Below are positions 1 through 64,000 of a DNA stretch of 64,000 nucleotides, one piece after another. A program made the position numbers and the translations under genes. The notes under the pieces were generated by a model. The model made no database searches and was not told the origin of the DNA. It saw nothing but the letters and a program-made list of their open reading frames with translations. The number at the start of each line of letters is the position of its first letter. Within the stretch, counting starts at the first letter, position 1. The stretch is from Haloglomus halophilum (GTDB lineage Archaea > Halobacteriota > Halobacteria > Halobacteriales > Haloarculaceae): the NCBI RefSeq assembly GCF_024298885.1, contig NZ_CP101166.1, forward strand, positions 1,550,001-1,614,000, written 5' to 3'.

Positions 1-4
1 GAAT

Positions 5-656
5 CCTGTTGAAAGCCCTCGCCCGCTCGACTTCCGTCAGAGCAAGCTCTGACGACTTCTGGCTCACTACGCTCGCCAGAACGGCCGGGACTCGCTGCGG
101 TCCTCGGGTTCGCTGCGCTCACCCTGCGGTCCTTGCGTCGTCCGGGGCGGGTCGAGGCGGATTGTCGGCTCCGCGGACAATCTAATAGCTGGCGGCTACG
201 CCGCCAGCCGGGCGCCGGGAGAGCTTCGTTCTCTCGAGCAATCGGCGGCGGAGCCGCCGATGACGGCCCCTTTCAGTCCCACCCTGTTGCTGGTTGCACA
301 GAGCGTCCGCGCGTGGTGGTTCCGGCGAAGTGCTAGTGTCCCCACACCTCCCCGCGCCAGCGCCGGACGTGTTCCGGCACGCTCGCTGGCGTCGTCGGCG
401 CTTCGCGCCGACTGCAAGCGGGACGGAGTCCCGCCCTGCGAGCGGCCTCCACAGCAGGGCCGCTGGCGCGCTTCCTGTCCTCGGAACCGGCTCGCCGAGT
501 AACCGCCACCTGGCCGGGAGCGCGTGGTGAGCGGCTTGCCTGCGAACCCGCGCGACCTGGGGAAGGGCAGGGTCACAGGGCCCGTGACACGTTCTATCCC
601 CTGGTTCTATCCCCTGGTGGACTCGAAGGTGAGCCGAGAGCCGAGGGCTTCGTAGG
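5..656. repeat. Non-coding hairpin-rich repeat element, copy A
   Basis: No credible gene lies here; open frames on both strands have arginine/serine-rich, shadow-like translations. The segment is a chain of short perfect hairpins: 36-53, 57-81, 160-182, 188-208, 242-260, 362-378, 394-412, 418-434, 441-464 and 572-588. Bases 547-571 are identical over 25 bases to 22371-22395, with the core GACCTGGGGAAGGGCAGG. Bases 613-629 match 22423-22439 with one mismatch, and 642-656 (CGAGGGCTTCGTAGG) match 22530-22544 exactly. A degenerate inverted copy of the right end is at about 11-21 (GAAAGCCCTCG). I infer a dispersed element, either MITE-like or a structured RNA locus. Its left end may lie outside the window. 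Confidence 0.7.
591..616. repeat. Two-copy 13-base tandem repeat
   Basis: The 13-base unit GTTCTATCCCCTG occurs twice in direct succession inside repeat element A, between the conserved core and the conserved right end. Copy B has no equivalent repeat, so it is a copy-specific expansion. Confidence 0.85.
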
Positions 657-773
657 TGTCTCCGTTGTCGTGGTCGTCGCCTTCGTTCTGAGAGCGTGCG
701 AGAGTCTCAGCAGACGACGGTCCTGTCCCGATATCTGAAAGATTGATAGGTGCGTCCACGTAACTGGCTGGCA

Positions 774-3131
774 GTGTCATCATACCTGGACGAGGACACG
801 GCCCGGACGCTGGACAGCGGCCGTGAGACGGCGGGCGCGATGCTCCGGCAGGTCCAGAAGCACCTGCAGAAGGTGTTCATCCTGTTCGTCATCGGGCTCA
901 TGGGGACCATCTACGTCCTCCGCAACTTCGTCTGGGCCCAGTTGAAGGCCGACCTCAACGTCCAGGAGGACATCGTCATCGTCGCGGTCACGCCGTTCGA
1001 CGTCATCCTCCTGCAGGTGAAGATCGGCCTCGTCGTCGGGATACTCGTCGCGCTCCCCCTGTTGCTCTACTACTCCCGGGATGCGCTGAAAGCGCGTGGC
1101 ATCTGGCCGACCGGCATCCCCCGCTGGAAGATCGCCACCGTCTCGTTCTTCAGCTTCCTGCTGTTCTGCGGCGGCGTCGCGTACGGGTACGCCGTCTTCT
1201 TCCCCACTGCCTTCCAGTTCCTCGCCGAGAACGCCGTCCAGTCCGGCTTCGCGCCGACCTACTCCATCGTCAAGTGGGCACAGTTCATCATGCTGCTCTC
1301 GGCCTCGTTCGGGCTCGCGGCCCAGCTCCCGCTCGTGATGAGCGCGCTCTCGTATTCGGGCGTCGTCCCGTACACGACGTTCCGTGACTACTGGCGCCAC
1401 GCCATCGTCGGGCTGTACGCCATCGGCGCCCTCTTCACGCCGCCGGACCCGCTCACGCAGCTGATGTGGGCGACACCGCTGGTCGTCCTCTACGCCATCA
1501 GCCTCCAGATATCGAAGTTCGTCGTCACCGCGAAGGTGTCCAGCGAGCGTCTCGGCGTGAAGAACGTCGCCCGCGACCGCTGGAACGTGCTCGCCGGCGC
1601 GGGCGCCGTCGCCTTCGCCGCGACCTACTTCGGCTATCGGGCGCTGCTGGCCGGCGCGGCCGACTCGCTGGTCCCGCGTGTCAACGCCGCCCTGACCGTT
1701 CTCGACCGGTACACCGCGACGGGGCGGCTCCGCCCGCCCTCGCAGTGGACGCCCGACCCCATCCTCGGGCTCTCACCCGAGGTGGCGCTCGGTATCGGCG
1801 CCGTCGTCGTCGGGCTCGGCGCGGTGCTGGTGACGCTGGCGTACCTCCTGGTGGCCGCCGTCGACGACATCATCGAGGCGGAGGGCGGGCTGAAAGCGGT
1901 CGAGCGTGGGCTCAACCGTTCGGCGACGGCCGGCGAGGGCGGCCCTGCTCCTGCCTCGACCGGCGCGCCCGGGGATATCGACCTCTCCGAACTCGATGCG
2001 GGCGGCATCCGTGCAGCACCCATCGAGGCGTTCGCCGATATGGAGGAGGACGAGGCGCTTTCGCTCGCCGGCGACGCCATGGACGAGGACGACCCCGACA
2101 CGGCCCAGGCCATCCTCGACCGCTTCGACGAGGCCCAGGAGCTGGTCGAGGCCGACCCCGTCGAGAAGGGGGCGACCGCGGCCGCGGCCAACGACGTGGG
2201 CCGTCCGGCGGGCGCGGCGGAGCCGGGCCCGAACGAGGCCGGCGTCAGCGCCGACACGGAGGAGGCTGGCGTCGGCACCAGGACCGCCGCGGGCGTCGCC
2301 AACGCCTTCACCGCCGAGGAGACCGACGAGGACGACATCGGCGGCTACCTCTACGACATCCAGTTCATCGTCGAGTCGCTCACCTCGAAGGCGTTCCTCA
2401 TCGTCGGGCTGTTCATGGTCGTGCTGGCGGCCTCGTTCAGCGCGCTCTATCTGGGCGGTATCGGTTACCTGAAAGAGCAGTTCATCAGCCGCGTCCCGTC
2501 GCAGGTGGTCGACCCCAGTGCCATCGATATCGTCGCGCTCCACCCGGTCGAGGTGCTCATCTTCGAGATCAAGGTCTCGGTCATCTTCGCTGCCGTCGCC
2601 ACGCTGCCCGTACTGCTGTACTTCGCGTGGCCCGCCCTGAAGGAGCGCGGCTTCGCCGCCGGTGACCGCAACGTCCTGCTCCTGTGGGGCGGGCTCACGA
2701 CACTCGGCCTCGTCGCCGGCAGTGCGGTCGGCTTCCTCTACGTCGCCCCCAACATCATCTCCTGGCTCGTCGCGGACGCGCTCGGCGCGAACATGGTCAT
2801 CGCCTACCAGATCAACTCCTTCGGCTGGCTCGTCTTCTTCACCACCGTCGGCGTCGGCCTGCTGTTCGACATCCCCGTCACGATGTACCTGTTCCACCGG
2901 GGCGGGCTGGTCCCCTACCGGACGCAGCTGGGGCGCTGGCGCGAGGTGACCGTGCTCATCCTCGGCGGCGCCGCGCTGTTCACGCCCAAGAGCGTCTTCT
3001 CGATGTTCATCGTCGGCATCCCGGTCCTGCTGGCGTACTTCGCGGGGCTGGCGCTGCTGTACGCGGTCACGCTGGGTGGGCGCCGGGGCGGGCCGAAGCC
3101 GACGCCGCCGGAGCCCGAGGCGGCGGACTGA
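774..3131 (+). CDS. tatC2: Tandem TatC protein (TatCt type), Sec-independent translocase
   Basis: This is the membrane receptor subunit of the twin-arginine pathway, which exports folded proteins. About 785 residues contain two TatC-like domains: roughly residues 22-270 (starting QKHLQKVFILFVIG) and 524-765 (DIQFIVESLTSKAFLIVG), each with several membrane segments. Between them lie two extra hydrophobic segments and a long acidic Ala/Glu/Asp linker at about 376-522. Fused double TatC proteins are characteristic of haloarchaea, where most exported proteins use Tat; several Tat substrates are encoded in this window. An upstream GTG at 750 would add eight residues. The start at 774 (MSSYLDED) is preferred because a TATA-like GATTGATAG lies about 29 bases before it, fitting a leaderless transcript. 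No tatA or single-domain tatC is in the window. Confidence 0.9.
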   Translation: MSSYLDEDTARTLDSGRETAGAMLRQVQKHLQKVFILFVIGLMGTIYVLRNFVWAQLKADLNVQEDIVIVAVTPFDVILLQVKIGLVVGILVALPLLLYYSRDALKARGIWPTGIPRWKIATVSFFSFLLFCGGVAYGYAVFFPTAFQFLAENAVQSGFAPTYSIVKWAQFIMLLSASFGLAAQLPLVMSALSYSGVVPYTTFRDYWRHAIVGLYAIGALFTPPDPLTQLMWATPLVVLYAISLQISKFVVTAKVSSERLGVKNVARDRWNVLAGAGAVAFAATYFGYRALLAGAADSLVPRVNAALTVLDRYTATGRLRPPSQWTPDPILGLSPEVALGIGAVVVGLGAVLVTLAYLLVAAVDDIIEAEGGLKAVERGLNRSATAGEGGPAPASTGAPGDIDLSELDAGGIRAAPIEAFADMEEDEALSLAGDAMDEDDPDTAQAILDRFDEAQELVEADPVEKGATAAAANDVGRPAGAAEPGPNEAGVSADTEEAGVGTRTAAGVANAFTAEETDEDDIGGYLYDIQFIVESLTSKAFLIVGLFMVVLAASFSALYLGGIGYLKEQFISRVPSQVVDPSAIDIVALHPVEVLIFEIKVSVIFAAVATLPVLLYFAWPALKERGFAAGDRNVLLLWGGLTTLGLVAGSAVGFLYVAPNIISWLVADALGANMVIAYQINSFGWLVFFTTVGVGLLFDIPVTMYLFHRGGLVPYRTQLGRWREVTVLILGGAALFTPKSVFSMFIVGIPVLLAYFAGLALLYAVTLGGRRGGPKPTPPEPEAAD

Positions 3132-3223
3132 CACCGACAGGATATCAAACCACTCCGCTCTGCGATTGTATCCTTGTTTGGTGTATTATCGCACAACTAT
3201 CTGGATTGTTTGCCGATGATGGG

Positions 3224-3655
3224 TCAGACCGCTTCCGGGTCCAGTCGGTCGACGATACCGCCGAAGTCGTCGTCGAAACTGAGCACGGCGTCGATGTCGT
3301 GGCGCTCACAGAGTGCGACCGTCGTCGCGTCGGTGAAACTCAGGTGCTGGTCGTCGTACCGCTCGAACACCGTCACCGCATCCGTGAAGACCGCGGTCGA
3401 CACCTGGAGCAACTCGTACGCCCGTGGGTACGGGTCGACGCCTCGAAGGCGCTCCCCGAGTCGCCGTGCCGGCGGGAACGACCCACTACGCGCAAGCGTC
3501 AGCGTGACGGCCTCGTCGTAGATGTAGTCGCTCACGTAGGGCTGGCCGAGTTCCCCGTCGTAGACGGCTTCGAGGGCCTCGCTGGCACTCTCGTGTCGAG
3601 TGGCGTCCTCGTCGTGGTCCGCGTAGAGAACCCCCGTGTCGACGATGACCGTCAT
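3224..3655 (-). CDS. vapC: PIN-domain ribonuclease, VapC-like toxin
   Basis: A 143-residue protein opens with VDTGVLYADHDEDATRH, the first acidic motif of PIN nucleases. It continues with DYIYDEAVTLTLARSG and ends with LSFTDATTVALCERHDIDAVLSFDDDF, which supplies the remaining conserved acidic residues. Length and architecture match VapC toxins, which cleave RNA. The start overlaps the stop of the upstream gene by four bases (ATGA), the usual antitoxin-toxin coupling. The target RNA cannot be told. It converges on tatC2, with an AT-rich gap between. Confidence 0.82.
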   Translation of the reverse strand: MTVIVDTGVLYADHDEDATRHESASEALEAVYDGELGQPYVSDYIYDEAVTLTLARSGSFPPARRLGERLRGVDPYPRAYELLQVSTAVFTDAVTVFERYDDQHLSFTDATTVALCERHDIDAVLSFDDDFGGIVDRLDPEAV

Positions 3656-3927
3656 CCGTAGAGAATGTCGTCGATGTCGTCCTCATCCGTCTCGACCCCG
3701 GAGGCGAACCGGCCCTCCTGCATCGCCCGTTTCTCCGACTCGGAGAGGGGCACCGTGGACTCGCGGAACGAGTCGATGACCTCGGCGCGTGACGCGTACG
3801 CGTCGTCGATGAGTCTCGTCAGGAGTGCCTGCTGGGTCACCGACTGCCCGGTCCGGAGTCGAATCTCCGCCTGGAGTTCCTCGAGGCGCTCTTTGGCCTC
3901 CTCGTCCACCTTGACGGCCGTCGCCAT
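3652..3927 (-). CDS. vapB: VapB-like antitoxin, ribbon-helix-helix type
   Basis: About 91 residues beginning MATAVKVDEEAKERLEELQAE. The amphipathic N-terminus with a following helix resembles small RHH/CopG-like DNA-binding antitoxins, and the acidic C-terminus (TDEDDIDDILYG) could wrap the toxin. It directly precedes vapC with an ATGA overlap, so the pair is probably one autoregulated operon. Alternative in-frame starts exist at 3942 and 3960. The 3927 start is chosen because the residues upstream of it do not resemble the family. Family assignment of so short a protein is moderate; the toxin neighbour is the stronger argument. Confidence 0.7.
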   Translation of the reverse strand: MATAVKVDEEAKERLEELQAEIRLRTGQSVTQQALLTRLIDDAYASRAEVIDSFRESTVPLSESEKRAMQEGRFASGVETDEDDIDDILYG

Positions 3928-4011
3928 ACCTGTGAGTTTCATCCGAAACCTGGTAAACATTTCCACCGGAGCGGTCGGGAGGGTCAAGAGCCAGCGGCTG
4001 CAATCGGTCCC

Positions 4012-4200
4012 ATGCCCAAGATATCCGTCGAGATGCCCCAGGAGCTCCTCGACGACCTCGACGAGCACGTCGGCGACGACGGGAAGTTCGTCAACCGGAG
4101 CGACGCCATCCGCGCCTCCGTGCGGAAGACGCTGGACGTGCTGGACGAGATCGACGCCCGACACGGGCGGCTGGAGGCCGACGAGGAAGAGGAAGCGTAG
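4012..4200 (+). CDS. Small ribbon-helix-helix DNA-binding protein
   Basis: A 62-residue protein: MPKISVEMPQELLDDLDEHV is a typical RHH beta strand plus first helix, followed by FVNRSDAIRASVRKTLDVL as the second helix, then an acidic tail. Similar CopG/Arc-family proteins act as dimeric transcription regulators. It diverges from vapB across an 84-base gap and ends one base before the rlmE stop codon on the opposite strand. The sequence gives no target. It could regulate the neighbouring toxin-antitoxin promoter, but that is inference from position only. Confidence 0.8.
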   Translation: MPKISVEMPQELLDDLDEHVGDDGKFVNRSDAIRASVRKTLDVLDEIDARHGRLEADEEEEA

Positions 4201-5043
4201 TCAGTTCGCGTCCTCGGCGGCGGGTTCGGCCGCCTCGTCCGGGTCACGGTCGACCACCTCGGCGAAGCCAAAGCGGGGCTTCACCTCGTCGACCCGCACC
4301 CGCACCACATCGCCCACGCTGGTCCCCGGGACGAACAGCGTGTACCCCTCGACGCGGGCGATGCCGTCGCCCTCGTTGCCCTCGTCGGTCACCTCGACGA
4401 CGACCTCGTCGCCGGCCCGGACGGGCGCTGTGAGGCGGTTCTTCGCGACGAGATAGAGCTCCGAGGACGAGTCCCGCGAGGCAGGCGGGCGGACCTCCCG
4501 GACGTACTCGAACTCCGCGTCGATGTCGGCCTTCAGGTCGTCGAGGTCGCGCCCGTCGAACACCTTCACGGCGAGGTCGCCGCCCGCCGGGAGGACCGTC
4601 AGTGCGGTTTCGAACGCCTGCCGCGCGAGGTGGACCGAGCGCGCGTGGTCGAGGTCGTACTCCCCGCTCATGTTCGGCGCCATGTCCGAGAGGACGGTGT
4701 CGGCGCCGCCCTCGTCGACCATCTCCTGGACCCGCTCGCGGGTGTCGGCCTCGGTCATGTCCCCGCGGACGGTCTCGATGTGGGCGGCGCCGTCGCCGCT
4801 GCCGGCCTCGTCCTCGGAGAGGTTCCGGACGTTCTGGAGGTCGACGCCGACGACCTTGCCGCTCGCGCCGACGCGCTGGGCCGCGACCTGCAGCCAGCCA
4901 CCCGGCGCCGCGCCCAGGTCGACGACGATGTCGCCCTGCGAGAGGAGGTCGGCCTCCTCGTCGAGCTGCTGGAGCTTGTAGGCCGCCCGCGAGCGGTAGC
5001 CCTCCTGCTTGGCGCGGTTGTAGTACTCGTCACGACCCGTCAT
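4201..5043 (-). CDS. rlmE: 23S rRNA (uridine-2'-O-)-methyltransferase RlmE (FtsJ) with TRAM domain
   Basis: About 280 residues. The N-terminal two thirds is an FtsJ/RrmJ SAM-dependent methyltransferase: DEYYNRAKQEGYRSRAAYKL (FtsJ signature region), DLGAAPGGWLQ (SAM-binding loop), LSDMAPNMSG (catalytic Asp region) and KVFDG (catalytic Lys region), which supplies the K-D-K-E-type residues of the family. The C-terminal 60 residues (DEVVVEVTDEGNEGDGIARVEGYTLFVPG) form a TRAM RNA-binding domain, a common archaeal addition. The start MTGRDEYY at 5043 is chosen because the open frame upstream lacks homology-like sequence. The 237 bases to the next gene hold nothing I recognise. Confidence 0.93.
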   Translation of the reverse strand: MTGRDEYYNRAKQEGYRSRAAYKLQQLDEEADLLSQGDIVVDLGAAPGGWLQVAAQRVGASGKVVGVDLQNVRNLSEDEAGSGDGAAHIETVRGDMTEADTRERVQEMVDEGGADTVLSDMAPNMSGEYDLDHARSVHLARQAFETALTVLPAGGDLAVKVFDGRDLDDLKADIDAEFEYVREVRPPASRDSSSELYLVAKNRLTAPVRAGDEVVVEVTDEGNEGDGIARVEGYTLFVPGTSVGDVVRVRVDEVKPRFGFAEVVDRDPDEAAEPAAEDAN

Positions 5044-5280
5044 GTACGTCTCTCCGTGTTCGTCGATACGGTCTCGGAGGGGGAATGCCGGGTGCATCGC
5101 CCTGGTCGCTCTCCGTCCTCCGAGCGTGATAGTCGGCTCCTCGGTTCCGTCGAATCCACGGTCATACACGTCGTGACGCCGCGGATGCGGAAATGGACAT
5201 CGGATGCGCCCTTGTGGCTGTGGCTGCGTCCGCACGCGGCCACGACGACCGTCTCGACCTCGAGTTCGCCGGACCGGGCT

Positions 5281-7683
5281 TCAGCCGTCGAAGAACCGGT
5301 CGGGTTCCATCCGCGAGAGCCGCATCGAGTTGCCCGTCACGCCGAGGCTCATCCCCATGTCCCCGACCACGACCGCCAGCGCGACGCTCACCAGGCCCAG
5401 CGGCACGCCGAGTGCGAGCAGCGCCTTCACGCCGAGACTCGACCAGATGTTCTGCCGGATGACGCCGTTGGCCTTGTTCGAGAGCGCGTAGAGGTAGGGG
5501 AGCTTGCCGATGTCGTCGCCCATCAGCGCGATGTCGGCGGTCTCGATGGCCGTGTCCGTGCCGGCCGCGCCCATCGCGATGCCGACATCGGCGGTCGCCA
5601 GCGCGGGCGCGTCGTTGATGCCGTCGCCGACCATCGCCACGTCGCCGTACTCGGCCTGCAGTTCCGCCACGGCGTCGACCTTCTCGTCCGGCAACAGCTC
5701 GGCCCGGTACTCGTCCACGCCGACCTGCTCGGCGATGGCGCGGGCGGTGCCCTCGTTGTCGCCGGTCAGCATCACCACGTGTGCGACGCCGAGGTCGTGC
5801 AGCCGTGCGACCGCTCGCTCGGCGCCCGGCCGTACCTCGTCGGCGATGGCGATGACACCGACCAGTTCGTCCTCGGTGCCGACGAGGATGACCGTCTTCC
5901 CTTCGTCCTCGAACCGGGCGACAGCGCCGTTCTCGATGTCGGCACAGTCCTCGCGCTCGCACTGCTCGTCTGCCACCTCGGCGACCGCCCCGCCGTCGGT
6001 ACGGAGGTGCGCGTGCGACAGGTCGAAGCCCAGCTCCTCGAACAGGGACGGCTTGCCCGCGTAGTACGTCTCGTCGCCGACAGCCGCACGGATTCCCTTC
6101 CCCGTGATGCTCTCGAACGCCTCGATGGCCGGCAGGTCGCCGACCGCCGCCGCGTCGGCACGCGCGAGGATCGCCTCGGCGATGGGGTGTTCGCTGCGCT
6201 GTTCGAGCGCGGCCGCGTGCCGGAGTACCGTCTCCTCGCTCGCACCACCGAGCGCCACCACGTCCGTGACCGCGAGTTCACCCTTGGTGAGGGTCCCCGT
6301 CTTGTCCACGGCGATGGCGTCGACATCACCCATCGCCTCGAGGTGGTTGCCGCCCTTGATGAGGACGCCGTTCTTCGCGGCGCTGGTGATCCCGGAGACG
6401 ACGGAGACGGGCGTGGAGATGACGAACGCGCACGGACACGCGATGACCAGCAGGGTGAGCCCACGGATGAACCACGTCTGCCAGCTCCCGCTGAAGGTGT
6501 GCGAGAAGCCGGCGAGCCCGACGGTGGCGCCCCCGCTGATGAACAGCGGCGGGAGGGCGGCGGTCAGGATCGCCAGGACGACGACCGTCGGCGTGTAGTA
6601 GCCCGCGAACCGGTCGACGAACTGCTCCTTCTCGGTCTTGTTCGCCTGTGCCCCCTGCACCATCTCGATGATCTGCGAGAGCGTCGATTCCGAGGCGGGC
6701 GCGGTCGTCTCGAACTCGAGATATCCGTCCTCGTTGATGCTGCCGGCGTACACCTCGTCGCCGACGCCCTTGTCGACGGGGACGCTCTCGCCGGTGATGG
6801 GGGACTCGTCGACCGCACTGCCGCCCTCGACGACGGTGCCGTCGAGCGGGATCTTGTCGCCGGGGCGGACGATGACCGTCTCGCCGACCTCCACCTCGTC
6901 GGCGGGGACGGTCACCTCCTCGCCGTCGGCTCCGGGTGTCTCCGACGACCCGGTGTCGCGGCGGACGGTCGCCTCGTCTGGCGACAGCTCCATCAGCTCC
7001 CGCAGTGAGTCACGCGCCCGGTCCATCGCGTACTCCTCCAGCAGTTCGGCGATGCTGAACAGCACCGCCAGCGTCGCGGCCTCGACGAAGTAGCCGATGC
7101 CGGTCGCGGCGATGATGGCCGTCCCCATCAGCAGGTCGATGTCGAGGCTCAGGTTCTTCGCGGAGTAGTAGCCGCTGCGGACGACCGGGATACCGCTGGT
7201 GACGACCGCGACGAGGAAGAGCACGTCCGCGACGTGCAGTGGGTACTCGAGGACGCTCGCGACGGCGACGTTCCCCCCGGCGAGGACGAACTCGAAGAGG
7301 AGGCCGAGCGTCACGAACACCGCACCGACCCACGTCTTGACCGCCCGGGAACTCGTCCAGATCTCGGACGGGGGGGCGATCTCCATCCCACCGCTGTCGG
7401 TGTCTTCGCTCTCATCACCACGGCCGACGACCTCGTAGCCGGCGTTCTCGATGGCTCGAACGATGTCGGCCTCGGTGGTGCGGTCGGGGTCGTAGGTGAC
7501 CCTGGCCGTGCCGGTGGTCGGCTGGAGCGCGGCCTCGACCACGCCGTCGACGCGCCCGAGGCTCTTGTCGACCTTCCCCGCACAGGAGGGGCAGTCCATC
7601 TCGGGGACGGCGAGGCGGGCGGTCAGCTCGCGCCGCTGTCCGCCATCGGGTGTCGGCCCCGCTGCATCCGAGGTCTCTGTCAT
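5281..7683 (-). CDS. zntA: P1B-type heavy-metal ATPase, probable Zn/Cd/Pb exporter
   Basis: An 800-residue P1B ATPase that pumps metal ions out across the membrane. Visible parts: a heavy-metal-associated domain with MDCPSC near residues 29-34, the phosphatase-loop motif TGES, the membrane metal site CPC at about 416-418 within CPCAFVISTP, the phosphorylated Asp in DKTGTLT at about 460, the SEHP motif and GDGINDAPALA. The last two membrane helices carry a Lys (NIWSSLGVKALL) and an Asp (VVVGDMGMSLG), the pattern of the P1B-2 Zn/Cd/Pb group rather than copper CopA pumps. A cysteine pair in the nucleotide-binding region (EQCEREDCAD) is unusual and may be a regulatory metal site. The promoter holds a strong palindrome, and a probable regulator lies just upstream. 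Confidence 0.9.
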   Translation of the reverse strand: MTETSDAAGPTPDGGQRRELTARLAVPEMDCPSCAGKVDKSLGRVDGVVEAALQPTTGTARVTYDPDRTTEADIVRAIENAGYEVVGRGDESEDTDSGGMEIAPPSEIWTSSRAVKTWVGAVFVTLGLLFEFVLAGGNVAVASVLEYPLHVADVLFLVAVVTSGIPVVRSGYYSAKNLSLDIDLLMGTAIIAATGIGYFVEAATLAVLFSIAELLEEYAMDRARDSLRELMELSPDEATVRRDTGSSETPGADGEEVTVPADEVEVGETVIVRPGDKIPLDGTVVEGGSAVDESPITGESVPVDKGVGDEVYAGSINEDGYLEFETTAPASESTLSQIIEMVQGAQANKTEKEQFVDRFAGYYTPTVVVLAILTAALPPLFISGGATVGLAGFSHTFSGSWQTWFIRGLTLLVIACPCAFVISTPVSVVSGITSAAKNGVLIKGGNHLEAMGDVDAIAVDKTGTLTKGELAVTDVVALGGASEETVLRHAAALEQRSEHPIAEAILARADAAAVGDLPAIEAFESITGKGIRAAVGDETYYAGKPSLFEELGFDLSHAHLRTDGGAVAEVADEQCEREDCADIENGAVARFEDEGKTVILVGTEDELVGVIAIADEVRPGAERAVARLHDLGVAHVVMLTGDNEGTARAIAEQVGVDEYRAELLPDEKVDAVAELQAEYGDVAMVGDGINDAPALATADVGIAMGAAGTDTAIETADIALMGDDIGKLPYLYALSNKANGVIRQNIWSSLGVKALLALGVPLGLVSVALAVVVGDMGMSLGVTGNSMRLSRMEPDRFFDG

Positions 7684-7698
7684 ACCTCACGGTAGGGG

Positions 7699-7739
7699 CG
7701 GGAGTTCGATAGGCCTTTATTGGAATATTCCAACTCCCG
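7699..7739 (-). promoter_or_regulatory. Nested palindrome over the metal ATPase promoter, candidate operator
   Basis: The 14-base perfect palindrome TTGGAATATTCCAA (7720-7733) is enclosed by a second inverted pair, CGGGAGTT (7699-7706) and AACTCCCG (7732-7739). Read on the minus strand, the inner palindrome runs into an AATAAAGG TATA-like box about 30-36 bases before the ATPase start. A protein bound here would block TBP/TFB. The upstream HTH protein is the obvious candidate binder, but this is inference. Confidence 0.6.
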
Positions 7740-7766
7740 GCGCAGCGTGATGCTGGCTTCTGGGCG

Positions 7767-8522
7767 TCAGCGCGATGCCAGCCGTTCGCTCGCTCCCCGC
7801 TCGCCTGCGACGTGCTGTTTCGCCAGGTGTTCCTCCGCTCGCCGGAGGCGGTAGGTGAGCGTCGACCGCGGCACGTCGAGATGCTCGGCCAGCTCCCCGA
7901 CATCGACCGCCCGGGGCGACTCGTAGTAGCCGTGTTCGACGGCCGCCCGGAGTGCGGCCTCCTGCTCCGGGGACAGCCCGCTCGACGCCCCGTCGCTGCC
8001 CCCGGCCGATGCCGTGGTATCCGCGGTTCGGAGCATCTCCATCCGGGCGCACTCCCCGACGGCCGCCTCCAGATCGTCGAAGAAGGCCGTCAGGTCCCCC
8101 TCCCCGGAGTGGATGAGCCGCCACGTGTAGTGGCGCCCCTCGTGGCGCGTCTCGAACAGCACGCCGTCGCCGAGGTGGTCGCGGGCGATGTGGGGAACCG
8201 AGGCACAGGTGGGCGTGCGCTCCCAGTCGGAGTAGAGGACGAGCGCGCCGTCCGTGCGGTCGAGGACGCGGGTGGTCTGCGTGGCACCGCAGTCCTCGGT
8301 CGCCAGGCAGTCGGCGTAGTAGTCGCTGTTGCGGAAGGCGTCCTCGATGGCGTCGAGCGCGTCCGGGGTCCCGGTGGCGTGGTCGACCCGCCAGAGCCGC
8401 TCGGCGGTGGCGTGCAGCGAGAGCGAGCGGACGCGGGCGTCGGGGTGGTCGGCGAGGGCGTCCGCCACCCTGTTGCATCCCGGCTCGTACTCGAGGGCGA
8501 AGACGAGTTCACGCATAGCCAT
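7767..8522 (-). CDS. HTH-10 (Bat-type) transcription regulator, possible metal sensor
   Basis: About 251 residues. The C-terminus holds the archaeal HTH-10 domain: LSPEQEAALRAAVEHGYYE followed by VDVGELAEHLDVPRSTLTYRLRRAEEHL. The N-terminal 160 residues (MRELVFALEYEPGCNRVADAL...) form the ligand-sensing part typical of haloarchaeal Bat-like regulators. It carries five cysteines and several histidines (CLATEDCGATQ, PTCASVPHI). The gene lies 83 bases upstream of the metal ATPase on the same strand, so I infer that it regulates the pump in response to metals. The start at 8522 (MAMREL) is supported by a TATA-like GTGTTATGC about 25 bases upstream; 8516 is an alternative. Confidence 0.8.
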   Translation of the reverse strand: MAMRELVFALEYEPGCNRVADALADHPDARVRSLSLHATAERLWRVDHATGTPDALDAIEDAFRNSDYYADCLATEDCGATQTTRVLDRTDGALVLYSDWERTPTCASVPHIARDHLGDGVLFETRHEGRHYTWRLIHSGEGDLTAFFDDLEAAVGECARMEMLRTADTTASAGGSDGASSGLSPEQEAALRAAVEHGYYESPRAVDVGELAEHLDVPRSTLTYRLRRAEEHLAKQHVAGERGASERLASR

Positions 8523-8671
8523 GTGTAGGCGGTCGCAGGGCATAACACGTGGGCTCGGTACCGCCCCGCGTCGATGCGGGTCGCCCCCCTCGCTGTCGGG
8601 CCATCCGGTGATAGCCGAGCCCACGGACGACCGTTTCCGCCCGTGTTACCTCCGTAGACAGCGACCTAGAG

Positions 8672-8680
8672 TTTGAATAC
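8672..8680 (+). promoter_or_regulatory. TATA-like box for the lipoprotein gene
   Basis: TTTGAATAC centred about 27 bases before the ATG at 8703 fits a leaderless haloarchaeal promoter and supports that start over an upstream TTG in the same frame. Confidence 0.5.
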
Positions 8681-8702
8681 CCCTCCGTCACTGGGCAGTG
8701 AT

Positions 8703-10508
8703 ATGGGACTGCATGACAATGCAGAGGGGGGAGCGGAGGGGAGTCGAACGCCGGTCGACCGACGCCGGTTCCTCAGGGGTGCCACGACGGTCGGTGCCGG
8801 ACTCGCCCTCGCCGGGTGTAGTACGGATGTCGGGGATCTCGGCGACGGCGGCGATGGCGGGGACGGTGGGGGCGACGGCGGCGGCGACGCGACCCCTACC
8901 AGCGTGGCCACGAAGTCCCCGCTCACTCCGTCGGACTGTGACCCGGAGCCGATCGAGTCGGACATCACGTCGGACACGACCTGGGACGCCAGCGACTGTC
9001 CGCGGGTCGCCCTCGAGAGCAACATCAAGGTCACCAGCGGGGCGACGCTGACCATCGAACCGGGTGTCGAGGTCGTCGGCAAGCCCGGGTCGAAGCTGAC
9101 CGTGAAGGGCGACGGGACGCTCGTGGCCAGCGGCAGTGCCAGCGACCCCATCTGGTTCTACGGTGATTCGCGGGTGCCGGGCCACTGGCAGGTCATCGAG
9201 TTCGAGTCCGACAATCCCAACGAGCTGTCGAACGTGGTCGTGCATGATGCGGGCGATGGCGACTGGGCGAACGTCTGGGTGCAGAACGGCGCGCGCCTCT
9301 CGGTGACCGACTCCTGGTTCGCTAACAGCGCCACGTGGGGGCTGGTGGCCGAGGACGGCGCCACGCTCGATTTCGCGCGGAACGCGTTCACCGGGAACGA
9401 GACGGCGCCGCTGTCCATCGCCACGACGCTCATGGGGGCCCTGGACAGCGTCTCGCTGTACGCCGGCGGCAACGGGACCGACCACATCGAGGTCAGCGGC
9501 GTCGACCTCGAGAGCGAGGCCACCTGGCCCGCCACCGACGCACCGTTCTTCCTCGAGGACAACAGCAAGCTCTTCGCGACCGTCTCGGTCGACCCCGGCG
9601 CACGGTTCCGGTTCGCCGAAGGCGGGAAACTGACCGTCAAATCGGAGGGGGCGCTCGCCGCCAGCGGGACGAGCGAGCGCCCGGTCGTCTTCGAGGGCGA
9701 CGAGGCGGTCCCCGGCTACTGGCAGACCATCGAGTTCGAGTCCAACAACCCCGACAACGTCCTCGACAACGTGGTCGTGCGTGACGCGGGTGCTGGCGAC
9801 TGGGCGAACGTCTGGGTACAGAACGGCGCGCGGCTCTCCGTGTCGAACAGCACGTTCGCCAACAGCGCCACGTGGGGGCTGGTGGCCGAGGACGGTGCCA
9901 CGTTCCCGGAGTTCGCCACGAACACGTTCACCGGGAACGAGACGGCGCCGCTGTCCATCGCCACGACGCTCGTCGGCGCGCTCGATGCCGGGTCGACCTA
10001 CGCCGGCGACAACGGGACCGACCGCATCGAGGTCAGCGGCGTCGACCTCGAGAGCGAGGCCACCTGGCCCGCCACCGACGCACCGTTCTTCCTCGAGGGC
10101 AACAGCAAGCTCTTCGCGACCGTCTCGGTCGCTCCCGGCGCACGGTTCACCTTCGCCGAGGGCGCGAAGCTCACCGTCAAACAGGAGGGGGCGCTCTCGG
10201 CGGACGCCGGGGACGGGGAGTCCATCGTCTTCGAGGGCGCCGAGCAGTCGCCGGGCTACTGGCAGACCATCGAGTTCGAGTCCAACAACCCCGACAACGT
10301 CCTCGACAACGTCGAGGTGGCCTACGGCGGCGGTGGCGACTGGGCGAACGTCTGGGTACAGAACGGCGCCCGCCTCTCGCTGACCAACTCCAGGCTCGCG
10401 GAGAGTGCCACCTGGGGCATCGTCGTCGAGGGGGGCGCGACCTTCGACGGGAGCAACAACGTCTACGAGAACAACGCCGAAGGTGGCATCAGGGACGAGA
10501 CCAGCTGA
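8703..10508 (+). CDS. Tat-exported lipoprotein with beta-helix-like internal repeats
   Basis: About 601 residues. The N-terminus has a twin-arginine signal (DRRRFLRG) followed by a lipobox (LALAGC), so it should be exported folded and lipid-anchored. A Gly/Asp-rich linker follows. The rest consists of right-handed-beta-helix-like rungs with many Gly, Asn and Val. A unit of about 179 residues beginning DWANVWVQNGARLS occurs twice in full and a third time in part (nucleotides 9261, 9798 and 10338). Each unit has NSATWGLVAEDGAT, GNETAPLSIATTL and ATWPATDAPFFLE, and is preceded by a PGYWQTIEFES-type motif. No catalytic motif is recognised; surface binding or polysaccharide interaction is possible. 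The function is unknown. Confidence 0.82.
   Translation: MGLHDNAEGGAEGSRTPVDRRRFLRGATTVGAGLALAGCSTDVGDLGDGGDGGDGGGDGGGDATPTSVATKSPLTPSDCDPEPIESDITSDTTWDASDCPRVALESNIKVTSGATLTIEPGVEVVGKPGSKLTVKGDGTLVASGSASDPIWFYGDSRVPGHWQVIEFESDNPNELSNVVVHDAGDGDWANVWVQNGARLSVTDSWFANSATWGLVAEDGATLDFARNAFTGNETAPLSIATTLMGALDSVSLYAGGNGTDHIEVSGVDLESEATWPATDAPFFLEDNSKLFATVSVDPGARFRFAEGGKLTVKSEGALAASGTSERPVVFEGDEAVPGYWQTIEFESNNPDNVLDNVVVRDAGAGDWANVWVQNGARLSVSNSTFANSATWGLVAEDGATFPEFATNTFTGNETAPLSIATTLVGALDAGSTYAGDNGTDRIEVSGVDLESEATWPATDAPFFLEGNSKLFATVSVAPGARFTFAEGAKLTVKQEGALSADAGDGESIVFEGAEQSPGYWQTIEFESNNPDNVLDNVEVAYGGGGDWANVWVQNGARLSLTNSRLAESATWGIVVEGGATFDGSNNVYENNAEGGIRDETS
9261..10337 (+). repeat. Long direct duplication inside the lipoprotein gene
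   Basis: Bases 9261-9797 and 9798-10337 are two copies of a 537-540 base unit, with a partial third copy starting at 10338. Long stretches are identical between copies, for example around 9395-9430 against 9935-9970. Nucleotide-level identity means recent duplication or continuing gene conversion. Confidence 0.85.
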
Positions 10509-10535
10509 CCGCGCCGTCCTCGACGTTCCGGAGCC

Positions 10536-10610
10536 GATCGTGGGCGTGACGGCTGTGGACAGGACGGTTGTGGACAGGACGGCTGTGGACAGGACGGTTG
10601 TGGGCGGGAC
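10536..10610. repeat. 15-base tandem repeat between lipoprotein and kinase genes
   Basis: Four direct copies of a unit like GGCTGTGGACAGGAC (10551-10565, 10566-10580, 10581-10595, 10596-10610) alternate C and T at the third base, so the true period may be 30. A weaker fifth copy (10536-10550) precedes them. The array begins 27 bases after the lipoprotein stop and ends 66 bases before the kinase start. It may be slippage-prone spacer DNA or a regulatory array. Confidence 0.8.
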
Positions 10611-10676
10611 GGCCCGCTCCGGTCTCTCACCCGGACCTTCATCCGGTGTGAACCCGCCCGCACGCCGAACACTTAG

Positions 10677-13001
10677 GTGGATGTACACATATCTCCCGGT
10701 ACTGTGGGGAACGACACACGCACAGGGGGTGGGGAATCGACGGCCGAGCTGCTCCCCTCGGAGGGGGAGCTCAGGGAGGGGATTCTCGATATCAGCCCCG
10801 TCCCCATCGCCATCCTGGATGCCGACCGGAAGGTCGTCCTCGCCAACGACCGAGCGAAGCAGGAGCTGGGGCTCCGGGAGGACGAACTCCTCGGCCTGAG
10901 TACGACGGATTCGGCGCTCTCGGCCGTCGGCGAGGACGGCGAGCCCGTCGGTGAGGACGAGGGCATCACCGCCGACATCCTGGAGACCGGCGAGCCGGTC
11001 CGGAACCGCGTCTACCGTATCGACATGCCGACCGGCGACGCCACCTGGCTCTCCATCAGCGGGACTCCGATGCTGGACGAGGAGGGCGAGGTCGAACATA
11101 TCGTGCTGGCCTTCGAGAACATCACGGAGCGCAAGGAGCGCGAGCGCCGGTTCGACGCCGTCTTCAACAACACCTTCCAGTTCACTGGGCTGATGGAGCC
11201 GGACGGCACCCTCATCGAGGCCAACGACACGGCACTAGCCTTCGGCGGCATCGAGCCCGACGACGTCATCGGCAAGAAGGTGTGGAACACCTACTGGTTC
11301 CAGGTCGACGAGGAGACGCCCGAGCAGGTCCGGCAGGATGTCGAGCGTGCCCGCGAGGGGGAGTTCGTCCGGTACGAACTCGAGGTTCAGGGCGCCGAGG
11401 ACACCGCGGTTATCGACTTCTCGCTGAAGCCCATCACCGACGAGCAGGGCGAGGTCGCGCTCATCGTGCCCGAGGGCCGGGATATCACGGACCTGAAGCA
11501 ACGCGAGCGCGAACTTCGCGAGGAGCGGTCCTTCGTCGAGAGCATGCTCGGCGCCGTCCCGGACATCTTCTACGCCTACGACGCCGACGGGAACTTCGTC
11601 CGCTGGAACGACCACTTCTCGGAGGTGACCGGCTACGACGACGCGGAGATCGAGGAGATGGGCCCGCTGGAATTCGTCCCGGAGGACGAGCGGGAACCCG
11701 TCGGCGAGGCCATCGGCACCATCCTGGCCGACGGTGAACCCATCGTCATCGAGAGCTACCTCCGGACCAAGGACGGCGAGCAGATCCCGTACGAGTTCAA
11801 GGCCGGGCAGTGGCGTGGGCCGGACGGCGAGGTGCTGGGCGTCGTCGGTATCGGCCGCGACGTGACCGAGCGCCGCGAGCGAGAGCGCCGGTTCGAGGCC
11901 ATCTTCAACCAGACCTACCAGTTCACTGGGCTGATGGAGCCGGACGGCACCCTCATCGAGGCGAACGATACGGCGCTGGAGTTCGTGGGCGTCGAGCGCG
12001 AGGATGTGGTCGGCAAGCACCTCGCCGAGGCAGCCTGGATCACCGAGGCGAACCGCGAGCGCATCTACGACGCGGCCGAGCGTGCCCGCGAGGGCGAGTT
12101 CGTCCGTTTCGAGATGGAGATCAACGCGGCCGGCGACGTGGACACCGTCCCCATCGATTTCTCGCTCAAACCCGTCACGGACGAGTCCGGCGAGGTCGTC
12201 CTGCTCATCCCCGAGGGGCGGGATATCAGAGAGCTCAAGCAGCGCGAGCGCGAGCTGGCCGAGAAGACCGAGGAGCTCGAACGGACCGTCGACCGACTGG
12301 AGCGAACCAACGCGGAGCTGGAGCAGTTCGCCTACGTGGCCTCGCACGACCTGCAGGAGCCACTGCGGATGATATCGAGCTACCTGGACCTGCTGGAGCT
12401 GGAGTACGAGGACGCGCTGGACGAGGACGCCCACGAGTACATCGAGTACGCTGTCGACGGGGCCGACCGGATGCGCGAGATGATCGACGACCTGCTGGCG
12501 TTCTCGCGGGTCCAGACGCGCGAGGAGGAGTTCGAGCCTCAGTCGGTCGAAGCCGTCCTTCAGGAGGCCCGGGACAACCTCACCGTCGCCATCGACGAGT
12601 CCGACGCCACCATCACCCACGACGACCTCCCGACGCTCGCGGTGGACGACCACCAGCTCCGCCAGCTGTTCCAGAACCTGCTGGACAACGCCATCAGCTA
12701 CGCCGGCGACGAGCCCCCGCGGGTCCACGTCGCCGCGACAGAGCACGACGACCGCTGGGAGTTCGCCGTCGAGGACGAGGGCGTCGGCATCCCCGAGGCG
12801 GAGCAGGACCGTATCTTCGACATCTTCATGCGCGGCGCCGGCACCGATGAGGGTGGCAGCGGCATCGGGCTGGCCATCTGCAAGCGCATCGTCGAGAACC
12901 ACGGCGGCCGCATCTGGGTCGAGTCCGAAGCCGGGGCGGGGACGACGGTCCGGCTCACGCTCGCGAAACAGCCCGGTGGGAACGGAGGAGTCCCGCGATG
13001 A
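10677..13001 (+). CDS. Multi-PAS sensor histidine kinase
   Basis: A 774-residue soluble kinase with four PAS sensor domains (about residues 35-150, 155-280, 285-400 and 405-535), then a HisKA dimerisation helix with the phospho-acceptor His near 557 (FAYVASHDLQEPLR), and a HATPase domain with NLLDNAISYA, DEGVGIP and GSGIGLAICKRI. PAS 2 and PAS 4 are near duplicates (both contain FTGLMEPDGTLIEAND), pointing to internal duplication. No membrane segments are seen, so it senses a cytoplasmic signal such as light, redox state or a ligand. The stop overlaps the start of the following response regulator (ATGA). The start at GTG 10677 is uncertain; GTG 10704 is an alternative. Confidence 0.9.
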   Translation: MDVHISPGTVGNDTRTGGGESTAELLPSEGELREGILDISPVPIAILDADRKVVLANDRAKQELGLREDELLGLSTTDSALSAVGEDGEPVGEDEGITADILETGEPVRNRVYRIDMPTGDATWLSISGTPMLDEEGEVEHIVLAFENITERKERERRFDAVFNNTFQFTGLMEPDGTLIEANDTALAFGGIEPDDVIGKKVWNTYWFQVDEETPEQVRQDVERAREGEFVRYELEVQGAEDTAVIDFSLKPITDEQGEVALIVPEGRDITDLKQRERELREERSFVESMLGAVPDIFYAYDADGNFVRWNDHFSEVTGYDDAEIEEMGPLEFVPEDEREPVGEAIGTILADGEPIVIESYLRTKDGEQIPYEFKAGQWRGPDGEVLGVVGIGRDVTERRERERRFEAIFNQTYQFTGLMEPDGTLIEANDTALEFVGVEREDVVGKHLAEAAWITEANRERIYDAAERAREGEFVRFEMEINAAGDVDTVPIDFSLKPVTDESGEVVLLIPEGRDIRELKQRERELAEKTEELERTVDRLERTNAELEQFAYVASHDLQEPLRMISSYLDLLELEYEDALDEDAHEYIEYAVDGADRMREMIDDLLAFSRVQTREEEFEPQSVEAVLQEARDNLTVAIDESDATITHDDLPTLAVDDHQLRQLFQNLLDNAISYAGDEPPRVHVAATEHDDRWEFAVEDEGVGIPEAEQDRIFDIFMRGAGTDEGGSGIGLAICKRIVENHGGRIWVESEAGAGTTVRLTLAKQPGGNGGVPR

Positions 13002-13444
13002 CGCCCGGCGAGGAGGGGAACCCCATCGAGATCCTGCTGGTCGAGGACAACCCCGGCGACGTCCAGCTCACCCGGAAGGCGTTCGAGGACGCCGGCCTCG
13101 TCAACAACCTCCACGTCGTCAACGACGGGGTGTCGGCGATGGAGTACCTCCGCCAGGAGGGTGAGTACGCGGACGCCGACCGCCCGGATATGGTGTTGCT
13201 CGACCTGAACCTGCCGCGCAAGAGCGGCGAGGAGGTGCTGACCGAGATCAAGCACGACGACGACCTCAAGCGCATCCCGGTCGTCATCCTCACCAGCTCG
13301 GACGCCGAGGAGGACATGATAAAGACGTACAACGAGCACGCGAACGCCTACCTCACGAAGCCGGTCGACTTCCAGGGGTTCCTGGATGTCGTGAGCCGGG
13401 TCGAGGGGTTCTGGATATCCGTCGTGGAGTTCCCACCCGACTGA
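12998..13444 (+). CDS. Single-domain response regulator (Rcp1-like)
   Basis: A 148-residue receiver domain with no output domain: LLVEDNPGDVQLTRKAF (acidic pocket), VLLDLNLPRKSG with the phospho-acceptor Asp near residue 69, VILTSSDAEED (Thr/Ser switch) and AYLTKPVD (invariant Lys). This pattern is close to the Rcp1 regulators paired with PAS/phytochrome kinases. It overlaps the upstream kinase gene by four bases and is two bases from the next signalling gene, so it probably takes phosphate from the former. The output is presumably by protein contact. Confidence 0.92.
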   Translation: MTPGEEGNPIEILLVEDNPGDVQLTRKAFEDAGLVNNLHVVNDGVSAMEYLRQEGEYADADRPDMVLLDLNLPRKSGEEVLTEIKHDDDLKRIPVVILTSSDAEEDMIKTYNEHANAYLTKPVDFQGFLDVVSRVEGFWISVVEFPPD

Positions 13445-13446
13445 CC

Positions 13447-14622
13447 ATGAGTGGACACCCCGACCCCGAGATGACGGGCCCGGCCGCGACCGACGCCGAC
13501 GCGTCCACCGAGGAGGCGGTCGCCCCGGTCGCGTTCGGCGGGCGGTCGCTGCAGGTACTGCTGGTCGAGGACAACCCCGGAGACGCGGCGCTCATCGAGA
13601 CACATCTCGACCGCGTCTCCGGCGACGAACTCGGGACGGAGCTCTCGCTCACGCACGTCGAGACCCTCACGGCGGCACTGGACCGCCTCTCGACCGACCG
13701 GTTCGACGTCGTCCTGCTGGACCTGGGACTCCCGGAGAGTACCGGCCTCGAGACGGCCGAACGGGTGCTCGACGCGTACCCCACCGTCCCGGTCGTCGTC
13801 CTGACGGGGCTCCAGAACGAGGAGGTCGCCGTCGAGGCCATCCGTGCCGGTGCCCAGGACTACCTCAACAAGAACGAGCATATCGAGGGGCCGATGCTGG
13901 CGCGGGCGGTCCGGTACGCCGTCGAGCGGAAGGCCCGCGAGAAGCAACTGGAGCTGCGCACCGAGCGTCTGGGCGAGTTCGCCGAGCTCATCTCCCACGA
14001 ACTGCGGAACCCGTTGAGCATCGCCTCGGGGTACGTCCAGCTCGCCCGCGACGGCGATGCCGACCCGGCGGACGCGCTGGCCGAGATCGACGACGCCGTC
14101 GACCGCATCGGGACGCTCGTCGACAAGCTCCACCGGCTCACCTCGCTGAGCACCGCGGACGGCGTCGCTCCCGTCGACTTCGAGACGACGGCCGCCGAGC
14201 GCTGGGCGGCGGCCGCGACGCCCGGGGCGACGCTGGAGACGGCCGACGGACTGCCGACCATCGCGGCGAACCCGGACCGCATCCGGTCGCTGTTCGATCA
14301 GCTGTTCCGCAACGCCATCGAACACGGCGGCGAGGACATCACCGTCGAGGTCGGGCCGCTGCCCGACGAGGACGGCTTCTACGTGGCCGACGACGGCCCC
14401 GGCATCCCGCCCGAGGAGCGCGGCGACCTGTTCGAACACGGCTCGACCGGTGGCGCCGACCCCCGCTTCGGACTCACCATCGTCCGCAACGTCGCAGAGG
14501 ACCACGGCTGGGAGGTCCGTGCCGTTGAGAGCGACTCGGGTGGCGCCCGCTTCGAGGTCGCCGGGCTCTCGAACACGTTGACGGAACTCCGGCGGAACGC
14601 CGGTGGTCACGGCGGCGGGTGA
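13447..14622 (+). CDS. Receiver-histidine kinase hybrid
   Basis: 391 residues. An N-terminal receiver domain (LLVEDNPGDAALIE, VVLLDLGLPESTG with Asp near 92, VVVLTGLQNEEVA, DYLNKNEHIEG) is followed by a HisKA segment with the acceptor His near 184 (ELISHELRNPLSIASGY) and a HATPase domain (LFDQLFRNAIEHGG, DDGPGIPPEERGDLFEHG, GLTIVRNVAEDHGW). Having the receiver before the kinase suggests a phosphorelay step regulated by the preceding kinase and regulator. It is the third gene of the signalling cluster, followed by pcn in the same direction after 75 bases. No DNA-binding domain is present. Confidence 0.9.
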   Translation: MSGHPDPEMTGPAATDADASTEEAVAPVAFGGRSLQVLLVEDNPGDAALIETHLDRVSGDELGTELSLTHVETLTAALDRLSTDRFDVVLLDLGLPESTGLETAERVLDAYPTVPVVVLTGLQNEEVAVEAIRAGAQDYLNKNEHIEGPMLARAVRYAVERKAREKQLELRTERLGEFAELISHELRNPLSIASGYVQLARDGDADPADALAEIDDAVDRIGTLVDKLHRLTSLSTADGVAPVDFETTAAERWAAAATPGATLETADGLPTIAANPDRIRSLFDQLFRNAIEHGGEDITVEVGPLPDEDGFYVADDGPGIPPEERGDLFEHGSTGGADPRFGLTIVRNVAEDHGWEVRAVESDSGGARFEVAGLSNTLTELRRNAGGHGGG

Positions 14623-14667
14623 GCGCCCGTTTTCCCGAACTCGCGCCCGCGCACGCGTAGGGGTGAC

Positions 14668-14676
14668 TTTTTATCG
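14668..14676 (+). promoter_or_regulatory. TATA box of the PCNA gene
   Basis: CTTTTTATC is centred about 26 bases upstream of the pcn ATG, as expected for a strong leaderless haloarchaeal promoter. It gives pcn its own promoter, independent of the signalling genes upstream. Confidence 0.6.
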
Positions 14677-14697
14677 GGGGACGCCGAATCCCGCCGC

Positions 14698-15441
14698 ATG
14701 TTCAAGGCCATCGTGAGCGCGGACACGCTGGAGTCCGCGCTCGACTCCGTCAGCGTGCTCGTCGACGAGTGCAAGATCAACCTCAACGAGGACGGGCTGG
14801 CCATCCGCGCGGTGGACCCGGCGAACGTCGGCATGGTGGACCTCTCGCTCGACGCGGACGCCTTCGAGTCCTACGAGACCGACGGCGGCATCATCGGTGT
14901 CAACCTCGCGCGGCTGGAGGAGTTCGTCGGCATGGCGGACTCGGGCCAGCTCGTCCAGCTCGAACTCGACGAGGAGACCCGCAAGCTCCACATCCAGATC
15001 GAGGGCCTGGAGGGCACGCTCGCGCTCATCGACCCCGACTCCATCCGCCAGGAGCCCGACCTCCCGGACCTGGACCTCCCGGCCGAGATCGTCGTCGAGG
15101 GCAAGGACATCGACCGCGCGGTCAAGGCCGCCGACATGGTCTCCGACCACATCGCGCTCGGCGTCGATGTCGACGAGGACACCTTCTACGTCGAGGCCGA
15201 GGGCGACACCGACGACGTCCACCTCACGCTTACCCGCGACGACCTCATCTCGCTGGAGGCCGGCGAGGCCCGCTCGCTGTTCTCGCTCGATTATCTGAAG
15301 GACATGAACAAGGCCATCCCGAAGGACGCGGAGGTCCGGATGGAGCTGGGCGAGGAGTTCCCCGTCAAGATGCACTTCGATATCGCGGAAGGGAAAGGTA
15401 AAATAACGTACATGTTAGCACCCCGTATCCAGAGCGACTGA
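14698..15441 (+). CDS. pcn: DNA polymerase sliding clamp (PCNA)
   Basis: A 247-residue PCNA that trimerises into a ring and tethers replicative polymerases, ligase and FEN1. The archaeal hallmarks are clear: [38 protein letters not shown], a long acidic interdomain connector ([18 protein letters not shown]), and the C-terminal [20 protein letters not shown] sheet. Length is normal for the family. Proteins with PIP motifs would dock in the groove below the connector. It is convergent with asd, with a short hairpin five bases after its stop codon. Confidence 0.97.
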
Positions 15442-15445
15442 TTGG

Positions 15446-15460
15446 TTCGGAAAGTCCGAA
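15446..15460 (+). terminator. Short hairpin after pcn, possible terminator
   Basis: TTCGGA-AAG-TCCGAA is a perfect 6-base stem starting five bases after the pcn stop, followed by an A/T-rich AATTATCC. It sits between the convergent pcn and asd genes. No long U tract is present, so the assignment is weak. Confidence 0.35.
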
Positions 15461-15519
15461 ATTATCCGAGAAACTCTGGAACTCCCGATATATCCTGCCG
15501 GTATCGGGGCATCGCCTCG

Positions 15520-16137
15520 CTACAGGTCCACCAGCTGTGTCTCGCCCGCTCGCGTTTCCTCCCCAGTTTCGACCAGTACGTCCGCCTCGGTCACGCCCGC
15601 GGGAAACAGCACGTCGGCCCGCGAGCCGAAGGAGATGTGGCCGATGCGGTCGCCGCGCTCGAGTTCCTGCCCGGCCTCGACGTAGGGGTGGATGCGCCGG
15701 GCGAACGCGCCCGCGATGAGGGTCACGCGGTAGTCACCCGTCTCGCGCGCCATGTCGACGTGGACGCGCTCGTTGTGTTCGGACTCCTTCGAGAACGCGA
15801 GCCGGTGGCCGCCGTCGATATGCTCGACCGCCTCGACACGCCCCGCGAGCGGCGCGCGGTTGACGTGGACGTTCGCGGCGTTCATGTAGATGCCCACGCG
15901 GACACGGGCGTCGCCGTCGTGTTCCTCCGTGCGGACGACCGACACCACCCCGTCGGCGGGCGCGACAGCCCCGCTACCGGGCGGTGTGCGTTCGGGGTCG
16001 CGGTGGAATGCGAGGACGGCTCCCGCCAGCAGGAGGCCGAGCGCGACGGCCGCGCGGCGTCCCAGCCATCGGGCGGTCGTGAGGCCCGCGAGCGCGGCGG
16101 CGACGGCGTAGCGACCGGCGCCGGGTGCGATGCGCAT
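15520..16137 (-). CDS. asd: Phosphatidylserine decarboxylase (archaeal short form)
   Basis: About 205 residues. The family makes phosphatidylethanolamine-type lipid from the serine lipid (archaetidylserine here) at the membrane. Visible are two N-terminal hydrophobic stretches (YAVAAALAGLTTARWL and AVALGLLLAGAVLAF), VAPADGVVSVV, YMNAANVHVNRAPLAGRVE and ISFGSRADVLFPAG. The GS of the last motif is where the short PSD class self-cleaves to form its pyruvoyl group. The start MRIAPGAG at 16137 is chosen because upstream residues do not look coding. It is convergent with pcn and divergent from the CBS-domain gene. Confidence 0.9.
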   Translation of the reverse strand: MRIAPGAGRYAVAAALAGLTTARWLGRRAAVALGLLLAGAVLAFHRDPERTPPGSGAVAPADGVVSVVRTEEHDGDARVRVGIYMNAANVHVNRAPLAGRVEAVEHIDGGHRLAFSKESEHNERVHVDMARETGDYRVTLIAGAFARRIHPYVEAGQELERGDRIGHISFGSRADVLFPAGVTEADVLVETGEETRAGETQLVDL

Positions 16138-16236
16138 AGCGGGGCTGGGGCGGTCGGGCACATCACCGTTCCGCCCGCGCCCGCGAACCCCTCCGCTTCC
16201 GGTGGAGATGCGGATTGGGGTCGTGAAATTATGACA

Positions 16237-16262
16237 CGGTAGCCGTCGATTCGCGGCTACCG
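16237..16262. promoter_or_regulatory. Hairpin in the asd / CBS-gene intergenic region
   Basis: CGGTAGCCG and CGGCTACCG form a perfect 9-base inverted repeat around an 8-base loop in the 296-base gap between the divergent asd and CBS genes. An AT-rich AATTATGAC lies beside it on the asd side. It may be an operator or a structured leader; nothing else was recognised in this gap. Confidence 0.35.
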
Positions 16263-16433
16263 GGGAGCTACCTGTCGCTGTGTGCATCATACGTGACCGG
16301 ACAGGTCGGCATCTGGACTCGAAACGAGGGGCCTCCTCCCTCGGGGACCGCGCTGCCTGGGGTCACGCGCCGGTCGTGTGGACCGCTGTCGGGATACTGC
16401 AAGGCCTTAGTACGCGGCCCGTGTGCGGCCCGT

Positions 16434-17297
16434 ATGAACGTCGCAGACGCCATGACGCCCCGCGAGGAGGTGGTGACGGTGTCCATCCCCGGTACCCGTG
16501 AGGACGCCCTCGAATACCTGCAGGGCGGCGCCTTCTCCTCGATTCCCGTCGTGAAGGAGACCGACGACGGCGAGGAGTTCCGCGGCCTCGTCACCCGCGA
16601 GGCGCTCATCGAACGGCCCGACGAGGACCAGCTCGCGCTGCTCGCCGAGGAGGTCCCGACCGTGACGAGCGACGCCTCGCTGGCCGACGTGGCGCGGCTC
16701 GTCCGCGAGAGCGGCCACAACCGCGTCCCCGTGGTCGACAACGACCACCTCGCCGGGATCGTCACCGTGACCGATGTCATCCGGGCGCTGGCCAACGGCG
16801 AGATCGCCGGTACGGACGTCGAGGTCGGCCCGCTGTCGACCCACGCCGTCAACACGGTCTACCGCGAGACGCCGCTCCCGGTCGTGCAGGCCGAACTCGA
16901 CTACGCCGACGTGCCCTACGCGGTCGTGCTCGACGACGAGGGCGAACCCGAGGGGATGCTGACGGAGGTCGACATCATCGAGGTGGCCCGCGTCGAGGAG
17001 GGCGAGGCCGAGACCGGCGAATCCCTGGCCGACGAGGACGACGACTGGAAGTGGGAGGGCATCAAGGCGACCGGCAACCGCTACCTGCCGACCCGGAACG
17101 TCGAGATTCCGGCCGAGCCGGCTCACCGGTTCATGAGCGGGGACCTCGTGACGGTCACGCGCAAGCGGACCGCACAGGATGCCGCCCAGCTCATGATCTC
17201 CAACGACATCGAACAGCTCCCGCTGATGACGGCCGACGACATGGTCGGCATCCTCCGCGACATCGACCTGCTCGCCGCGGTGATCGAGGATGAGTGA
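16434..17297 (+). CDS. Protein with four CBS domains
   Basis: About 287 residues made almost entirely of CBS motifs, which bind adenosine nucleotides and sense energy state: MNVADAMTPREEVVTVSIPG, NRVPVVDNDHLAGIVTVTDVIRAL, PYAVVLDDEGEPEGMLTEVDII and FMSGDLVTVTRKRTAQDAAQLM...IEQLPLMTADDMVGILRDIDLL. There is no attached enzyme. It overlaps the start of glyS by eight bases, so the two should be co-translated. A TATA-like CCTTAGTAC lies about 26 bases before the ATG, which supports this start over in-frame codons further upstream. Confidence 0.9.
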   Translation: MNVADAMTPREEVVTVSIPGTREDALEYLQGGAFSSIPVVKETDDGEEFRGLVTREALIERPDEDQLALLAEEVPTVTSDASLADVARLVRESGHNRVPVVDNDHLAGIVTVTDVIRALANGEIAGTDVEVGPLSTHAVNTVYRETPLPVVQAELDYADVPYAVVLDDEGEPEGMLTEVDIIEVARVEEGEAETGESLADEDDDWKWEGIKATGNRYLPTRNVEIPAEPAHRFMSGDLVTVTRKRTAQDAAQLMISNDIEQLPLMTADDMVGILRDIDLLAAVIEDE

Positions 17298-19131
17298 GGA
17301 CATGGATGCGGATGCGGACGCGGAGGCGCTCGAGCCGATTCCGGCCGACGAGGAGCTGGAGACCGTCGCCGAGCTCGCGAAGCGCCGGGGGTTCTTCTTC
17401 CCGGCATCGCGGGCCTACGGCGGTGTCGCCGGCTTCTACACCTACGGCCCGGAGGGCGCCGCGCTGAAGCGCAACGTCGAGGACGCCTGGCGCGACCTGT
17501 TCGTGACCCAGGAGGGCCACATGGAGATATCCGCGCCCGACGTGATGCCCGAGCCCGTCTTCGAGGCGTCGGGCCACCTCGACGGCTTCGACGACATGAT
17601 AATCGAGTGCCCGGAGTGTGGCACCAACCACCGGGCCGACCACCTCGTCGAGGACGCGACCCGTATCGAGGAGGCCGAGTCCCTCCCCATCCCCGAGGTC
17701 GAGGCGCTCATCGCGGAGTACGACCTCGACTGCACGACCTGTGGTGCGTCGCTGACCGACGTGCCCGTCGAGGAGTTCAACCTGATGTTCGAGACGAACA
17801 TCGGCCCCGGCAGCTCCCAGCCGGGCTACCTCCGCCCGGAGACGGCCCAGGGCATCTTCGTGGAGTTCCCGCAGCTCAAGCAGTACGCCCGGAACCAGCT
17901 CCCCTTCGGCGTGGCGCAGGTCGGCACCGCGTGGCGCAACGAGATCTCGCCGCGCCGCGCGCTCGTCCGCGTGCGGGAGTTCACACAGGCCGAGCTGGAG
18001 CACTTCGTCGACCCCGACGAGGACGAACCGCCCCTCCACCGGGTCGCCGATGTCGAACTCACGCTCTACCCGGCCGACGAGCAGGAGGCCGACGACGGCG
18101 GTGAGGCGAGCGAAGCGAGCCGAACGTCGTCGGACTCGTCCGACGGAAAGTACGTCACCTGCACGGTGCAGGAGGCCGTCGACGAGAACATCGTCGCCTC
18201 CGACTGGGTCGCCTACTACCTCGGCCTCGCCCGTGACTGGTACGAGCGGGTCGGCGTCGACATGGACCGGTTCCGGTACCGCCAGCACCTCTCGGGCGAG
18301 CTCGCCCACTACGCCGCGGACTGCTGGGACGCCGAGGCGGAACTCGGCGGCGACTGGGTCGAGATCACGGGATTCGCCTACCGCTCGGACTACGACCTCT
18401 CGAAGCACGGCGCCCACTCGGACGAGGAGTTCACGCTGTTCAAGCAGTACGACGAGCCGAAGACGGTCGAGCGCGCCACCGTCGACCCCGACATGTCGGT
18501 GCTGGGGCCGGAGTTCGGCGGCGACGCCGGCGCCGTGCAGGAGGCGCTCAACGACCTCGTCGAGCGCGACCCCGACGCCTTCGACGGCGAGGTCGTCGAG
18601 GTGGAGGCCGACGGCGAGTCCTACGAGGTCGATGTCGAGCACACGAACTTCGCTCGCGAGGAGGTGACCGAGTCGGGCGAGCACATCACGCCCCACGTCG
18701 TCGAGCCGTCGTTCGGTATCGGCCGCATCGTCTACACGGTCCTCACGCACGCGTACGACCGCGACCTCGTGGACGGCGAGGAGCGCGCGTTCCTCGACCT
18801 GCCGCCCGAGGTGGCGCCGACGACCGTCGGCGTCTTCCCGCTGATGGACAAGGACGGCCTCGGGGAGCGCGCCCGCGAGGTGGAGGCTGACCTCCGGCAG
18901 GCGGGCTTCGCCGTCGCGTACGACGACTCGGGCAACATCGGCCGGCGCTACCGCCGCCAGGACGAGGTCGGCACGCCGTACTGCGTCACGGTCGACTACG
19001 AATCGCTGGAGGACGACACCGTCACCGTCCGGGAGCGCGACTCCACCGAGCAGGCCCGCGTCGACATCGAGGAGTTACCCGTCACGCTGACCGCGCTCCG
19101 GACCGGGAGCACCGACATCGCGGACCTGTAG
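17290..19131 (+). CDS. glyS: Glycyl-tRNA synthetase
   Basis: A 613-residue class II aminoacyl-tRNA synthetase of the dimeric archaeal/eukaryotic type that charges tRNA-Gly. Seen: RRGFFFPASRAYGGVAGFYTYGP near the N-terminus, a putative zinc site from two Cys pairs (IECPECGTNH and CTTCGASL), motif 2 (GTAWRNEISPRRALVRVREF), motif 3 (PSFGIGRIVYTVL) and a C-terminal anticodon-binding domain (VGVFPLMDKDGLGERAREV ... GTPYCVTVDYESL). A low-complexity Ser/Glu/Asp insert at about residues 270-290 is probably a haloarchaeal surface loop. The overlap with the CBS gene suggests a shared mRNA. Confidence 0.97.
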   Translation: MSEDMDADADAEALEPIPADEELETVAELAKRRGFFFPASRAYGGVAGFYTYGPEGAALKRNVEDAWRDLFVTQEGHMEISAPDVMPEPVFEASGHLDGFDDMIIECPECGTNHRADHLVEDATRIEEAESLPIPEVEALIAEYDLDCTTCGASLTDVPVEEFNLMFETNIGPGSSQPGYLRPETAQGIFVEFPQLKQYARNQLPFGVAQVGTAWRNEISPRRALVRVREFTQAELEHFVDPDEDEPPLHRVADVELTLYPADEQEADDGGEASEASRTSSDSSDGKYVTCTVQEAVDENIVASDWVAYYLGLARDWYERVGVDMDRFRYRQHLSGELAHYAADCWDAEAELGGDWVEITGFAYRSDYDLSKHGAHSDEEFTLFKQYDEPKTVERATVDPDMSVLGPEFGGDAGAVQEALNDLVERDPDAFDGEVVEVEADGESYEVDVEHTNFAREEVTESGEHITPHVVEPSFGIGRIVYTVLTHAYDRDLVDGEERAFLDLPPEVAPTTVGVFPLMDKDGLGERAREVEADLRQAGFAVAYDDSGNIGRRYRRQDEVGTPYCVTVDYESLEDDTVTVRERDSTEQARVDIEELPVTLTALRTGSTDIADL

Positions 19132-19135
19132 GACG

Positions 19136-19828
19136 ATGCCAGACACCGCCGGCGCCGACGGAGGCGGGGGCGGTGCGGACGGGAGAGCATCGGCCGACGC
19201 CGATGCCGGTGCCGACGCGGACGGCGGCCGCTTCTCGCGGCTCCGCCACCCCGAGGTCGAGCGCCGGCTGGTCCACGTCACGGGTGCGCTCGCCCCCGCG
19301 AGCTACCTGCTCGGGGTGTTCACCTGGCGCCAGCTCGGGCTCGTCCTGCTGGGTGGGTCGATGCTGGCGGCGCTGCTGGAGGTCGGGCGGCTCTCGGGCC
19401 GCCTCGACCTCGCCATCTACGACCGACTCACCCGCGAGTACGAGCAGGACAACGTCGCAGCGTACGCGCTGTACGTGGTGAGCTTCACCGTCGTCGTTCT
19501 CCTCTTCCAGCCCCGCGTGGCCATCCCGGCCGTGCTGGCACTCGCCATCGCCGACCCCGTCTCCGGGCTGCTGGGTTCGGGTGAGCTGCGCGACGTGAAG
19601 CAGGGGTACGTCCTGCTGGCGACGTTCGGCATCGCGACCGGCATCGCGAGCTTCTTCGTTCCCGCGATCGCGGCGGTGCTGAGCGGCCTGGCGACCGCGC
19701 TCGCCGACGGCGTCAAGCCCACCGTCCGCGGCTACGTCCTCGACGACAACCTCACCATCCCGCCCGCGGCCGCGGTCGCGATGACGGTCGGGCTGGAACT
19801 GACGGGCCTGCTGCCGGCGCTGGGCTGA
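19136..19828 (+). CDS. Dolichol/polyprenol-kinase-like membrane protein
   Basis: A 230-residue protein with a Gly/Ala/Asp-rich N-terminus and six to seven hydrophobic segments from residue 50 on. RHPEVERRLVHVTGALAP, LEVGRLSGRL, IADPVSGLLGSG and KPTVRGYVLDDNLTIPPAAAVAM match the CTP-dependent dolichol kinase / phosphatidate cytidylyltransferase superfamily, whose DP...G motif binds the nucleotide. It would phosphorylate an isoprenoid alcohol for glycosylation or lipid synthesis. It starts four bases after the glyS stop and is the last gene of that run. The exact substrate is inferred. Confidence 0.75.
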   Translation: MPDTAGADGGGGGADGRASADADAGADADGGRFSRLRHPEVERRLVHVTGALAPASYLLGVFTWRQLGLVLLGGSMLAALLEVGRLSGRLDLAIYDRLTREYEQDNVAAYALYVVSFTVVVLLFQPRVAIPAVLALAIADPVSGLLGSGELRDVKQGYVLLATFGIATGIASFFVPAIAAVLSGLATALADGVKPTVRGYVLDDNLTIPPAAAVAMTVGLELTGLLPALG

Positions 19829-19829
19829 G

Positions 19830-20330
19830 TCAGAACGGTCCCGTCTCGCAGCCCATCGTCGTCGCGAGTTCCCTGCTTTCGACCCCGCTCGTGTCGATTG
19901 TGACCTCCTGCCAATACTCGTTGCAGTCGTAGCTGTCGGGCGTCGCCGTGTAGCGCCCGTGCCAGTCCAGTGCTGGCACCCGGGCGGTGACGGCGTACGC
20001 TGCCGGCTCCGGGCGCTCGACGGTGACCGTCGCGTCGGTCCGGAGACGGAACGTCCCGCGGAACAGCGCCCCGCCGTCGCGTCGGTCGATGTCGACGGCC
20101 ACCGTGACCGGTTCCGTCCGCTGGTTCTCGACAGTCGTGTAGTGAGGCGCGGGGTCACGGAGCGTCGGGCAGCCGTCGTGCGAGAGCGTCACCCGTCGCT
20201 CGTTCCGGACGGTCGTGTCCAGGCGTCGCGGTTCGTCGGGGGCACTCGCGCAGGGGCCGAGGCCGAGACAGCCTGCCAGTCCGGCCGCCACGGTCGCGCC
20301 GGCGGCCGCCAGCATCTCGCGTCGTCGCAC
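19830..20330 (-). CDS. Predicted Tat lipoprotein, function unknown
   Basis: About 166 residues from the GTG at 20330: MRRREMLAAAGATVAAGLAGC is a short Tat-like signal with a lipobox Cys. The mature part has several cysteines (PCASAP, HDGCPTL, YDCNEYW, MGCETG) that could pair, and a beta-rich immunoglobulin-like pattern. No domain was recognised. It lies downstream of the KhtTU-like genes on the same strand, 33 bases from the antiporter stop. A longer reading from a TTG at 20357 is possible. Confidence 0.65.
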   Translation of the reverse strand: MRRREMLAAAGATVAAGLAGCLGLGPCASAPDEPRRLDTTVRNERRVTLSHDGCPTLRDPAPHYTTVENQRTEPVTVAVDIDRRDGGALFRGTFRLRTDATVTVERPEPAAYAVTARVPALDWHGRYTATPDSYDCNEYWQEVTIDTSGVESRELATTMGCETGPF

Positions 20331-20363
20331 GGCCGGCCGTCGTCCGGCCGCCGACAAGTGCCT

Positions 20364-21572
20364 TCAGGTCGGGGCGGCGCCCGCTCCGCCGCGCAATCGC
20401 GCGACCAGCGCCTCCACGTGCCCGGAGGACCGCATCAGCACCGTCCCGAGGATGCTCATCGCGAGGACGTAGCCGACGATGAGCGCCGTCAGTTGCGGGT
20501 CCAGCCCCGCGGTCACGGCGAGCGCCGCCAGCACGAGCGAGAACTCGCCGCGTGCGACCATCGCCAGCGCCATCCGCACGCGGCGGCGCTCGGCCAGGCC
20601 GTAGGCGGCCGCGCCGAGGTAGCCCGAGACGAGTTTCGTGACCGCGGTCACGGCCACGAGCGCTGCGAGCGGCACCGCCACCGCGCCCAGCGTCCCGGGG
20701 TCCGTGCCGAGCCCGATGGCGAAGAAGAAGACCGCCGCGTAGAGGTCCCGCTCGGAGGTGATGACGCGCTCGACGCGGTGGGCGTGCTCGGTTCCGCCGA
20801 CCGCGGCCCCGAGGAAGAACGCGGCGACGGCCTCGCTCACGCCCAGCGCGAGTGCGACGCCGGCGACGACGGTGACGGCCGCGACGATTCTGAGGAGGAA
20901 CAGCTCGTCCGCGTTCGTGTCGAGCGCCCGCGCGACCAGCGGCGTCCCGACGGTCGCGAGCGCGACGAGCGCCGCGATGACCGCGACGCTGATGCCGAGG
21001 GGGACGAGCGCGCTCGCGAGGGTACCGCCGGAGAGCGCGACCGCCGTGAGGAGCGCGAGGTAGACCGCGATGACGAGGTCCTCGGCGATGAGGACGCCGA
21101 GGATGGCCTCGGCTTCGGGGTCGGCGATCCACCCGAGTTCGATGAGCGACTTCGTGATGATGGCCGAGGATGAGATGTAGGTCGCGCCGGCGAGCAGGAC
21201 GCTCTCGACGAGGCCGAAGCCGAAGACGTAGCCCAGCGCGAACCCCGCGCCGGCGTTCAGCAGGAGGTCCACGCCGGCGGCTCGTGTGACGGCCTCGCGC
21301 CGCCGGAGCAGACTCGAGAGGTCGAACTCCAGCCCGATGAAGAACAGCAGGAGGACGATACCGAGTTCCTGCAACAGCGTGATGAACTCCTGTTGCTGGA
21401 CGAGCGTGAGCGACTGGCCCGCCACGCTGGGTGCGTTCGGCCCGACGAGGACGCCGGCGACGATGTACGCCGGAATGACCGACTGGTCGAGGCGGGTCGC
21501 TATCGCGCCGCCGATAGCCAGCGTCGCGAAGACGACGCCCGCGGCCAGCAGGAGCGACTCCGTCGCGGCCAC
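20364..21572 (-). CDS. khtU: CPA2-family cation/proton antiporter (KhtU-like)
   Basis: 402 residues with about twelve membrane segments. Family motifs: GVLVGPNAPS, LQELGIVLLLFFIGLEFDLSSLLRR, ISSSAIITKSLIELG, LIAEDLVIAVYLALL (acidic ion-binding pair), FFLGAAVGG and VARGEFSLVLAALA. These place it in the KefB/KhtU branch, which moves K+ or Na+ against H+. No C-terminal TrkA-N domain is attached; regulation would come from the separate KhtT-like protein encoded two bases upstream. This pairing is the main reason for the KhtU label. The ion is inferred to be potassium. Confidence 0.85.
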   Translation of the reverse strand: MAATESLLLAAGVVFATLAIGGAIATRLDQSVIPAYIVAGVLVGPNAPSVAGQSLTLVQQQEFITLLQELGIVLLLFFIGLEFDLSSLLRRREAVTRAAGVDLLLNAGAGFALGYVFGFGLVESVLLAGATYISSSAIITKSLIELGWIADPEAEAILGVLIAEDLVIAVYLALLTAVALSGGTLASALVPLGISVAVIAALVALATVGTPLVARALDTNADELFLLRIVAAVTVVAGVALALGVSEAVAAFFLGAAVGGTEHAHRVERVITSERDLYAAVFFFAIGLGTDPGTLGAVAVPLAALVAVTAVTKLVSGYLGAAAYGLAERRRVRMALAMVARGEFSLVLAALAVTAGLDPQLTALIVGYVLAMSILGTVLMRSSGHVEALVARLRGGAGAAPT

Positions 21573-21573
21573 G

Positions 21574-22101
21574 CTACGTCCCGCCCTCGCCGGCGGTATC
21601 TGGGTCGTCGCTGGTTCCCTCTCCGCCCTGACAGCGGTCGGCGAAGACGGCCTGCTGTTCGCGGGTCCCGAGCGTGACGAGGATGTCGTCGGCCTCGACC
21701 TGGAAGTCGGGCTCCGGGTTCGGGACGGTGTCGGGCCCGCGCTGGACGGCGATGACGGAGACGCCCGAGACGGCCCGGAGGTCGGCCTCCGCGAGCGTCT
21801 TCCCGGCGACGGGTGAGGCGTCGGTGATGTCGACCCATTCGATGATGGCGTCGCCCAGCGGCACCTCCAGCTGGTCCATGTCGACGGTCTCGAAGTAGGC
21901 GCCCTCGAGGATGGAGCCGAGGTAGTTGGCCTGCTGGCTCGTCAGCTCGAACACCTTCTCGGAGTCGGCGTCCGGGTCGGGCCGGCGGAAGAGTTCGACC
22001 CGGCCGTCGTGGTGGAGCAGAACGACCGCGCGGGCCCCGCCGCCGACATCGACCTCGAACTTCTTGCCGACGCCCGGCACGTCGGTCTCGTAGACCGTCA
22101 T
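21574..22101 (-). CDS. khtT: KhtT-like regulatory subunit with TrkA-C domain
   Basis: 175 residues. The N-terminus TDVPGVGKKFEVDVGGGARAVVLLHHDGRVELFRR matches the characteristic N-domain of Bacillus KhtT. SPVAGKTLAEADLRAVSGVSVIAVQR...FQVEADDILVTLGTREQQAVF is a TrkA-C (RCK-C) ligand-binding domain. KhtT gates the KhtU antiporter; in bacteria the TrkA-C domain binds cyclic di-AMP, which many haloarchaea also make. The gene precedes khtU by two bases. A TATA-like GAGTTAAGC lies about 27 bases before the start. Element B lies upstream of this promoter. Confidence 0.85.
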   Translation of the reverse strand: MTVYETDVPGVGKKFEVDVGGGARAVVLLHHDGRVELFRRPDPDADSEKVFELTSQQANYLGSILEGAYFETVDMDQLEVPLGDAIIEWVDITDASPVAGKTLAEADLRAVSGVSVIAVQRGPDTVPNPEPDFQVEADDILVTLGTREQQAVFADRCQGGEGTSDDPDTAGEGGT

Positions 22102-22206
22102 GGGCCGGCGTTCGGCCGTCGGTGGCTTAACTCCGGGCGGTTCAGGGGGTGGGATTTGGTGGGTTCGTGCTCTCTCTCGGAACCAACGAAAACGACACTA
22201 GAACCA

Positions 22207-22544
22207 CCTACGAAGCCCTCGCGCTCTCGACCACTCCGGGCCTCGCTGCGCGCCGGTTCGACTGACGGAGGTGCACGAGGCTCAGCAATCCACGGGCCGG
22301 GAGAGCGGGGCGCCGCAGGCGCCCCGAGCGAGCGGCGAAGCCGCGAGCCGCGTGGCGGAACGAAGTGGAGCCCGCGCGACCTGGGGAAGGGCAGGGGCGT
22401 CGGGCCCGTGGAACAACCGACTCCTGGCGGACTCGAAGGGCGAGCGCGCTCAGCGGTCCCCCGGCGACGTAAGCACCGCAGCGACCGAAGGGAGCGAGGA
22501 GCGCAGCGAGCCGCGGGGCCCTGAGCGCGCGAGGGCTTCGTAGG
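22207..22544. repeat. Non-coding repeat element with terminal inverted repeats, copy B
   Basis: A 338-base element without a credible gene. Its ends are inverted copies of CCTACGAAGCCCTCGCGC (22207-22224, and reversed at 22527-22544). Inside are hairpins at 22307-22325 (GGGGCGCC-GCA-GGCGCCCC) and 22332-22344. A 25-base segment, 22371-22395, is identical to 547-571 of copy A; 22423-22439 and 22530-22544 also match copy A. Copies A and B share order and orientation of these blocks but differ in the sequence between them. There is no transposase and no clear target-site duplication. It fills most of the gap between khtT and serA. Confidence 0.72.
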
Positions 22545-22550
22545 CGGCTC

Positions 22551-22655
22551 TATCGCCGTCTGCTAATAATCATATAAAAATAAAACAAGGTCTATTAGTT
22601 TGAAATAGTGGGAATAAATTCCAAAAATATGCGTTTGGGTTGTTATATTGGGGTT
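22551..22655 (-). terminator. AT-rich stretch after serA with U-rich tracts
   Basis: About 100 bases of strongly AT-rich DNA in a GC-rich region. On the serA strand the transcript would run through U-rich tracts (TATTTTTGG, then TTGTTTTATTTTTATATG), the usual form of archaeal intrinsic termination signals. No open frame of note is present. Confidence 0.5.
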
Positions 22656-22659
22656 ATCC

Positions 22660-24243
22660 CTACTCGTCTGCAAGCGAGATGTAGCGCGTCTCGATGACGC
22701 GCTCGTCGGCCTCCAGTTCCTCGCGGGCCTCGTCGGGGACCTCCTGGTCGACGTTGTAGACGGTCATCGCCTCGCCGCCGATGGTCTGGCGGGCGTTGTA
22801 CATCCCGGCGATGTTGATGTCGTACTCGCCCATGACCGAGCCGATGAGGCCGATGACGCCGGGCTCGTCCGTGTTGCGCGAGACGATCATCCGGCCGCCC
22901 GGAATCGCGTCGACGCGGAAGCCGTCGATGCGGACGATGCGCGGGTCGTCGTCGTGGAACAGCGTCCCGCAGACGGAGATGGACTCCTCGTCGTTGTGGA
23001 CCGTGACGGTGACGAGTGAGGTGAAGTCCTCGGCCTGCGAGTGCTTCGTCTCGGTCACGTCGATGCCGCGCTCCTCGGCGATGTCCCGGGCGTTGACCGC
23101 GTTGACCTGTGACTCGATGGGGAGGAAGACGCCCTTCAGCGCCGACGCGGTGACAAGTTCGATGTCCTCGTCGGCGATGTCGCCGGCGTACTCGACCTCG
23201 ATCTCGTTGACGTGGCCGTCGAACAGCTGGACGGCGATGCGGCCGGCGGTCTCGGCGAGTTCGATGTACGGCTTGACGCGCGGGAACGCAGCGGCGTCCA
23301 TCGACGGCGCGTTGAGCGCGTTCATCACCGGCTCGCCGAGGAAGGCGGCCAGCACCTGCTCGGCCGTGGAGGTGGCGACGTTCTCCTGTGCGGCCTCCGT
23401 CGAGGCCCCCAGATGCGGGGTCACGATGATGTCGTCGACGTCGAGCAGCGGCGAGTCCTCCGGCAGGGGCTCCTCGGCGAACACGTCGATGGCGGCGCCC
23501 GCCAGCACCCCGTCCTCGACGGCCTCGGCGAGCGCGGGCTCGTCGATGATGCCACCGCGAGCACAGTTGACGACGTAGCCGCCCTCCAGCTGCGCGAGTT
23601 CGTCCTCGCCGATGAGGTTCTCCGTCTCGGGGGTGAGCGGCGTGTGGATGGTGAGGAAGTCCGCGCGCTCCAGCGTCTCGTCGAGGCCCGCGAGCTCGGC
23701 ACCGAGCTGCTCGGCGCGCTCCTCGCCGATGTAGGGGTCGTAGGCGACCAGGTCCATCCCCAGCCCGCCCAGCCGCTTCGCGACCTCCTGGCCGACGCGG
23801 CCGAGGCCGACGACGCCGAGGGTCTTGTCGCGCAGTTCCGTGCCGAGGAACTCGCCTTTCGCCCACTCGCCCCCGCGCAGGCGGGTGTGGGCCTGCGGGA
23901 TGGAGCGCGCGGTGGCGAAGGCCATCGCGACCGTGTGCTCGGCGGCGGCGCGGACGTTCCCCTCCGGCGCGTTCGCGACGATGACGCCGTGCTCGGTCGC
24001 CGCGTCGATGTCGATGTTGTCGACGCCGATGCCGGCGCGCCCGACGATCTGCAGGTCCGGCGCCGCGGCCAGGAGGTCGGCCGTGACCTCCGTGCCCGAG
24101 CGCACGATGAGCGCGTGTGCGTCCGCGACGGCCTCGAACAGCGCGTCGCCCTCCGCCTCGTATTCGGTGACGACCTCGTGGCCGGCCTCTCGGAGCCGAT
24201 CCAGTCCCGCGTCCGCGATGGGGTCCGTGACGAGTACCTTCAT
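22660..24243 (-). CDS. serA: D-3-phosphoglycerate dehydrogenase
   Basis: About 527 residues, the long SerA form. It catalyses NAD-dependent oxidation of 3-phosphoglycerate, the first step of serine synthesis. Seen: MKVLVTDPIADAGLDRLREAG, GRAGIGVDNIDIDAA, the NAD-binding GVVGLGRVGQEVAKR, NCARGGIIDE, DVFAEEPLPEDSPLL, TPHLGASTEAAQ (catalytic His), an intervening ASB domain and a C-terminal ACT domain (VIGLIGSVMGEYDINIAGM) that in many SerA enzymes binds serine for feedback inhibition. The start at 24243 follows a TATA-like GGTTTACC by about 25 bases; longer frames upstream are not supported. Confidence 0.96.
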   Translation of the reverse strand: MKVLVTDPIADAGLDRLREAGHEVVTEYEAEGDALFEAVADAHALIVRSGTEVTADLLAAAPDLQIVGRAGIGVDNIDIDAATEHGVIVANAPEGNVRAAAEHTVAMAFATARSIPQAHTRLRGGEWAKGEFLGTELRDKTLGVVGLGRVGQEVAKRLGGLGMDLVAYDPYIGEERAEQLGAELAGLDETLERADFLTIHTPLTPETENLIGEDELAQLEGGYVVNCARGGIIDEPALAEAVEDGVLAGAAIDVFAEEPLPEDSPLLDVDDIIVTPHLGASTEAAQENVATSTAEQVLAAFLGEPVMNALNAPSMDAAAFPRVKPYIELAETAGRIAVQLFDGHVNEIEVEYAGDIADEDIELVTASALKGVFLPIESQVNAVNARDIAEERGIDVTETKHSQAEDFTSLVTVTVHNDEESISVCGTLFHDDDPRIVRIDGFRVDAIPGGRMIVSRNTDEPGVIGLIGSVMGEYDINIAGMYNARQTIGGEAMTVYNVDQEVPDEAREELEADERVIETRYISLADE

Positions 24244-24362
24244 GCGCGGACGGTCCGTTCCGTGGGGGTAAACCCTTCCGTTCCCGGTCCGTCTCGCCAG
24301 CATCGGCCGGACGTTGGCACGGACCAACCGAGCGGCTTCGGGTGGTCGGAGCCCGCCCGGCG

Positions 24363-25115
24363 CTACCGCCCGATCGTCCCCTGCTTCGTGATGGGGGCGT
24401 CGGGGTCTACCTGGAACGCGACCACGAGCGAGTCCGCCGTGGCGGTGAGCGCGAGGTCGCGGTCGTCGACGAGGAGGCCACTTTCGGCCTCCTCGAACCG
24501 GGTTCCGGCGGTCTCGACCGCGCCCTCGAACACGTAGAAGTACGTGTCGTATCCGTCCCGCGACGGGAGCCTGCCGGTGGCGCCCTCGTCGAGCCGGATA
24601 TCGTAGAGATGGATGTCGTTGCGCACGAACGCCGGCGCGTCGGCGCCCTCGGGACCGAAGAGGTGGCGCCATTCGTTAGCGACGGGGCCGGGAACGGGTT
24701 CGTGCTGGATGTCCGGCTGGAGGTCGAGGCTGTGCGGGCGAACGAAGATCTGCAGCATCCGCAGCGGCGGGTCGTCCGCGAGCGTGCGCTCCTCGTGCCA
24801 GAACCCCCGTCCCGCGTTCATCACCAGCAGGTGGTCCGGGTCGGTGACCAGGTCGTTCCCCTGCCGGTCCCCGTGTCGCATCACGCCGGCCGGGACCCAC
24901 GAGACGATCTCCTCGTTCCGGTGCTGGTGCATCGAGATGAGTGTGTCCGGGTCCATGAACGACTCCACGACGGTGGCGAGCGGCCCGTACCCGTGGTCGT
25001 CGTGCGTCGGATGGTTCCGCCCCGGAAAGTTCAGGTGGATCCGGAACTTCCCCTGGTTCTGCGAGACCGTGGTTCGCGGCGCTTTGTAGAGTCCGGTGTC
25101 GGCGTCAGCGTTCAC
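24363..25115 (-). CDS. Pirin-family cupin protein
   Basis: A 250-residue bicupin. FPGRNHPTHDDHGYGPL, then FMDPDTLISMHQHRNEEIVSWV and GRGFWHEERTL supply the His/Glu iron-binding residues of the N-terminal cupin; the C-terminal cupin (YDTYFYVFEGAVETAG) lacks them, as in other pirins. Family members are iron-dependent quercetin-dioxygenase-like enzymes or redox-sensing co-regulators, so the substrate here is open. The start is GTG (MNADADTG), with a TATA-like TTAGC about 30 bases upstream. It is monocistronic. Confidence 0.88.
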   Translation of the reverse strand: MNADADTGLYKAPRTTVSQNQGKFRIHLNFPGRNHPTHDDHGYGPLATVVESFMDPDTLISMHQHRNEEIVSWVPAGVMRHGDRQGNDLVTDPDHLLVMNAGRGFWHEERTLADDPPLRMLQIFVRPHSLDLQPDIQHEPVPGPVANEWRHLFGPEGADAPAFVRNDIHLYDIRLDEGATGRLPSRDGYDTYFYVFEGAVETAGTRFEEAESGLLVDDRDLALTATADSLVVAFQVDPDAPITKQGTIGR

Positions 25116-25260
25116 GATGCGCCCGGCTACGCCCTGGAGCCTCCTTAGCTACCCGGCGACACCACCGCAACCAGGTGGCATCGGTAGCGGTTCCCGAGCG
25201 CTATCTCGGGCGTATCTTCCCGACCACGGATGTCCTCGTTCCACACCCGGTATCCCGGTA

Positions 25261-25269
25261 CCTTATACG
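25261..25269 (+). promoter_or_regulatory. TATA box of the PIN-ATPase-KH gene
   Basis: CCTTATACG is centred about 27 bases before the ATG at 25292, which fixes this start instead of in-frame codons up to 39 residues further upstream. Confidence 0.55.
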
Positions 25270-25291
25270 CGAAAGCATCCAACTCCCGTGC

Positions 25292-27169
25292 ATGAACGTC
25301 GTCCCGGACACGAGCGCGGTCATCGACGGCCGTGTGTCCGAGTTCCACGAACGGGGCGAACCCGTCGAGACGGTGTACGTCCCCGAGGCGGTCGTCTCCG
25401 AGCTGGAGTCCCAGGCCAACGCCGGCCACGACACCGGCTGGAACGGGCTCGAGGAGCTCCAGCGCCTCACGGACCTCGCCGACGCCGACGAGCTCGCTGT
25501 CGAGTACGTCGGCGAGCGCCCCACCAGTGACGAGATCGGTGGTGCCCACGAAGGTGACATCGACGCGGTCATCCGCGATATCGCCCAGGAGTACGACGCC
25601 ACGCTCCTGACCAGCGACGCGGTCCAGGCCGAGGTCGCCCGGGCGAAGGGCATCGCCGTCGAGTACGTCGAGGCCGAGACCCGCGACGTGGACACGCTCT
25701 CCATCGAGGAGTTCTTCGACGAGGAGACGATGAGCGTCCATCTCCGCACGGATGTCCCCCCGATGGCCAAGCGCGGGAGCCTCGGCGACATGCGCTACGA
25801 GGCAATCCGCGACGAGCCCTCCACGGAGGCCCAGCTGAAGGAGTGGGCCGCCGAGATCGAGGCGTCGGCCCGCCAGTCCAGCCAGGGGTTCATCGAGCTC
25901 TCCGAGCCCGGCATGAGCATCGTCCAGTTCCGGGACATGCGCATCGCCGTCGCGCAGCCGCCGTTCGCCGACGGCTACGAGATCACGGCCGTCCGACCCA
26001 TCGCGAAGACGACGCTGGACGACTACAAGCTCGCCGGCGAACTCCGCGACCGCCTGCAGGAGCAGCAGCGCGGTGTCCTCATCAGCGGGGCGCCGGGCGC
26101 CGGGAAGTCCACGTTCGCCCAGGCCGTCGCCGAGTTCCTCGCCGATACGGGCTTCGCGGTCAAGACGATGGAGAAGCCCCGCGACCTCCAGGTCGGCCCG
26201 AACATCACCCAGTACACCGAACTGGACGGCTCGATGGAGAAGACCGCCGACTCCCTGCTGATGGTCCGGCCGGACTACACCATCTACGACGAGGTCCGGA
26301 AGACCTCCGACTTCTCCGTGTTCGCGGACATGCGGCTCGCGGGCGTCGGGATGCTGGGCGTGGTCCACGCGACCCGCGCCATCGACGCGCTCCAGCGGCT
26401 CGTCGGCCGCGTCGAACTCGGGATGATACCGCAGGTCGTCGACACGGTCGTCTACATCGAGGCCGGCGAGGTCCACACCGTCTACGACGTCCACACCGAG
26501 GTGAAGGTCCCCCACGGCCTGATGGAGGAGGACCTCACGCGCCCGGTGGTCGTCATCAGCGACTTCGAGACCGGCGAACCCTCATACGAGATCTACACGT
26601 TCAACAACCAGGTCGTCACGGTCCCGCTGGAGGAGGGCGAGGACGGGAGCGACACGGGTGTCAACCGCATCGCCAAGCAGGAGATCGAACGCGAGGTCAA
26701 GTCGGTCGCCCGCGACCGCGTGGACGTCGATATCACCGGGCAGAACTCCGCCCGCGTCTACGTCTCCGAGAACGACATCTCGACGGTCATCGGGAAGGGC
26801 GGCGGCCGCATCTCCGACATCGAGAACCGGCTCGGCATCGAGATCGACGTGCGCACCCACGACGAGCGCCCGGACGGCGCGCGCCACGCCGGGGGGTCGG
26901 GCGGTGGCGACGCCGGTGGGAGTTCCGGCGGTCGCGCGGGTGGCGGCTCCGGCGAGATCGTCACGCCCGAGGTCACCTCCCGGCACGTCATCGTCCCGGC
27001 CGAGGGGTACCAGGGCGAGACCGTCGAGGTGCAGGCCGGCGGCGAGTACCTGTTCACGGCGACCGTCTCGCGCGGCGGCGAGATCCAGGTCTCGCGTGGG
27101 TCGGCCATCGCCGAGGAACTGGAGCAGGCCATCGACCGCGGCAAGCAGATCACCATCGCGCCGCAGTAG
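25292..27169 (+). CDS. PIN-ATPase-KH protein, predicted RNA-processing enzyme
   Basis: About 625 residues with three parts in order. Residues 1-150 are a PIN nuclease domain (VPDTSAVIDGRVSEF, ALLTSD-type motif TLLTSDAVQAEVARAKG). About 230-470 is a VirB11/PilT-like ATPase (GAPGAGKSTFAQAV near 268, MVRPDYTIYDEVRKTSDF, GVVHATRAIDALQRL). A KH RNA-binding fold follows near 490-525 (NDISTVIGKGGGRISDIENRLG), then a Gly/Ser-rich linker and a beta-rich tail (SRHVIVPAEGYQGETVEV). This architecture is widespread in archaea. RNA cleavage or ribosome-associated quality control is inferred from the domains. It probably has its own promoter. Confidence 0.92.
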   Translation: MNVVPDTSAVIDGRVSEFHERGEPVETVYVPEAVVSELESQANAGHDTGWNGLEELQRLTDLADADELAVEYVGERPTSDEIGGAHEGDIDAVIRDIAQEYDATLLTSDAVQAEVARAKGIAVEYVEAETRDVDTLSIEEFFDEETMSVHLRTDVPPMAKRGSLGDMRYEAIRDEPSTEAQLKEWAAEIEASARQSSQGFIELSEPGMSIVQFRDMRIAVAQPPFADGYEITAVRPIAKTTLDDYKLAGELRDRLQEQQRGVLISGAPGAGKSTFAQAVAEFLADTGFAVKTMEKPRDLQVGPNITQYTELDGSMEKTADSLLMVRPDYTIYDEVRKTSDFSVFADMRLAGVGMLGVVHATRAIDALQRLVGRVELGMIPQVVDTVVYIEAGEVHTVYDVHTEVKVPHGLMEEDLTRPVVVISDFETGEPSYEIYTFNNQVVTVPLEEGEDGSDTGVNRIAKQEIEREVKSVARDRVDVDITGQNSARVYVSENDISTVIGKGGGRISDIENRLGIEIDVRTHDERPDGARHAGGSGGGDAGGSSGGRAGGGSGEIVTPEVTSRHVIVPAEGYQGETVEVQAGGEYLFTATVSRGGEIQVSRGSAIAEELEQAIDRGKQITIAPQ

Positions 27170-27265
27170 GCCGGCGCCGTGCCGCATAGGAAACCCCTTT
27201 GTCCGACGCCCCCTGCGGTCAGGTAACCCGCCGGCGGCGGCGATTCCGCCGCGGCATTCCACATC

Positions 27266-29653
27266 ATGCGCGTAGACGAGGCCGTCCCCGAGTTCGCCGA
27301 CGCGTTCCCGTTCGAGGCGTTCAACCGGATGCAGACGGAGGCCCTGCCCGCGGTGCTGGACTCCGACGAGAACGTCGTCGTGAGCGCCCCCACCGCCTCC
27401 GGGAAGACCGCGCTCGCGGAACTGGCCATCTGCCGCACCCTCCGCAACGAGGGGACCGCCCTCTTCCTCGCACCGCTGCGCGCGCTCACCAACGAGAAGG
27501 AGTCCGAATGGGAGCGCTTCGAGGACCTCGGGTATTCGGTGTACGTCGTCACGGGCGAGCGCGACCTCAATCCCCGGCGTGCCGAGCGCGCCGACGTGCT
27601 GGTTATGACCCCCGAGAAGGCCGATTCGGCCACGCGCAAGCACGACACCGCGCGTCACGCGTTCATCACGGACGTCGACTGCTGCATCATCGACGAGGTC
27701 CACCTGCTGGACTCGGACAAGCGCGGGTCCGTCCTCGAAGTCACGGTCTCGCGCCTGCGCCGACTCTGTGACCCGCGCGTGGTCGCGCTCTCGGCGACGA
27801 TGCCGAACATCGAGGACGTGGCCGGGTGGCTCGATGCGCCCGACGAGTGCACGTTCACCTTCGGCGAGGAGTACCGCCCGGTCCCGCTGCACGCGGGGGT
27901 GGAGACGTACTCGCACGGTGAGAACCCGTTCCAGGACAAGTACCGCCGCCTGTTCCGCGCGCTCGACCTCGCCCAACCCCATATCGAGGACGGCGGGCAG
28001 GCCCTCGTCTTCGTCTCCAGCCGGCAGGACACCGTCCGCGCCGCGGAGAAGGCCCGCGACGTGGTCGCCGAGCGCGACATCGAGATGGGCGCCCGCGGCG
28101 ACTACGACATGCACACCGAGGCCCAGGACCTGGACAACGACACCCTCCGCCAGTCCGTCGTCGACGGCGTGGCCTTCCACCACGCCGGGCTCTCGCGCTC
28201 GGACAAGGACCGCGTCGAGGAGTGGTTCCGCGACGGCACGGTCCAGCTCCTGTTCTCGACCTCGACGCTCGCGTGGGGCGTGAACCTGCCCGCGCGCTGT
28301 GTCGTCATCCGGGACACGAAGTACCACGACCCGCTCGAGGGGGAGGTCGACATGAGTCCGCTCGACGTGCTCCAGATGCTCGGGCGCGCCGGGCGGCCGG
28401 GCTACGACGACGCCGGCTACGCGTACGTGGTCTGTGACGGCGCGGACGCCGAGAAGTACCGGACCCTGCTTCGCGAGGGCAAGGAGATCGAGTCCCGCCT
28501 CGCCGAGGACCTCGACGCGCACCTCAACGCCGAGGTCGCGCTGGGCTACGTCCGCGAGATGGACGACGTGATGGAGTGGCTGGAGACCACCTTCTACTAC
28601 GTCCGGGCGCAGGCCGCCCCCGACGGCGCCAGCGACGGCTCGACGGACTACCCGTTCGGCGGCAACCTCCGCACGAGGGCGCGGGAGACGCTGGACGCGC
28701 TGGTCGACGACGGGTTCGTCGAGGAGGACGGCCTCCGCCTGCGGCCGACGGCGCTCGGGCGGCTGGCCTCGAAGTTCTACATGCGCCTCGACACCGCCCG
28801 CGAGTTCGCCGACCTGACCGAACTCGCCGCGGAGCGTCCCGTCGACGAGACCGACGTACTCCGGACGGTCGCGGCCGCCGCCGAGTTCGACTCCGTCAGC
28901 GCCCGCAAGAGCGAGCGCGACGCCGTCGAGTCGGTCCTCGGGAAGTCGTTCGCCACGGATGCCGAGGGTGAGGACCTCGAACCCGGGCATCGGAAGGTGC
29001 TGGCCATCTGCCGGTCGGCGATGCGGGGGTCCACCCCGGCCGAACTCCAGAGCGACGCGTGGGTCATCAAGCAGAACGTCCTGCGCCTGCTCGCGGCCCT
29101 GCACGCGTTCGCCCGCGAGTTCGCGCCCGCCCGCACCGCGAACCTCGTCCGCCGGGTCGAGGCCCGCGTCGAGACCGGCATCTCCGCCGACGCTGTCGGC
29201 CTCACCGCCGTCGACGGCGTCGCCCGCGGCCGCGCCCAGAAACTCGCCGCAGAGGGGCTGAAAACGCCTGCCGACATCGTCGCCGCCGGGGTCGAGGGGC
29301 TCGTCGATGCGGGCCTCTCGGAGGGCGTCGCCGAGCGAGTCCTGCGGAACGCCCGCGACCTCCCGGTCGTCGAGGTGGACTGGGGGGCGTTCCCCGACAG
29401 CATCGCGCTGGGCGAGCGCGCGATGTGTCCGGTCACGGTGCGCTCGACCGCGGGCAGCGCCCGGGCGGGGGTCCGCGTGACGGTCAACGGCCGGGAGATG
29501 TCCAGCGGCGAGAGTCACCTCGGCGAGACGGAGACGACGGTCGGCGTCTTCGGCACGGACCAGGCCGACGAACTCACCTACCGGGTCGAGGTGGCGTTCC
29601 CGGACCTGCCGCTTGCGCCCGTGACGGAGTCGCGAACCGTGCGGGTGGAGTAG
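27266..29653 (+). CDS. Ski2/Hel308-like superfamily 2 helicase
   Basis: A 795-residue helicase. Motifs: FNRMQTEALP (Q motif), SAPTASGKTALAELA (Walker A near 44), FLAPLRALTNEK, DEVH (near 143), LSATMPNIEDVAGWL, FVSSRQDT, FSTSTLAWGVNLPA and QMLGRAGRPGYD. A winged-helix and ratchet region follows, then tandem HhH-like turns (LTAVDGVARGRAQKLAAEGL), and a C-terminal beta sandwich (CPVTVRSTAGSARAGVRVTVNG). The order is that of Ski2/Brr2/Hel308 proteins with a Sec63-like module. Hel308 members unwind lagging-strand forks; RNA-unwinding relatives exist, so DNA or RNA cannot be decided from sequence. It lies 96 bases after the PIN-KH gene. Confidence 0.88.
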   Translation: MRVDEAVPEFADAFPFEAFNRMQTEALPAVLDSDENVVVSAPTASGKTALAELAICRTLRNEGTALFLAPLRALTNEKESEWERFEDLGYSVYVVTGERDLNPRRAERADVLVMTPEKADSATRKHDTARHAFITDVDCCIIDEVHLLDSDKRGSVLEVTVSRLRRLCDPRVVALSATMPNIEDVAGWLDAPDECTFTFGEEYRPVPLHAGVETYSHGENPFQDKYRRLFRALDLAQPHIEDGGQALVFVSSRQDTVRAAEKARDVVAERDIEMGARGDYDMHTEAQDLDNDTLRQSVVDGVAFHHAGLSRSDKDRVEEWFRDGTVQLLFSTSTLAWGVNLPARCVVIRDTKYHDPLEGEVDMSPLDVLQMLGRAGRPGYDDAGYAYVVCDGADAEKYRTLLREGKEIESRLAEDLDAHLNAEVALGYVREMDDVMEWLETTFYYVRAQAAPDGASDGSTDYPFGGNLRTRARETLDALVDDGFVEEDGLRLRPTALGRLASKFYMRLDTAREFADLTELAAERPVDETDVLRTVAAAAEFDSVSARKSERDAVESVLGKSFATDAEGEDLEPGHRKVLAICRSAMRGSTPAELQSDAWVIKQNVLRLLAALHAFAREFAPARTANLVRRVEARVETGISADAVGLTAVDGVARGRAQKLAAEGLKTPADIVAAGVEGLVDAGLSEGVAERVLRNARDLPVVEVDWGAFPDSIALGERAMCPVTVRSTAGSARAGVRVTVNGREMSSGESHLGETETTVGVFGTDQADELTYRVEVAFPDLPLAPVTESRTVRVE

Positions 29654-29789
29654 CGCCGGTCGGGAGCGGGGTTGCTCGCCCGGCCGGTCCCGCCGACGGG
29701 ATGCACGACCCAGCTGCTGGCCGGGCCCGTTGCTATCACGGCCCAGCCGCGAAGATTTATCCCCGGAGCCGACCCACCAGCACCCAGTA

Positions 29790-30608
29790 ATGGGATTCTT
29801 CAGCAGACTCAAGACCGGCTGGGCACTGTCGATGGACAGCCTCCAGGTCCTCCGCGACGAGCCGAGCCTCACCGTGTTCCCCGCCATCTCGGGCATCGCG
29901 GGCGCCATCTATCTCGCCCTCATCCTCGGCGGTGCGGTGTTCCTCGTCGGCCCGACTCCCGGGCCCGCGATGTACGCCGCGCTGTTCGTCGTCTACCTCG
30001 GCACCTCGTTCATCGCGGCGTTCTTCTCGGCCGCGTTGATGTACAACGCCCGCGAGGTGTTCCACGGGCGCGACCCCACGCTGAACGAGGGGCTCGCGGC
30101 CGCGTGGCGCAACAGACGCCCGCTGTTCGCGTGGGCGGTCATCTCGGCCGTCGTCGGGACGGTCCTCCAGCTGCTGGAGAGCACGGACAACCCGCTGGCC
30201 GAACTCGCCTCGTTCGTCTTCAGCGTGGCGTGGGGCATCCTGACGTACTTCGTCATCCCCGTCATCGTCTTCGAGGAGGTCTCGGTCCGGGAGATGTTCG
30301 AGCGCTCCGGGCAGACGTTCAAGGAGACCTGGGGCGAGACCGCGGGCGCCAGCTTCGGCGTCGGCATCGTCACCGTGCTGTTCACGCTGGCGGGGCTGGC
30401 GGTCGCCGCACTCGCCTTCTTCGTGCTCGGCGGCACCGGGCTGGGCCTCGTCGGCGCCATCGCCATCGGCGTGCTCGTCATCCTGCTGGCCTACCTGGGT
30501 GGCACGACGCTGGGCGCAGTCGCGAAGACCGCCCTCTACGTCTACGCCACGGAGGGCGAGCGCCCCCAGCAGTTCGAGAACGTCGACTTCCGGTCGGCCG
30601 GGCGGTAA
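29790..30608 (+). CDS. Membrane protein of the DUF6159 type
   Basis: About 272 residues with five to six hydrophobic segments. It begins MGFFSRLKTGWALSMDSLQVLRDEPSLTVFPAISGIAG, the family's typical start, and contains FFSAALMYNAREVFHGRDPTLNEGL, WGILTYFVIPVIVFEEVSVREMFERS and GGTTLGAVAKTALYVYATEG. The family is common in haloarchaea and of unknown function. A TATA-like GATTTATCC lies about 33 bases before this ATG. Confidence 0.82.
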   Translation: MGFFSRLKTGWALSMDSLQVLRDEPSLTVFPAISGIAGAIYLALILGGAVFLVGPTPGPAMYAALFVVYLGTSFIAAFFSAALMYNAREVFHGRDPTLNEGLAAAWRNRRPLFAWAVISAVVGTVLQLLESTDNPLAELASFVFSVAWGILTYFVIPVIVFEEVSVREMFERSGQTFKETWGETAGASFGVGIVTVLFTLAGLAVAALAFFVLGGTGLGLVGAIAIGVLVILLAYLGGTTLGAVAKTALYVYATEGERPQQFENVDFRSAGR

Positions 30609-30693
30609 GCCGGCACCGGAACCACCGGCACCGGCCACGAGAGGACCCGATATCGAAGTGTTCAACCCACTGCCCCGACCAGCACGGGCAACC

Positions 30694-30726
30694 ATGCCAC
30701 AGCACGAACGGTGGTGGTCCGCGTGA
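30694..30726 (+). CDS. Possible 10-residue leader ORF before bioY
   Basis: ATG at 30694 encodes MPQHERWWSA and stops at TGA 30724-30726, which overlaps the GTG start of bioY as GTGA. It includes two Trp codons. It may be a translationally coupled leader peptide or chance; the same arrangement recurs before ureB and bioN. Confidence 0.3.
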   Translation: MPQHERWWSA

Positions 30727-31304
30727 GCGCGGCGACCGAGAACGTCGAACTCGTCGGGCAGGAGATCGGCAAGAACGTCGCCCGCGCGGCGATGCTCGCG
30801 GCCCTGACCGGCGCGTTCGCGTACGTCTCCTTCCCGAACCCCGTCTCGCCCATCGCCATCACGCTGCAGGGGCTGGGCATCTTCCTCGCGGGCATCTTCC
30901 TCGGCCCCGTCTGGGGTGGGCTGTCCATCGTCCTCTACCTCGTCGCCGGAGCGGCCGGAGCGCCGGTCTTCCAGGGCGGTGCCGCCGGTATCGGACAGTT
31001 CGCCGGGTCGAGCGGCGGCTACCTGTTCGCCTTCCCGGTCGCGGCGGCCGCCATCGGCGCGCTCGTCCACGGCTTCGACGGCCTCCGTGACCCCAGCGAG
31101 GTCCCCATCTGGCGGCTCGCCGGCGCCATGACCATCGGCGTCGCCATCATCTACGTCGGCGGCATCGTCGGCCTGATGGTGGTCCTCGGGCTGGGGCCCG
31201 TCGAGGCGTTCTTCGCGGGGGCGGCGGCGTTCATCCCCGCCGAGGCGCTCAAGATGGCCGCCGCGGTCGGCATCGTCAACAGCGAGGAGTTCTCCGCCGA
31301 GTGA
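30723..31304 (+). CDS. bioY: BioY, substrate-binding subunit of the biotin ECF transporter
   Basis: About 193 residues with six membrane segments. FVSFPNP-like AYVSFPNPVSPIAITLQGLGIFLAGIFLGPVWGGLSIVLYLVAGAAGAPVFQGGAAGI is the BioY signature region, followed by GGYLFAFPVAAAAIGAL and FIPAEALKMAAAV. BioY captures biotin and docks with the energy module. The next two genes encode that module, so a full BioMNY system is present. The start is GTG 30723 (MSAATENVEL); GTG 30711 would add four residues. Confidence 0.93.
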   Translation: MSAATENVELVGQEIGKNVARAAMLAALTGAFAYVSFPNPVSPIAITLQGLGIFLAGIFLGPVWGGLSIVLYLVAGAAGAPVFQGGAAGIGQFAGSSGGYLFAFPVAAAAIGALVHGFDGLRDPSEVPIWRLAGAMTIGVAIIYVGGIVGLMVVLGLGPVEAFFAGAAAFIPAEALKMAAAVGIVNSEEFSAE

Positions 31305-31325
31305 CCGACCACCGCCAGCGATGAC

Positions 31326-32024
31326 ATGATAGAGACCCGCGGCCTCGAACACTCGTACGACGACGAGCCGGTCCTCGACGGCGTCGACATCACCGTCGCG
31401 GATGGGGAGTTCCTGCTGCTCGTCGGGCCGAACGGGGCCGGGAAGACCACGCTCGTCCGCCACTTCAACGGCCTCCTCGTCCCCGACACGGGCACGGTAC
31501 TGGTCGACGGCCAGCCGGTCGCCGACGACCTCGTGGCCGCCCGCGCGGCCGTGGCGATGGTGTTCCAGGACCCGCGCGACGGGTTCGTCGCCGCGACCGT
31601 CCGCGGGGACGTGGCCTTCGGCCCGGAGAACCTCGGCCTGCCGCACGCGGAGATCGACCGCCGCGTCGACGAGGCCCTCGAAGCGGTCCGGATGGCGGAC
31701 CGGGGCGAGGAACGCATCGACCAGCTCTCGGGCGGCGAGCAGGCCCGGGTCGCCATCGCCGGCGCGCTCGCGATGGAGCCGAGCCACCTCGTACTGGACG
31801 AGCCGCTGGCCGGGCTCGACCACCCCGCGCGGACGGCCGTCGTCGACCGGCTGGCCGCGCTCAACGAGTCGGGCACCGGCGTCGTCGTCGTCACGCACGA
31901 CCTCCGCGACGTGGCCGAGTTGGCCGACCGCGTCGTGGTGATGCGCGACGGTGCCGTTGCACTGGACGGCCCTCCGGACGCCGTCCGCGACCGGTTGCTC
32001 GAGTTCGACGTCCGACCATGGTGA
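31326..32024 (+). CDS. bioM: BioM/EcfA ATPase of the biotin ECF transporter
   Basis: A 232-residue ABC ATPase: Walker A GPNGAGKTT at 34-42, Q-loop VFQDPRDGFVAATV, signature LSGGEQARVAIA, Walker B LVLDEPLAGLD and the switch His in VVVTHDL. The Q-loop region followed by DVAFGPENLGLP is typical of EcfA proteins. It powers the transporter together with BioN and BioY. It starts 21 bases after bioY; its stop overlaps a small ORF that leads into bioN. Confidence 0.93.
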   Translation: MIETRGLEHSYDDEPVLDGVDITVADGEFLLLVGPNGAGKTTLVRHFNGLLVPDTGTVLVDGQPVADDLVAARAAVAMVFQDPRDGFVAATVRGDVAFGPENLGLPHAEIDRRVDEALEAVRMADRGEERIDQLSGGEQARVAIAGALAMEPSHLVLDEPLAGLDHPARTAVVDRLAALNESGTGVVVVTHDLRDVAELADRVVVMRDGAVALDGPPDAVRDRLLEFDVRPW

Positions 32025-32086
32025 GCGGCGGTCGGGAGCGCGTGGCAGGGCTGGGCGCCAGCCGCCGCGGAGGGCGACCGTGCTGA
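32018..32086 (+). CDS. Possible 22-residue ORF linking bioM and bioN
   Basis: ATG at 32018 overlaps the bioM stop (ATGGTGA), and the frame ends at TGA 32084-32086, just inside the GTG start of bioN at 32080. It encodes MVSGGRERVAGLGASRRGGR plus two residues. A coupling peptide would carry ribosomes across the 55-base gap, but the peptide is low-complexity and may be chance. Confidence 0.25.
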   Translation: MVSGGRERVAGLGASRRGGRPC

Positions 32087-32817
32087 GGTACGAGCCGGGG
32101 ACCACGCTGGTCCACGACCTCGACCCGCGGACGAAGCTCGCCTTCCAGGTCGCGTTCACCGCCGCCGCGTTCGCCCACACGACGCCGCGTGGCCTCGTCG
32201 TCCTGACGGGCGTCGCGGGCGGGGTCCTGCTGGCCGCGCGGCTCCGACCGCGCTCGGTCGTGGCCGACCTCCGGTTCGTCCTCCCGTTCCTCGTCGCAGC
32301 ACCGCTACTGGAGGGGCTCACGTTGGGCTCGCCGTGGTTCTCGCTCGCGGAGGCGCGGTTCCCGGCGCTGGCGAGCTACCGGGTCCTGCTGGTGTTGCTC
32401 GTGAGCGCGGCGTACGTCACCACCACGCCGAGCCGGGAGTCACGAGCCGCCATCCAGTGGCTCGTCCCCGGCCGCCCGGGCCAGTTCCTCGGCGTCGGCG
32501 TCGGGCTGGTCTTCCGATTCCTGCCGGTCCTCCAGCGGGATGCAGCGCGTGCCCGTGAGGCCATGCGCGCACGGCTCGGCGAGGCCCGCCCTCTCACCGA
32601 GCGGATGCGCATCGTCGCGACGGCGAGCCTGCGGCGGGCGTTCGACCGCTCGGATACACTGGCGCTCGCGCTCGGTGCCCGCTGTTTCGCGTGGAATCCG
32701 ACGCTCCCCCGGCTCGCGCTCGGGCGTACGGATGTGCCCGTGCTGGCGGGCTGTGTCGCGCTGGTCGGGTGGGCGCTCTGGCCGCTGGTCGGCTGGCCGA
32801 CGGTCCCCGGCATCTGA
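32080..32817 (+). CDS. bioN: BioN/EcfT transmembrane subunit of the biotin transporter
   Basis: About 245 residues from a GTG: MLRYEPGTTLVHDLDPRTKLAFQ, the typical EcfT opening in which the DPRTK motif precedes the first helix. Several membrane segments follow, then the cytoplasmic coupling motifs with Ala-Arg-Glu pattern (RDAARAREAMRARLG and SLRRAFDRSDTLALALGARCF), which contact the ATPase. It completes the BioMNY transporter. The start is chosen from the family pattern. Confidence 0.9.
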   Translation: MLRYEPGTTLVHDLDPRTKLAFQVAFTAAAFAHTTPRGLVVLTGVAGGVLLAARLRPRSVVADLRFVLPFLVAAPLLEGLTLGSPWFSLAEARFPALASYRVLLVLLVSAAYVTTTPSRESRAAIQWLVPGRPGQFLGVGVGLVFRFLPVLQRDAARAREAMRARLGEARPLTERMRIVATASLRRAFDRSDTLALALGARCFAWNPTLPRLALGRTDVPVLAGCVALVGWALWPLVGWPTVPGI

Positions 32818-32878
32818 GCCACGCAGGGGGGATGACCGACCCGAATCTTAACTGGTGTCACTGCATACCACGCGGCGG

Positions 32879-34978
32879 ATGATGGGGGGACGGAACGCGC
32901 TCGTGACATTGCTCGTGCTGTCGCTGCTCGTGCCGGCGGGGGCGGTCGCCGTGACGGACCCGGCAACCGCCGCCGCCAGCGCGACGACCGCAGCCACGAC
33001 CGACCCCGGTCTGGTCGACGTGCAGGTCGAGCCACGTCGCGACCCGGACGGCGACGGTCGCTACGGCGAGTTCGTGGTGACCGTCGTCGCCGACACCCGG
33101 ATGCCGGACACGGACGTGCTCGGCAACAACCCCGGCGAACCGTACCTCGAGATTGAGGTCGACGGGGATGACGTCTACGAGACCGACATCGTCGAGCGCC
33201 GCTCGGACTACCGGCTCGCCGTCACGCTCGACGAGTCGGAGCTCGGGGGCATCGAGACGGGCGACCACGACCTGACCGTCGAGCTCTGGGACGCCGACCA
33301 GGACCGGGACGATACCGACCTCGGCAACGACGACCAGGTCGACAGCCGGACGGTCGATATCGGCTACGAGACGCCCGCCGCGCTCGCCATCTCGGCGCCA
33401 CGGTCGGAGACCGTCGTCGGCTCGCCGGTCGCACTCCGCACGCCGCCGACGTACGACGCGCCGACACGGTGGACACTGGTCGACGCGCCGCCCGGCAGCG
33501 ACGCGACGCTCCGCACCTACGACCGCGGGACGGCTACCCTCCGGCCGGACGCGACCGGCCCCTACCGTATCCGGGTGACCAGCGGCGGCGAGACGGCGAC
33601 GACGACGCTGCGCGCGACCAGCGCCGACCGCGTGCAGGCGCTCCGGCGGTACGCCCCGCGCATCCACTACGCCGCAGAAGAGCCCTACCAGCCGACGCGG
33701 TACGAGGCGCTGGTCTACAACGCCGAACTCCAGGACATCGCCCACCCGAACGTCGAGGAGCCGACGCTGTTCGACATCGAGGGACGGAGCGACGACTGGG
33801 AACTGGACATGCCCGCCGACGAGAGCGAGTTCCCGACCTACGACGACCGCTTCCCGCCGACCGTCTACGGGAGCGTCCACGAGGGCGTCACCTACCGTGG
33901 CGAGACGTACACGGCCTACACCTACTGGCTGTTCTACGTCTACGACCCGAAACAGCCCGATAGCATCGGCGCCATCGTCGCCCACCAGAGCGACCTGGAG
34001 ACGGTGTCGGTGCTCGTCAACGAGTCCGGGCCGCAGTGGGTCGCCGCCTCCCAGCACTACGGGGGCGAGGTCCGCGAGTGGGCGAAGACGGGTCACGCCG
34101 GAAGTCACGTCGACATCTACCCCGCGTTCGGCGCGCACTCGAACTACCTCCGCAACACGGAGCGCTACGGCGCTGGCATCCCCATCCAGGACCAGTTCAT
34201 CGACAAAGAGAGCCGGAAGACGGTCATCCCGGACGTGGCCGAGGGGGTGTACGCCGACCGGACCGGGAACGCCCGGAACCTGACCCACGACGGCTCGCTC
34301 GGGGAGGCGTATCAGGTCGTCCCCCTCACCGGCGAGGAGGTCTGGGCGAGCTACGCCGGAGCGATGGGCCCCGACGACGAGACCGGGCAGGTCCCCTACC
34401 AGCGGACACGGTACACGGACCTCGAGGACTGGCTCACGACGTTCCCGGTACCCGACGAGCGCCAGGTCGACGGCAATCTGAGCGTCGCGGCGCTCGAGGC
34501 GGGCGAGGCCGTCGCCGCCGAGGCGCGGCTGGAGAACACCGGTCCGAAACCCCACACCTACTGGCTCGTGCTGGAGGCGGTCCCCGAGCAGGCCGACCGC
34601 GAGGTCCGCCGGCTCGACGCCACGGCCGTCCCGCTCGCGACGGATGCGACCGCGACCCGCGAACTGACGGGCACCCCCCCGGACCCGAGCGGGAACTGGT
34701 CGCTCCGGGTCCGGGTGCTGGCCTACCCACCCGGCGTGGCCGACCTCGAGGACGTGCTGACCGCGGTGGAGCGCCGGGGCGCACTGGTCGTCAGGGAGTC
34801 CGGTGCGGTGGTACTCGAATCGACACCGACGCCGGCCAGTGGCGACGGACGTACGTCGACGAGCGAGGGACCGCTCGGAGCCGTGGGCCCCGGATTCGGC
34901 CCGGGGGCAGCGGTCGTCGCCCTCGTGCTGGCGCTGGCGGGACTGGTCGCGAGCGGGCGTCGGGAGGAACGAGGATAG
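32879..34978 (+). CDS. Surface protein with Vps62-like domain and PGF-CTERM anchor
   Basis: About 699 residues. A Sec-type signal peptide (NALVTLLVLSLLVPAGAVAVT) is followed by beta-rich domains. A central region (ADRVQALRRYAPRIHYAAEEPYQP ... YTYWLFYVYDP ... HAGSHVDIYPAFGAHSNYL) resembles the Vps62/DUF946 family. A CARDB-like beta domain follows, then a Thr/Ser-rich stretch and the C-terminal GPGFGPGAAVVALVLALAGL plus Arg-rich end, a PGF-CTERM signal processed by archaeosortase A for lipid anchoring. Function unknown. It is transcribed alone from a TATA-like AATCTTAAC about 32 bases upstream. Two adjacent ATG codons exist at 32879 and 32882. Confidence 0.82.
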   Translation: MMGGRNALVTLLVLSLLVPAGAVAVTDPATAAASATTAATTDPGLVDVQVEPRRDPDGDGRYGEFVVTVVADTRMPDTDVLGNNPGEPYLEIEVDGDDVYETDIVERRSDYRLAVTLDESELGGIETGDHDLTVELWDADQDRDDTDLGNDDQVDSRTVDIGYETPAALAISAPRSETVVGSPVALRTPPTYDAPTRWTLVDAPPGSDATLRTYDRGTATLRPDATGPYRIRVTSGGETATTTLRATSADRVQALRRYAPRIHYAAEEPYQPTRYEALVYNAELQDIAHPNVEEPTLFDIEGRSDDWELDMPADESEFPTYDDRFPPTVYGSVHEGVTYRGETYTAYTYWLFYVYDPKQPDSIGAIVAHQSDLETVSVLVNESGPQWVAASQHYGGEVREWAKTGHAGSHVDIYPAFGAHSNYLRNTERYGAGIPIQDQFIDKESRKTVIPDVAEGVYADRTGNARNLTHDGSLGEAYQVVPLTGEEVWASYAGAMGPDDETGQVPYQRTRYTDLEDWLTTFPVPDERQVDGNLSVAALEAGEAVAAEARLENTGPKPHTYWLVLEAVPEQADREVRRLDATAVPLATDATATRELTGTPPDPSGNWSLRVRVLAYPPGVADLEDVLTAVERRGALVVRESGAVVLESTPTPASGDGRTSTSEGPLGAVGPGFGPGAAVVALVLALAGLVASGRREERG

Positions 34979-35233
34979 CACGGGACCGCCGGAAGCGCCC
35001 GAGACCACCGAGGACGAGGAAGATGGCGACGCTGTTCCCCCCGGCATCGCGTCCCATCGGGGACAGCCTCTCGGTCACGCTGGGGAAGCCCCCCTCGGAG
35101 GCGCTCCGCCGCGCCGAGCGCCGAATCGGGTAATAACCACGGTACAATACAGATACTGCTGATATCTCGTTCAGAGTGGGGGATTGGGGGCGATAGAGAG
35201 GAAATCCGAAGTTTGCAGATGTTACGGGGACAG

Positions 35234-36490
35234 TTACAGCACGTTCTCGGGCGTCAGCTCGGGGTCGAACCGGAGCACGTCCTTGATCTCGTCCTCGTTC
35301 ACGTCCTCGAACGTGTCGCGTGCGATGGAGCGGAGGTGGACCTCGTCGGCGCCGTCGAAGATGCGGAACGCCCGCACCCCCTCGTAGAAGTGCGCCAGCG
35401 GCAGGTCCTTCGCGATGCCGTTGCCGCCACAGCACTGGACCGCGAGGTCGATGATGTCGTTGACGACGCGTGCGGTGAACACCTTCGACATGGCGACCTC
35501 GATACGCGCGTCGGACTGGTCGAGTTCGCGGGCGGCGTGCCGGACGCCGGTGCGGGCCATGTGGAGGCGGGTCTCGGCCTCGGCGATGCGCTGGCGGAGC
35601 GCCTGCTTCTCGTCGAGTCCGGAGCCGAACGCCTCGCGCTCGGAGATGTACGCCTTCGCGATGTCGAGCGAGCGCTGGGCCATCCCCGAGAAGCGCATGC
35701 AGTGCGTGAGCCGGCCGCCGCCCAGCCGCATCTGTGCGATGCGGAAGCCGGCGTTCTCCTCGCCGACGGTGTTCTCGACGGGGACGCGGACGTCGCGGTA
35801 CTTGATCTCGGCGTGGCCGCCGGGGTTCTCGAGGATGCCGTGGCCGCCGAGGTGGCCGGCGTTCCGGACGATCTCGACGCCGTCCGTGTCCGTCGGGACG
35901 AGGATGATGGAGCTCCCGGCGTACGGGTGCTCGTCCATGTCTGTCCGGGCCATCACGAGCAGGAAGTCGGCGTCGTAGCCGTCCGAGGACCACCACTTGT
36001 GGCCGTTGATGACCCACTCGTCGCCGTCCTTGTAGGCGGTGGTCTGGAGCATCTTCGGGTCCGAGCCGGCGCCTTGCATCGGCTCGGTCATCGAGAACGC
36101 CGACTGCAGCTCGCCGGAGACGAGCGGCCGGAGCCACTCCTCCTTCTGCTCCTCGGTGCCGACCATCTCGAGGGTGTGCATGTTCCCCTCCTGAGGCGCG
36201 TTCGCGCGGATGGCCTGCGCGCCGATGAGCGACCGGCCGGCCTGCTCGAACGCCGGCAGCATGTCGCTGAAGTCGAGCCCCTGGCCGCCGTACTCCTCGG
36301 GGACCTGCGGCGCGAACAGGTCGCGCTCCTTCGCCTGCTCCCAGAGGTCGTGCAGTTCGTCGTCGGAGATGTGCTCGCCCGTCCGAAGGGCCTCCCGCTC
36401 GCGGGGGATGACGACCTCGTCCATGAACGCCTCGACGCGGCCGGCCACCTCCTGCGCTTTCTCGGAGTCGTGGTACTCCATGTCGCCCAT
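35234..36490 (-). CDS. Acyl-CoA dehydrogenase (ACAD10/11-like)
   Basis: A 418-residue flavoprotein that oxidises acyl-CoA to 2-enoyl-CoA. FSMTEPMQGAGSDPKMLQTTA and WWSSDGYDADFLLVMARTD form the FAD/substrate sheet, and RFSGMAQRSLDIAKAYISEREAFG and QCCGGNGIAKDLPLAHFYEGVRAFRIFDGADEVH the C-terminal helices. Where most family members have the catalytic Glu, this protein has FDGADEVH with Asp; ACAD10/11-type enzymes have a similar ADGPDEVH. The substrate is open. An alternative start at 36481 (MEYHDSEK) fits a TATA-like ACTTTAAGC better. Confidence 0.92.
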   Translation of the reverse strand: MGDMEYHDSEKAQEVAGRVEAFMDEVVIPREREALRTGEHISDDELHDLWEQAKERDLFAPQVPEEYGGQGLDFSDMLPAFEQAGRSLIGAQAIRANAPQEGNMHTLEMVGTEEQKEEWLRPLVSGELQSAFSMTEPMQGAGSDPKMLQTTAYKDGDEWVINGHKWWSSDGYDADFLLVMARTDMDEHPYAGSSIILVPTDTDGVEIVRNAGHLGGHGILENPGGHAEIKYRDVRVPVENTVGEENAGFRIAQMRLGGGRLTHCMRFSGMAQRSLDIAKAYISEREAFGSGLDEKQALRQRIAEAETRLHMARTGVRHAARELDQSDARIEVAMSKVFTARVVNDIIDLAVQCCGGNGIAKDLPLAHFYEGVRAFRIFDGADEVHLRSIARDTFEDVNEDEIKDVLRFDPELTPENVL

Positions 36491-36583
36491 CTCCGCGGGC
36501 AGGGCTTAAAGTTGTTAGCGACGATGCCCAGAATCTCGTAATCTGGTAGCGGCCGGGGCGACGGGTACCGGCCGCCCCGGCCG

Positions 36584-37546
36584 TCAGACCTCGTTGCGCA
36601 GCCCCTCGAACGCCCCCGACTCGTTCACGCGCCGGACGTTCTCGGCGAGGATGTCGGCACACCGCTCGAAGTAGTGGGGCGTGTGGCCGGCGGTGTGGGG
36701 CGTGAGGAGGGCGTTCTCCAGCGTCCAGAGCGGGTGGCCCTCCGGGAGGGGTTCGGGGTCGGTCACGTCCAGCGCGGCCGCGTGGAGCCGGTTGCGCCGG
36801 AGCGTCTCGACCAGCGCGTCCGTGTCGACCACCGGCCCCCGCGCGACGTTGACGAGCGTGGCGTCCGGCGGCAGGAGTTCGAGGGCGGTCCCGTCGACCA
36901 GGCCGCGCGTCGCGTCGGTCAGCGGGCACGCCAGCACGAGGTGGTCGGTGCGCGGGAGGACCTCGGGGAGCGCGTCGTAGCCGACCACCTCGTCGGTCGG
37001 CCCGCCCTTCCCGGGCGTGTACCGGACCCCGACCGTCTCGACGCCGAAGCCCGCCAGCCGCTCGACGATGGCCTCGCCGATGGCACCCAGTCCAACCACC
37101 GTCACCGTCGAGCTCTGCAACTCGCCGGCGGCCTGGAAGTGCGACCACTCGCGGCGTTGCTGGCGCCGAAGCCCTTCGTCCAGCCGCCGGACCATCGTCA
37201 GCAGCCACCCGATGACGTGCTCGGCGACGTTCGGCCCGTGGACCCCGGAGGCGTTCGTGACGGCCACGTCGCGCTCGCGGAGCGCCTCGAGGGGCAGATG
37301 GTCCACGCCCGCGTACGTGCAGGCGAACAGCCCCAGGTCGTCGGCCGCGTCGAGCAGCTCGGCGTCGAGGTCGTTGCTCGTGACGACCGGGGCGTCCGCG
37401 ACCGCCCGGCGGCGCTCGGCGGGAGTCGCGGCGAGCGTCACCGTCACGTCCGGCAGTCGCTCGCGGAGGGCGTCGGCGTACTCCGTTGCCGGCATCCCGT
37501 GTGGTTTGTGCTGCAAGACCGACAGTTCGGAGATAGCGTTCGACAT
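36584..37546 (-). CDS. D-2-hydroxyacid dehydrogenase
   Basis: A 320-residue NAD(P)-dependent dehydrogenase of the D-isomer family. NASGVHGPNVAEHVIGWLLTMVRRL, the dinucleotide motif VVGLGAIGEAIVERL, NVARGPVVDTDALVETL (catalytic Arg), ALDVTDPEPLPEGHPLW (catalytic Glu) and LLTPHTAGHTPHYFER (catalytic His) are visible. It reduces a 2-oxoacid or the reverse; the substrate is not predictable. A strong TATA box (TATATTTATTG, about 31 bases upstream) supports this start. It ends 37 bases before the urtE start region on the same strand side but is a separate unit. Confidence 0.92.
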   Translation of the reverse strand: MSNAISELSVLQHKPHGMPATEYADALRERLPDVTVTLAATPAERRRAVADAPVVTSNDLDAELLDAADDLGLFACTYAGVDHLPLEALRERDVAVTNASGVHGPNVAEHVIGWLLTMVRRLDEGLRRQQRREWSHFQAAGELQSSTVTVVGLGAIGEAIVERLAGFGVETVGVRYTPGKGGPTDEVVGYDALPEVLPRTDHLVLACPLTDATRGLVDGTALELLPPDATLVNVARGPVVDTDALVETLRRNRLHAAALDVTDPEPLPEGHPLWTLENALLTPHTAGHTPHYFERCADILAENVRRVNESGAFEGLRNEV

Positions 37547-37609
37547 ATCCGCCGAGAGGGCGGAACTGACAATAAATATATGTCCGTCTCGGACGAGGCC
37601 CGGGGCGCC

Positions 37610-38310
37610 TCAGACCGCGAGGTAGCTGGTGAGGCGCTCCTCGTCGGCGAGCGCGCTCGGCCCGAGTTCGTCGACCACCTCGCCACGCTCCATCGCGTAG
37701 CAGCGGTCGGCCATCTCGCGGATGACCCCGAGGTTCTGCTCGACGAACAGGATGGTCGTCCCGAGCTCCTGGTTGATGGTCCGCATGTCCTCGCTGATCT
37801 GGTCGACGATGGACGGCTGGATGCCCTCCGAGGGCTCGTCCAGCAGGAGCAGGTCCGGGTCGGCCACCAGCGCCCGCGCGATGGCGAGCATCTGTTGCTG
37901 GCCGCCCGAGAGCGTCCCCGCGTCCTGGTCGGCCCGCTCCTCGAGGATGGGGAAGTAGTCGTATATCTCGTCGTACAGCGTCCGGTCGCCGCCGGTGTTG
38001 ACGGTCTCGCCCATCCGGATGTTCTGCTCGACGCTGAGGTCCGGGAACACGTCCCGGCCCTGCGGGATGTAGCCGATGCCGGCGCGGGCGCGCTCGTCGG
38101 CGTCGGCGCCCGTCACGTCCGCACCGGCGTAAGTGACCGTCCCGGCACGGGGTTCGAGCAGGCCGATGACGGTCTTCATCAGCGTCGACTTGCCGACGCC
38201 GTTCTTGCCCATCACGCCGACGATCTCGCCCTCCTCGACCGCGAGGTCGACGTCGCGGAGGATGGGTGTCGCGTCGTAGGCGGCCGTAACCCCGTCGAGT
38301 TCGAGCAGCG

Positions 38311-38314
<4 letters not shown>
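37610..38314 (-). CDS. urtE: Urea ABC transporter ATP-binding protein UrtE
   Basis: A 234-residue LivF-type ABC ATPase: Walker A GKNGVGKST, Q-loop GYIPQGRDVFPDLSVEQNI, signature LSGGQQQMLAIARAL, Walker B LLLLDEPSEGI and switch region TTILFVEQNL. DEPSEGIQPSIV is the form usual in UrtE. It is last in the urtABCDE run and overlaps urtD by four bases. The urea assignment rests on the five-gene order plus the adjacent nickel permease and urease operon; alone it could be a branched-chain amino-acid ATPase. Confidence 0.9.
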
Positions 38315-39164
<850 letters not shown>

Positions 39165-39168
<4 letters not shown>

Positions 39169-40295
39169 GCTTCGGTCACCTCGGGGTCGGTCGAGTCGGT
39201 CGTCTCGGTGGGGGGCGTCGTCCCTCCGCCGCGCAGGTTCCGGTAGGTCCGGTCGAGCCACGGGACGACGCCGCCGGGGAGCCCGAGGATGGACACCAGC
39301 AGCAGGGCGCCGACCGTGACGAACGCCCACTCGCCGCCCAGCGAGTTCCGGAAGAACTCGATGCCGACGGTGGCCGCAACCGCACCCAGCAGCGTGTCGC
39401 GGCCGCCGATGCTCACCCAGACGACGGGGAGCGAGGCGAACGCGAGCTCGAACACGCCCGGACTGACGTAGTTGCCCCAGGCCGCGTACAGCACGCCCGA
39501 GAGCCCGGCGAGGGCGCCGCCGAGCGTGAAGACGAGGAGCTTCGCCCGCCGCACGTCGTAGCCGAACATCCGGGTCCGGTCCTCGTCCTCGCGGACGGCG
39601 ACCATCACGCGGCCGAAGTCCGAGTTGACCAGCACCCGAAGCCCCAGGTACGTCGCCACGAGCAACACCAGGACGAGGTAGTAGAACATCACGTCCGAGA
39701 TGACGAGGGCAGCCCCGCCGACGCCGAACGCGAGGTTCGGGATGGTGGGCATTCCGTTGAACCCACCCAGTGCAGCCTCGCCGATGGTCCACTGGTCGCC
39801 CGCGGTCTGGGCCATGAACGTGTGGAGCACCAGCGTCGACACCAGCGTGATGATGGTGACGTAGACGTCGCGGACGCCGCCGTAGAACATGAAGTAGCCC
39901 AGGACGGCGGCCACCAGCGCCCCGCCGCCGATGCCGACGAGGAACGCGCCGGTGATACCGGCCGGGGTGGCGAAGTTCACCGAGACGACGCCGAACGTGT
40001 AGCCGGCGACGCCGAAGAACACCACCTGCCCGAAGCTCAGCACGCCGGCGTAGCCCCAGACCACCGAGAGCGACAGCCCGAGGAAGGCGTACACCAGGAA
40101 CAGCGAGAACCGCGAGGCCTGGTAGGCGCCCACGATGTACGGGTAGACCAGCAGGGCCGCCACGGCGACGGCGAAGCCGGCCCAGTACGCCCGGGAGTTG
40201 CCGATGGTGTTCGGCCCCTCCAGACGGCCGCGGACCCGGCCGAGGAGCCCCGACGGCTCCGAGTCGGTCCGCCCGGCGCCGGTCTCGGTCGCCAT
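39165..40295 (-). CDS. urtC: Urea ABC transporter permease UrtC
   Basis: About 376 residues with around ten hydrophobic segments of the LivM type. SLSVVWGYAGVLSFGQVVFFGVAGYTFGVVSVN, MVAVREDEDRTRMFGYDVRRAKLLVFTLGGALAGLSG and VWVSIGGRDTLLGAVAATVG are family landmarks. The soluble C-terminal tail is Thr/Pro-rich. The chosen ATG (40295, MATETGAG) lies one base after the urtB stop; an in-frame GTG at 40304 would overlap urtB by eight bases. It forms the membrane channel with UrtB. Confidence 0.91.
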
Positions 40296-40296
40296 C

Positions 40297-41238
40297 TCAG
40301 GCACCCCCCTCCTGCCGGCGCGCGCGGACCCGCTCGACGAAGCCCGTGATGCCGTCCGGCAGGAACCGGATCATCACGATGGCGGTCACGAGCAGTGCGA
40401 TGCGGCCGGCGGTCGTCCCCAGCAGGTTCGAGACGAGGGCGTTGATGCCGCCGAGGAAGCCGCCGGCGAGTGCGGTCCCGAGGACGACGCTGGGGCCACC
40501 GACGACGACGGCGACGAACGCCTCGACGAGGAACGACCCGCCCAGTCCCGGCACCATCGTCACGGTGGGAGCGTACAGCGCGCCGGTCAGGCCGGCGAGG
40601 CCGGAGCCGATGACGAACGTGGCCGCGTACGTCCGTTCGGTGTCGACCCCGAGCGCGCGGGCGGTGTCCTCGTCCTGGATGGTGGCGCGGGCGCGCATCC
40701 CGAACTCCGTCCGGGTGAACACGAGGTACGCCAGCACCAGTACGCCGAGTGCGACTCCCGAGAGGACGACCCGGTACATCGAGTACGAGAAGCCGCCGTA
40801 GGCGATGTTGCCCAGCGGCGTCCCGATCTGGTCCAGCGAGTTGCCCAGCGTGATGCGCACGCCCTGGACCATGATGAGGCTCAGCCCCCACGTCGCGACC
40901 ATCGAGTCGGCCAGCCGGTCGTACAGCGGCTCCATCAGGTCGCGGCCGACGAGCCGCTGGCCGAGCCAGTTCGGTGCCCACCCCGAGATGATGACCCGCT
41001 CGACGAGGAGGCCGAACAGCGCCGTCACGGCCATCCCGACCAGCATCGCCGCCACGAGCGGGAGCCCCAGCCGGACGCTCGCCAGCGTCGTGGCGTACGC
41101 TCCCAGCATGATGAACTCCCCGTGCGCGAGGTTGATGACGCCCATGATGCCGAAGATGATGGCCAGTCCCGCCGCAGCTAACACGACGAACGCGAAGCTG
41201 TCGAGGAACTGGAAGAGCAGGTTCAGCCCGTTGATCAT
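40297..41238 (-). CDS. urtB: Urea ABC transporter permease UrtB
   Basis: A 313-residue LivH-type permease with about eight membrane segments. AAAGLAIIFGIMGVINLAHGEFIMLGAYA is the diagnostic N-terminal motif; GTRARATIQ-like GMRARATIQDEDTARALGVDTERTYAATF and VVGGPSVVLGTALAGGFLGG follow. The stretch WAPNWLGQRLVGRDLMEPLYDRLADSMVATWGLSLI matches UrtB rather than LivH. The start overlaps the urtA stop by four bases. Confidence 0.92.
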   Translation of the reverse strand: MINGLNLLFQFLDSFAFVVLAAAGLAIIFGIMGVINLAHGEFIMLGAYATTLASVRLGLPLVAAMLVGMAVTALFGLLVERVIISGWAPNWLGQRLVGRDLMEPLYDRLADSMVATWGLSLIMVQGVRITLGNSLDQIGTPLGNIAYGGFSYSMYRVVLSGVALGVLVLAYLVFTRTEFGMRARATIQDEDTARALGVDTERTYAATFVIGSGLAGLTGALYAPTVTMVPGLGGSFLVEAFVAVVVGGPSVVLGTALAGGFLGGINALVSNLLGTTAGRIALLVTAIVMIRFLPDGITGFVERVRARRQEGGA

Positions 41239-42539
41239 CCTGCCTCCTCGTAGAAGTCCTGTGGCGTGTACTGGGTCTCCTCGTCCTCCTCGGTGAGGTC
41301 ACAGCCGACCGTGTCCTTGAGGAACGTCTCCGGGATGACCCGGTCGTCGACGGCCTCGACGTTGTGGTTCTCGTCGGCCCGCATCACCCACATGTGGTGG
41401 TCGACGTGGTGGGTCTCCGGGACCAGACTGATCTCCTCCTCGCCGGGGGCCTCGGGCGCGCCGTAGGTGATGCCCGACTCCAGGGCGGCCTTGACCTCCT
41501 CCTGGTTCGTCGTGCCGGCCTGCTCGACCGCCGCCTTGTACATGTAGATGGAGAAGTAGTTGTTCTCCGCCTCCTCGTTGAGGTAGGGCGCGTCGGGGAA
41601 CTTCTCGTAGTAGCGGTCGACGAAGCCCCCATCCGAGGTGTTGCGCTCGGTCGGGATCTCCTCCATGTAGTTGACGCCGGCGTAGATGTTGGCCATCGCG
41701 GGCGGGTCCAGACGGAGGTGCTCGTACCCCTGGGCCATCGCCGTCGACGTGCCGATGGGCACGTCCAGCCCGGCGGAGGCCTTCTGCTCGTAGAAGGAGG
41801 TGTGGTTCGCCCCCACGAGCATCGACATCACGAAGTCGGGGTCGGCCTCCTGGATGCGGTTGATTGTGGAGCCGAACTGGGAGTTCGACAGCGGGATGAA
41901 CTCCTCGCCGATGACCTCGGCGTCGTTCTCGTCGGCCAGCACCTTCACCCAGTCCGCGCTCAGCTGGCCGAAGTTGTAGTCCGCGGCGATGGTGTAGATC
42001 TCCGGCCCGTACTCCTCGCGGAGGTACGGCAGGACGCTCCCCAGCTGCTGGCGGGCGGTCGGGCCGACGGCGAAGACGTTCTTGTCGCAGACCCCGCCCT
42101 CGTACTGGGTGGTGTAGAAGTAGAGCTGGTCCTCGCGGTCGATGATGGGCCGGATGGCCTCACGCGTCGCCGAGGAGTAGCCCGCCCACAGCGCGTCGAC
42201 CTGCTCCTGCTGGATGGCCCGCCGCGTGAGCTCCTGGTAGCGCTGGTTGTCCGACTGCGGGTCCGGGTCGAACACCTCGATCTGCTTCCCGTCGATACCG
42301 CCGTTCTGGTTGATCTCCTCGATGGCAAGCAGCGACGCCTTGTGCTTCGGGTCGCCGACCAGCGCGAAGTTGCCCGAGCGGTCCTCGAGGATACCGAGGG
42401 TGATGGTGTCGTCACCACTGCCGCCACCGCCACCGCCACCGCCGGAGCCGGGGACGCCGGTACAGCCCGCAAGCGCAGCCAGCGTCGCCGCGGACCCGGA
42501 GGCGAGGAAGCCACGACGGCCGACGCGGCGGTCCGTCAT
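41235..42539 (-). CDS. urtA: Urea ABC transporter substrate-binding protein UrtA
   Basis: A 434-residue exported lipoprotein. The N-terminus has a Tat motif (RRVGRRGFLASG) and a lipobox (LAALAGC), then a Gly-rich linker. The binding domain begins TITLGILEDRSGNFALVGDPKH and includes LYFYTTQYEGGVCDKNVFAVGPTARQQLG and YTIAADYNFGQLSADWVK. These are close to the UrtA/AmiC amide-binding group, and short-chain amides or urea are the expected ligands. As first gene of the run it is preceded by a 462-base non-coding region shared with the nickel-permease gene end. Confidence 0.91.
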   Translation of the reverse strand: MTDRRVGRRGFLASGSAATLAALAGCTGVPGSGGGGGGGGSGDDTITLGILEDRSGNFALVGDPKHKASLLAIEEINQNGGIDGKQIEVFDPDPQSDNQRYQELTRRAIQQEQVDALWAGYSSATREAIRPIIDREDQLYFYTTQYEGGVCDKNVFAVGPTARQQLGSVLPYLREEYGPEIYTIAADYNFGQLSADWVKVLADENDAEVIGEEFIPLSNSQFGSTINRIQEADPDFVMSMLVGANHTSFYEQKASAGLDVPIGTSTAMAQGYEHLRLDPPAMANIYAGVNYMEEIPTERNTSDGGFVDRYYEKFPDAPYLNEEAENNYFSIYMYKAAVEQAGTTNQEEVKAALESGITYGAPEAPGEEEISLVPETHHVDHHMWVMRADENHNVEAVDDRVIPETFLKDTVGCDLTEEDEETQYTPQDFYEEAG

Positions 42540-42760
42540 CCGTCCACCTCCGAAAGAGAGTCCATCTCAACCGATTCGGCAGAATAGATGGACATATCTG
42601 GGCTGCTCGGATTTATACTGGAGCATTCGTCCATATTGTCGAACACGTCCAACACGAATTGCGATGTCGTACATAACATTTGCCAATCGTGTATTATACT
42701 GTCCTTGTCTGGGTGGGAAGCGTATAAGGACGTGTTAGTATCGACCAGTCGTAGTTATGA
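42540..42760 (-). promoter_or_regulatory. urtA upstream region with repeated GTCCA motifs
   Basis: An AT-richer stretch upstream of urtA. GTCCA occurs at 42542, 42560, 42629 and 42647, two pairs each with 18-base spacing, and in reverse (TGGAC) at 42589. TATA-like sequences on the minus strand include CAGTATAAATCC (about 42608-42620) and TCTATTC (near 42583). The regulator is not known. No gene was found between here and the tandem repeat. Confidence 0.4.
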
Positions 42761-42881
42761 TTCGGATATTTCGCAGAATATTTTCGGAATCGGCGACAGA
42801 GCGAGCGCGGAGTGCTCGGGTGTCAGAGTGTGGCAAGAATCGCCGCACGGCCCGCGGCCGTCACCGCATCCGGGTCCGGGT

Positions 42882-42994
42882 CGGAGGGGTGCGGTTACGA
42901 GACGGAGGGGTGCGGTTACGAGACGGAGGGGTGCGGTTACGAGACGGAGGGGTGCGGTTACGAGACGGAGGGGTGCGGTTACGAGACGGAGGGG
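42882..42994. repeat. 21-base tandem repeat, 5.4 copies, next to the nickel permease stop
   Basis: Five exact copies of a 21-base unit beginning CGGAGGGGTGCGG (42882, 42903, 42924, 42945, 42966) plus a partial copy at 42987. All are identical, so the array is young. It ends eight bases before the last codon block of the permease gene (stop at 43002-43004). Read on the minus strand in the permease frame it would encode SRNRTPP repeats. It has no spacers and is not CRISPR. Confidence 0.9.
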
Positions 42995-43001
42995 CCGCGG
43001 A

Positions 43002-43721
43002 TCACAGGAGTGCCGCGCTCGCGTCGACCAGCAGGAGCGTGGCCAGCGTCACCACGGCGCCGCCCGCGACGGCCTGGGCGGCACCGTGGACGGTGGCGCT
43101 GTGTTCACCGAGTCGGCCGAACGCGGCGCCGACGCCCGCCCCGAGCAGGCTCATCGTCGCGGTGATGCCGACCGCGTAGGTCAGCACCGCCAGCGAGACC
43201 ACCCCGGGGCCGGTCCCCGGGAGCAGCGTGGTCGCGAACACCAGCATCGACACCGGCGGGGAGAGGGTGAACAGCGCGCCAACGAGCCCCGTCTTCAGGT
43301 ACGACCGGGCGTCGTGGGAGTGGTCGTGGCTGTCGAACCCCGGCAGCGGGAGGTGGAGGTGTGGGTGGCTGTGCGTGACCTCGCCGTGGGTGTGGGTGTC
43401 CGTCCGGAGGACCCGCCGGACGCCGGTGACCGCCATCGCCACCCCGAGGAGCCCGAGGAGGATTCCGGCGCCGACGGTGCCGAGGTGGTCGTAGAGCGGC
43501 GGGAAGTCGGTCCGCCCGAGCAGGACGGAGGCCACGACGAGCCAGACGACGACCAGGGCGACGTGGCCGAGGCTGAAGCAGGCACCAGCCAGCGCGGACA
43601 GCCGCGAGTCGCCGTACTCGGCCGTCAGCGACGAGATGCCGGCGACGTGGTCGGGCTCGATAGCGTGCGTGACGCCGAGGACGCCAGCGGTCGCGAGCGC
43701 CGCGGCGACGGTACCACTCAT
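43002..43721 (-). CDS. NicO/UreH-like nickel permease
   Basis: About 239 residues with about six membrane segments. H19-AIEP-D24-H25 is an HX4DH nickel-binding motif in the first helix. A cytoplasmic loop is rich in His ([20 protein letters not shown], then HDHSHD), and later helices contain [18 protein letters not shown]. These features fit NicO/RcnA/UreH-type nickel permeases. Placed between urtA and the urease operon, it should import Ni2+ for urease. It is divergent from ureB and precedes a 21-base tandem repeat. The start MSGTVAA is chosen from the helix boundary. Confidence 0.85.
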
Positions 43722-43867
43722 CGCACCGCCCTCACAGGGGTGCGTGCCCCGGGGAGCGGCCCGACAGCCCCGACCCCGGCAGCGGGTTCGTTCGTGTGCA
43801 TCGCTTCCGGATAGACGCACCATCGGTGAACCACCTTTCGATTCCGCAATTATTGACCAATATCCCG

Positions 43868-43876
43868 TCTTTATGC
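43868..43876 (+). promoter_or_regulatory. Candidate TATA element of the urease operon
   Basis: GTCTTTATG lies about 27 bases before position 43899 and 75 bases before the ureB start. An AT-rich CAATTATTG lies 20 bases further upstream. The start site implied by the first would fall at a 15-codon ORF that overlaps ureB. Confidence 0.35.
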
Positions 43877-43903
43877 CGATACTCCATCAATCACGCCGTG
43901 AAG

Positions 43904-43951
43904 ATGTACGAACACGCTGGCGATGCCCGACGAGGTGGACGGTCGGGATGA
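43904..43951 (+). CDS. Possible 15-residue leader ORF before ureB
   Basis: ATG at 43904 encodes [15 protein letters not shown] and stops at TGA 43949-43951, overlapping the ureB ATG as ATGA. It starts about 32 bases after the TATA-like element, compatible with a leaderless first cistron. It may be a coupling leader or chance. Confidence 0.3.
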
Positions 43952-44397
43952 CCGACATGGTCCCCGGCGAGGTCCGGACCGGCGAGGGAACGGTGACGCT
44001 GAACGAGGGGCGCGAGACGGCGACGGTCACGGTGGCCAACACCGGCGACCGCCCGGTGCAGGTGGGGTCGCATTTCCACTTCTTCGAGGCCAACGCCGCG
44101 CTGGCGTTCGACCGCGAGGCCGCCTTCGGGATGCGACTGAACGTTCCCGCCGGAACGGCCGTCCGGTTCGAACCGGGGGAGCGCGAGACGGTCGAACTGG
44201 TCGCCATCGGCGGGAAGCGCGTCGCCCACGGGATGAACGGCCTCGTCAACGGGAGCGTCGACGGCGACCCCGGCGAGGCCATCGAGCGGGCCCGCGAAGC
44301 GGGCTTCCGGTTCGCCGGCGACCACGGTGCCGAGGACGCCGGCGCGGACGCCGACGGCGGCGACGATGGCGGCGACGACGCGGGGGGCACGGAGTGA
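43948..44397 (+). CDS. ureB: Urease beta subunit
   Basis: About 149 residues. [60 protein letters not shown] and [13 protein letters not shown] are the beta-subunit core that stabilises the urease trimer. The last 35 residues are an acidic Asp/Gly extension, a haloarchaeal adaptation. It opens the operon ureBCAGDEF; its stop overlaps the ureC GTG start (GTGA). MVPGEV at 43957 is an alternative start. Confidence 0.96.
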
Positions 44398-46100
44398 CCC
44401 GCGACATCGACCGCGAGGCGTACGCCGAGCTGTACGGCCCCACCGAGGGCGACCGGGTCCGGCTGGGCGACACGGAGCTGTTCGCCGAGGTGGAGACCGA
44501 CTACCGGACCCACGGCGACGAGGCCGTCTTCGGCGGCGGGAAGACGCTGCGCGACGGGCTGGGGATGGCGCCCGGGGTGACGCAGGCCGAGGGGGCGCTG
44601 GACTGGGTCATCACGAACGCGACCGTCATCGACCCTGTGCTGGGCATCGTCGCGGGCGACATCGGCATCCGGAACGGCGATATCGTCGGCGTCGGGAAGG
44701 CCGGCAACCCGGACACGATGGACGGCGTCGACATGGTCGTCGGCCCGTCGACGGACGTGTATCCGGCCGAGGGCAAGATCGCCACGGCGGGCGCGCTGGA
44801 TATCCACGTCCACTGGAACTCCGCCCAGCTCCACGAGCACGCGCTCGCGGGCGGCATCACGACGATGCTCGGCGGTGGCTACGGCGGCGGCGCGACCACC
44901 TGCACGACCGGGCCGGAGAACGTGAAACGACACCTCCAGGCCGCCGAGGCCTGGCCCGTCAACGTCGGCTTCTACGGCAAGGGGAACGCCTCGGACCCGG
45001 CGCCGCTGCGCGAGCAGATCGAGGCGGGTGCCTGCACGCTGAAGCTCCACGAGGACTGGGGCTCGATGCCCGAGGCCATCGACACCGCGCTCGACGTGGC
45101 CGAGGACGAGGACGTGCAGGTCTGCATGCACACGGACACGCTGAACGAGGCCGGGTTCGTCGAGAACACGTTCGCCGCGGTCGACGGCCGGACGATGCAC
45201 CTGTTCCACATCGAGGGCGCGGGGGGCGGTCACGCCCCGGACATCATGGAGATGGTCGGCGAGCCGAACATGCTGCCCTCCTCGACGAACCCCTCGATGC
45301 CGTACACGGACAACACGTTCGACGAGCACCTGGACATGGTGATGGTCTGTCACCACCTCAACCCGGACGTGCCCGAGGACGTGGCGTTCGCCGAGTCCCG
45401 GGTCCGCGCCGAGACCATCGCCGCCGAGGACGTGCTCCACGATATGGGGGCCATCTCGATGATGACGACCGACTCCCAGGCGATGGGACGGATGGCCGAA
45501 CTCGTCCCGCGGACCTGGCAGACGGCCTCGAAGATGAAGACCCAGCGGGGACCGCTTCCGGAGGACGAGGGCACCGGCGCCGACAACCACCGCATCAAGC
45601 GCTACATCGCGAAGTACACCGTCAACCCGGCCATCGCGGCCGGCATCGACAATTACGTCGGCACCCTCGAACCCGGCAAACTCGCGGACGTCTGCCTGTG
45701 GGACCCCGCCTTCTTCGGCGTGAAGCCGGCGATGGTGTTCAAGGGCGGCTTCCCGGTCCATTCGGAGATGGGCGAGGCCAACGGCTCGCTGATGACCTGC
45801 GAACCCATCAAGCAGCGCGAGCGGGCAGGCGCCGTCGGGAAGGCAAAGCACGCCCTCTCGCTGTCGTTCGTCTCGCCAGCTGCGGCCGAGGCCGGCGTCG
45901 GCGAGGAGTACGGACTCGACTCGCGGGTCGTCCCGGTCGAGGGCACCCGCACGCCCGGCAAGGAGGACATGGTCTACAACGATTACTGCCCGGACGACAT
46001 CGACGTGGACCCCGAGACGTTCGAGGTACGGGTCGACGGGGAGCACGTCACCTGCGAACCGTCGAGCGAACTGCCGCTTGCACAACGGTACATGCTATGA
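44394..46100 (+). CDS. ureC: Urease alpha subunit (catalytic)
   Basis: About 568 residues; hydrolyses urea to ammonia and carbamate at a dinickel site. Metal and catalytic residues are visible: HVHW (two His), [15 protein letters not shown] (the Lys that is carbamylated), [16 protein letters not shown] (His), [13 protein letters not shown] (His), VCHHL (catalytic His) and TTDSQAMGR (Asp). The [17 protein letters not shown] segment differs from the bacterial HIHWICPQQ form. Starts with GTG, ends overlapping ureA (ATGA). Long open frames running upstream through ureB are not extensions of this gene. Confidence 0.98.
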
Positions 46101-46459
46101 AACTCACACCGAAGGAGGAGGAACGACTGACCGTCTTCACCGCCGCGGAGGTCGCCCGGCGCCGAAAGGAGCGCGGCGTCCTGCTGAACCACCCCGAGAC
46201 GGTCGCCTACATCAGCGACTGGTGCATCGAACGGGCCCGCGAGGGCCAGTCCGTCGCCGAGATCCGGTCCGGCGCCTCGCAACTGCTCGGCCGCGAGGAC
46301 GTGATGGACGGGGTCCCGGAGATGGTCGACATGATACAGGTCGAGCCCGTCTTCCCGGACGGGACGAAACTCGTCACCGTCCACGACCCCGTCCGCTCGG
46401 ACAGTGTCGGGACCGCCGACACGGACGAGTCGAGCGACAGCAACGGGGAGGAAGCGTGA
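46097..46459 (+). CDS. ureA: Urease gamma subunit
   Basis: About 120 residues: [42 protein letters not shown], then [16 protein letters not shown] and [21 protein letters not shown], the whole UreA fold. An acidic Asp/Ser tail of about 20 residues is added. The gene order beta-alpha-gamma differs from the common bacterial ureABC. Stop overlaps the ureG GTG start. Confidence 0.97.
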
Positions 46460-47079
46460 GCCCGACCCACCGCGACGTGGCGACGGTCGGCGTCGGCGGC
46501 CCCGTCGGCTCGGGCAAGACCTCACTGCTGACCGAACTCGTCCCGCGGCTGCGCGAGGCCGGCCTCGATGTCGGGGTCATCGCCAACGACATCCTCACGC
46601 AGGAGGACGCCGACCGCCTGCGCGAGCGGTTCGCCGGCATCGTCCCCGAGGACCTCGTGGCCGGCGTCGAGACGGGCGCCTGCCCGCACACCGGCATCCG
46701 CGAGGACCCGTCGATGAACCTCCGGCAGGTCGACGCCTTCCTCGATTCCCACCCGGACCTGGACATCGTCCTCATCGAGAGCGGCGGGGACAACCTGGCC
46801 GCGACGTTCAATCCGGAGTTGGCGGATTACTCGCTGTACGTCATCAGCGTGGCCGAGGGCGACGACATCCCGCGCAAGCGCGGGCCCGGCGTCGTGGAAT
46901 GCGACCTGCTCGTCGTCAACAAGACCGACCTCGCGCCCCACGTCGGCGCCGACCTCGACCGGATGGAGGCCGACGCCCGCGAGGTCCGGGACGGCCCGTA
47001 CGTCCTCACGAACTGCAAGGACGAGACGGGCGTCGACGAGGTGCTCGAGCACGTGCAGGAGGGGGTGCTGTTCGCCTGA
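46456..47079 (+). CDS. ureG: Urease accessory GTPase UreG
   Basis: About 207 residues. SIMIBI-class GTPase that delivers nickel to apo-urease: P-loop [14 protein letters not shown], the metal-binding Cys-Pro-His triad in [15 protein letters not shown], and [15 protein letters not shown] (guanine specificity). It acts in a complex with UreD, UreF and possibly UreE. Followed immediately by ureD (TGATG overlap). Confidence 0.97.
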
Positions 47080-48068
47080 TGGCCACGGACGCGCCGGGCG
47101 GGGGTGACCCAGCGACCAAGGACGGGACGGCCGACGGGGACGAGACCACCGACGCCCCGCACCCGGCGTTCGCGGGATACGCCGCCGAGCCCGTCCCGCA
47201 GGCCGCGGTCGGCTCGCCCGGGAAGGACGGCGTCCTCGAACTCCGGTTCGAGCGGACGACGGGCGGTACCGCGCTCGTCCACGACTACGCCACCGTTCCG
47301 TTCCACGTCTCGGGGACGCTGGGCCACGACCCGCACCCCGACGCGGAGACGGTGTTCGTCCAGTCGCCGACCGGCGGCGTCGCGCAGGGCGACCGCCACG
47401 ACGTGACCGTCGAGGTCGGCGCCGACGCCGTGGCGCACGTCTCCACCCAGAGCGCCACCAAGGTCCAGACGATGCGGGCCAACTACGCGGCCGCGGAGAC
47501 GCGGCTGTCGGTCGGCGCGGGCGGCCATCTCGACTACGTCCCCGAGCCGACCATCCTCCACGAGGGGGCGCGCTACCACGCTGACCTCGACCTCGACCTC
47601 GCACCGGGCGCGTCGGCGGTCCTGGGCGAGGTGCTGGTGCCGGGGCGCCTGGCCCGGGGCGAGCGGTTCGACTTCGAGCGGTGCCTCTCGCGGGTCCGGG
47701 CGACCGGCCCCGAGGGGCTGCTGTTCACGGACGCGACGCATCTCGCGCCCGGCGGCGCCGGGCCGGTCCCCGACGCGCCGGACGTGCTGGGTGAGTTCAC
47801 GGTCTACGGGACCCTGTTCGTGGTCGCGCCCGACCACGACGCCCCCGCCGACCTGAGCGACGCGCTCCACGAGGCCATCGTGACGGCGTGTGCCGGCGCC
47901 CCGAACTCGGCCCGCGGCGGCGCGACGCGGCTCCCGAACGGGGCCGGCGTGGCCGTCCGGGCGCTGGGCGACCGGGCCGAGACCGTCTCCGCCGGCCTCC
48001 ACGCGGCGTGGGACGCCGCCCGGCGTGACCTGCTCGACGCACCCGCACCCGCGGGGAGGAAGTACTGA
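47079..48068 (+). CDS. ureD: Urease accessory protein UreD
   Basis: About 329 residues. A Gly/Asp/Thr-rich tail of about 35 residues precedes the UreD fold: LELRFERTTGGTALVHDYATVPFHVSG, FVQSPTGGVAQGDRHDVTVEVGADAVAHVSTQSATKVQTM and LGEVLVPGRLARGERFDF are diagnostic. UreD binds apo-urease first and, through a channel, passes nickel from UreG with UreF. It overlaps both neighbours. Confidence 0.94.
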   Translation: MATDAPGGGDPATKDGTADGDETTDAPHPAFAGYAAEPVPQAAVGSPGKDGVLELRFERTTGGTALVHDYATVPFHVSGTLGHDPHPDAETVFVQSPTGGVAQGDRHDVTVEVGADAVAHVSTQSATKVQTMRANYAAAETRLSVGAGGHLDYVPEPTILHEGARYHADLDLDLAPGASAVLGEVLVPGRLARGERFDFERCLSRVRATGPEGLLFTDATHLAPGGAGPVPDAPDVLGEFTVYGTLFVVAPDHDAPADLSDALHEAIVTACAGAPNSARGGATRLPNGAGVAVRALGDRAETVSAGLHAAWDAARRDLLDAPAPAGRKY

Positions 48069-48661
48069 TGCTGGTCGCCGAGACCTACCTCGGCCACCGG
48101 AGTGAGGAGGCGGTCGCCGGCGCACTGGCCGAGGCGAAGACCGACACGAGCGACGGCGTCCACCGGGTCGTCCTCACGGACACGGAGCGGCGGCGTTCGC
48201 GGGTTCGGACCGAGACGGCCGACGGGGCCGACCTCGGCATCGTGGTCGCGCGGGAACTCGCCGACGGTGATGTGCTCCGGATCGAGGACGGGGGACTCCT
48301 CGTCGTCGAACTCGCGGCGGTCGAGGCGCTGGTCGTCGACCTCGCCGACGCGGACGCCCCGACGACCGCGGCCGTCGCCTTCGGCCACGCCGTCGGCAAC
48401 CGCCACTGGGACATGGCCGTCCGGGGGACCGAGGTGCTGTTCCCGGTGGCCGATGACCGCGAGCGGATGGAGCGGTTCGTCCGGGCCGAGGCGCCCGCGG
48501 GCGCGACGCTCGACACCGAGCGGGTCCCCCCGACCACGTTCGACGACGGCGGGCCGGACCACTCGCACGGGCCGAGCCTCGGAGACGACCACGCCCACGG
48601 AGATGGCTCGCACCTGCAGTTGACCGACGACGACGGCGTGACCGGAGGGCCAGGCCGATGA
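48068..48661 (+). CDS. ureE: Urease accessory nickel chaperone UreE
   Basis: About 197 residues. The middle FGHAVGNRHWDMAVRG corresponds to the conserved UreE metal-binding region, and VRTETADGADLGIVVARELADGDVL to the peptide-binding domain. The C-terminus is rich in His and Asp (PDHSHGPSLGDDHAHGDGSH), a nickel store like that of Klebsiella UreE. It would carry nickel, probably from the NicO-like permease, to UreG. Confidence 0.93.
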   Translation: MLVAETYLGHRSEEAVAGALAEAKTDTSDGVHRVVLTDTERRRSRVRTETADGADLGIVVARELADGDVLRIEDGGLLVVELAAVEALVVDLADADAPTTAAVAFGHAVGNRHWDMAVRGTEVLFPVADDRERMERFVRAEAPAGATLDTERVPPTTFDDGGPDHSHGPSLGDDHAHGDGSHLQLTDDDGVTGGPGR

Positions 48662-49347
48662 GCGACGACGCGACGCTGTCGGCGTTCCGGCTGGCGGACT
48701 CGTTCCTGCCGGACGGGAGCCACACCGCCTCGTACGGCCTCGAACAGTTCGCCCAGGCCGACCGCGTGACGGATGCCGACGACCTCGAGGCGCTGCTGGA
48801 GACGTACCTCCGGCGGCAGGTCGGCCCGGCCGACCTCGTGGCGCTGCGCGCGGCCCACGCCGGCGCGGACGACGGCGACCTCGATGCGGTGCTCCGTGCG
48901 GACCGGCGGCTCGCGGCCACGACGCTGGCCGCGGAGTTCCGCGAGAGCGCGACCGCCGCGGGCGAGCGACTGCTCGAGTTGCAGTGCGAGGCCCGCGAAG
49001 CACCGCTGCTGGGGCGGTACGCCGACCGCGTCGACGCCGGAGACGCCCCGGGCAGCCATCCGGCCGTGCTCGGCGCGGCGACGGCCGTCGCGGGCGTCGA
49101 GCCGCGCGAGGCCTGCCTGCTGTGCTGTCACGCGTTCGTCACGGGCCTGCTCGGGGCGGCCCAGCGGCTGCTCGCGCTGGGCCACACCGACGCACAGCGC
49201 GTGCTCGTCGACCTCCGCCCGGCGATGCGCACGGCCGTCGACGACAGCGCCGGCCGGACGCTGGACGACATGACGCCGTTCGCGCCGCTGGTCGACGTGC
49301 TCGCGGCCGAGCACGAGCGGGCCGACCGCAGGCTGTTCGTCAGCTGA
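48658..49347 (+). CDS. ureF: Urease accessory protein UreF
   Basis: About 229 residues, largely helical: LADSFLPDGSHTASYGLEQFAQ, ATVAGVEPREACLLCCHAFVTGLLGAAQRLLALGHTDAQRVL matches the family's UreF core. It bridges UreD-urease and UreG and gates GTP hydrolysis. Last gene of the operon; overlaps ureE by four bases. There is no separate transporter gene at this end. Confidence 0.93.
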   Translation: MSDDATLSAFRLADSFLPDGSHTASYGLEQFAQADRVTDADDLEALLETYLRRQVGPADLVALRAAHAGADDGDLDAVLRADRRLAATTLAAEFRESATAAGERLLELQCEAREAPLLGRYADRVDAGDAPGSHPAVLGAATAVAGVEPREACLLCCHAFVTGLLGAAQRLLALGHTDAQRVLVDLRPAMRTAVDDSAGRTLDDMTPFAPLVDVLAAEHERADRRLFVS

Positions 49348-49424
49348 CGCGGCATCCGAGTCCACGCGTGGTCGGGAATCCGCTTCCGATCCGGGAACCC
49401 CTCGATTAATCACCACACATATGT

Positions 49425-49440
49425 CGAATAGTTAATACTT
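49425..49440 (+). promoter_or_regulatory. TATA box of the malic enzyme gene
   Basis: GTTAATAC within 49425-49440 is centred about 27 bases before the ATG at 49460, giving a separate promoter from the urease operon. ACACATATGTCG just upstream is near-palindromic. Confidence 0.5.
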
Positions 49441-49459
49441 CTGAGGCCGAAGCCCCGGC

Positions 49460-51706
49460 ATGGGACTCGACGAGGACGCGCTGGCGTATCACGAACACGA
49501 CCCGCCCGGCAAGATAGAGATCTCGACGACGAAGCCGACGAGCACGCAGCGCGACCTCTCGCTGGCGTACTCGCCCGGCGTCGCGGCGCCCTGTGAGGCC
49601 ATCGCCGACGACCCCGGTGACGCGTACCGCTACACGACGAAGGGGAACCTCGTCGGCGTCGTCTCCGACGGGTCGGCGGTGCTCGGCCTCGGTGACATCG
49701 GCCCGCTCGCCTCGAAACCCGTGATGGAGGGGAAGGGGGTGCTGTTCAAGCGGTTCGCCGACATCGACGTGTTCGACCTGGAGGTGGACGCGTCGGACCC
49801 GGACGCGTTCGTCGAGCACGTCGCGGCGCTGGAGCCGACGTTCGGCGGCATCAACCTGGAGGACATCTCGGCGCCGGCGTGTTTCGAGATCGAGGAGCGG
49901 CTTCGCGAGCGCCTCTCCATCCCGGTCTTCCACGACGACCAGCACGGGACCGCCATCATCAGCGGCGCCGCACTTGCCAATGCCGCCGACATCGTCGGGA
50001 AGGACCTCGCGGACCTCTCGGTGACCTTCGCGGGCGCCGGTGCGGCCGCGCTCGCGACGGCTCGCTTCTACGTCTCGCTCGGCGTCCCCCGCGAGAACAT
50101 CACGATGTGCGACATCGACGGCATCCTCACGACCGAGCGGGCCGAGGCGGGCGACCTGGACCCGTACAGCCGCGAGTTCGCCGTCGACCGGCCACCGGGC
50201 GACCTCGCGGACGCGATGGCTGGCGCGGACGTCTTCGTCGGGCTCTCGGTCGGCGGCATCGTCGACGAGGCGATGGTCCGGTCGATGGCCTCGGACCCCA
50301 TCCTGTTCGCGATGGCCAACCCCGAGCCCGAAATCGACTACGAGGCGGCCAAGCACGCCCGGGACGACACCGTCGTGATGGCGACGGGGCGCTCGGACTA
50401 CCCCAATCAGGTGAACAACGTCCTTGGATTCCCGTTCCTCTTCCGCGGCGCGCTGGACGCGGGCGCGACCGAGATCAACGAGGCGATGAAGGTCGCCGCC
50501 GCCGAGGCGCTGGCCGACCTCGCGCGCCAGGACGTGCCCGACGCGGTCGTGAAGGCGTACGACGACGAGCCGCTCCAGTTCGGCCCGGAGTACATCATCC
50601 CGAAACCGCTGGACCACCGGGTGCTGTTCGAGGTGGCGCCCGCCGTGGCGCGGGCGGCCGTCGAGAGCGGCGCCGCCCGGCGGGACCTGGACCGCGAGAC
50701 GTACGTCGAGCGCCTCGAAGCGCGGCTGGGCAAGTCCCGCGAGATGATGCGTGTCGTCCTCAACAAGGCCCAGAGCGACCCCAAACGGGTCGTCCTCGCG
50801 GAGGCGAGCGACCGGATGGTCCGGGCGGCCTACCAGCTCGCCGACCAGGGTATCGCCGAGCCCGTCCTCATCGGCGATACGCGGGGCATCCTCCGGACGG
50901 CCGACCGGCTCGGGCTGGATTTCGACCCCGAGATCGTCGACCCGACCGGCGTCGAACTCGAGCCCTACGCCGAGGCACTGTACGAGCGGCGCAAGCGCAA
51001 GGGCGTCACCCGCCGGGAGGCCGCCGACCTCGTGCGTGACGGCAACTACCTCGGGAGCACCATGCTGGCGCTGGGCGACGCCGACGCGATGCTGACCGGC
51101 CAGACCCACCACTACCCGTCGGCGCTCCGGGCCCCGCTGCAGGTCGTCGGCACCGCACCCGACACGGAGTACGCGGCGGGCGTGACGATGCTCACCTTCC
51201 GCAACCGCGTCCTCTTCTGCGCGGACACGAGCGTCAACCAGGACCCCGACGCCGACGTGCTCGCGGAGGTGACCCGCCACACCGCCGACCTCGCGCGACG
51301 GTTCAACGTCGAGCCACGCGCCGCGCTGCTGTCGTACTCGGACTTCGGCAGCGTCGACAACGCGGGCACCCGCAAGCCCCGCGCCGCGGCCGACCGCCTG
51401 CGTGCGGACCCCGAGGTCGACTTCCCGGTCGACGGCGAGATGCAGGCCGACACCGCCGTCGTCGAGGAGATGCTCACCGGCGACTACGACTTCACCGAGC
51501 TGGACGCACCCGCGAACGTGCTGGTCTTCCCGAACCTGGAGGCGGGGAACGTGGCGTCGAAACTCCTCCAGCGGCTGGGCGGCGCCGAGGCCGTCGGCCC
51601 GATGCTCGCGGGGATGGCCAAGCCCGTCCACGTCCTCCAGCGCGGCGACGAGGTCAAGGACATCGTCAACCTCGCCGGCGTCGCCGTCGTCGACGCACAG
51701 GAGTAG
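49460..51706 (+). CDS. maeB: NADP-type malic enzyme with C-terminal phosphotransacetylase-like domain
   Basis: A 748-residue bifunctional-type protein. The first 420 residues are malic enzyme: [62 protein letters not shown] (metal ligands), [10 protein letters not shown] and the NAD(P) motif [15 protein letters not shown]. The last 310 residues resemble phosphate acetyltransferase ([41 protein letters not shown]), which in MaeB enzymes is regulatory by acetyl-CoA and usually not catalytic. Oxidative decarboxylation of malate gives pyruvate and NADPH. Confidence 0.95.
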
Positions 51707-51777
51707 GCCGACCAGCCGTGCGCGCTCGCGCCATCCCGCACGGGCACGCGTTCGGCGACGAGCAGGTCGGCACGCGC

Positions 51778-53784
51778 TCAGTCGTCGGCCGGCGGGTCGG
51801 CGCGGGGGAGTCGGAGGACGAAGACGGTGCCGCGGGGGTCGTTCTCCTCGATGGCGGTCTCGCCGCCGGAGGTGCTGGCGGTCCAGCGGACCATCCAGAG
51901 GCCGAGCCGCGAGGCGTGCATCAGCGGCGTCTCGAGCCCCTCCTCGATGACGCGGCGCTCCATCTCCGGGAGGCCGGGACCGTTGTCCGCGACGCGTATC
52001 TCGATGGTCCCGTCGTCCGGCGCGTCGCCGACCGAGACCGACACCTTGGGGCCGCGGTCGTTGTGCTCGATGGCGTTCTCGACGAGTTCCTCGACGGCGA
52101 ACCCGAGGAGACCGTGCGAGCGCGCCCACGCCGCCTCGGGAAGCGACGTCTCGATGGTCGCCCCGGGGAACTGCTCGCGGGCGTGCGCGACGGCCCGCCG
52201 GACTTCAGCCGTGACGTCCATCCCGGTGACCTCGACGCCGTCCGGGTCCGTCACCGCGCCGAAGCGCCGTGTCTTCTCGCTGAGCGTGAGCAGGTTCCGG
52301 GCCGCCTTGCTCGCCGCCGTCGCCGCCGTCACGACACTTCCGTCGTCGTGCTCGGTGAGGTCGTCGACGTTCCCGAGGACGATGGACAGCTGGTTGCGGA
52401 GGTTGTGGCGCAGGACGCGGTTGAACACCGAGAGCAACTGCTCGTGGCGCCGGAGTTCGGTCACGTCGTGGGCGACGAAGACGGCCCCCGCGAACGCCGC
52501 GCCCTCGTACAGCGACGAGACGTTGACCCGGTACTCGCGCTGCTCGCCGCCGCCGATGCGGAACGACTCCTGGAAGGTCGTCGAGTCCGCCGCCTCGTCC
52601 TGGAGCGCCCGCATCCGGTCTCGGACCTGCTGAGTCAGGTCCCCGGAGAACGCCAGCGAGGTGTCCGCGCCGACCAGCGCCGACCGGCGATAGCCCGACA
52701 GGTCGACGAACCGCTGGTTGACCTCCGTCAGGGTCCCCGCGGTGTCGACGGCCCAGATGGGGTCGCTCGCCGCCTCGACCATCTCGCGGTAGCGCTCGGT
52801 CTCGTGTTCCCGGGCCGCCCGGTCCAGCACGGCCTCCGTGTTCGAGGCGAGGATGCGGAGCAGGTCGAGGTCGACCGCGGTGAACTCGGCCACCCGCGTG
52901 GTCGCCGTCGTGAGCACGCCGTACCGCCCGATGGGAACGTCGAGCTCCGAGCGGATGGGCGTCGAGGGGTTGTAGGCCCCCTCGACCTCGCCCACGTCGT
53001 CGTACTGACCGATCTCGCCGGACTCGAACGCCTTCCACGCGAGGCTCTCGCCCCGCTCGAAGCTGACGGGCTCGCCCAGCAGTTCGCGCCCCTCGTCGGT
53101 GACGGCCGCCGGCTCCAGCCGGTCGGTCTCGTCGTCGTAGAGCCAGATGCCCGTGACGGGACAGTCGAGCACCGTCCGGGCCGTCTCGACGGCGACTCGG
53201 GCGATCTCCGATTTCGACTGGGCCCGGAGCAGCGACTCCGCGGTGGTCTGCAGCGCCCGGAGCTTCCGGTGCCGGTCGTCGGTCCCGGTGTCGGCCCCCT
53301 GTGTGGCCGACTCGGGCAGCGACGCGCCGGTGCCCGCCCCGTCACCCGCCGCGGGGCCACCGGACGGCACCGGCGACTGGCCGTCGCGTGACAGGACCGC
53401 GGCGGCGGCGTCCCCCAGCTCGCGGAGGAACGACCGGGCCGCCGTGTCGAAGCCGCCCGGCCGGTCGGTACCGAGCACGAGCGCCAGCCGGCCCAGTCCC
53501 GGCAGCGGGACGGCGGCGACCCCCACGCCACCGTGGTGACGGACCGTCACGTCCCCCATCTCCACCGCCCGGGAGACGGTCGCCGCGAGCAGGTCGTCCG
53601 GCAGCCGGTCACCGGCGCTCGCGACCTCGGACCGTCCCTCGTTCCCCCACTCGACGACGCTGGCCGCAGTGAACTGGTCCGTCCGCACACACCGCGTACA
53701 GAGCCCCCCAGCGCCGACCGCCGAGACCTGCGCGAACCATCGCAACAGGGCGTATCGTTCGTCCGCCTGGGCTCGGTCGGTCAT
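51778..53784 (-). CDS. GAF-PAS sensor histidine kinase
   Basis: A 668-residue soluble kinase. A divergent sensor region (about 1-135) is followed by a GAF domain (about 175-330, SEIARVAVETARTVLDCPVTGIWLYDDE...), a PAS domain (about 335-450, MVEAASDPIWAVDTAGTLTEVNQRFVDLSG), a His box with the acceptor near residue 460 (VLRHNLRNQLSIVLG, the archaeal RHNLRN type) and a HATPase domain (ELVENAIEHND, DNGPGLPEMERRVIEEG, RLGLWMVRWTASTSGG). It belongs to the haloarchaeal light/redox-type kinases. No dedicated regulator is adjacent, so partners are unknown. Confidence 0.9.
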   Translation of the reverse strand: MTDRAQADERYALLRWFAQVSAVGAGGLCTRCVRTDQFTAASVVEWGNEGRSEVASAGDRLPDDLLAATVSRAVEMGDVTVRHHGGVGVAAVPLPGLGRLALVLGTDRPGGFDTAARSFLRELGDAAAAVLSRDGQSPVPSGGPAAGDGAGTGASLPESATQGADTGTDDRHRKLRALQTTAESLLRAQSKSEIARVAVETARTVLDCPVTGIWLYDDETDRLEPAAVTDEGRELLGEPVSFERGESLAWKAFESGEIGQYDDVGEVEGAYNPSTPIRSELDVPIGRYGVLTTATTRVAEFTAVDLDLLRILASNTEAVLDRAAREHETERYREMVEAASDPIWAVDTAGTLTEVNQRFVDLSGYRRSALVGADTSLAFSGDLTQQVRDRMRALQDEAADSTTFQESFRIGGGEQREYRVNVSSLYEGAAFAGAVFVAHDVTELRRHEQLLSVFNRVLRHNLRNQLSIVLGNVDDLTEHDDGSVVTAATAASKAARNLLTLSEKTRRFGAVTDPDGVEVTGMDVTAEVRRAVAHAREQFPGATIETSLPEAAWARSHGLLGFAVEELVENAIEHNDRGPKVSVSVGDAPDDGTIEIRVADNGPGLPEMERRVIEEGLETPLMHASRLGLWMVRWTASTSGGETAIEENDPRGTVFVLRLPRADPPADD

Positions 53785-54002
53785 CGTTCGGTATCACAGA
53801 CACGGAGGAGTTCCACATAGATGTGATGGGGTCCGCAATCGTGTCGAGACTGGGGACGGCCGGGGCGTCGCCGGTGTCCAGTTCGTAGTATTTCTGCCCG
53901 GAGCCGGCACTAAATCCAGAGATGTACATATACCAGATAAATTCGGAATATTATCAGATAACGCCAGCAATCCGCGAGCAATCCCGGTGACAGTCGCGGA
54001 CC
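53785..54002. other. AT-rich intergenic region between kinase and DoxX genes
   Basis: The first half carries the kinase promoter; the second (53880-53960) is markedly AT-rich with two CAGATAA repeats. The only short frame (MYIYQIN from 53921) looks non-coding. No other signal was found. Confidence 0.4.
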
Positions 54003-54389
54003 CTACCGCCAGGCCTCGCGCAGGAACGCCAGTGCGCCGCCGAACATGGCGAGGTTGCCCCAGAAGGCGAGGCGCTCACCGTCGCGGCTGTCCTCGTCGG
54101 CGTTCCAGAAGTCGTGCATCGTCAGCGTGACCACCGCCAGGAAGGTCGTCACGGCCCCCGTCGACAGTTTCGGCTTCTTCCAGAGTGCGACCATCAGTCC
54201 GCTCACGAGCATCATCCCGGAGGCGAACGGGGCCGCGAGTTCGGGCATCGGCACGCCAGCCGACTCCGCGTACTCGACGGTGTCCTCCATGTCGCGGAAG
54301 TCCTCGGAGGCCTGCAGCGCCATCCCCAGGCCGAACAGCACCCGACCGATACCGAACGGTGCATCCTCGTCGCCGCTGTCGTCTGGCAT
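54003..54389 (-). CDS. DoxX-family membrane protein
   Basis: About 128 residues with four hydrophobic segments. GRVLFGLGMALQASEDFRDMEDTVEYAESAGVPMPELAAPFASGMMLVSGLMVAL and MHDFWNADEDSRDGERLAFWGNLAMFGGALAFL match the DoxX family, originally a thiosulfate:quinone oxidoreductase subunit but widely used for small quinone-linked membrane proteins. A TATA-like GATTTATCC 26 bases upstream supports ATG 54389 over GTG 54401. Function here is not known. Confidence 0.8.
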   Translation of the reverse strand: MPDDSGDEDAPFGIGRVLFGLGMALQASEDFRDMEDTVEYAESAGVPMPELAAPFASGMMLVSGLMVALWKKPKLSTGAVTTFLAVVTLTMHDFWNADEDSRDGERLAFWGNLAMFGGALAFLREAWR

Positions 54390-54493
54390 GCCCGTATCCA
54401 CGCCCGCATCGGGGATAAATCGGCGGGGCGCCGTCGGGAGGCGGGGCCACCCGCCACGTGGGTTTTAGCGCCCCGCCCACGACGGCCGGGGAC

Positions 54494-56437
54494 ATGGGAG
54501 ACCGCTCGAACCGGCGGGGCTCCGTCGGAACGGACCTCCGGGGAGACTCGCGCGCCACACTCATCGCCGTCGCGGCGCTCCTGACGGCGCTCTGGCTCGT
54601 GGCGTTCCTGCGGGCGCTCAACCGGGTCTTCGTCCTCAACTTCTCGACGGCGGGCCCGAACGTCACCGGCCTGCTGGCGCTGGCGCTGGTGACCGGCTGG
54701 ACGGTGCCCGTCTTCGCCCGTCTCGCGAGCCGACCGGCGGCGTGGCACGGGGCCGTGGCGGTCGCACTCGGCGGCCTCGGCCTCTCGCTCGTCGGCGGGA
54801 CGCTCGTCTCGCTCGCCGGGGCAGTCGTCTTCCTCTCGGCCGCGACGCCGCTCCTGGTTGCACTCGTCGGCAATCTGGCGGAGCGGTTCGCTGTCGCCGC
54901 CGCGCTCGGCGTCCTGACCCACGGCGCCCTCCGCGCGGTGCTGGACACGGCCCCGCCGTACGCGACGCCGCTCGGGCGAGGACTGCTGGTCGCGCTGGCA
55001 CTCGCACTGGCGGTCGCGTGGGGGCTGGCGACCCGCGAGTCACCGCCGGACGCGACGGCGCTCGCGGCACCCGGCGGCGCGACGGCGACCGCGTTCCTGT
55101 TCACACACGCCACCTTCCTCGGGCTGGCGCCGCGCGTGAGCCTGTGGACCGGTCGCCCGCTGCTCGTCGTGCTGGCGTCGACGACGCTGGGCCTGCTCGT
55201 CGGCGCAGCGTGGGTCGAACGCCGTGGCGCCCCCGGCCGCCGGGCGACGGGCGCGTGGAGTGTCGCCCTCCTCCTCGGGCTCGCGGCGCTGCTGTTCGGC
55301 CCGGGACCGGGCGTGGCGGCGCTCCCGGCGGCCGCCGCGACGGTCCTGCTGTGTGCCCGTGGCTGCCGGGCGGGGACCACGACGGCCCGTCGGACGGGCC
55401 TCGGCGTCGCCGGCGTGCAGGCGGTCGGGCTGGTGCTGACGGTGGCGGTGGTGCTGGCGATGAACTGGGCGTTCGTCCCCGGCGTCGGCCCGCTCGTCCG
55501 GGGGCTGCAGGCCCCGCTGCTCCTCGCCCTTGGAGCGGTGCTCCCCGGTGCGGTCCTGCTCCGCGAGCGCACCGCGGCGGCCGACCGGGTCGACCCTGCC
55601 CCGGCCACGGAACCATCGCGCGAGCCGGTGGCGGGCGGCCGCCGCGCCCTCCTGACCGCCGCCGGTCTGGGCCTGCTGGGACTCGGCGGAGCCGCCGTCC
55701 GACGAGTGACGCCTTCGGACGAGGTCCCGGCGGCGGATTCGGTGACGGCCCTGTCGTTCAACATCCACCAGTACATCGACGCACGCGGTCGCCACAACCT
55801 CGAATCCGTCCGGGACCTCCTCGCCGAGACGGACGCGGGCATCGTCGGACTGCAGGAGACAGCCGGCGGGCGCCTCACCGCCGGCGGCCTCGACGGCGTC
55901 CGCTGGCTGGCCCGCGAGCTCGACCTGCACGCCGCCGCCGGCCCGCCGACGCGCATCGCGAGCTACGGGGTCGCGCTGCTGTCGGCGTGGCCCATCCACG
56001 ACGAGCGGTGGGTCGTCCTCCCGTCGACCGACACCGCCACGCGGGTCGCCCTGGCAGCGGTCGTCGAATCGCCGCTCGGCGACCTCCCGGTCGTGGTAGC
56101 GCATCTCGAGACCGAGGGCCCGGTCCGTGTCGGGCAGGCCGAGCGCGTGGTCGAACTGGCCCGCGAGACGGGCGAGTCCGACCGCGCAGTCGTGCTGGGT
56201 GATTTCAACGCGACACCCGACGAACGCCCCTACGAGGTCCTGACCGACGCCTTCGCGGACCCGTGGGCCGGCGCCCGGAGCGAGGGCGATACCTACAGCG
56301 CGAGCGACCCGCGGAAACGCATCGACTACGCCCTCGTCGGCCGGGACTGGGACCACGAGCGCGGGGCGGTGGTCGGAAGCCCGTCGGTCTCCGACCACCT
56401 CGGGGTCTCGGTCCGGGTCACGCGCCCGCCGGAGTGA
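54494..56437 (+). CDS. Membrane-anchored endonuclease/exonuclease/phosphatase protein
   Basis: About 647 residues. Residues 20-370 form about ten hydrophobic segments. Next is a Tat-like stretch (RRALLTAAGLGLLGLGGAAVRR) and then an EEP domain (about 417-645): LSFNIHQYIDARG, IVGLQETAGG (catalytic Glu), GDFNATPDERPYEV (Asp/Asn) and DYALVGRDW...SVSDHLGVSV (Asp-His). The EEP fold hydrolyses phosphodiesters in nucleic acids, lipids or inositol phosphates. The topology suggests the EEP domain is outside the cell, possibly a lipid-head-group phosphodiesterase; that is inference. Start follows a TATA-like GGGTTTTAGC. Confidence 0.8.
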   Translation: MGDRSNRRGSVGTDLRGDSRATLIAVAALLTALWLVAFLRALNRVFVLNFSTAGPNVTGLLALALVTGWTVPVFARLASRPAAWHGAVAVALGGLGLSLVGGTLVSLAGAVVFLSAATPLLVALVGNLAERFAVAAALGVLTHGALRAVLDTAPPYATPLGRGLLVALALALAVAWGLATRESPPDATALAAPGGATATAFLFTHATFLGLAPRVSLWTGRPLLVVLASTTLGLLVGAAWVERRGAPGRRATGAWSVALLLGLAALLFGPGPGVAALPAAAATVLLCARGCRAGTTTARRTGLGVAGVQAVGLVLTVAVVLAMNWAFVPGVGPLVRGLQAPLLLALGAVLPGAVLLRERTAAADRVDPAPATEPSREPVAGGRRALLTAAGLGLLGLGGAAVRRVTPSDEVPAADSVTALSFNIHQYIDARGRHNLESVRDLLAETDAGIVGLQETAGGRLTAGGLDGVRWLARELDLHAAAGPPTRIASYGVALLSAWPIHDERWVVLPSTDTATRVALAAVVESPLGDLPVVVAHLETEGPVRVGQAERVVELARETGESDRAVVLGDFNATPDERPYEVLTDAFADPWAGARSEGDTYSASDPRKRIDYALVGRDWDHERGAVVGSPSVSDHLGVSVRVTRPPE

Positions 56438-56587
56438 GCCGCGTGGGTCCGTCCGTCGGCCGCCATCGACACTACCACCGGCAGGGCCGCGCGCGACACC
56501 TGTGGGGCCGGTGTGCGTGGGTGCCAGCGTGCCCTACCCGTGCCGAGGGCTCGCCGCCGATGCGTGAGCGGACCGACGGATGACCGC

Positions 56588-57418
56588 TCAGTCGAACAGT
56601 TCCCCGCGGTCGCGCTCGGCGACGGCCTGCTTGAACCCGACCGCCTCGCAGCGCTCCTTGAACGCGACCCCCTCCGGCGTGTGGCGGGTCATCCCGTCGA
56701 AGATGGTGGCGAACATCTGGGTCGTCTCGAGCCCCATGTTCTCGTAGGCCTGGTTGATAGCGAGTTTCTGCATCATCAGCTGGTTCCGCGGAACGCCGGC
56801 GATGCGGTGGGCCAGGTCGTCCACGCGGTCGTCGAGGTCGTCGCCCGGCACCGCCTCGTAGACGAGCCCCATCTCGGCCGCCTCCGTGCCGTCGACGAGG
56901 TCGCCGGTGAACAGCATCCGTTTGGCGTCGGCCGGTCCCAGCCGGTACACCCACATCATCGTCGTCGGGCAACCCCAGACCCGCGCCGGCGGGTAGCCGA
57001 TCGGGGCGTCCTCGGCCATCACGATGAGGTCGGCACAGAGCGCGATGTCGCTCCCGCCGGCGACGGCCGGCCCGTTCACCTTCGCGATGACCGGCGTGTA
57101 GCACCGCCAGAGGCTCATGAAGTCCTCCGTGTTCGACTTCATCATCCGGTAGTCCTGCATCGGGTCCCAGGGCATCTCCTGGCTCCCCTGCACCGGGCGC
57201 GGTGCCTCGGCGTAGTGCTTCAGGTCGTAGCCCGAACAGAACGCCTCGCCGGCGCCCGTGAGGACGATGACGTGGATATCGGGGTCGCTGTCGGCCCGCT
57301 CGACGGCCTCGCGCAACTCTCCCGGCATCGACTCGTCGATGGCGTTGTACCGCTCCGGCCGGTCGAGTGTCAGCGTCGCGACCCGCCCGTCCGTCTCGTA
57401 CTGGACCGTGGTACCCAT
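56588..57418 (-). CDS. Enoyl-CoA hydratase/isomerase family protein
   Basis: A 276-residue crotonase-fold enzyme. [60 protein letters not shown] (oxyanion-hole Gly region), [21 protein letters not shown] and [11 protein letters not shown] are visible. Some members hydrate enoyl-CoA, others isomerise or cleave; the catalytic Glu pair is not clear in this sequence. It shares a promoter region with the divergent acyl-CoA ligase gene, so a role in fatty- or aromatic-acid degradation is likely. Confidence 0.87.
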
Positions 57419-57473
57419 ACTCGGACCCGAGACATACCGGCGGGTTGAATCTACCGTCGAAGGTAACAGTGTT

Positions 57474-57494
57474 CACCAGATTCCGGGACTGGTG
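57474..57494. promoter_or_regulatory. Inverted repeat in the enoyl-CoA hydratase / acyl-CoA ligase promoter region
   Basis: CACCAG and CTGGTG, separated by nine bases, form a symmetric 21-base site between the two divergent start codons. Candidate binding site for a dimeric regulator. Confidence 0.4.
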
Positions 57495-57546
57495 CTCCGG
57501 AGTTAACCGTCAGCATCCAGCAACCGACAACTGTTTTCGTATCTCC

Positions 57547-57563
57547 GCCGGTATTTTACCGGC
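57547..57563. promoter_or_regulatory. Perfect palindrome before the acyl-CoA ligase TATA box
   Basis: GCCGGTA-TTT-TACCGGC directly precedes AAATTTTAAC, a TATA-like box about 30 bases before the ATG at 57600. The position overlaps the BRE, so a bound regulator would repress the ligase gene. Confidence 0.6.
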
Positions 57564-57599
57564 AAATTTTAACTGTGTGCTGGTAGCACACGTAGTGGT

Positions 57600-59123
57600 A
57601 TGAACGTCGCTGTCAGATTCCAGCACCGGATGGGGGAGCAGCCCGAGAAGACGGCCATCGTCGACGCCGGGGGCGCCGAGGTGACCTACGGCGACCTCGA
57701 CCGACAGACGCGGCAGGTGGCGGCGTGGCTCGATGCGCAGGGGCTCGGCGGGGGTGACCGGGTCGCAGTGTATCTACCGGATACGGCGACGTACCTGCCG
57801 GTCGTGCTGGGCATCTGGCGGGCCGGAGCCATCGCGAGCCCCATCAACACCCGGTTCGGCGTCGACGAACTGGCGTACACGCTCGGCGACCTGGAGCCGG
57901 CGGCGCTGCTGGGCTCGGACGCGTTCGCCGACACCATCGACGACCTCCACGACGAGGTCGACGGGCTCGACCCGTCGAACACCCTCCTCGTCGAGCGCGA
58001 GGGCGGCTTCGTCGCCGACGACCTGCCCGCCGCCGACGCCGCGCCCGACCCCGCCCGCCGCCTCGACGACGAGCCGGCGGTCGTGATGTACACCTCCGGG
58101 ACGACGGGCCGGCCGAAGGGGGTCGTCCAGACCCACCGGAACGTCGGGGCACAACTGGATGTCAACGTCACCGCCTTCGGCGTCACGCGCGCGGACACGT
58201 CGGTCGTCGCGGTCCCGCTGTTCCACGTCGGTGGCCTGTACGGCGGGGCGCTGCCGGTGCTGCTGGCGGGCGGAACCATCGTCGTCCAGCCTGCGTGGGA
58301 CGCCACGGAGTGGGCCGACCTCGTCGACGCACACGGGGCCACGTTCACCGGACTCATCCCGACGATGATGCTCGACGCACTCAACACCGAGGCCACCCGG
58401 GAGTACGATACCTCGTCGCTGGAGCGGGCGGTGTACGGCGGGTCGCCCGCGACCGAGGAGACGCTCGACACGTTCCAGCAGGTCTTCGAGGTGGGGGCGC
58501 TCCACAACTACTACGGGCAGACCGAGAACACCGGACTCAGCGTCACGTACGACGCCGACACGGATCGCCGCCCCGGTCTACTCGGGCGGCCCGTCCAGGC
58601 TGTGGAGTACCGGGTCGTCGACGTGACCGCCGACGAACTGGTCGACGTGGGCCCGAACGAGGAGGGCGAACTGGTCCTCCGGGGCGACATCATCACGCCG
58701 GGCTACTGGGACGAGTCGCTGGACGCGGACTACTTCACCGACGGCTGGCTCCACACCGACGACGTCGTCCGGGAGGACGAGGACGGCCTGCTGTACTACG
58801 TCGACCGGGCCGACGACATGATAATCAGCGGTGGCGAGAACGTGGCGCCGAGCGAGGTCGAGAACGCGCTCCAGGAGCACCCCAGCGTCGAAGCGGTCGC
58901 CGTATTCGGCACGCCCCACGAGCGGTGGGGCGAGGCGGTCACCGCTGCCATCGTGGCCGCCGACCCGGACCTGACCGACGAGGGTATCGAGGAGTGGTGG
59001 GAGACGAATGCCGGGCTCGCGGGCTACAAGCGCCCTCGTCGGGTGGAGTTCGTCGAGGAGTTCCCGCGGACGGCGACCCAGAAGGTGGACAAGGTCACGC
59101 TGAAAGAACAGCTCGGGGAGTAG
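57600..59123 (+). CDS. Acyl-CoA ligase (AMP-forming)
   Basis: A 507-residue adenylate-forming enzyme: VMYTSGTTGRPKGVVQTHRN (P-loop, core A3), NYYGQTENTGLSVTYD (A5), GWLHTDDVVREDEDGLLYYVDRADDMIISGGENVAPSEVE (A7-A8), and PRTATQKVDKVTLKEQL (catalytic Lys, A10). It activates a carboxylic acid with ATP and CoA. Which acid (fatty, aromatic) cannot be read from the sequence; pairing with a crotonase-family gene points to a beta-oxidation-type pathway. Confidence 0.94.
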   Translation: MNVAVRFQHRMGEQPEKTAIVDAGGAEVTYGDLDRQTRQVAAWLDAQGLGGGDRVAVYLPDTATYLPVVLGIWRAGAIASPINTRFGVDELAYTLGDLEPAALLGSDAFADTIDDLHDEVDGLDPSNTLLVEREGGFVADDLPAADAAPDPARRLDDEPAVVMYTSGTTGRPKGVVQTHRNVGAQLDVNVTAFGVTRADTSVVAVPLFHVGGLYGGALPVLLAGGTIVVQPAWDATEWADLVDAHGATFTGLIPTMMLDALNTEATREYDTSSLERAVYGGSPATEETLDTFQQVFEVGALHNYYGQTENTGLSVTYDADTDRRPGLLGRPVQAVEYRVVDVTADELVDVGPNEEGELVLRGDIITPGYWDESLDADYFTDGWLHTDDVVREDEDGLLYYVDRADDMIISGGENVAPSEVENALQEHPSVEAVAVFGTPHERWGEAVTAAIVAADPDLTDEGIEEWWETNAGLAGYKRPRRVEFVEEFPRTATQKVDKVTLKEQLGE

Positions 59124-59157
59124 GGCGGAGGTGGACGCGAGTCGGTCGACCGGCGCG

Positions 59158-59814
59158 TCAGGCCTGCTCCTGTGCCCGCTCGACCAGCTCGCTCGCACGC
59201 TCCTCGCTGATCTCGGCTGCCTCGGCGACCGCGTCGGCGCTCGCGTCCGCGAGATCGCCGACCGTCTCGATGCCGGCGTCGGCCAGGCGCTCGGCGTACG
59301 TCGGGCCGATGCCGTCGATGGCGTCGACGGAGGCCTCCAGCGCATCGCTGACGTCCTCGGCGGCCGTCTCCAGCGTCTCCTGGACGTCCTCGGCTGCCTC
59401 CTCCGTCGTGTCGGTCACGTCCTCGGTGGCGTCCCCGGTCGTCTCGGCCACCTTGTCGACGGCCTCCTCGGTCGTCTCGGCCACGTCCTCCGCAGCATCG
59501 CCGACCTCCTCGGCGGCCGTCTCGAGGTCCTCCTCGAGGTCCTCGGCCGTCTCCTCGGTGCGGTCGATGCCGCTGCCGAGCGCGTCCTGGATGCCGTCGA
59601 ACAGGTCGTCCTGGGTCGACTCGATGTCGTCGAACAGGTCGTCGACACGGGCCGGCGCCTCGTCGTCGGGGACGACGCCGGCGAGGGCCTTCGTGGAGCG
59701 CCGGGTCAGGTCGAGCCCCTGCCGGTGGAGGTTGCGCTGTGTCTCGATGGTGCTGTCGACGAGTCGTCGCTGGGTGCTGAACAGCGACCCGAACGGGGTG
59801 GATGCTTCGCTCAT
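59158..59814 (-). CDS. Acidic coiled-coil protein with C-terminal helix-hairpin-helix
   Basis: About 218 residues. The N-terminus (FGSLFSTQRRLVDSTIETQRNLHRQGLDLTRR) is an amphipathic helix region somewhat like phasins. Residues 65-155 are Glu/Asp/Thr/Ala-rich heptad-like repeats (AEDVAETTEEAVDKVAETTG). The end (IDGIGPTYAERLADAGIETVGDLADAS) is a helix-hairpin-helix that may bind DNA or protein. Function unknown; a granule-binding or chromatin-linking role are the options I consider. It lies upstream of glpC on the opposite frame register, so probably independent. Confidence 0.7.
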   Translation of the reverse strand: MSEASTPFGSLFSTQRRLVDSTIETQRNLHRQGLDLTRRSTKALAGVVPDDEAPARVDDLFDDIESTQDDLFDGIQDALGSGIDRTEETAEDLEEDLETAAEEVGDAAEDVAETTEEAVDKVAETTGDATEDVTDTTEEAAEDVQETLETAAEDVSDALEASVDAIDGIGPTYAERLADAGIETVGDLADASADAVAEAAEISEERASELVERAQEQA

Positions 59815-59894
59815 GGTACCACGAGGTACGCGCTCCAGCACCTTGAGCCGTGTTCCGGCAGTTACAGGCAGGTTGAACCCGCGACGGCGACCGC

Positions 59895-61385
59895 TCAGTC
59901 GATGACGGCCGCCTCCAGCACCTGCAGCGGGTGCTTCACCTCGTAGCCCGTGCCGTGCTCCATCTGCATCGCGCAGGTGGGACACTCGGTCATCCCCACC
60001 TCTCCTGCGGCGGCCTCCATGTGCTCGAACATCTCCGCACCGATCGTCATCGAGGTCTCGTACTTCTCGGCCTTCCAGCCGTACGTCCCCGAGATGCCCG
60101 AGCAGGAGTCGCCCACGTCCTCGACGGCGACGCCGTCCACGTCGGCGAACGTCTCGATGGCCTGCCGCGCGAGCCCCTGGTTCCGGGCGTGACACGGGGC
60201 GTGGTACGCGAACGACTCGCCGCCCAGTTCTGCGTCGGCGAGTTCGCCGCGCAGGTCCTCGTGGATGCGGAGGTACTCCAGCGCCTCGAAGGTGTGTTCG
60301 GCCACGTCCTCGATACCGTGCAGGTCGAACAGCTCGGGGTACTCTTGCCGGAGCGAGAGCGAACAGGAGGTACAGGAGGCGATGACGTCGGCACCCTCGC
60401 CGATGGCGGCGACGAGTTCCTCGACGTTCGTCTCGGCGTGCCGGCGCGCGTCGTCGAGCATCCCGTTGGCGAACATCGGCGTCCCCGAGCACTGCTGGGG
60501 CGGGACCATGACCTCGTAGCCGAACGACTCGTACACCCGGACCATCGCCTTGCCCACCTCGGGGGTGTTGTAGTTGGCGTAGCAGCCGTGGAAGTAGGCC
60601 ACGCGCTTCTCGGGATTCTCGACCCGCGCGCCGCCCCTCTTGCGCCACCACTCGCGGAACGTCTCCTCGGCGAAGTCGGGGAACTCCCGCTCGCCCGTGA
60701 TACCGAGCAGTTTCTCGCCGGCCCACTGCGTGACCGAGAGGCCAGTCACGAAGTTCGCCAGCCGGGGGGTCTTGCTCGCGATGGCGGCGAAGAAGCGGTA
60801 GTTCGAGAGGATGCGGTTCCGGACGTACTCCGTCGAGAGCTTCTCCATCTGCTCGTCGACGTACTCGCCGCGGGCCTCGTTGTGCATCTGCGAGAGCGGC
60901 ACCGAGGACGGGCACGCCGAGTCACACCGCATGCAGTTCGAGCAGTCCGTGATGGAGGGGTCGATATCGGCGTCCTCCTTGCGCTTGAGCCGCCACTGTT
61001 CCGGGCCCTGGAACTTCGGGCCGGGGAAGGAGTCGTCCACCTCCGCGACCGGACAGGAGGTGTCACAGGAGGTGCACTTGTAACAGGAGTCGGAGCCGTC
61101 GCGCAGGTCCAGCGCGCCCGTGTCGAACACGTCGACGGCGTCGTAGTCGTCCGGGTCGAGGTCCCCGCCCGTGGCGGAGGTACCGCCATCGGGGGCGACA
61201 TCCGGTTCGGAATCCGCCGCGCCGGTCGCGGCCGCCCGCGACACCGGGTCGATGCCGTCCTCGGGCGGGTCGACGGTGTAGTCGGGGCCGTAGACGGCTT
61301 CCTGCTCGTCGCGGCCGAGGCGCGGGACGCCCGGTGCCGGGTGGTACTCCTCGTCCTCCGGGTCGGAATCGTCGTGTCCTGTCAT
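59895..61385 (-). CDS. glpC: Glycerol-3-phosphate dehydrogenase subunit C (GlpC)
   Basis: A 496-residue iron-sulfur protein that takes electrons from GlpAB and passes them to quinone. Two ferredoxin-type clusters (CYKCTSCDTSCP near residue 98 and CSNCMRCDSACP near 145) are followed by two CCG domains (YFHGCYANYNTPEVGKAM...PPQQCSGTPMF, and HAPCHARNQG...DSCSGISGTYG). An Asp/Gly-rich N-terminal extension of about 85 residues is present. Its start overlaps the glpB stop. Third gene of the operon glpABC. Confidence 0.94.
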   Translation of the reverse strand: MTGHDDSDPEDEEYHPAPGVPRLGRDEQEAVYGPDYTVDPPEDGIDPVSRAAATGAADSEPDVAPDGGTSATGGDLDPDDYDAVDVFDTGALDLRDGSDSCYKCTSCDTSCPVAEVDDSFPGPKFQGPEQWRLKRKEDADIDPSITDCSNCMRCDSACPSSVPLSQMHNEARGEYVDEQMEKLSTEYVRNRILSNYRFFAAIASKTPRLANFVTGLSVTQWAGEKLLGITGEREFPDFAEETFREWWRKRGGARVENPEKRVAYFHGCYANYNTPEVGKAMVRVYESFGYEVMVPPQQCSGTPMFANGMLDDARRHAETNVEELVAAIGEGADVIASCTSCSLSLRQEYPELFDLHGIEDVAEHTFEALEYLRIHEDLRGELADAELGGESFAYHAPCHARNQGLARQAIETFADVDGVAVEDVGDSCSGISGTYGWKAEKYETSMTIGAEMFEHMEAAAGEVGMTECPTCAMQMEHGTGYEVKHPLQVLEAAVID

Positions 61386-62764
61386 CGTGACACCTCCGCG
61401 GCGGCCTCGCGCCCGGCGACGAGACCGGTCGCGAGCGAGACGCCGCTCGCGGATTTCTCGCGGGCCACGTCGGCTCCACCCAGCGTCGCCCCGGCGACGC
61501 GGACGTTCGGGAACTGCACCGCGCCGTCGGCGTCGAGCGGCCGGAGCCGGTCGTCGGTGTCGACGCCGAACCGGGCGTACGGCTGGTCACCGAGGGCGTC
61601 GTCGACGTACCACTCGTAGCGCTCCGCGGGATGCGGGACGTGACAGCCGAGGACGGGCTCGCGGACACCCTCACGGTCCGAGTGGATGCCCTTGCCGACC
61701 AGCCCACCTGTCGCGAGGACGACCGCCTCGGCGGCGTAGGGCACCTCCGTCCCCGTCCGGTCGACGAGGAGGGCATCGACGCGGCCGCTCGCGCCGTCCC
61801 CGCCGTCGGTCCCATCGGCCAGTTCGCGCCCCACGACCGGATTACCGGTCTCGTACCGGACGCCAGCGTCCTCCAGCGCCGCGTAGAGGCGGTCCTCCAC
61901 CCGGAGGCCCGGGAGGCTGGGCGGTCCCATCGGAATCTCGAACACGTCGGCGCCGAGGTGGTCCGCGAGTTCGGCGCGGACCGTGGGCGCCGCGTCGTCA
62001 CCGAGGAATGCCGGGAAGCCGACACGGGCGGCGCCCCCCTCGACGGCGTCGAGGTGCGGTTCCACGGCGGCCGCCAGCGCGCGGCGCGCGGGCGTCCCGT
62101 CGATGGCCTCGTCGCGGTCGAGCGCGCGGGCGACCCGCGTCACCGCCGCGTCGTCGCGGAAGGCCGCCGGGAACGCGACCTCGACCCCGGCAACGGGGAA
62201 CGGGACCCCCGTCGCTTCCAGTCGAGCGGCGACCTGCCGGGCGTCGAAGTCGGTGAGCGACCGGAAGCCGACGACCAGCATCGGCCGGGCGTCGCTGGCG
62301 AGGCCCGCCGCGACCGACTCGGGATACCGCGCGGTCGGCTTCACCGTCCCGCCGAACGTCGGGACGAGTGCGTTCCGGTCGGTGTGCCCGCCCCGGTAGC
62401 CGTCGACGGCGTCGTCGAACAGTTCGAGGCCGGCGCGGAGCGCGTCGACACCGACCAGCCGGTAGGGGTGGCCCTCGGGGAGCCGGTCCACGGCCGCGAA
62501 CGGGTCGACGAGCGGCCCCTCCGGGTCCGGTCGGTCCCGGATGCCGGTGCGACCCGCCGTCGGGGTCGCCGTCGGGTCGTCGTCAGCCTCAGCACGCGTG
62601 TGCGGCACGTACCCGAGCACGTCGACCAGCCCGGACGCCTGCGACAGCGTCGACTGCTTGTGCGAGACGAGCCGCACGTCGGCGCCCTCGCGGGCGGCCG
62701 CGAGCGCCGCCGTAGCGCCGGCGAGGCCGCCCCCCACGACCAGCACGTCGCTGGCTATGGCCAT
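61382..62764 (-). CDS. glpB: Glycerol-3-phosphate dehydrogenase subunit B (GlpB)
   Basis: A 460-residue flavin-binding subunit: [43 protein letters not shown] (FAD Rossmann) and [21 protein letters not shown], then [36 protein letters not shown]. It partners GlpA in the anaerobic-type dehydrogenase. It overlaps glpA by ten bases and glpC by four, so the operon is tightly coupled. Confidence 0.93.
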
Positions 62765-64000
62765 GCGTCCCCTCCGTCGAACGCCCCGAAGTCGATGTCG
62801 TCGTCGAGCCGCGCCGGGTCGCCGTCACGGTTCATCGTCGTCGCGTGGAGCATGTGGTTCAGCATCGCCTGCGAGAGCTGCTCGCCCCAGCACGCGTGGC
62901 GCTGGCCCTTCCAGCGCTCCTGGTACAGCTCGTCGAGCGAGGCGCGGGCCTCGCTCGCATCGAACTCGGACTCGAGTTCCGCGGCCATCCGGTGGCAACA
63001 GAACCCGCCCTGGCAGGTGCCCATCGCGGCGCGGGTGCGGAGCCGGACGGCGTTGAGGTCGCGCCCGGCGCCGTCGATGGCGTCCCGGACCTCGGCGCGG
63101 GTGACGGCCTCGCACTCGCAGACGACGGGGTTCGGGCCGTCCACGTCAAGCACCTCGTCGGCCCGGGAGCCGAGGCGCTGAGCCGAGCGTCGGCTGACCG
63201 GCGAGCGGAGGCCGAACTCGTCCATCCGGTCGTGGAGATCGCGGATGTCGTCGCTACCGGGCAGGGACTCGTCGGCGGTCCGGCAGGTCGCGCGGACTCC
63301 GAGTTTCTCGCAGACGTGGTCGGCGATGTCCTCGGCCATCATCCGGTAGGTCGTCAGTTTCCCGCCGACGATGCTGGTCATCCCGGGCAGGCCGTCGCGG
63401 TCGGCGTGGTCCAGCAGGAAGAAGTCCCGCGTGATGTCGGTCGGGTCCTCCGTGCCGGTTCCCGGCGGCTCGTACAGCGGCCGAACCCCCCAGAACGAGC
63501 GGAGCGTGCGGGCCTCGTGGAGGATGGGGAGGAGTTCGGCCAGTTGCTCGACCAGCAGGTCGACCTCCCAGCGCTCCTCGGGGTAGTCCTCGGGGTCGTC
63601 GACCTCCTCGTCGGTCGTCCCGAGGATGCAGGCCGTCTCGTGGGGGACGACGATGTCGGCGTCGCCCTTCGGCCGGCAGCGGTTGACGACCGTGTCGACC
63701 TGCCGGGTGTTCATCACCGTCATCACGCCCTTCGAGGGCCGGACCGCGATGTCGACGCCGGCCATCGCGCCCAGCTGTCCGGCCCACGCGCCCGTCGCGT
63801 TGACGACGTGGTCGGCCGTGATGCGCTCGGTGGCGCCGACCTCGGTGGTCGCCTTGCGAGGGCCGTCGCCGTGGCGGACCTCGACGCCGACCACCTCGCC
63901 GGCCTCGACGAGCACGTCGGTCACCTCGGCGTGGGTCGCGACCCGTGCGCCGTGGTCGGCGGCGTCGGCGGCGTTCGCGACGCAGAGCCGGAACGGGTCG
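62755..64000 (-). CDS. glpA: Glycerol-3-phosphate dehydrogenase subunit A (GlpA), partial
   Basis: The catalytic flavoprotein that oxidises glycerol-3-phosphate to dihydroxyacetone phosphate. The window holds the C-terminal 414 residues; the N-terminus and FAD motif lie beyond 64000. Visible are [75 protein letters not shown], and a C-terminal BFD-like [2Fe-2S] domain ([12 protein letters not shown] ... [13 protein letters not shown]). The frame stays open to the edge. Followed by glpB and glpC. Confidence 0.93.

Follow-up and report, generated by a model that had tools for sequence, protein, structure and literature searches.

The systems closest to the element described here are the palindrome-associated transposable elements (PATEs) and the small mobile repeats (SMRs) of Haloquadratum, and it fails a defining feature of each. 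This comparison draws on PMC3119063, PMC3733652, and PMC10969869. PATEs of Haloquadratum walsbyi are presented in PMC3119063 as non-coding, heterogeneous copies with near-terminal palindromes and no transposase gene, which also occur as terminal-only versions through internal deletion, and no target duplication is reported there. For SMRs, the same paper describes inverted ends unrelated to known transposons, tens of copies, no target duplication, and a mobilisation left unexplained. Our element, of which two copies (A and B) lie in the window, i.e., the whole analysed stretch of 64,000 nucleotides from Haloglomus halophilum, is like both in these respects, as far as its inverted ends differ from the nine Y1_Tnp loci compared and no target duplication was seen. 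In PMC3119063, PATEs are without terminal inverted repeats and share their palindromes with IS605-type transposons, whereas copy B and the long forms of our element have mirrored arms, nine Y1_Tnp loci are unlike it, and an invariant internal head is present. SMRs measure about 80-110 bp and are commonly more than 95% alike within a type (PMC3119063), whereas our element measures about 0.2-0.8 kb, its copies mostly reach 76-94% identity at best, and it occurs in many genera. In its way of working it resembles the transposase-free palindromic repeats of Haloquadratum, and the putative replacement discussed below resembles deletion-coupled insertions as described in PMC3119063, although these concern sequences in general and here the swap would be between members of one family.

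Two further systems are less close. REP sequences and REPINs, as described in PMC3733652, are likewise dispersed extragenic hairpins with inverted pairs, some of them after coding regions, but REPs are 20-40 bp long, carry the same tetranucleotide as a tag at one end, and often come with a RAYT transposase; our element has no constant tag, and genome G212, with 28 core matches, has no Y1_Tnp. One form of the element, with T-tracts in its tail, is like an intrinsic bidirectional terminator in being a hairpin with a T-tract on both strands beside a stop codon, but terminators lack an invariant head of 60 nt and the window's tails lack T-tracts. Because these T-tails sit at stop codons, integron attC sites were weighed as a candidate too. 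No description of the element was found in the open-access literature searched, and the family, which is genuine and large, is apparently undescribed, its conserved internal head being the new part.

Copies A and B belong to a dispersed family of haloarchaeal palindromic elements, modular in structure and non-coding. An earlier note on this DNA had regarded them as two related non-coding copies without a transposase, and in this it was right. The shared core, which it had put at 25 bases, is identical in both, but the run comprises 26 bases (Table 1). The second block of 17 bases (CCTGGYGGACTCGAAGG, 613-629 and 22423-22439) with one mismatch and the identical block of 15 bases (CGAGGGCTTCGTAGG, 642-656 and 22530-22544) were recovered as described, in the same order and on the same strand, both by script and by direct reading. 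The same is true for the inverted ends of copy B (37 nt, complementary at 84%), for the degenerate left end of copy A (CCTGTTGAAAGCCCTCG at 5-21), and for a core that is kept better than the rest of the element. The 15-base sequence had been taken for a simple terminus; in fact it closes a second hairpin, as one of its arms, and further copies of it often occur outside the element. The shared blocks fall in two modules, the head hairpin and the right-hand tail hairpin. The picture of a two-copy family did not hold either. In the window's own assembly (G000, 4.45 Mb, three contigs), the 21-nt core with up to three mismatches gave 43 matches and its reversed pattern one, while the 15-nt end with up to two mismatches gave 128 against 28 for the control. 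Since these counts far exceed the reversed-pattern controls, a chance origin of the blocks is excluded, and A and B are two members of a large family. A BLAST search with copy A returned 106 matches, and 60 loci were fetched from G000 for comparison. A coding function was not supported: the ORFs that run across the copies are overlapping ones of the kind expected by chance, and the loops differ in length by single bases.

Table 1. Parts of copies A and B in the window
Feature	Position	Strand	Basis or remark
Copy A left arm, mirror image of a tail hairpin, CCTGTTGAAAGCCC to CCCCTTTCAGTCCCACCC	5..284	-	Reverse complement of the second tail form in other copies
Copy A middle domain, common to many long-form copies	285..511	+	Many BLAST matches start at query position 264
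Copy A head hairpin, core 547-572	512..572	+	Covariance-model match G000:C1:1550511-1550573
Copy A right tail, hairpin interior missing	613..656	+	Sequence reading, copy comparison
Copy B short left arm and remnant of an alternative middle domain	22207..22294	-	Remnant by comparison with L017, L024, and L036
Copy B head hairpin, enlarged variable stem, core 22371-22396	22295..22396	+	Reading, core search
Copy B right tail hairpin, complete	22423..22544	+	Reading, copy comparison

Of the two, copy A represents a long form, with an internally shortened right tail, and copy B a short form, in which the head stem is enlarged. The head hairpin, common to all lineages, consists of GGCCGGGAGC, a variable stem-loop, and GCGACCYGGGGAAGGGCAGG, and the core shared by A and B is its 3' arm. 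To the right of the head, the window's genus has a tail hairpin of the type CCTGGYGGACTCGAAGGGCGAGCG ... CGCGAGGGCTTCGTAGG or a second form, TGAAAGGGGC ... GGGGGCTTTC; in this genus, a mirrored tail can form the left arm, with either of two middle domains sometimes in between, and long forms reach about 650-820 bp. Tail ends vary (GTAGG, CTACAGG, CGACAGG, CTGG), terminal units often recur outside the element at a spacing of 36-57 nt, and internal deletions occur among the copies, some at short repeats; L218 is a terminal-only copy. Copy A precedes a gene with two TatC stretches, and copy B is flanked by a TrkA_C gene, with its start towards the element, and by a phosphoglycerate dehydrogenase (serA-like) gene, with its end towards it. 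The window also holds a 21-bp tandem repeat (TGCGGTTACGAGACGGAGGGG) in about six registers (42871-43015) and three tandem units of about 540 bp, 66-88% alike, within one gene (9148-10445). At L017 in G000, a 27-base unit is repeated five times in tandem to the right of the element, beside its end.

The search across haloarchaea and the covariance model proposed in the earlier note, the latter built for the head, found the head in 139 of 392 genomes and in 37 of the 95 sampled genera of the order, and the 18-nt core pattern with at most one mismatch was present in 118 of 392 genomes and 35 of the 95 genera. Among 392 genomes drawn from the phylum, 30 were positive with the head model, 26 of them in the order; the other four gave single matches of 27.4-30.5 bits, which we took as chance. 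With at most 13 candidates scored per genome, match counts from this model (R1) are to be read as "at least". Copy numbers differ widely: 25 of 26 genomes of genus g3, which we took as Haloarcula, had one to seven core matches, while in the window's family there were 44 in G000, 38 and 47 in two g5 genomes, 28 in one g8 genome, and none in others of g5 and g8, i.e., a range of 0 to 47. Two genomes of the window's genus, G393 and G392, had 44 and 34 core matches, respectively, with up to two mismatches. A scan of named genomes yielded 71 stretches, mainly from Haloarcula, Natrinema, Halopiger, and their relatives, and a single Natrarchaeobius genome carried, on near-identical heads, both a T-tail (L076) and a window-like tail (L126). 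Phages gave no match, nor did viral contigs when searched with the exact core pattern, and copy A had no match in plasmids. With a Haloarcula query one weak plasmid match appeared, and with a Natrinema query seven, two of them haloarchaeal; all cover the region after the core, and the core was absent from the one plasmid match fetched. An origin from phages or plasmids was rejected, there being no core match in phage or viral sequences as searched and no head shown on a plasmid.

The elements were placed relative to genes predicted by a caller that had been trained on codon usage. In the fetched G000 loci, each of the 47 core-like places is intergenic, and the right-hand neighbour is convergent at 20, non-convergent at 25, and unknown at two of them. 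Tail types were surveyed at 71 places in named or newly fetched genomes, with four typed places having no neighbour. Tails are lineage-specific, different tails being joined to one type of head. Tails with T/A-tracts had a known right neighbour in 25 cases, which was convergent in 22, and in 21 of these 22 the convergent gene's stop lies 4-12 nt from the A-tract of the tail. Tails of the window type showed no orientation bias (eight convergent, nine not), and the 25 untyped tails were followed by 13 convergent and eight other genes, four having no neighbour. The window's tail kind has no T/A-tracts and adds a mirrored left arm; a hairpin and T-tract after a stop codon, as expected of a terminator, are found in T-tail copies and not in the window's tails. 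Archaeal transcription can terminate at T-tracts, and for this reason the T-tail form probably has a second role in stopping transcription from both directions.

At a thermosome locus, of which 18 of 30 Haloarcula loci were read, the head was present in five and absent from 13. The stop codon was TAA in three, TGA in one, and TAG in one of the five regions with the element, and TGA in ten, TAG in two, and TAA in one of the 13 regions without it. The idea that the element always supplies the stop codon at this locus was dropped, as a recount showed a tendency only. At L231 (G324), a headless tail lies between two copies of a thermosome 3' end that are identical over at least 61 bp.

Within the window's genus, recent spread, as suggested in the earlier note, is not supported: for 30 of the 60 fetched G000 loci, G393 has a core-bearing element at the corresponding place, with the same flanks on either side, and identity to other copies reaches only about 76-94%. 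Over the head and right tail, these 30 pairs split into 15 at 97-100% and 15 at 75-90% identity in the aligned part, the latter group resembling the best unrelated copies (76-94%), while the coding flanks are mostly 90-98% alike in both groups, with lower values at L027, L031, and L042. Against G392, the longest match was 73-87% identical in 28 of 30 same-orientation pairs, the two short exceptions being 92.3% over 78 nt and 88.2% over 85 nt, and the flanks were 83-95% alike. The 15/15 split and the G392 values are taken from alignments of the longest or aligned parts; a separate comparison of the shared sites counts gaps as differences, and some of its low values are therefore due to deletions (L022, L032). 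For the non-coding sequence of the 11 best-kept G000-G393 loci, identity was 98.4-99.6% between the head and the end of the tail and dropped to 88.8% over the 50 bases beyond. Inverted pairs at the same site were seen once between G000 and G392 and once between G393 and G392. The site of copy A is core-less in G393, and the element is undetectable there in G392; the stretches read from G393 and G366 have no element at the site of copy B next to the end of serA, where G392 carries one in the opposite orientation. From these sequences, whole elements appear to have been replaced at fixed sites, since steady point mutation would hardly give near-identity and then 75-87% in a somewhat wider comparison. 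Conversion within the genome is disfavoured as the source, because the best other copy reaches at most 94.1% (over 119 nt). None of the copies compared was a likely donor at more than 94.1% identity; the source would then have to be sought elsewhere, which is an argument from absence.

An alignment of 66 heads from the window's genome and named haloarchaea, with five bacterial stretches (L082, L084, L097, L098, L106) excluded from all head analyses, showed nearly invariant bases around the head stem and a covarying inner stem. Cells changed on both sides of the stem numbered 78 against 32.2 expected, a value equalled in none of 500 shuffles, and 86.7% of stem cells were paired compared with 78.2%, and with at most 63.8% when the partner was slid; the number of pairs changed on both sides (7 versus 5.4) is a weaker measure, reached by 32 of 500 shuffles. 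Covarying base pairs as looked for in structured RNA are therefore present in the head, and they would be expected of folded RNA and folded DNA alike. RNAalifold favours a short hairpin, CCY-GGGGAA-GGG, over the outer head pairs, both being possible. A known RNA was rejected on the basis of Rfam 15, in which the element had no match apart from one chance match far under the cut-off. It is possible, though somewhat unlikely, that the head is a structured RNA motif of 3' untranslated regions or small RNAs, with the tail as terminator and extra copies made by duplication. The near-invariant unpaired bases next to a covarying stem and the T-tails at convergent stops agree with this, as do a head-stem ratio of G.T to A.C of 15:4 at the named loci (p 0.019, from sequences that are not independent), one head pair that alternates between G-C and G.T in the window's genus, and a ratio of 17:7 for orthologue changes to or from G.T and A.C (54 comparisons, 19 dropped: 15 for low identity or coverage and four without a counterpart). 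However, the inner head stem gave 9:10 in G000 and 8:5 in G393, no promoter-like AT peak was found before the head, the folding of copies A and B exceeds that of shuffled sequence only weakly (z -1.29 and -2.23), the Rfam search speaks against it, and in G000 the element shows no preferred orientation relative to the gene on its right. A stem-wide comparison of G.T with A.C was discarded as a test of RNA, its oriented RNase P RNA control giving 58 G.T and 120 A.C, the wrong direction.

Low probability is given to the view that a DNA transposon or MITE spread in the distant past and left these copies as relics, which now only decay. Mirrored arms, internal deletions, the terminal-only L218, tandem terminal units, and the wide range of copy numbers would all suit a relic, but the conserved part is the internal head while the tails differ among lineages, and 97-100% identity in 15 of 30 orthologues is unexpected for decaying DNA. 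No target-site duplication, as the earlier note proposed to look for, was seen, no site being cleanly empty enough to give both borders. Neither the inverted arms nor the elements of G000 and G393 resemble the nine Y1_Tnp loci of four genomes, and G212 has no PF01797 match, which disfavours transposition by Y1 or RAYT enzymes; no mobilising enzyme was identified. Less probable still, in our judgement, is a chromosomal protein-binding or architectural site that acts as a DNA hairpin or cruciform. It would account for the strictly intergenic places, for orientations that are about equal (23:20), and for the position of all 43 core matches on the largest contig; about 2.6 would be expected by length on the other two, but the difference from zero is not significant, and copies number zero in many close relatives and 18-47 in others.

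Our preferred explanation, which falls just short of an even chance, is that the element is a transposase-free, exchangeable intergenic cassette of a dispersed modular haloarchaeal family. The head, folded on one strand, would be recognised by some chromosomal factor. At favoured sites between genes, elements would then enter or be exchanged in their entirety, and later decay would proceed via short repeats. Presence and absence of the family at orthologous sites and the two modes of identity between similar flanks argue for such exchange; against it stand the lack of a clean insertion with target duplication, of a donor copy, and of an enzyme, the internal position of the best-kept part, whereas mobile elements usually keep their ends, and the absence from phages, viral contigs, and plasmids as searched, which is unusual for mobile DNA. 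Judging from the three genomes compared, the replacement could also be allele exchange by ordinary recombination. A more far-reaching idea, to which we assign a fairly low probability, is that the head is the recognition site of a haloarchaeal system that swaps or inserts small intergenic cassettes as units without a transposase, reading the folded single strand and not the sequence, with lineages adding their own tails, some of them two-way terminators. About one in three of the Halobacteriales genomes sampled contains the near-invariant hairpin, and core matches reach 47 in a single genome. If exchanged as a unit, it would provide a transposase-free way of remodelling archaeal intergenic regions, and probably the ends of genes as well, and it would bear on how the SMRs of Haloquadratum are mobilised, for which there is no explanation so far, and on deletion-coupled insertions.

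Elements also lie directly beside the RNase P RNA gene, in the same direction in Haloarcula and in the opposite direction in the window's genus (L077 7255-7512; G000:C1 about 676843-677370; G020:C18 5694-6372); given the many copies, this adjacency may be chance. In three Natrialbaceae (L070, L072, and L079), the element is located between the end of one gene and the start of another which, from the appearance of their sequences, resemble those for ribosomal protein S6e and an RNase P protein, respectively.
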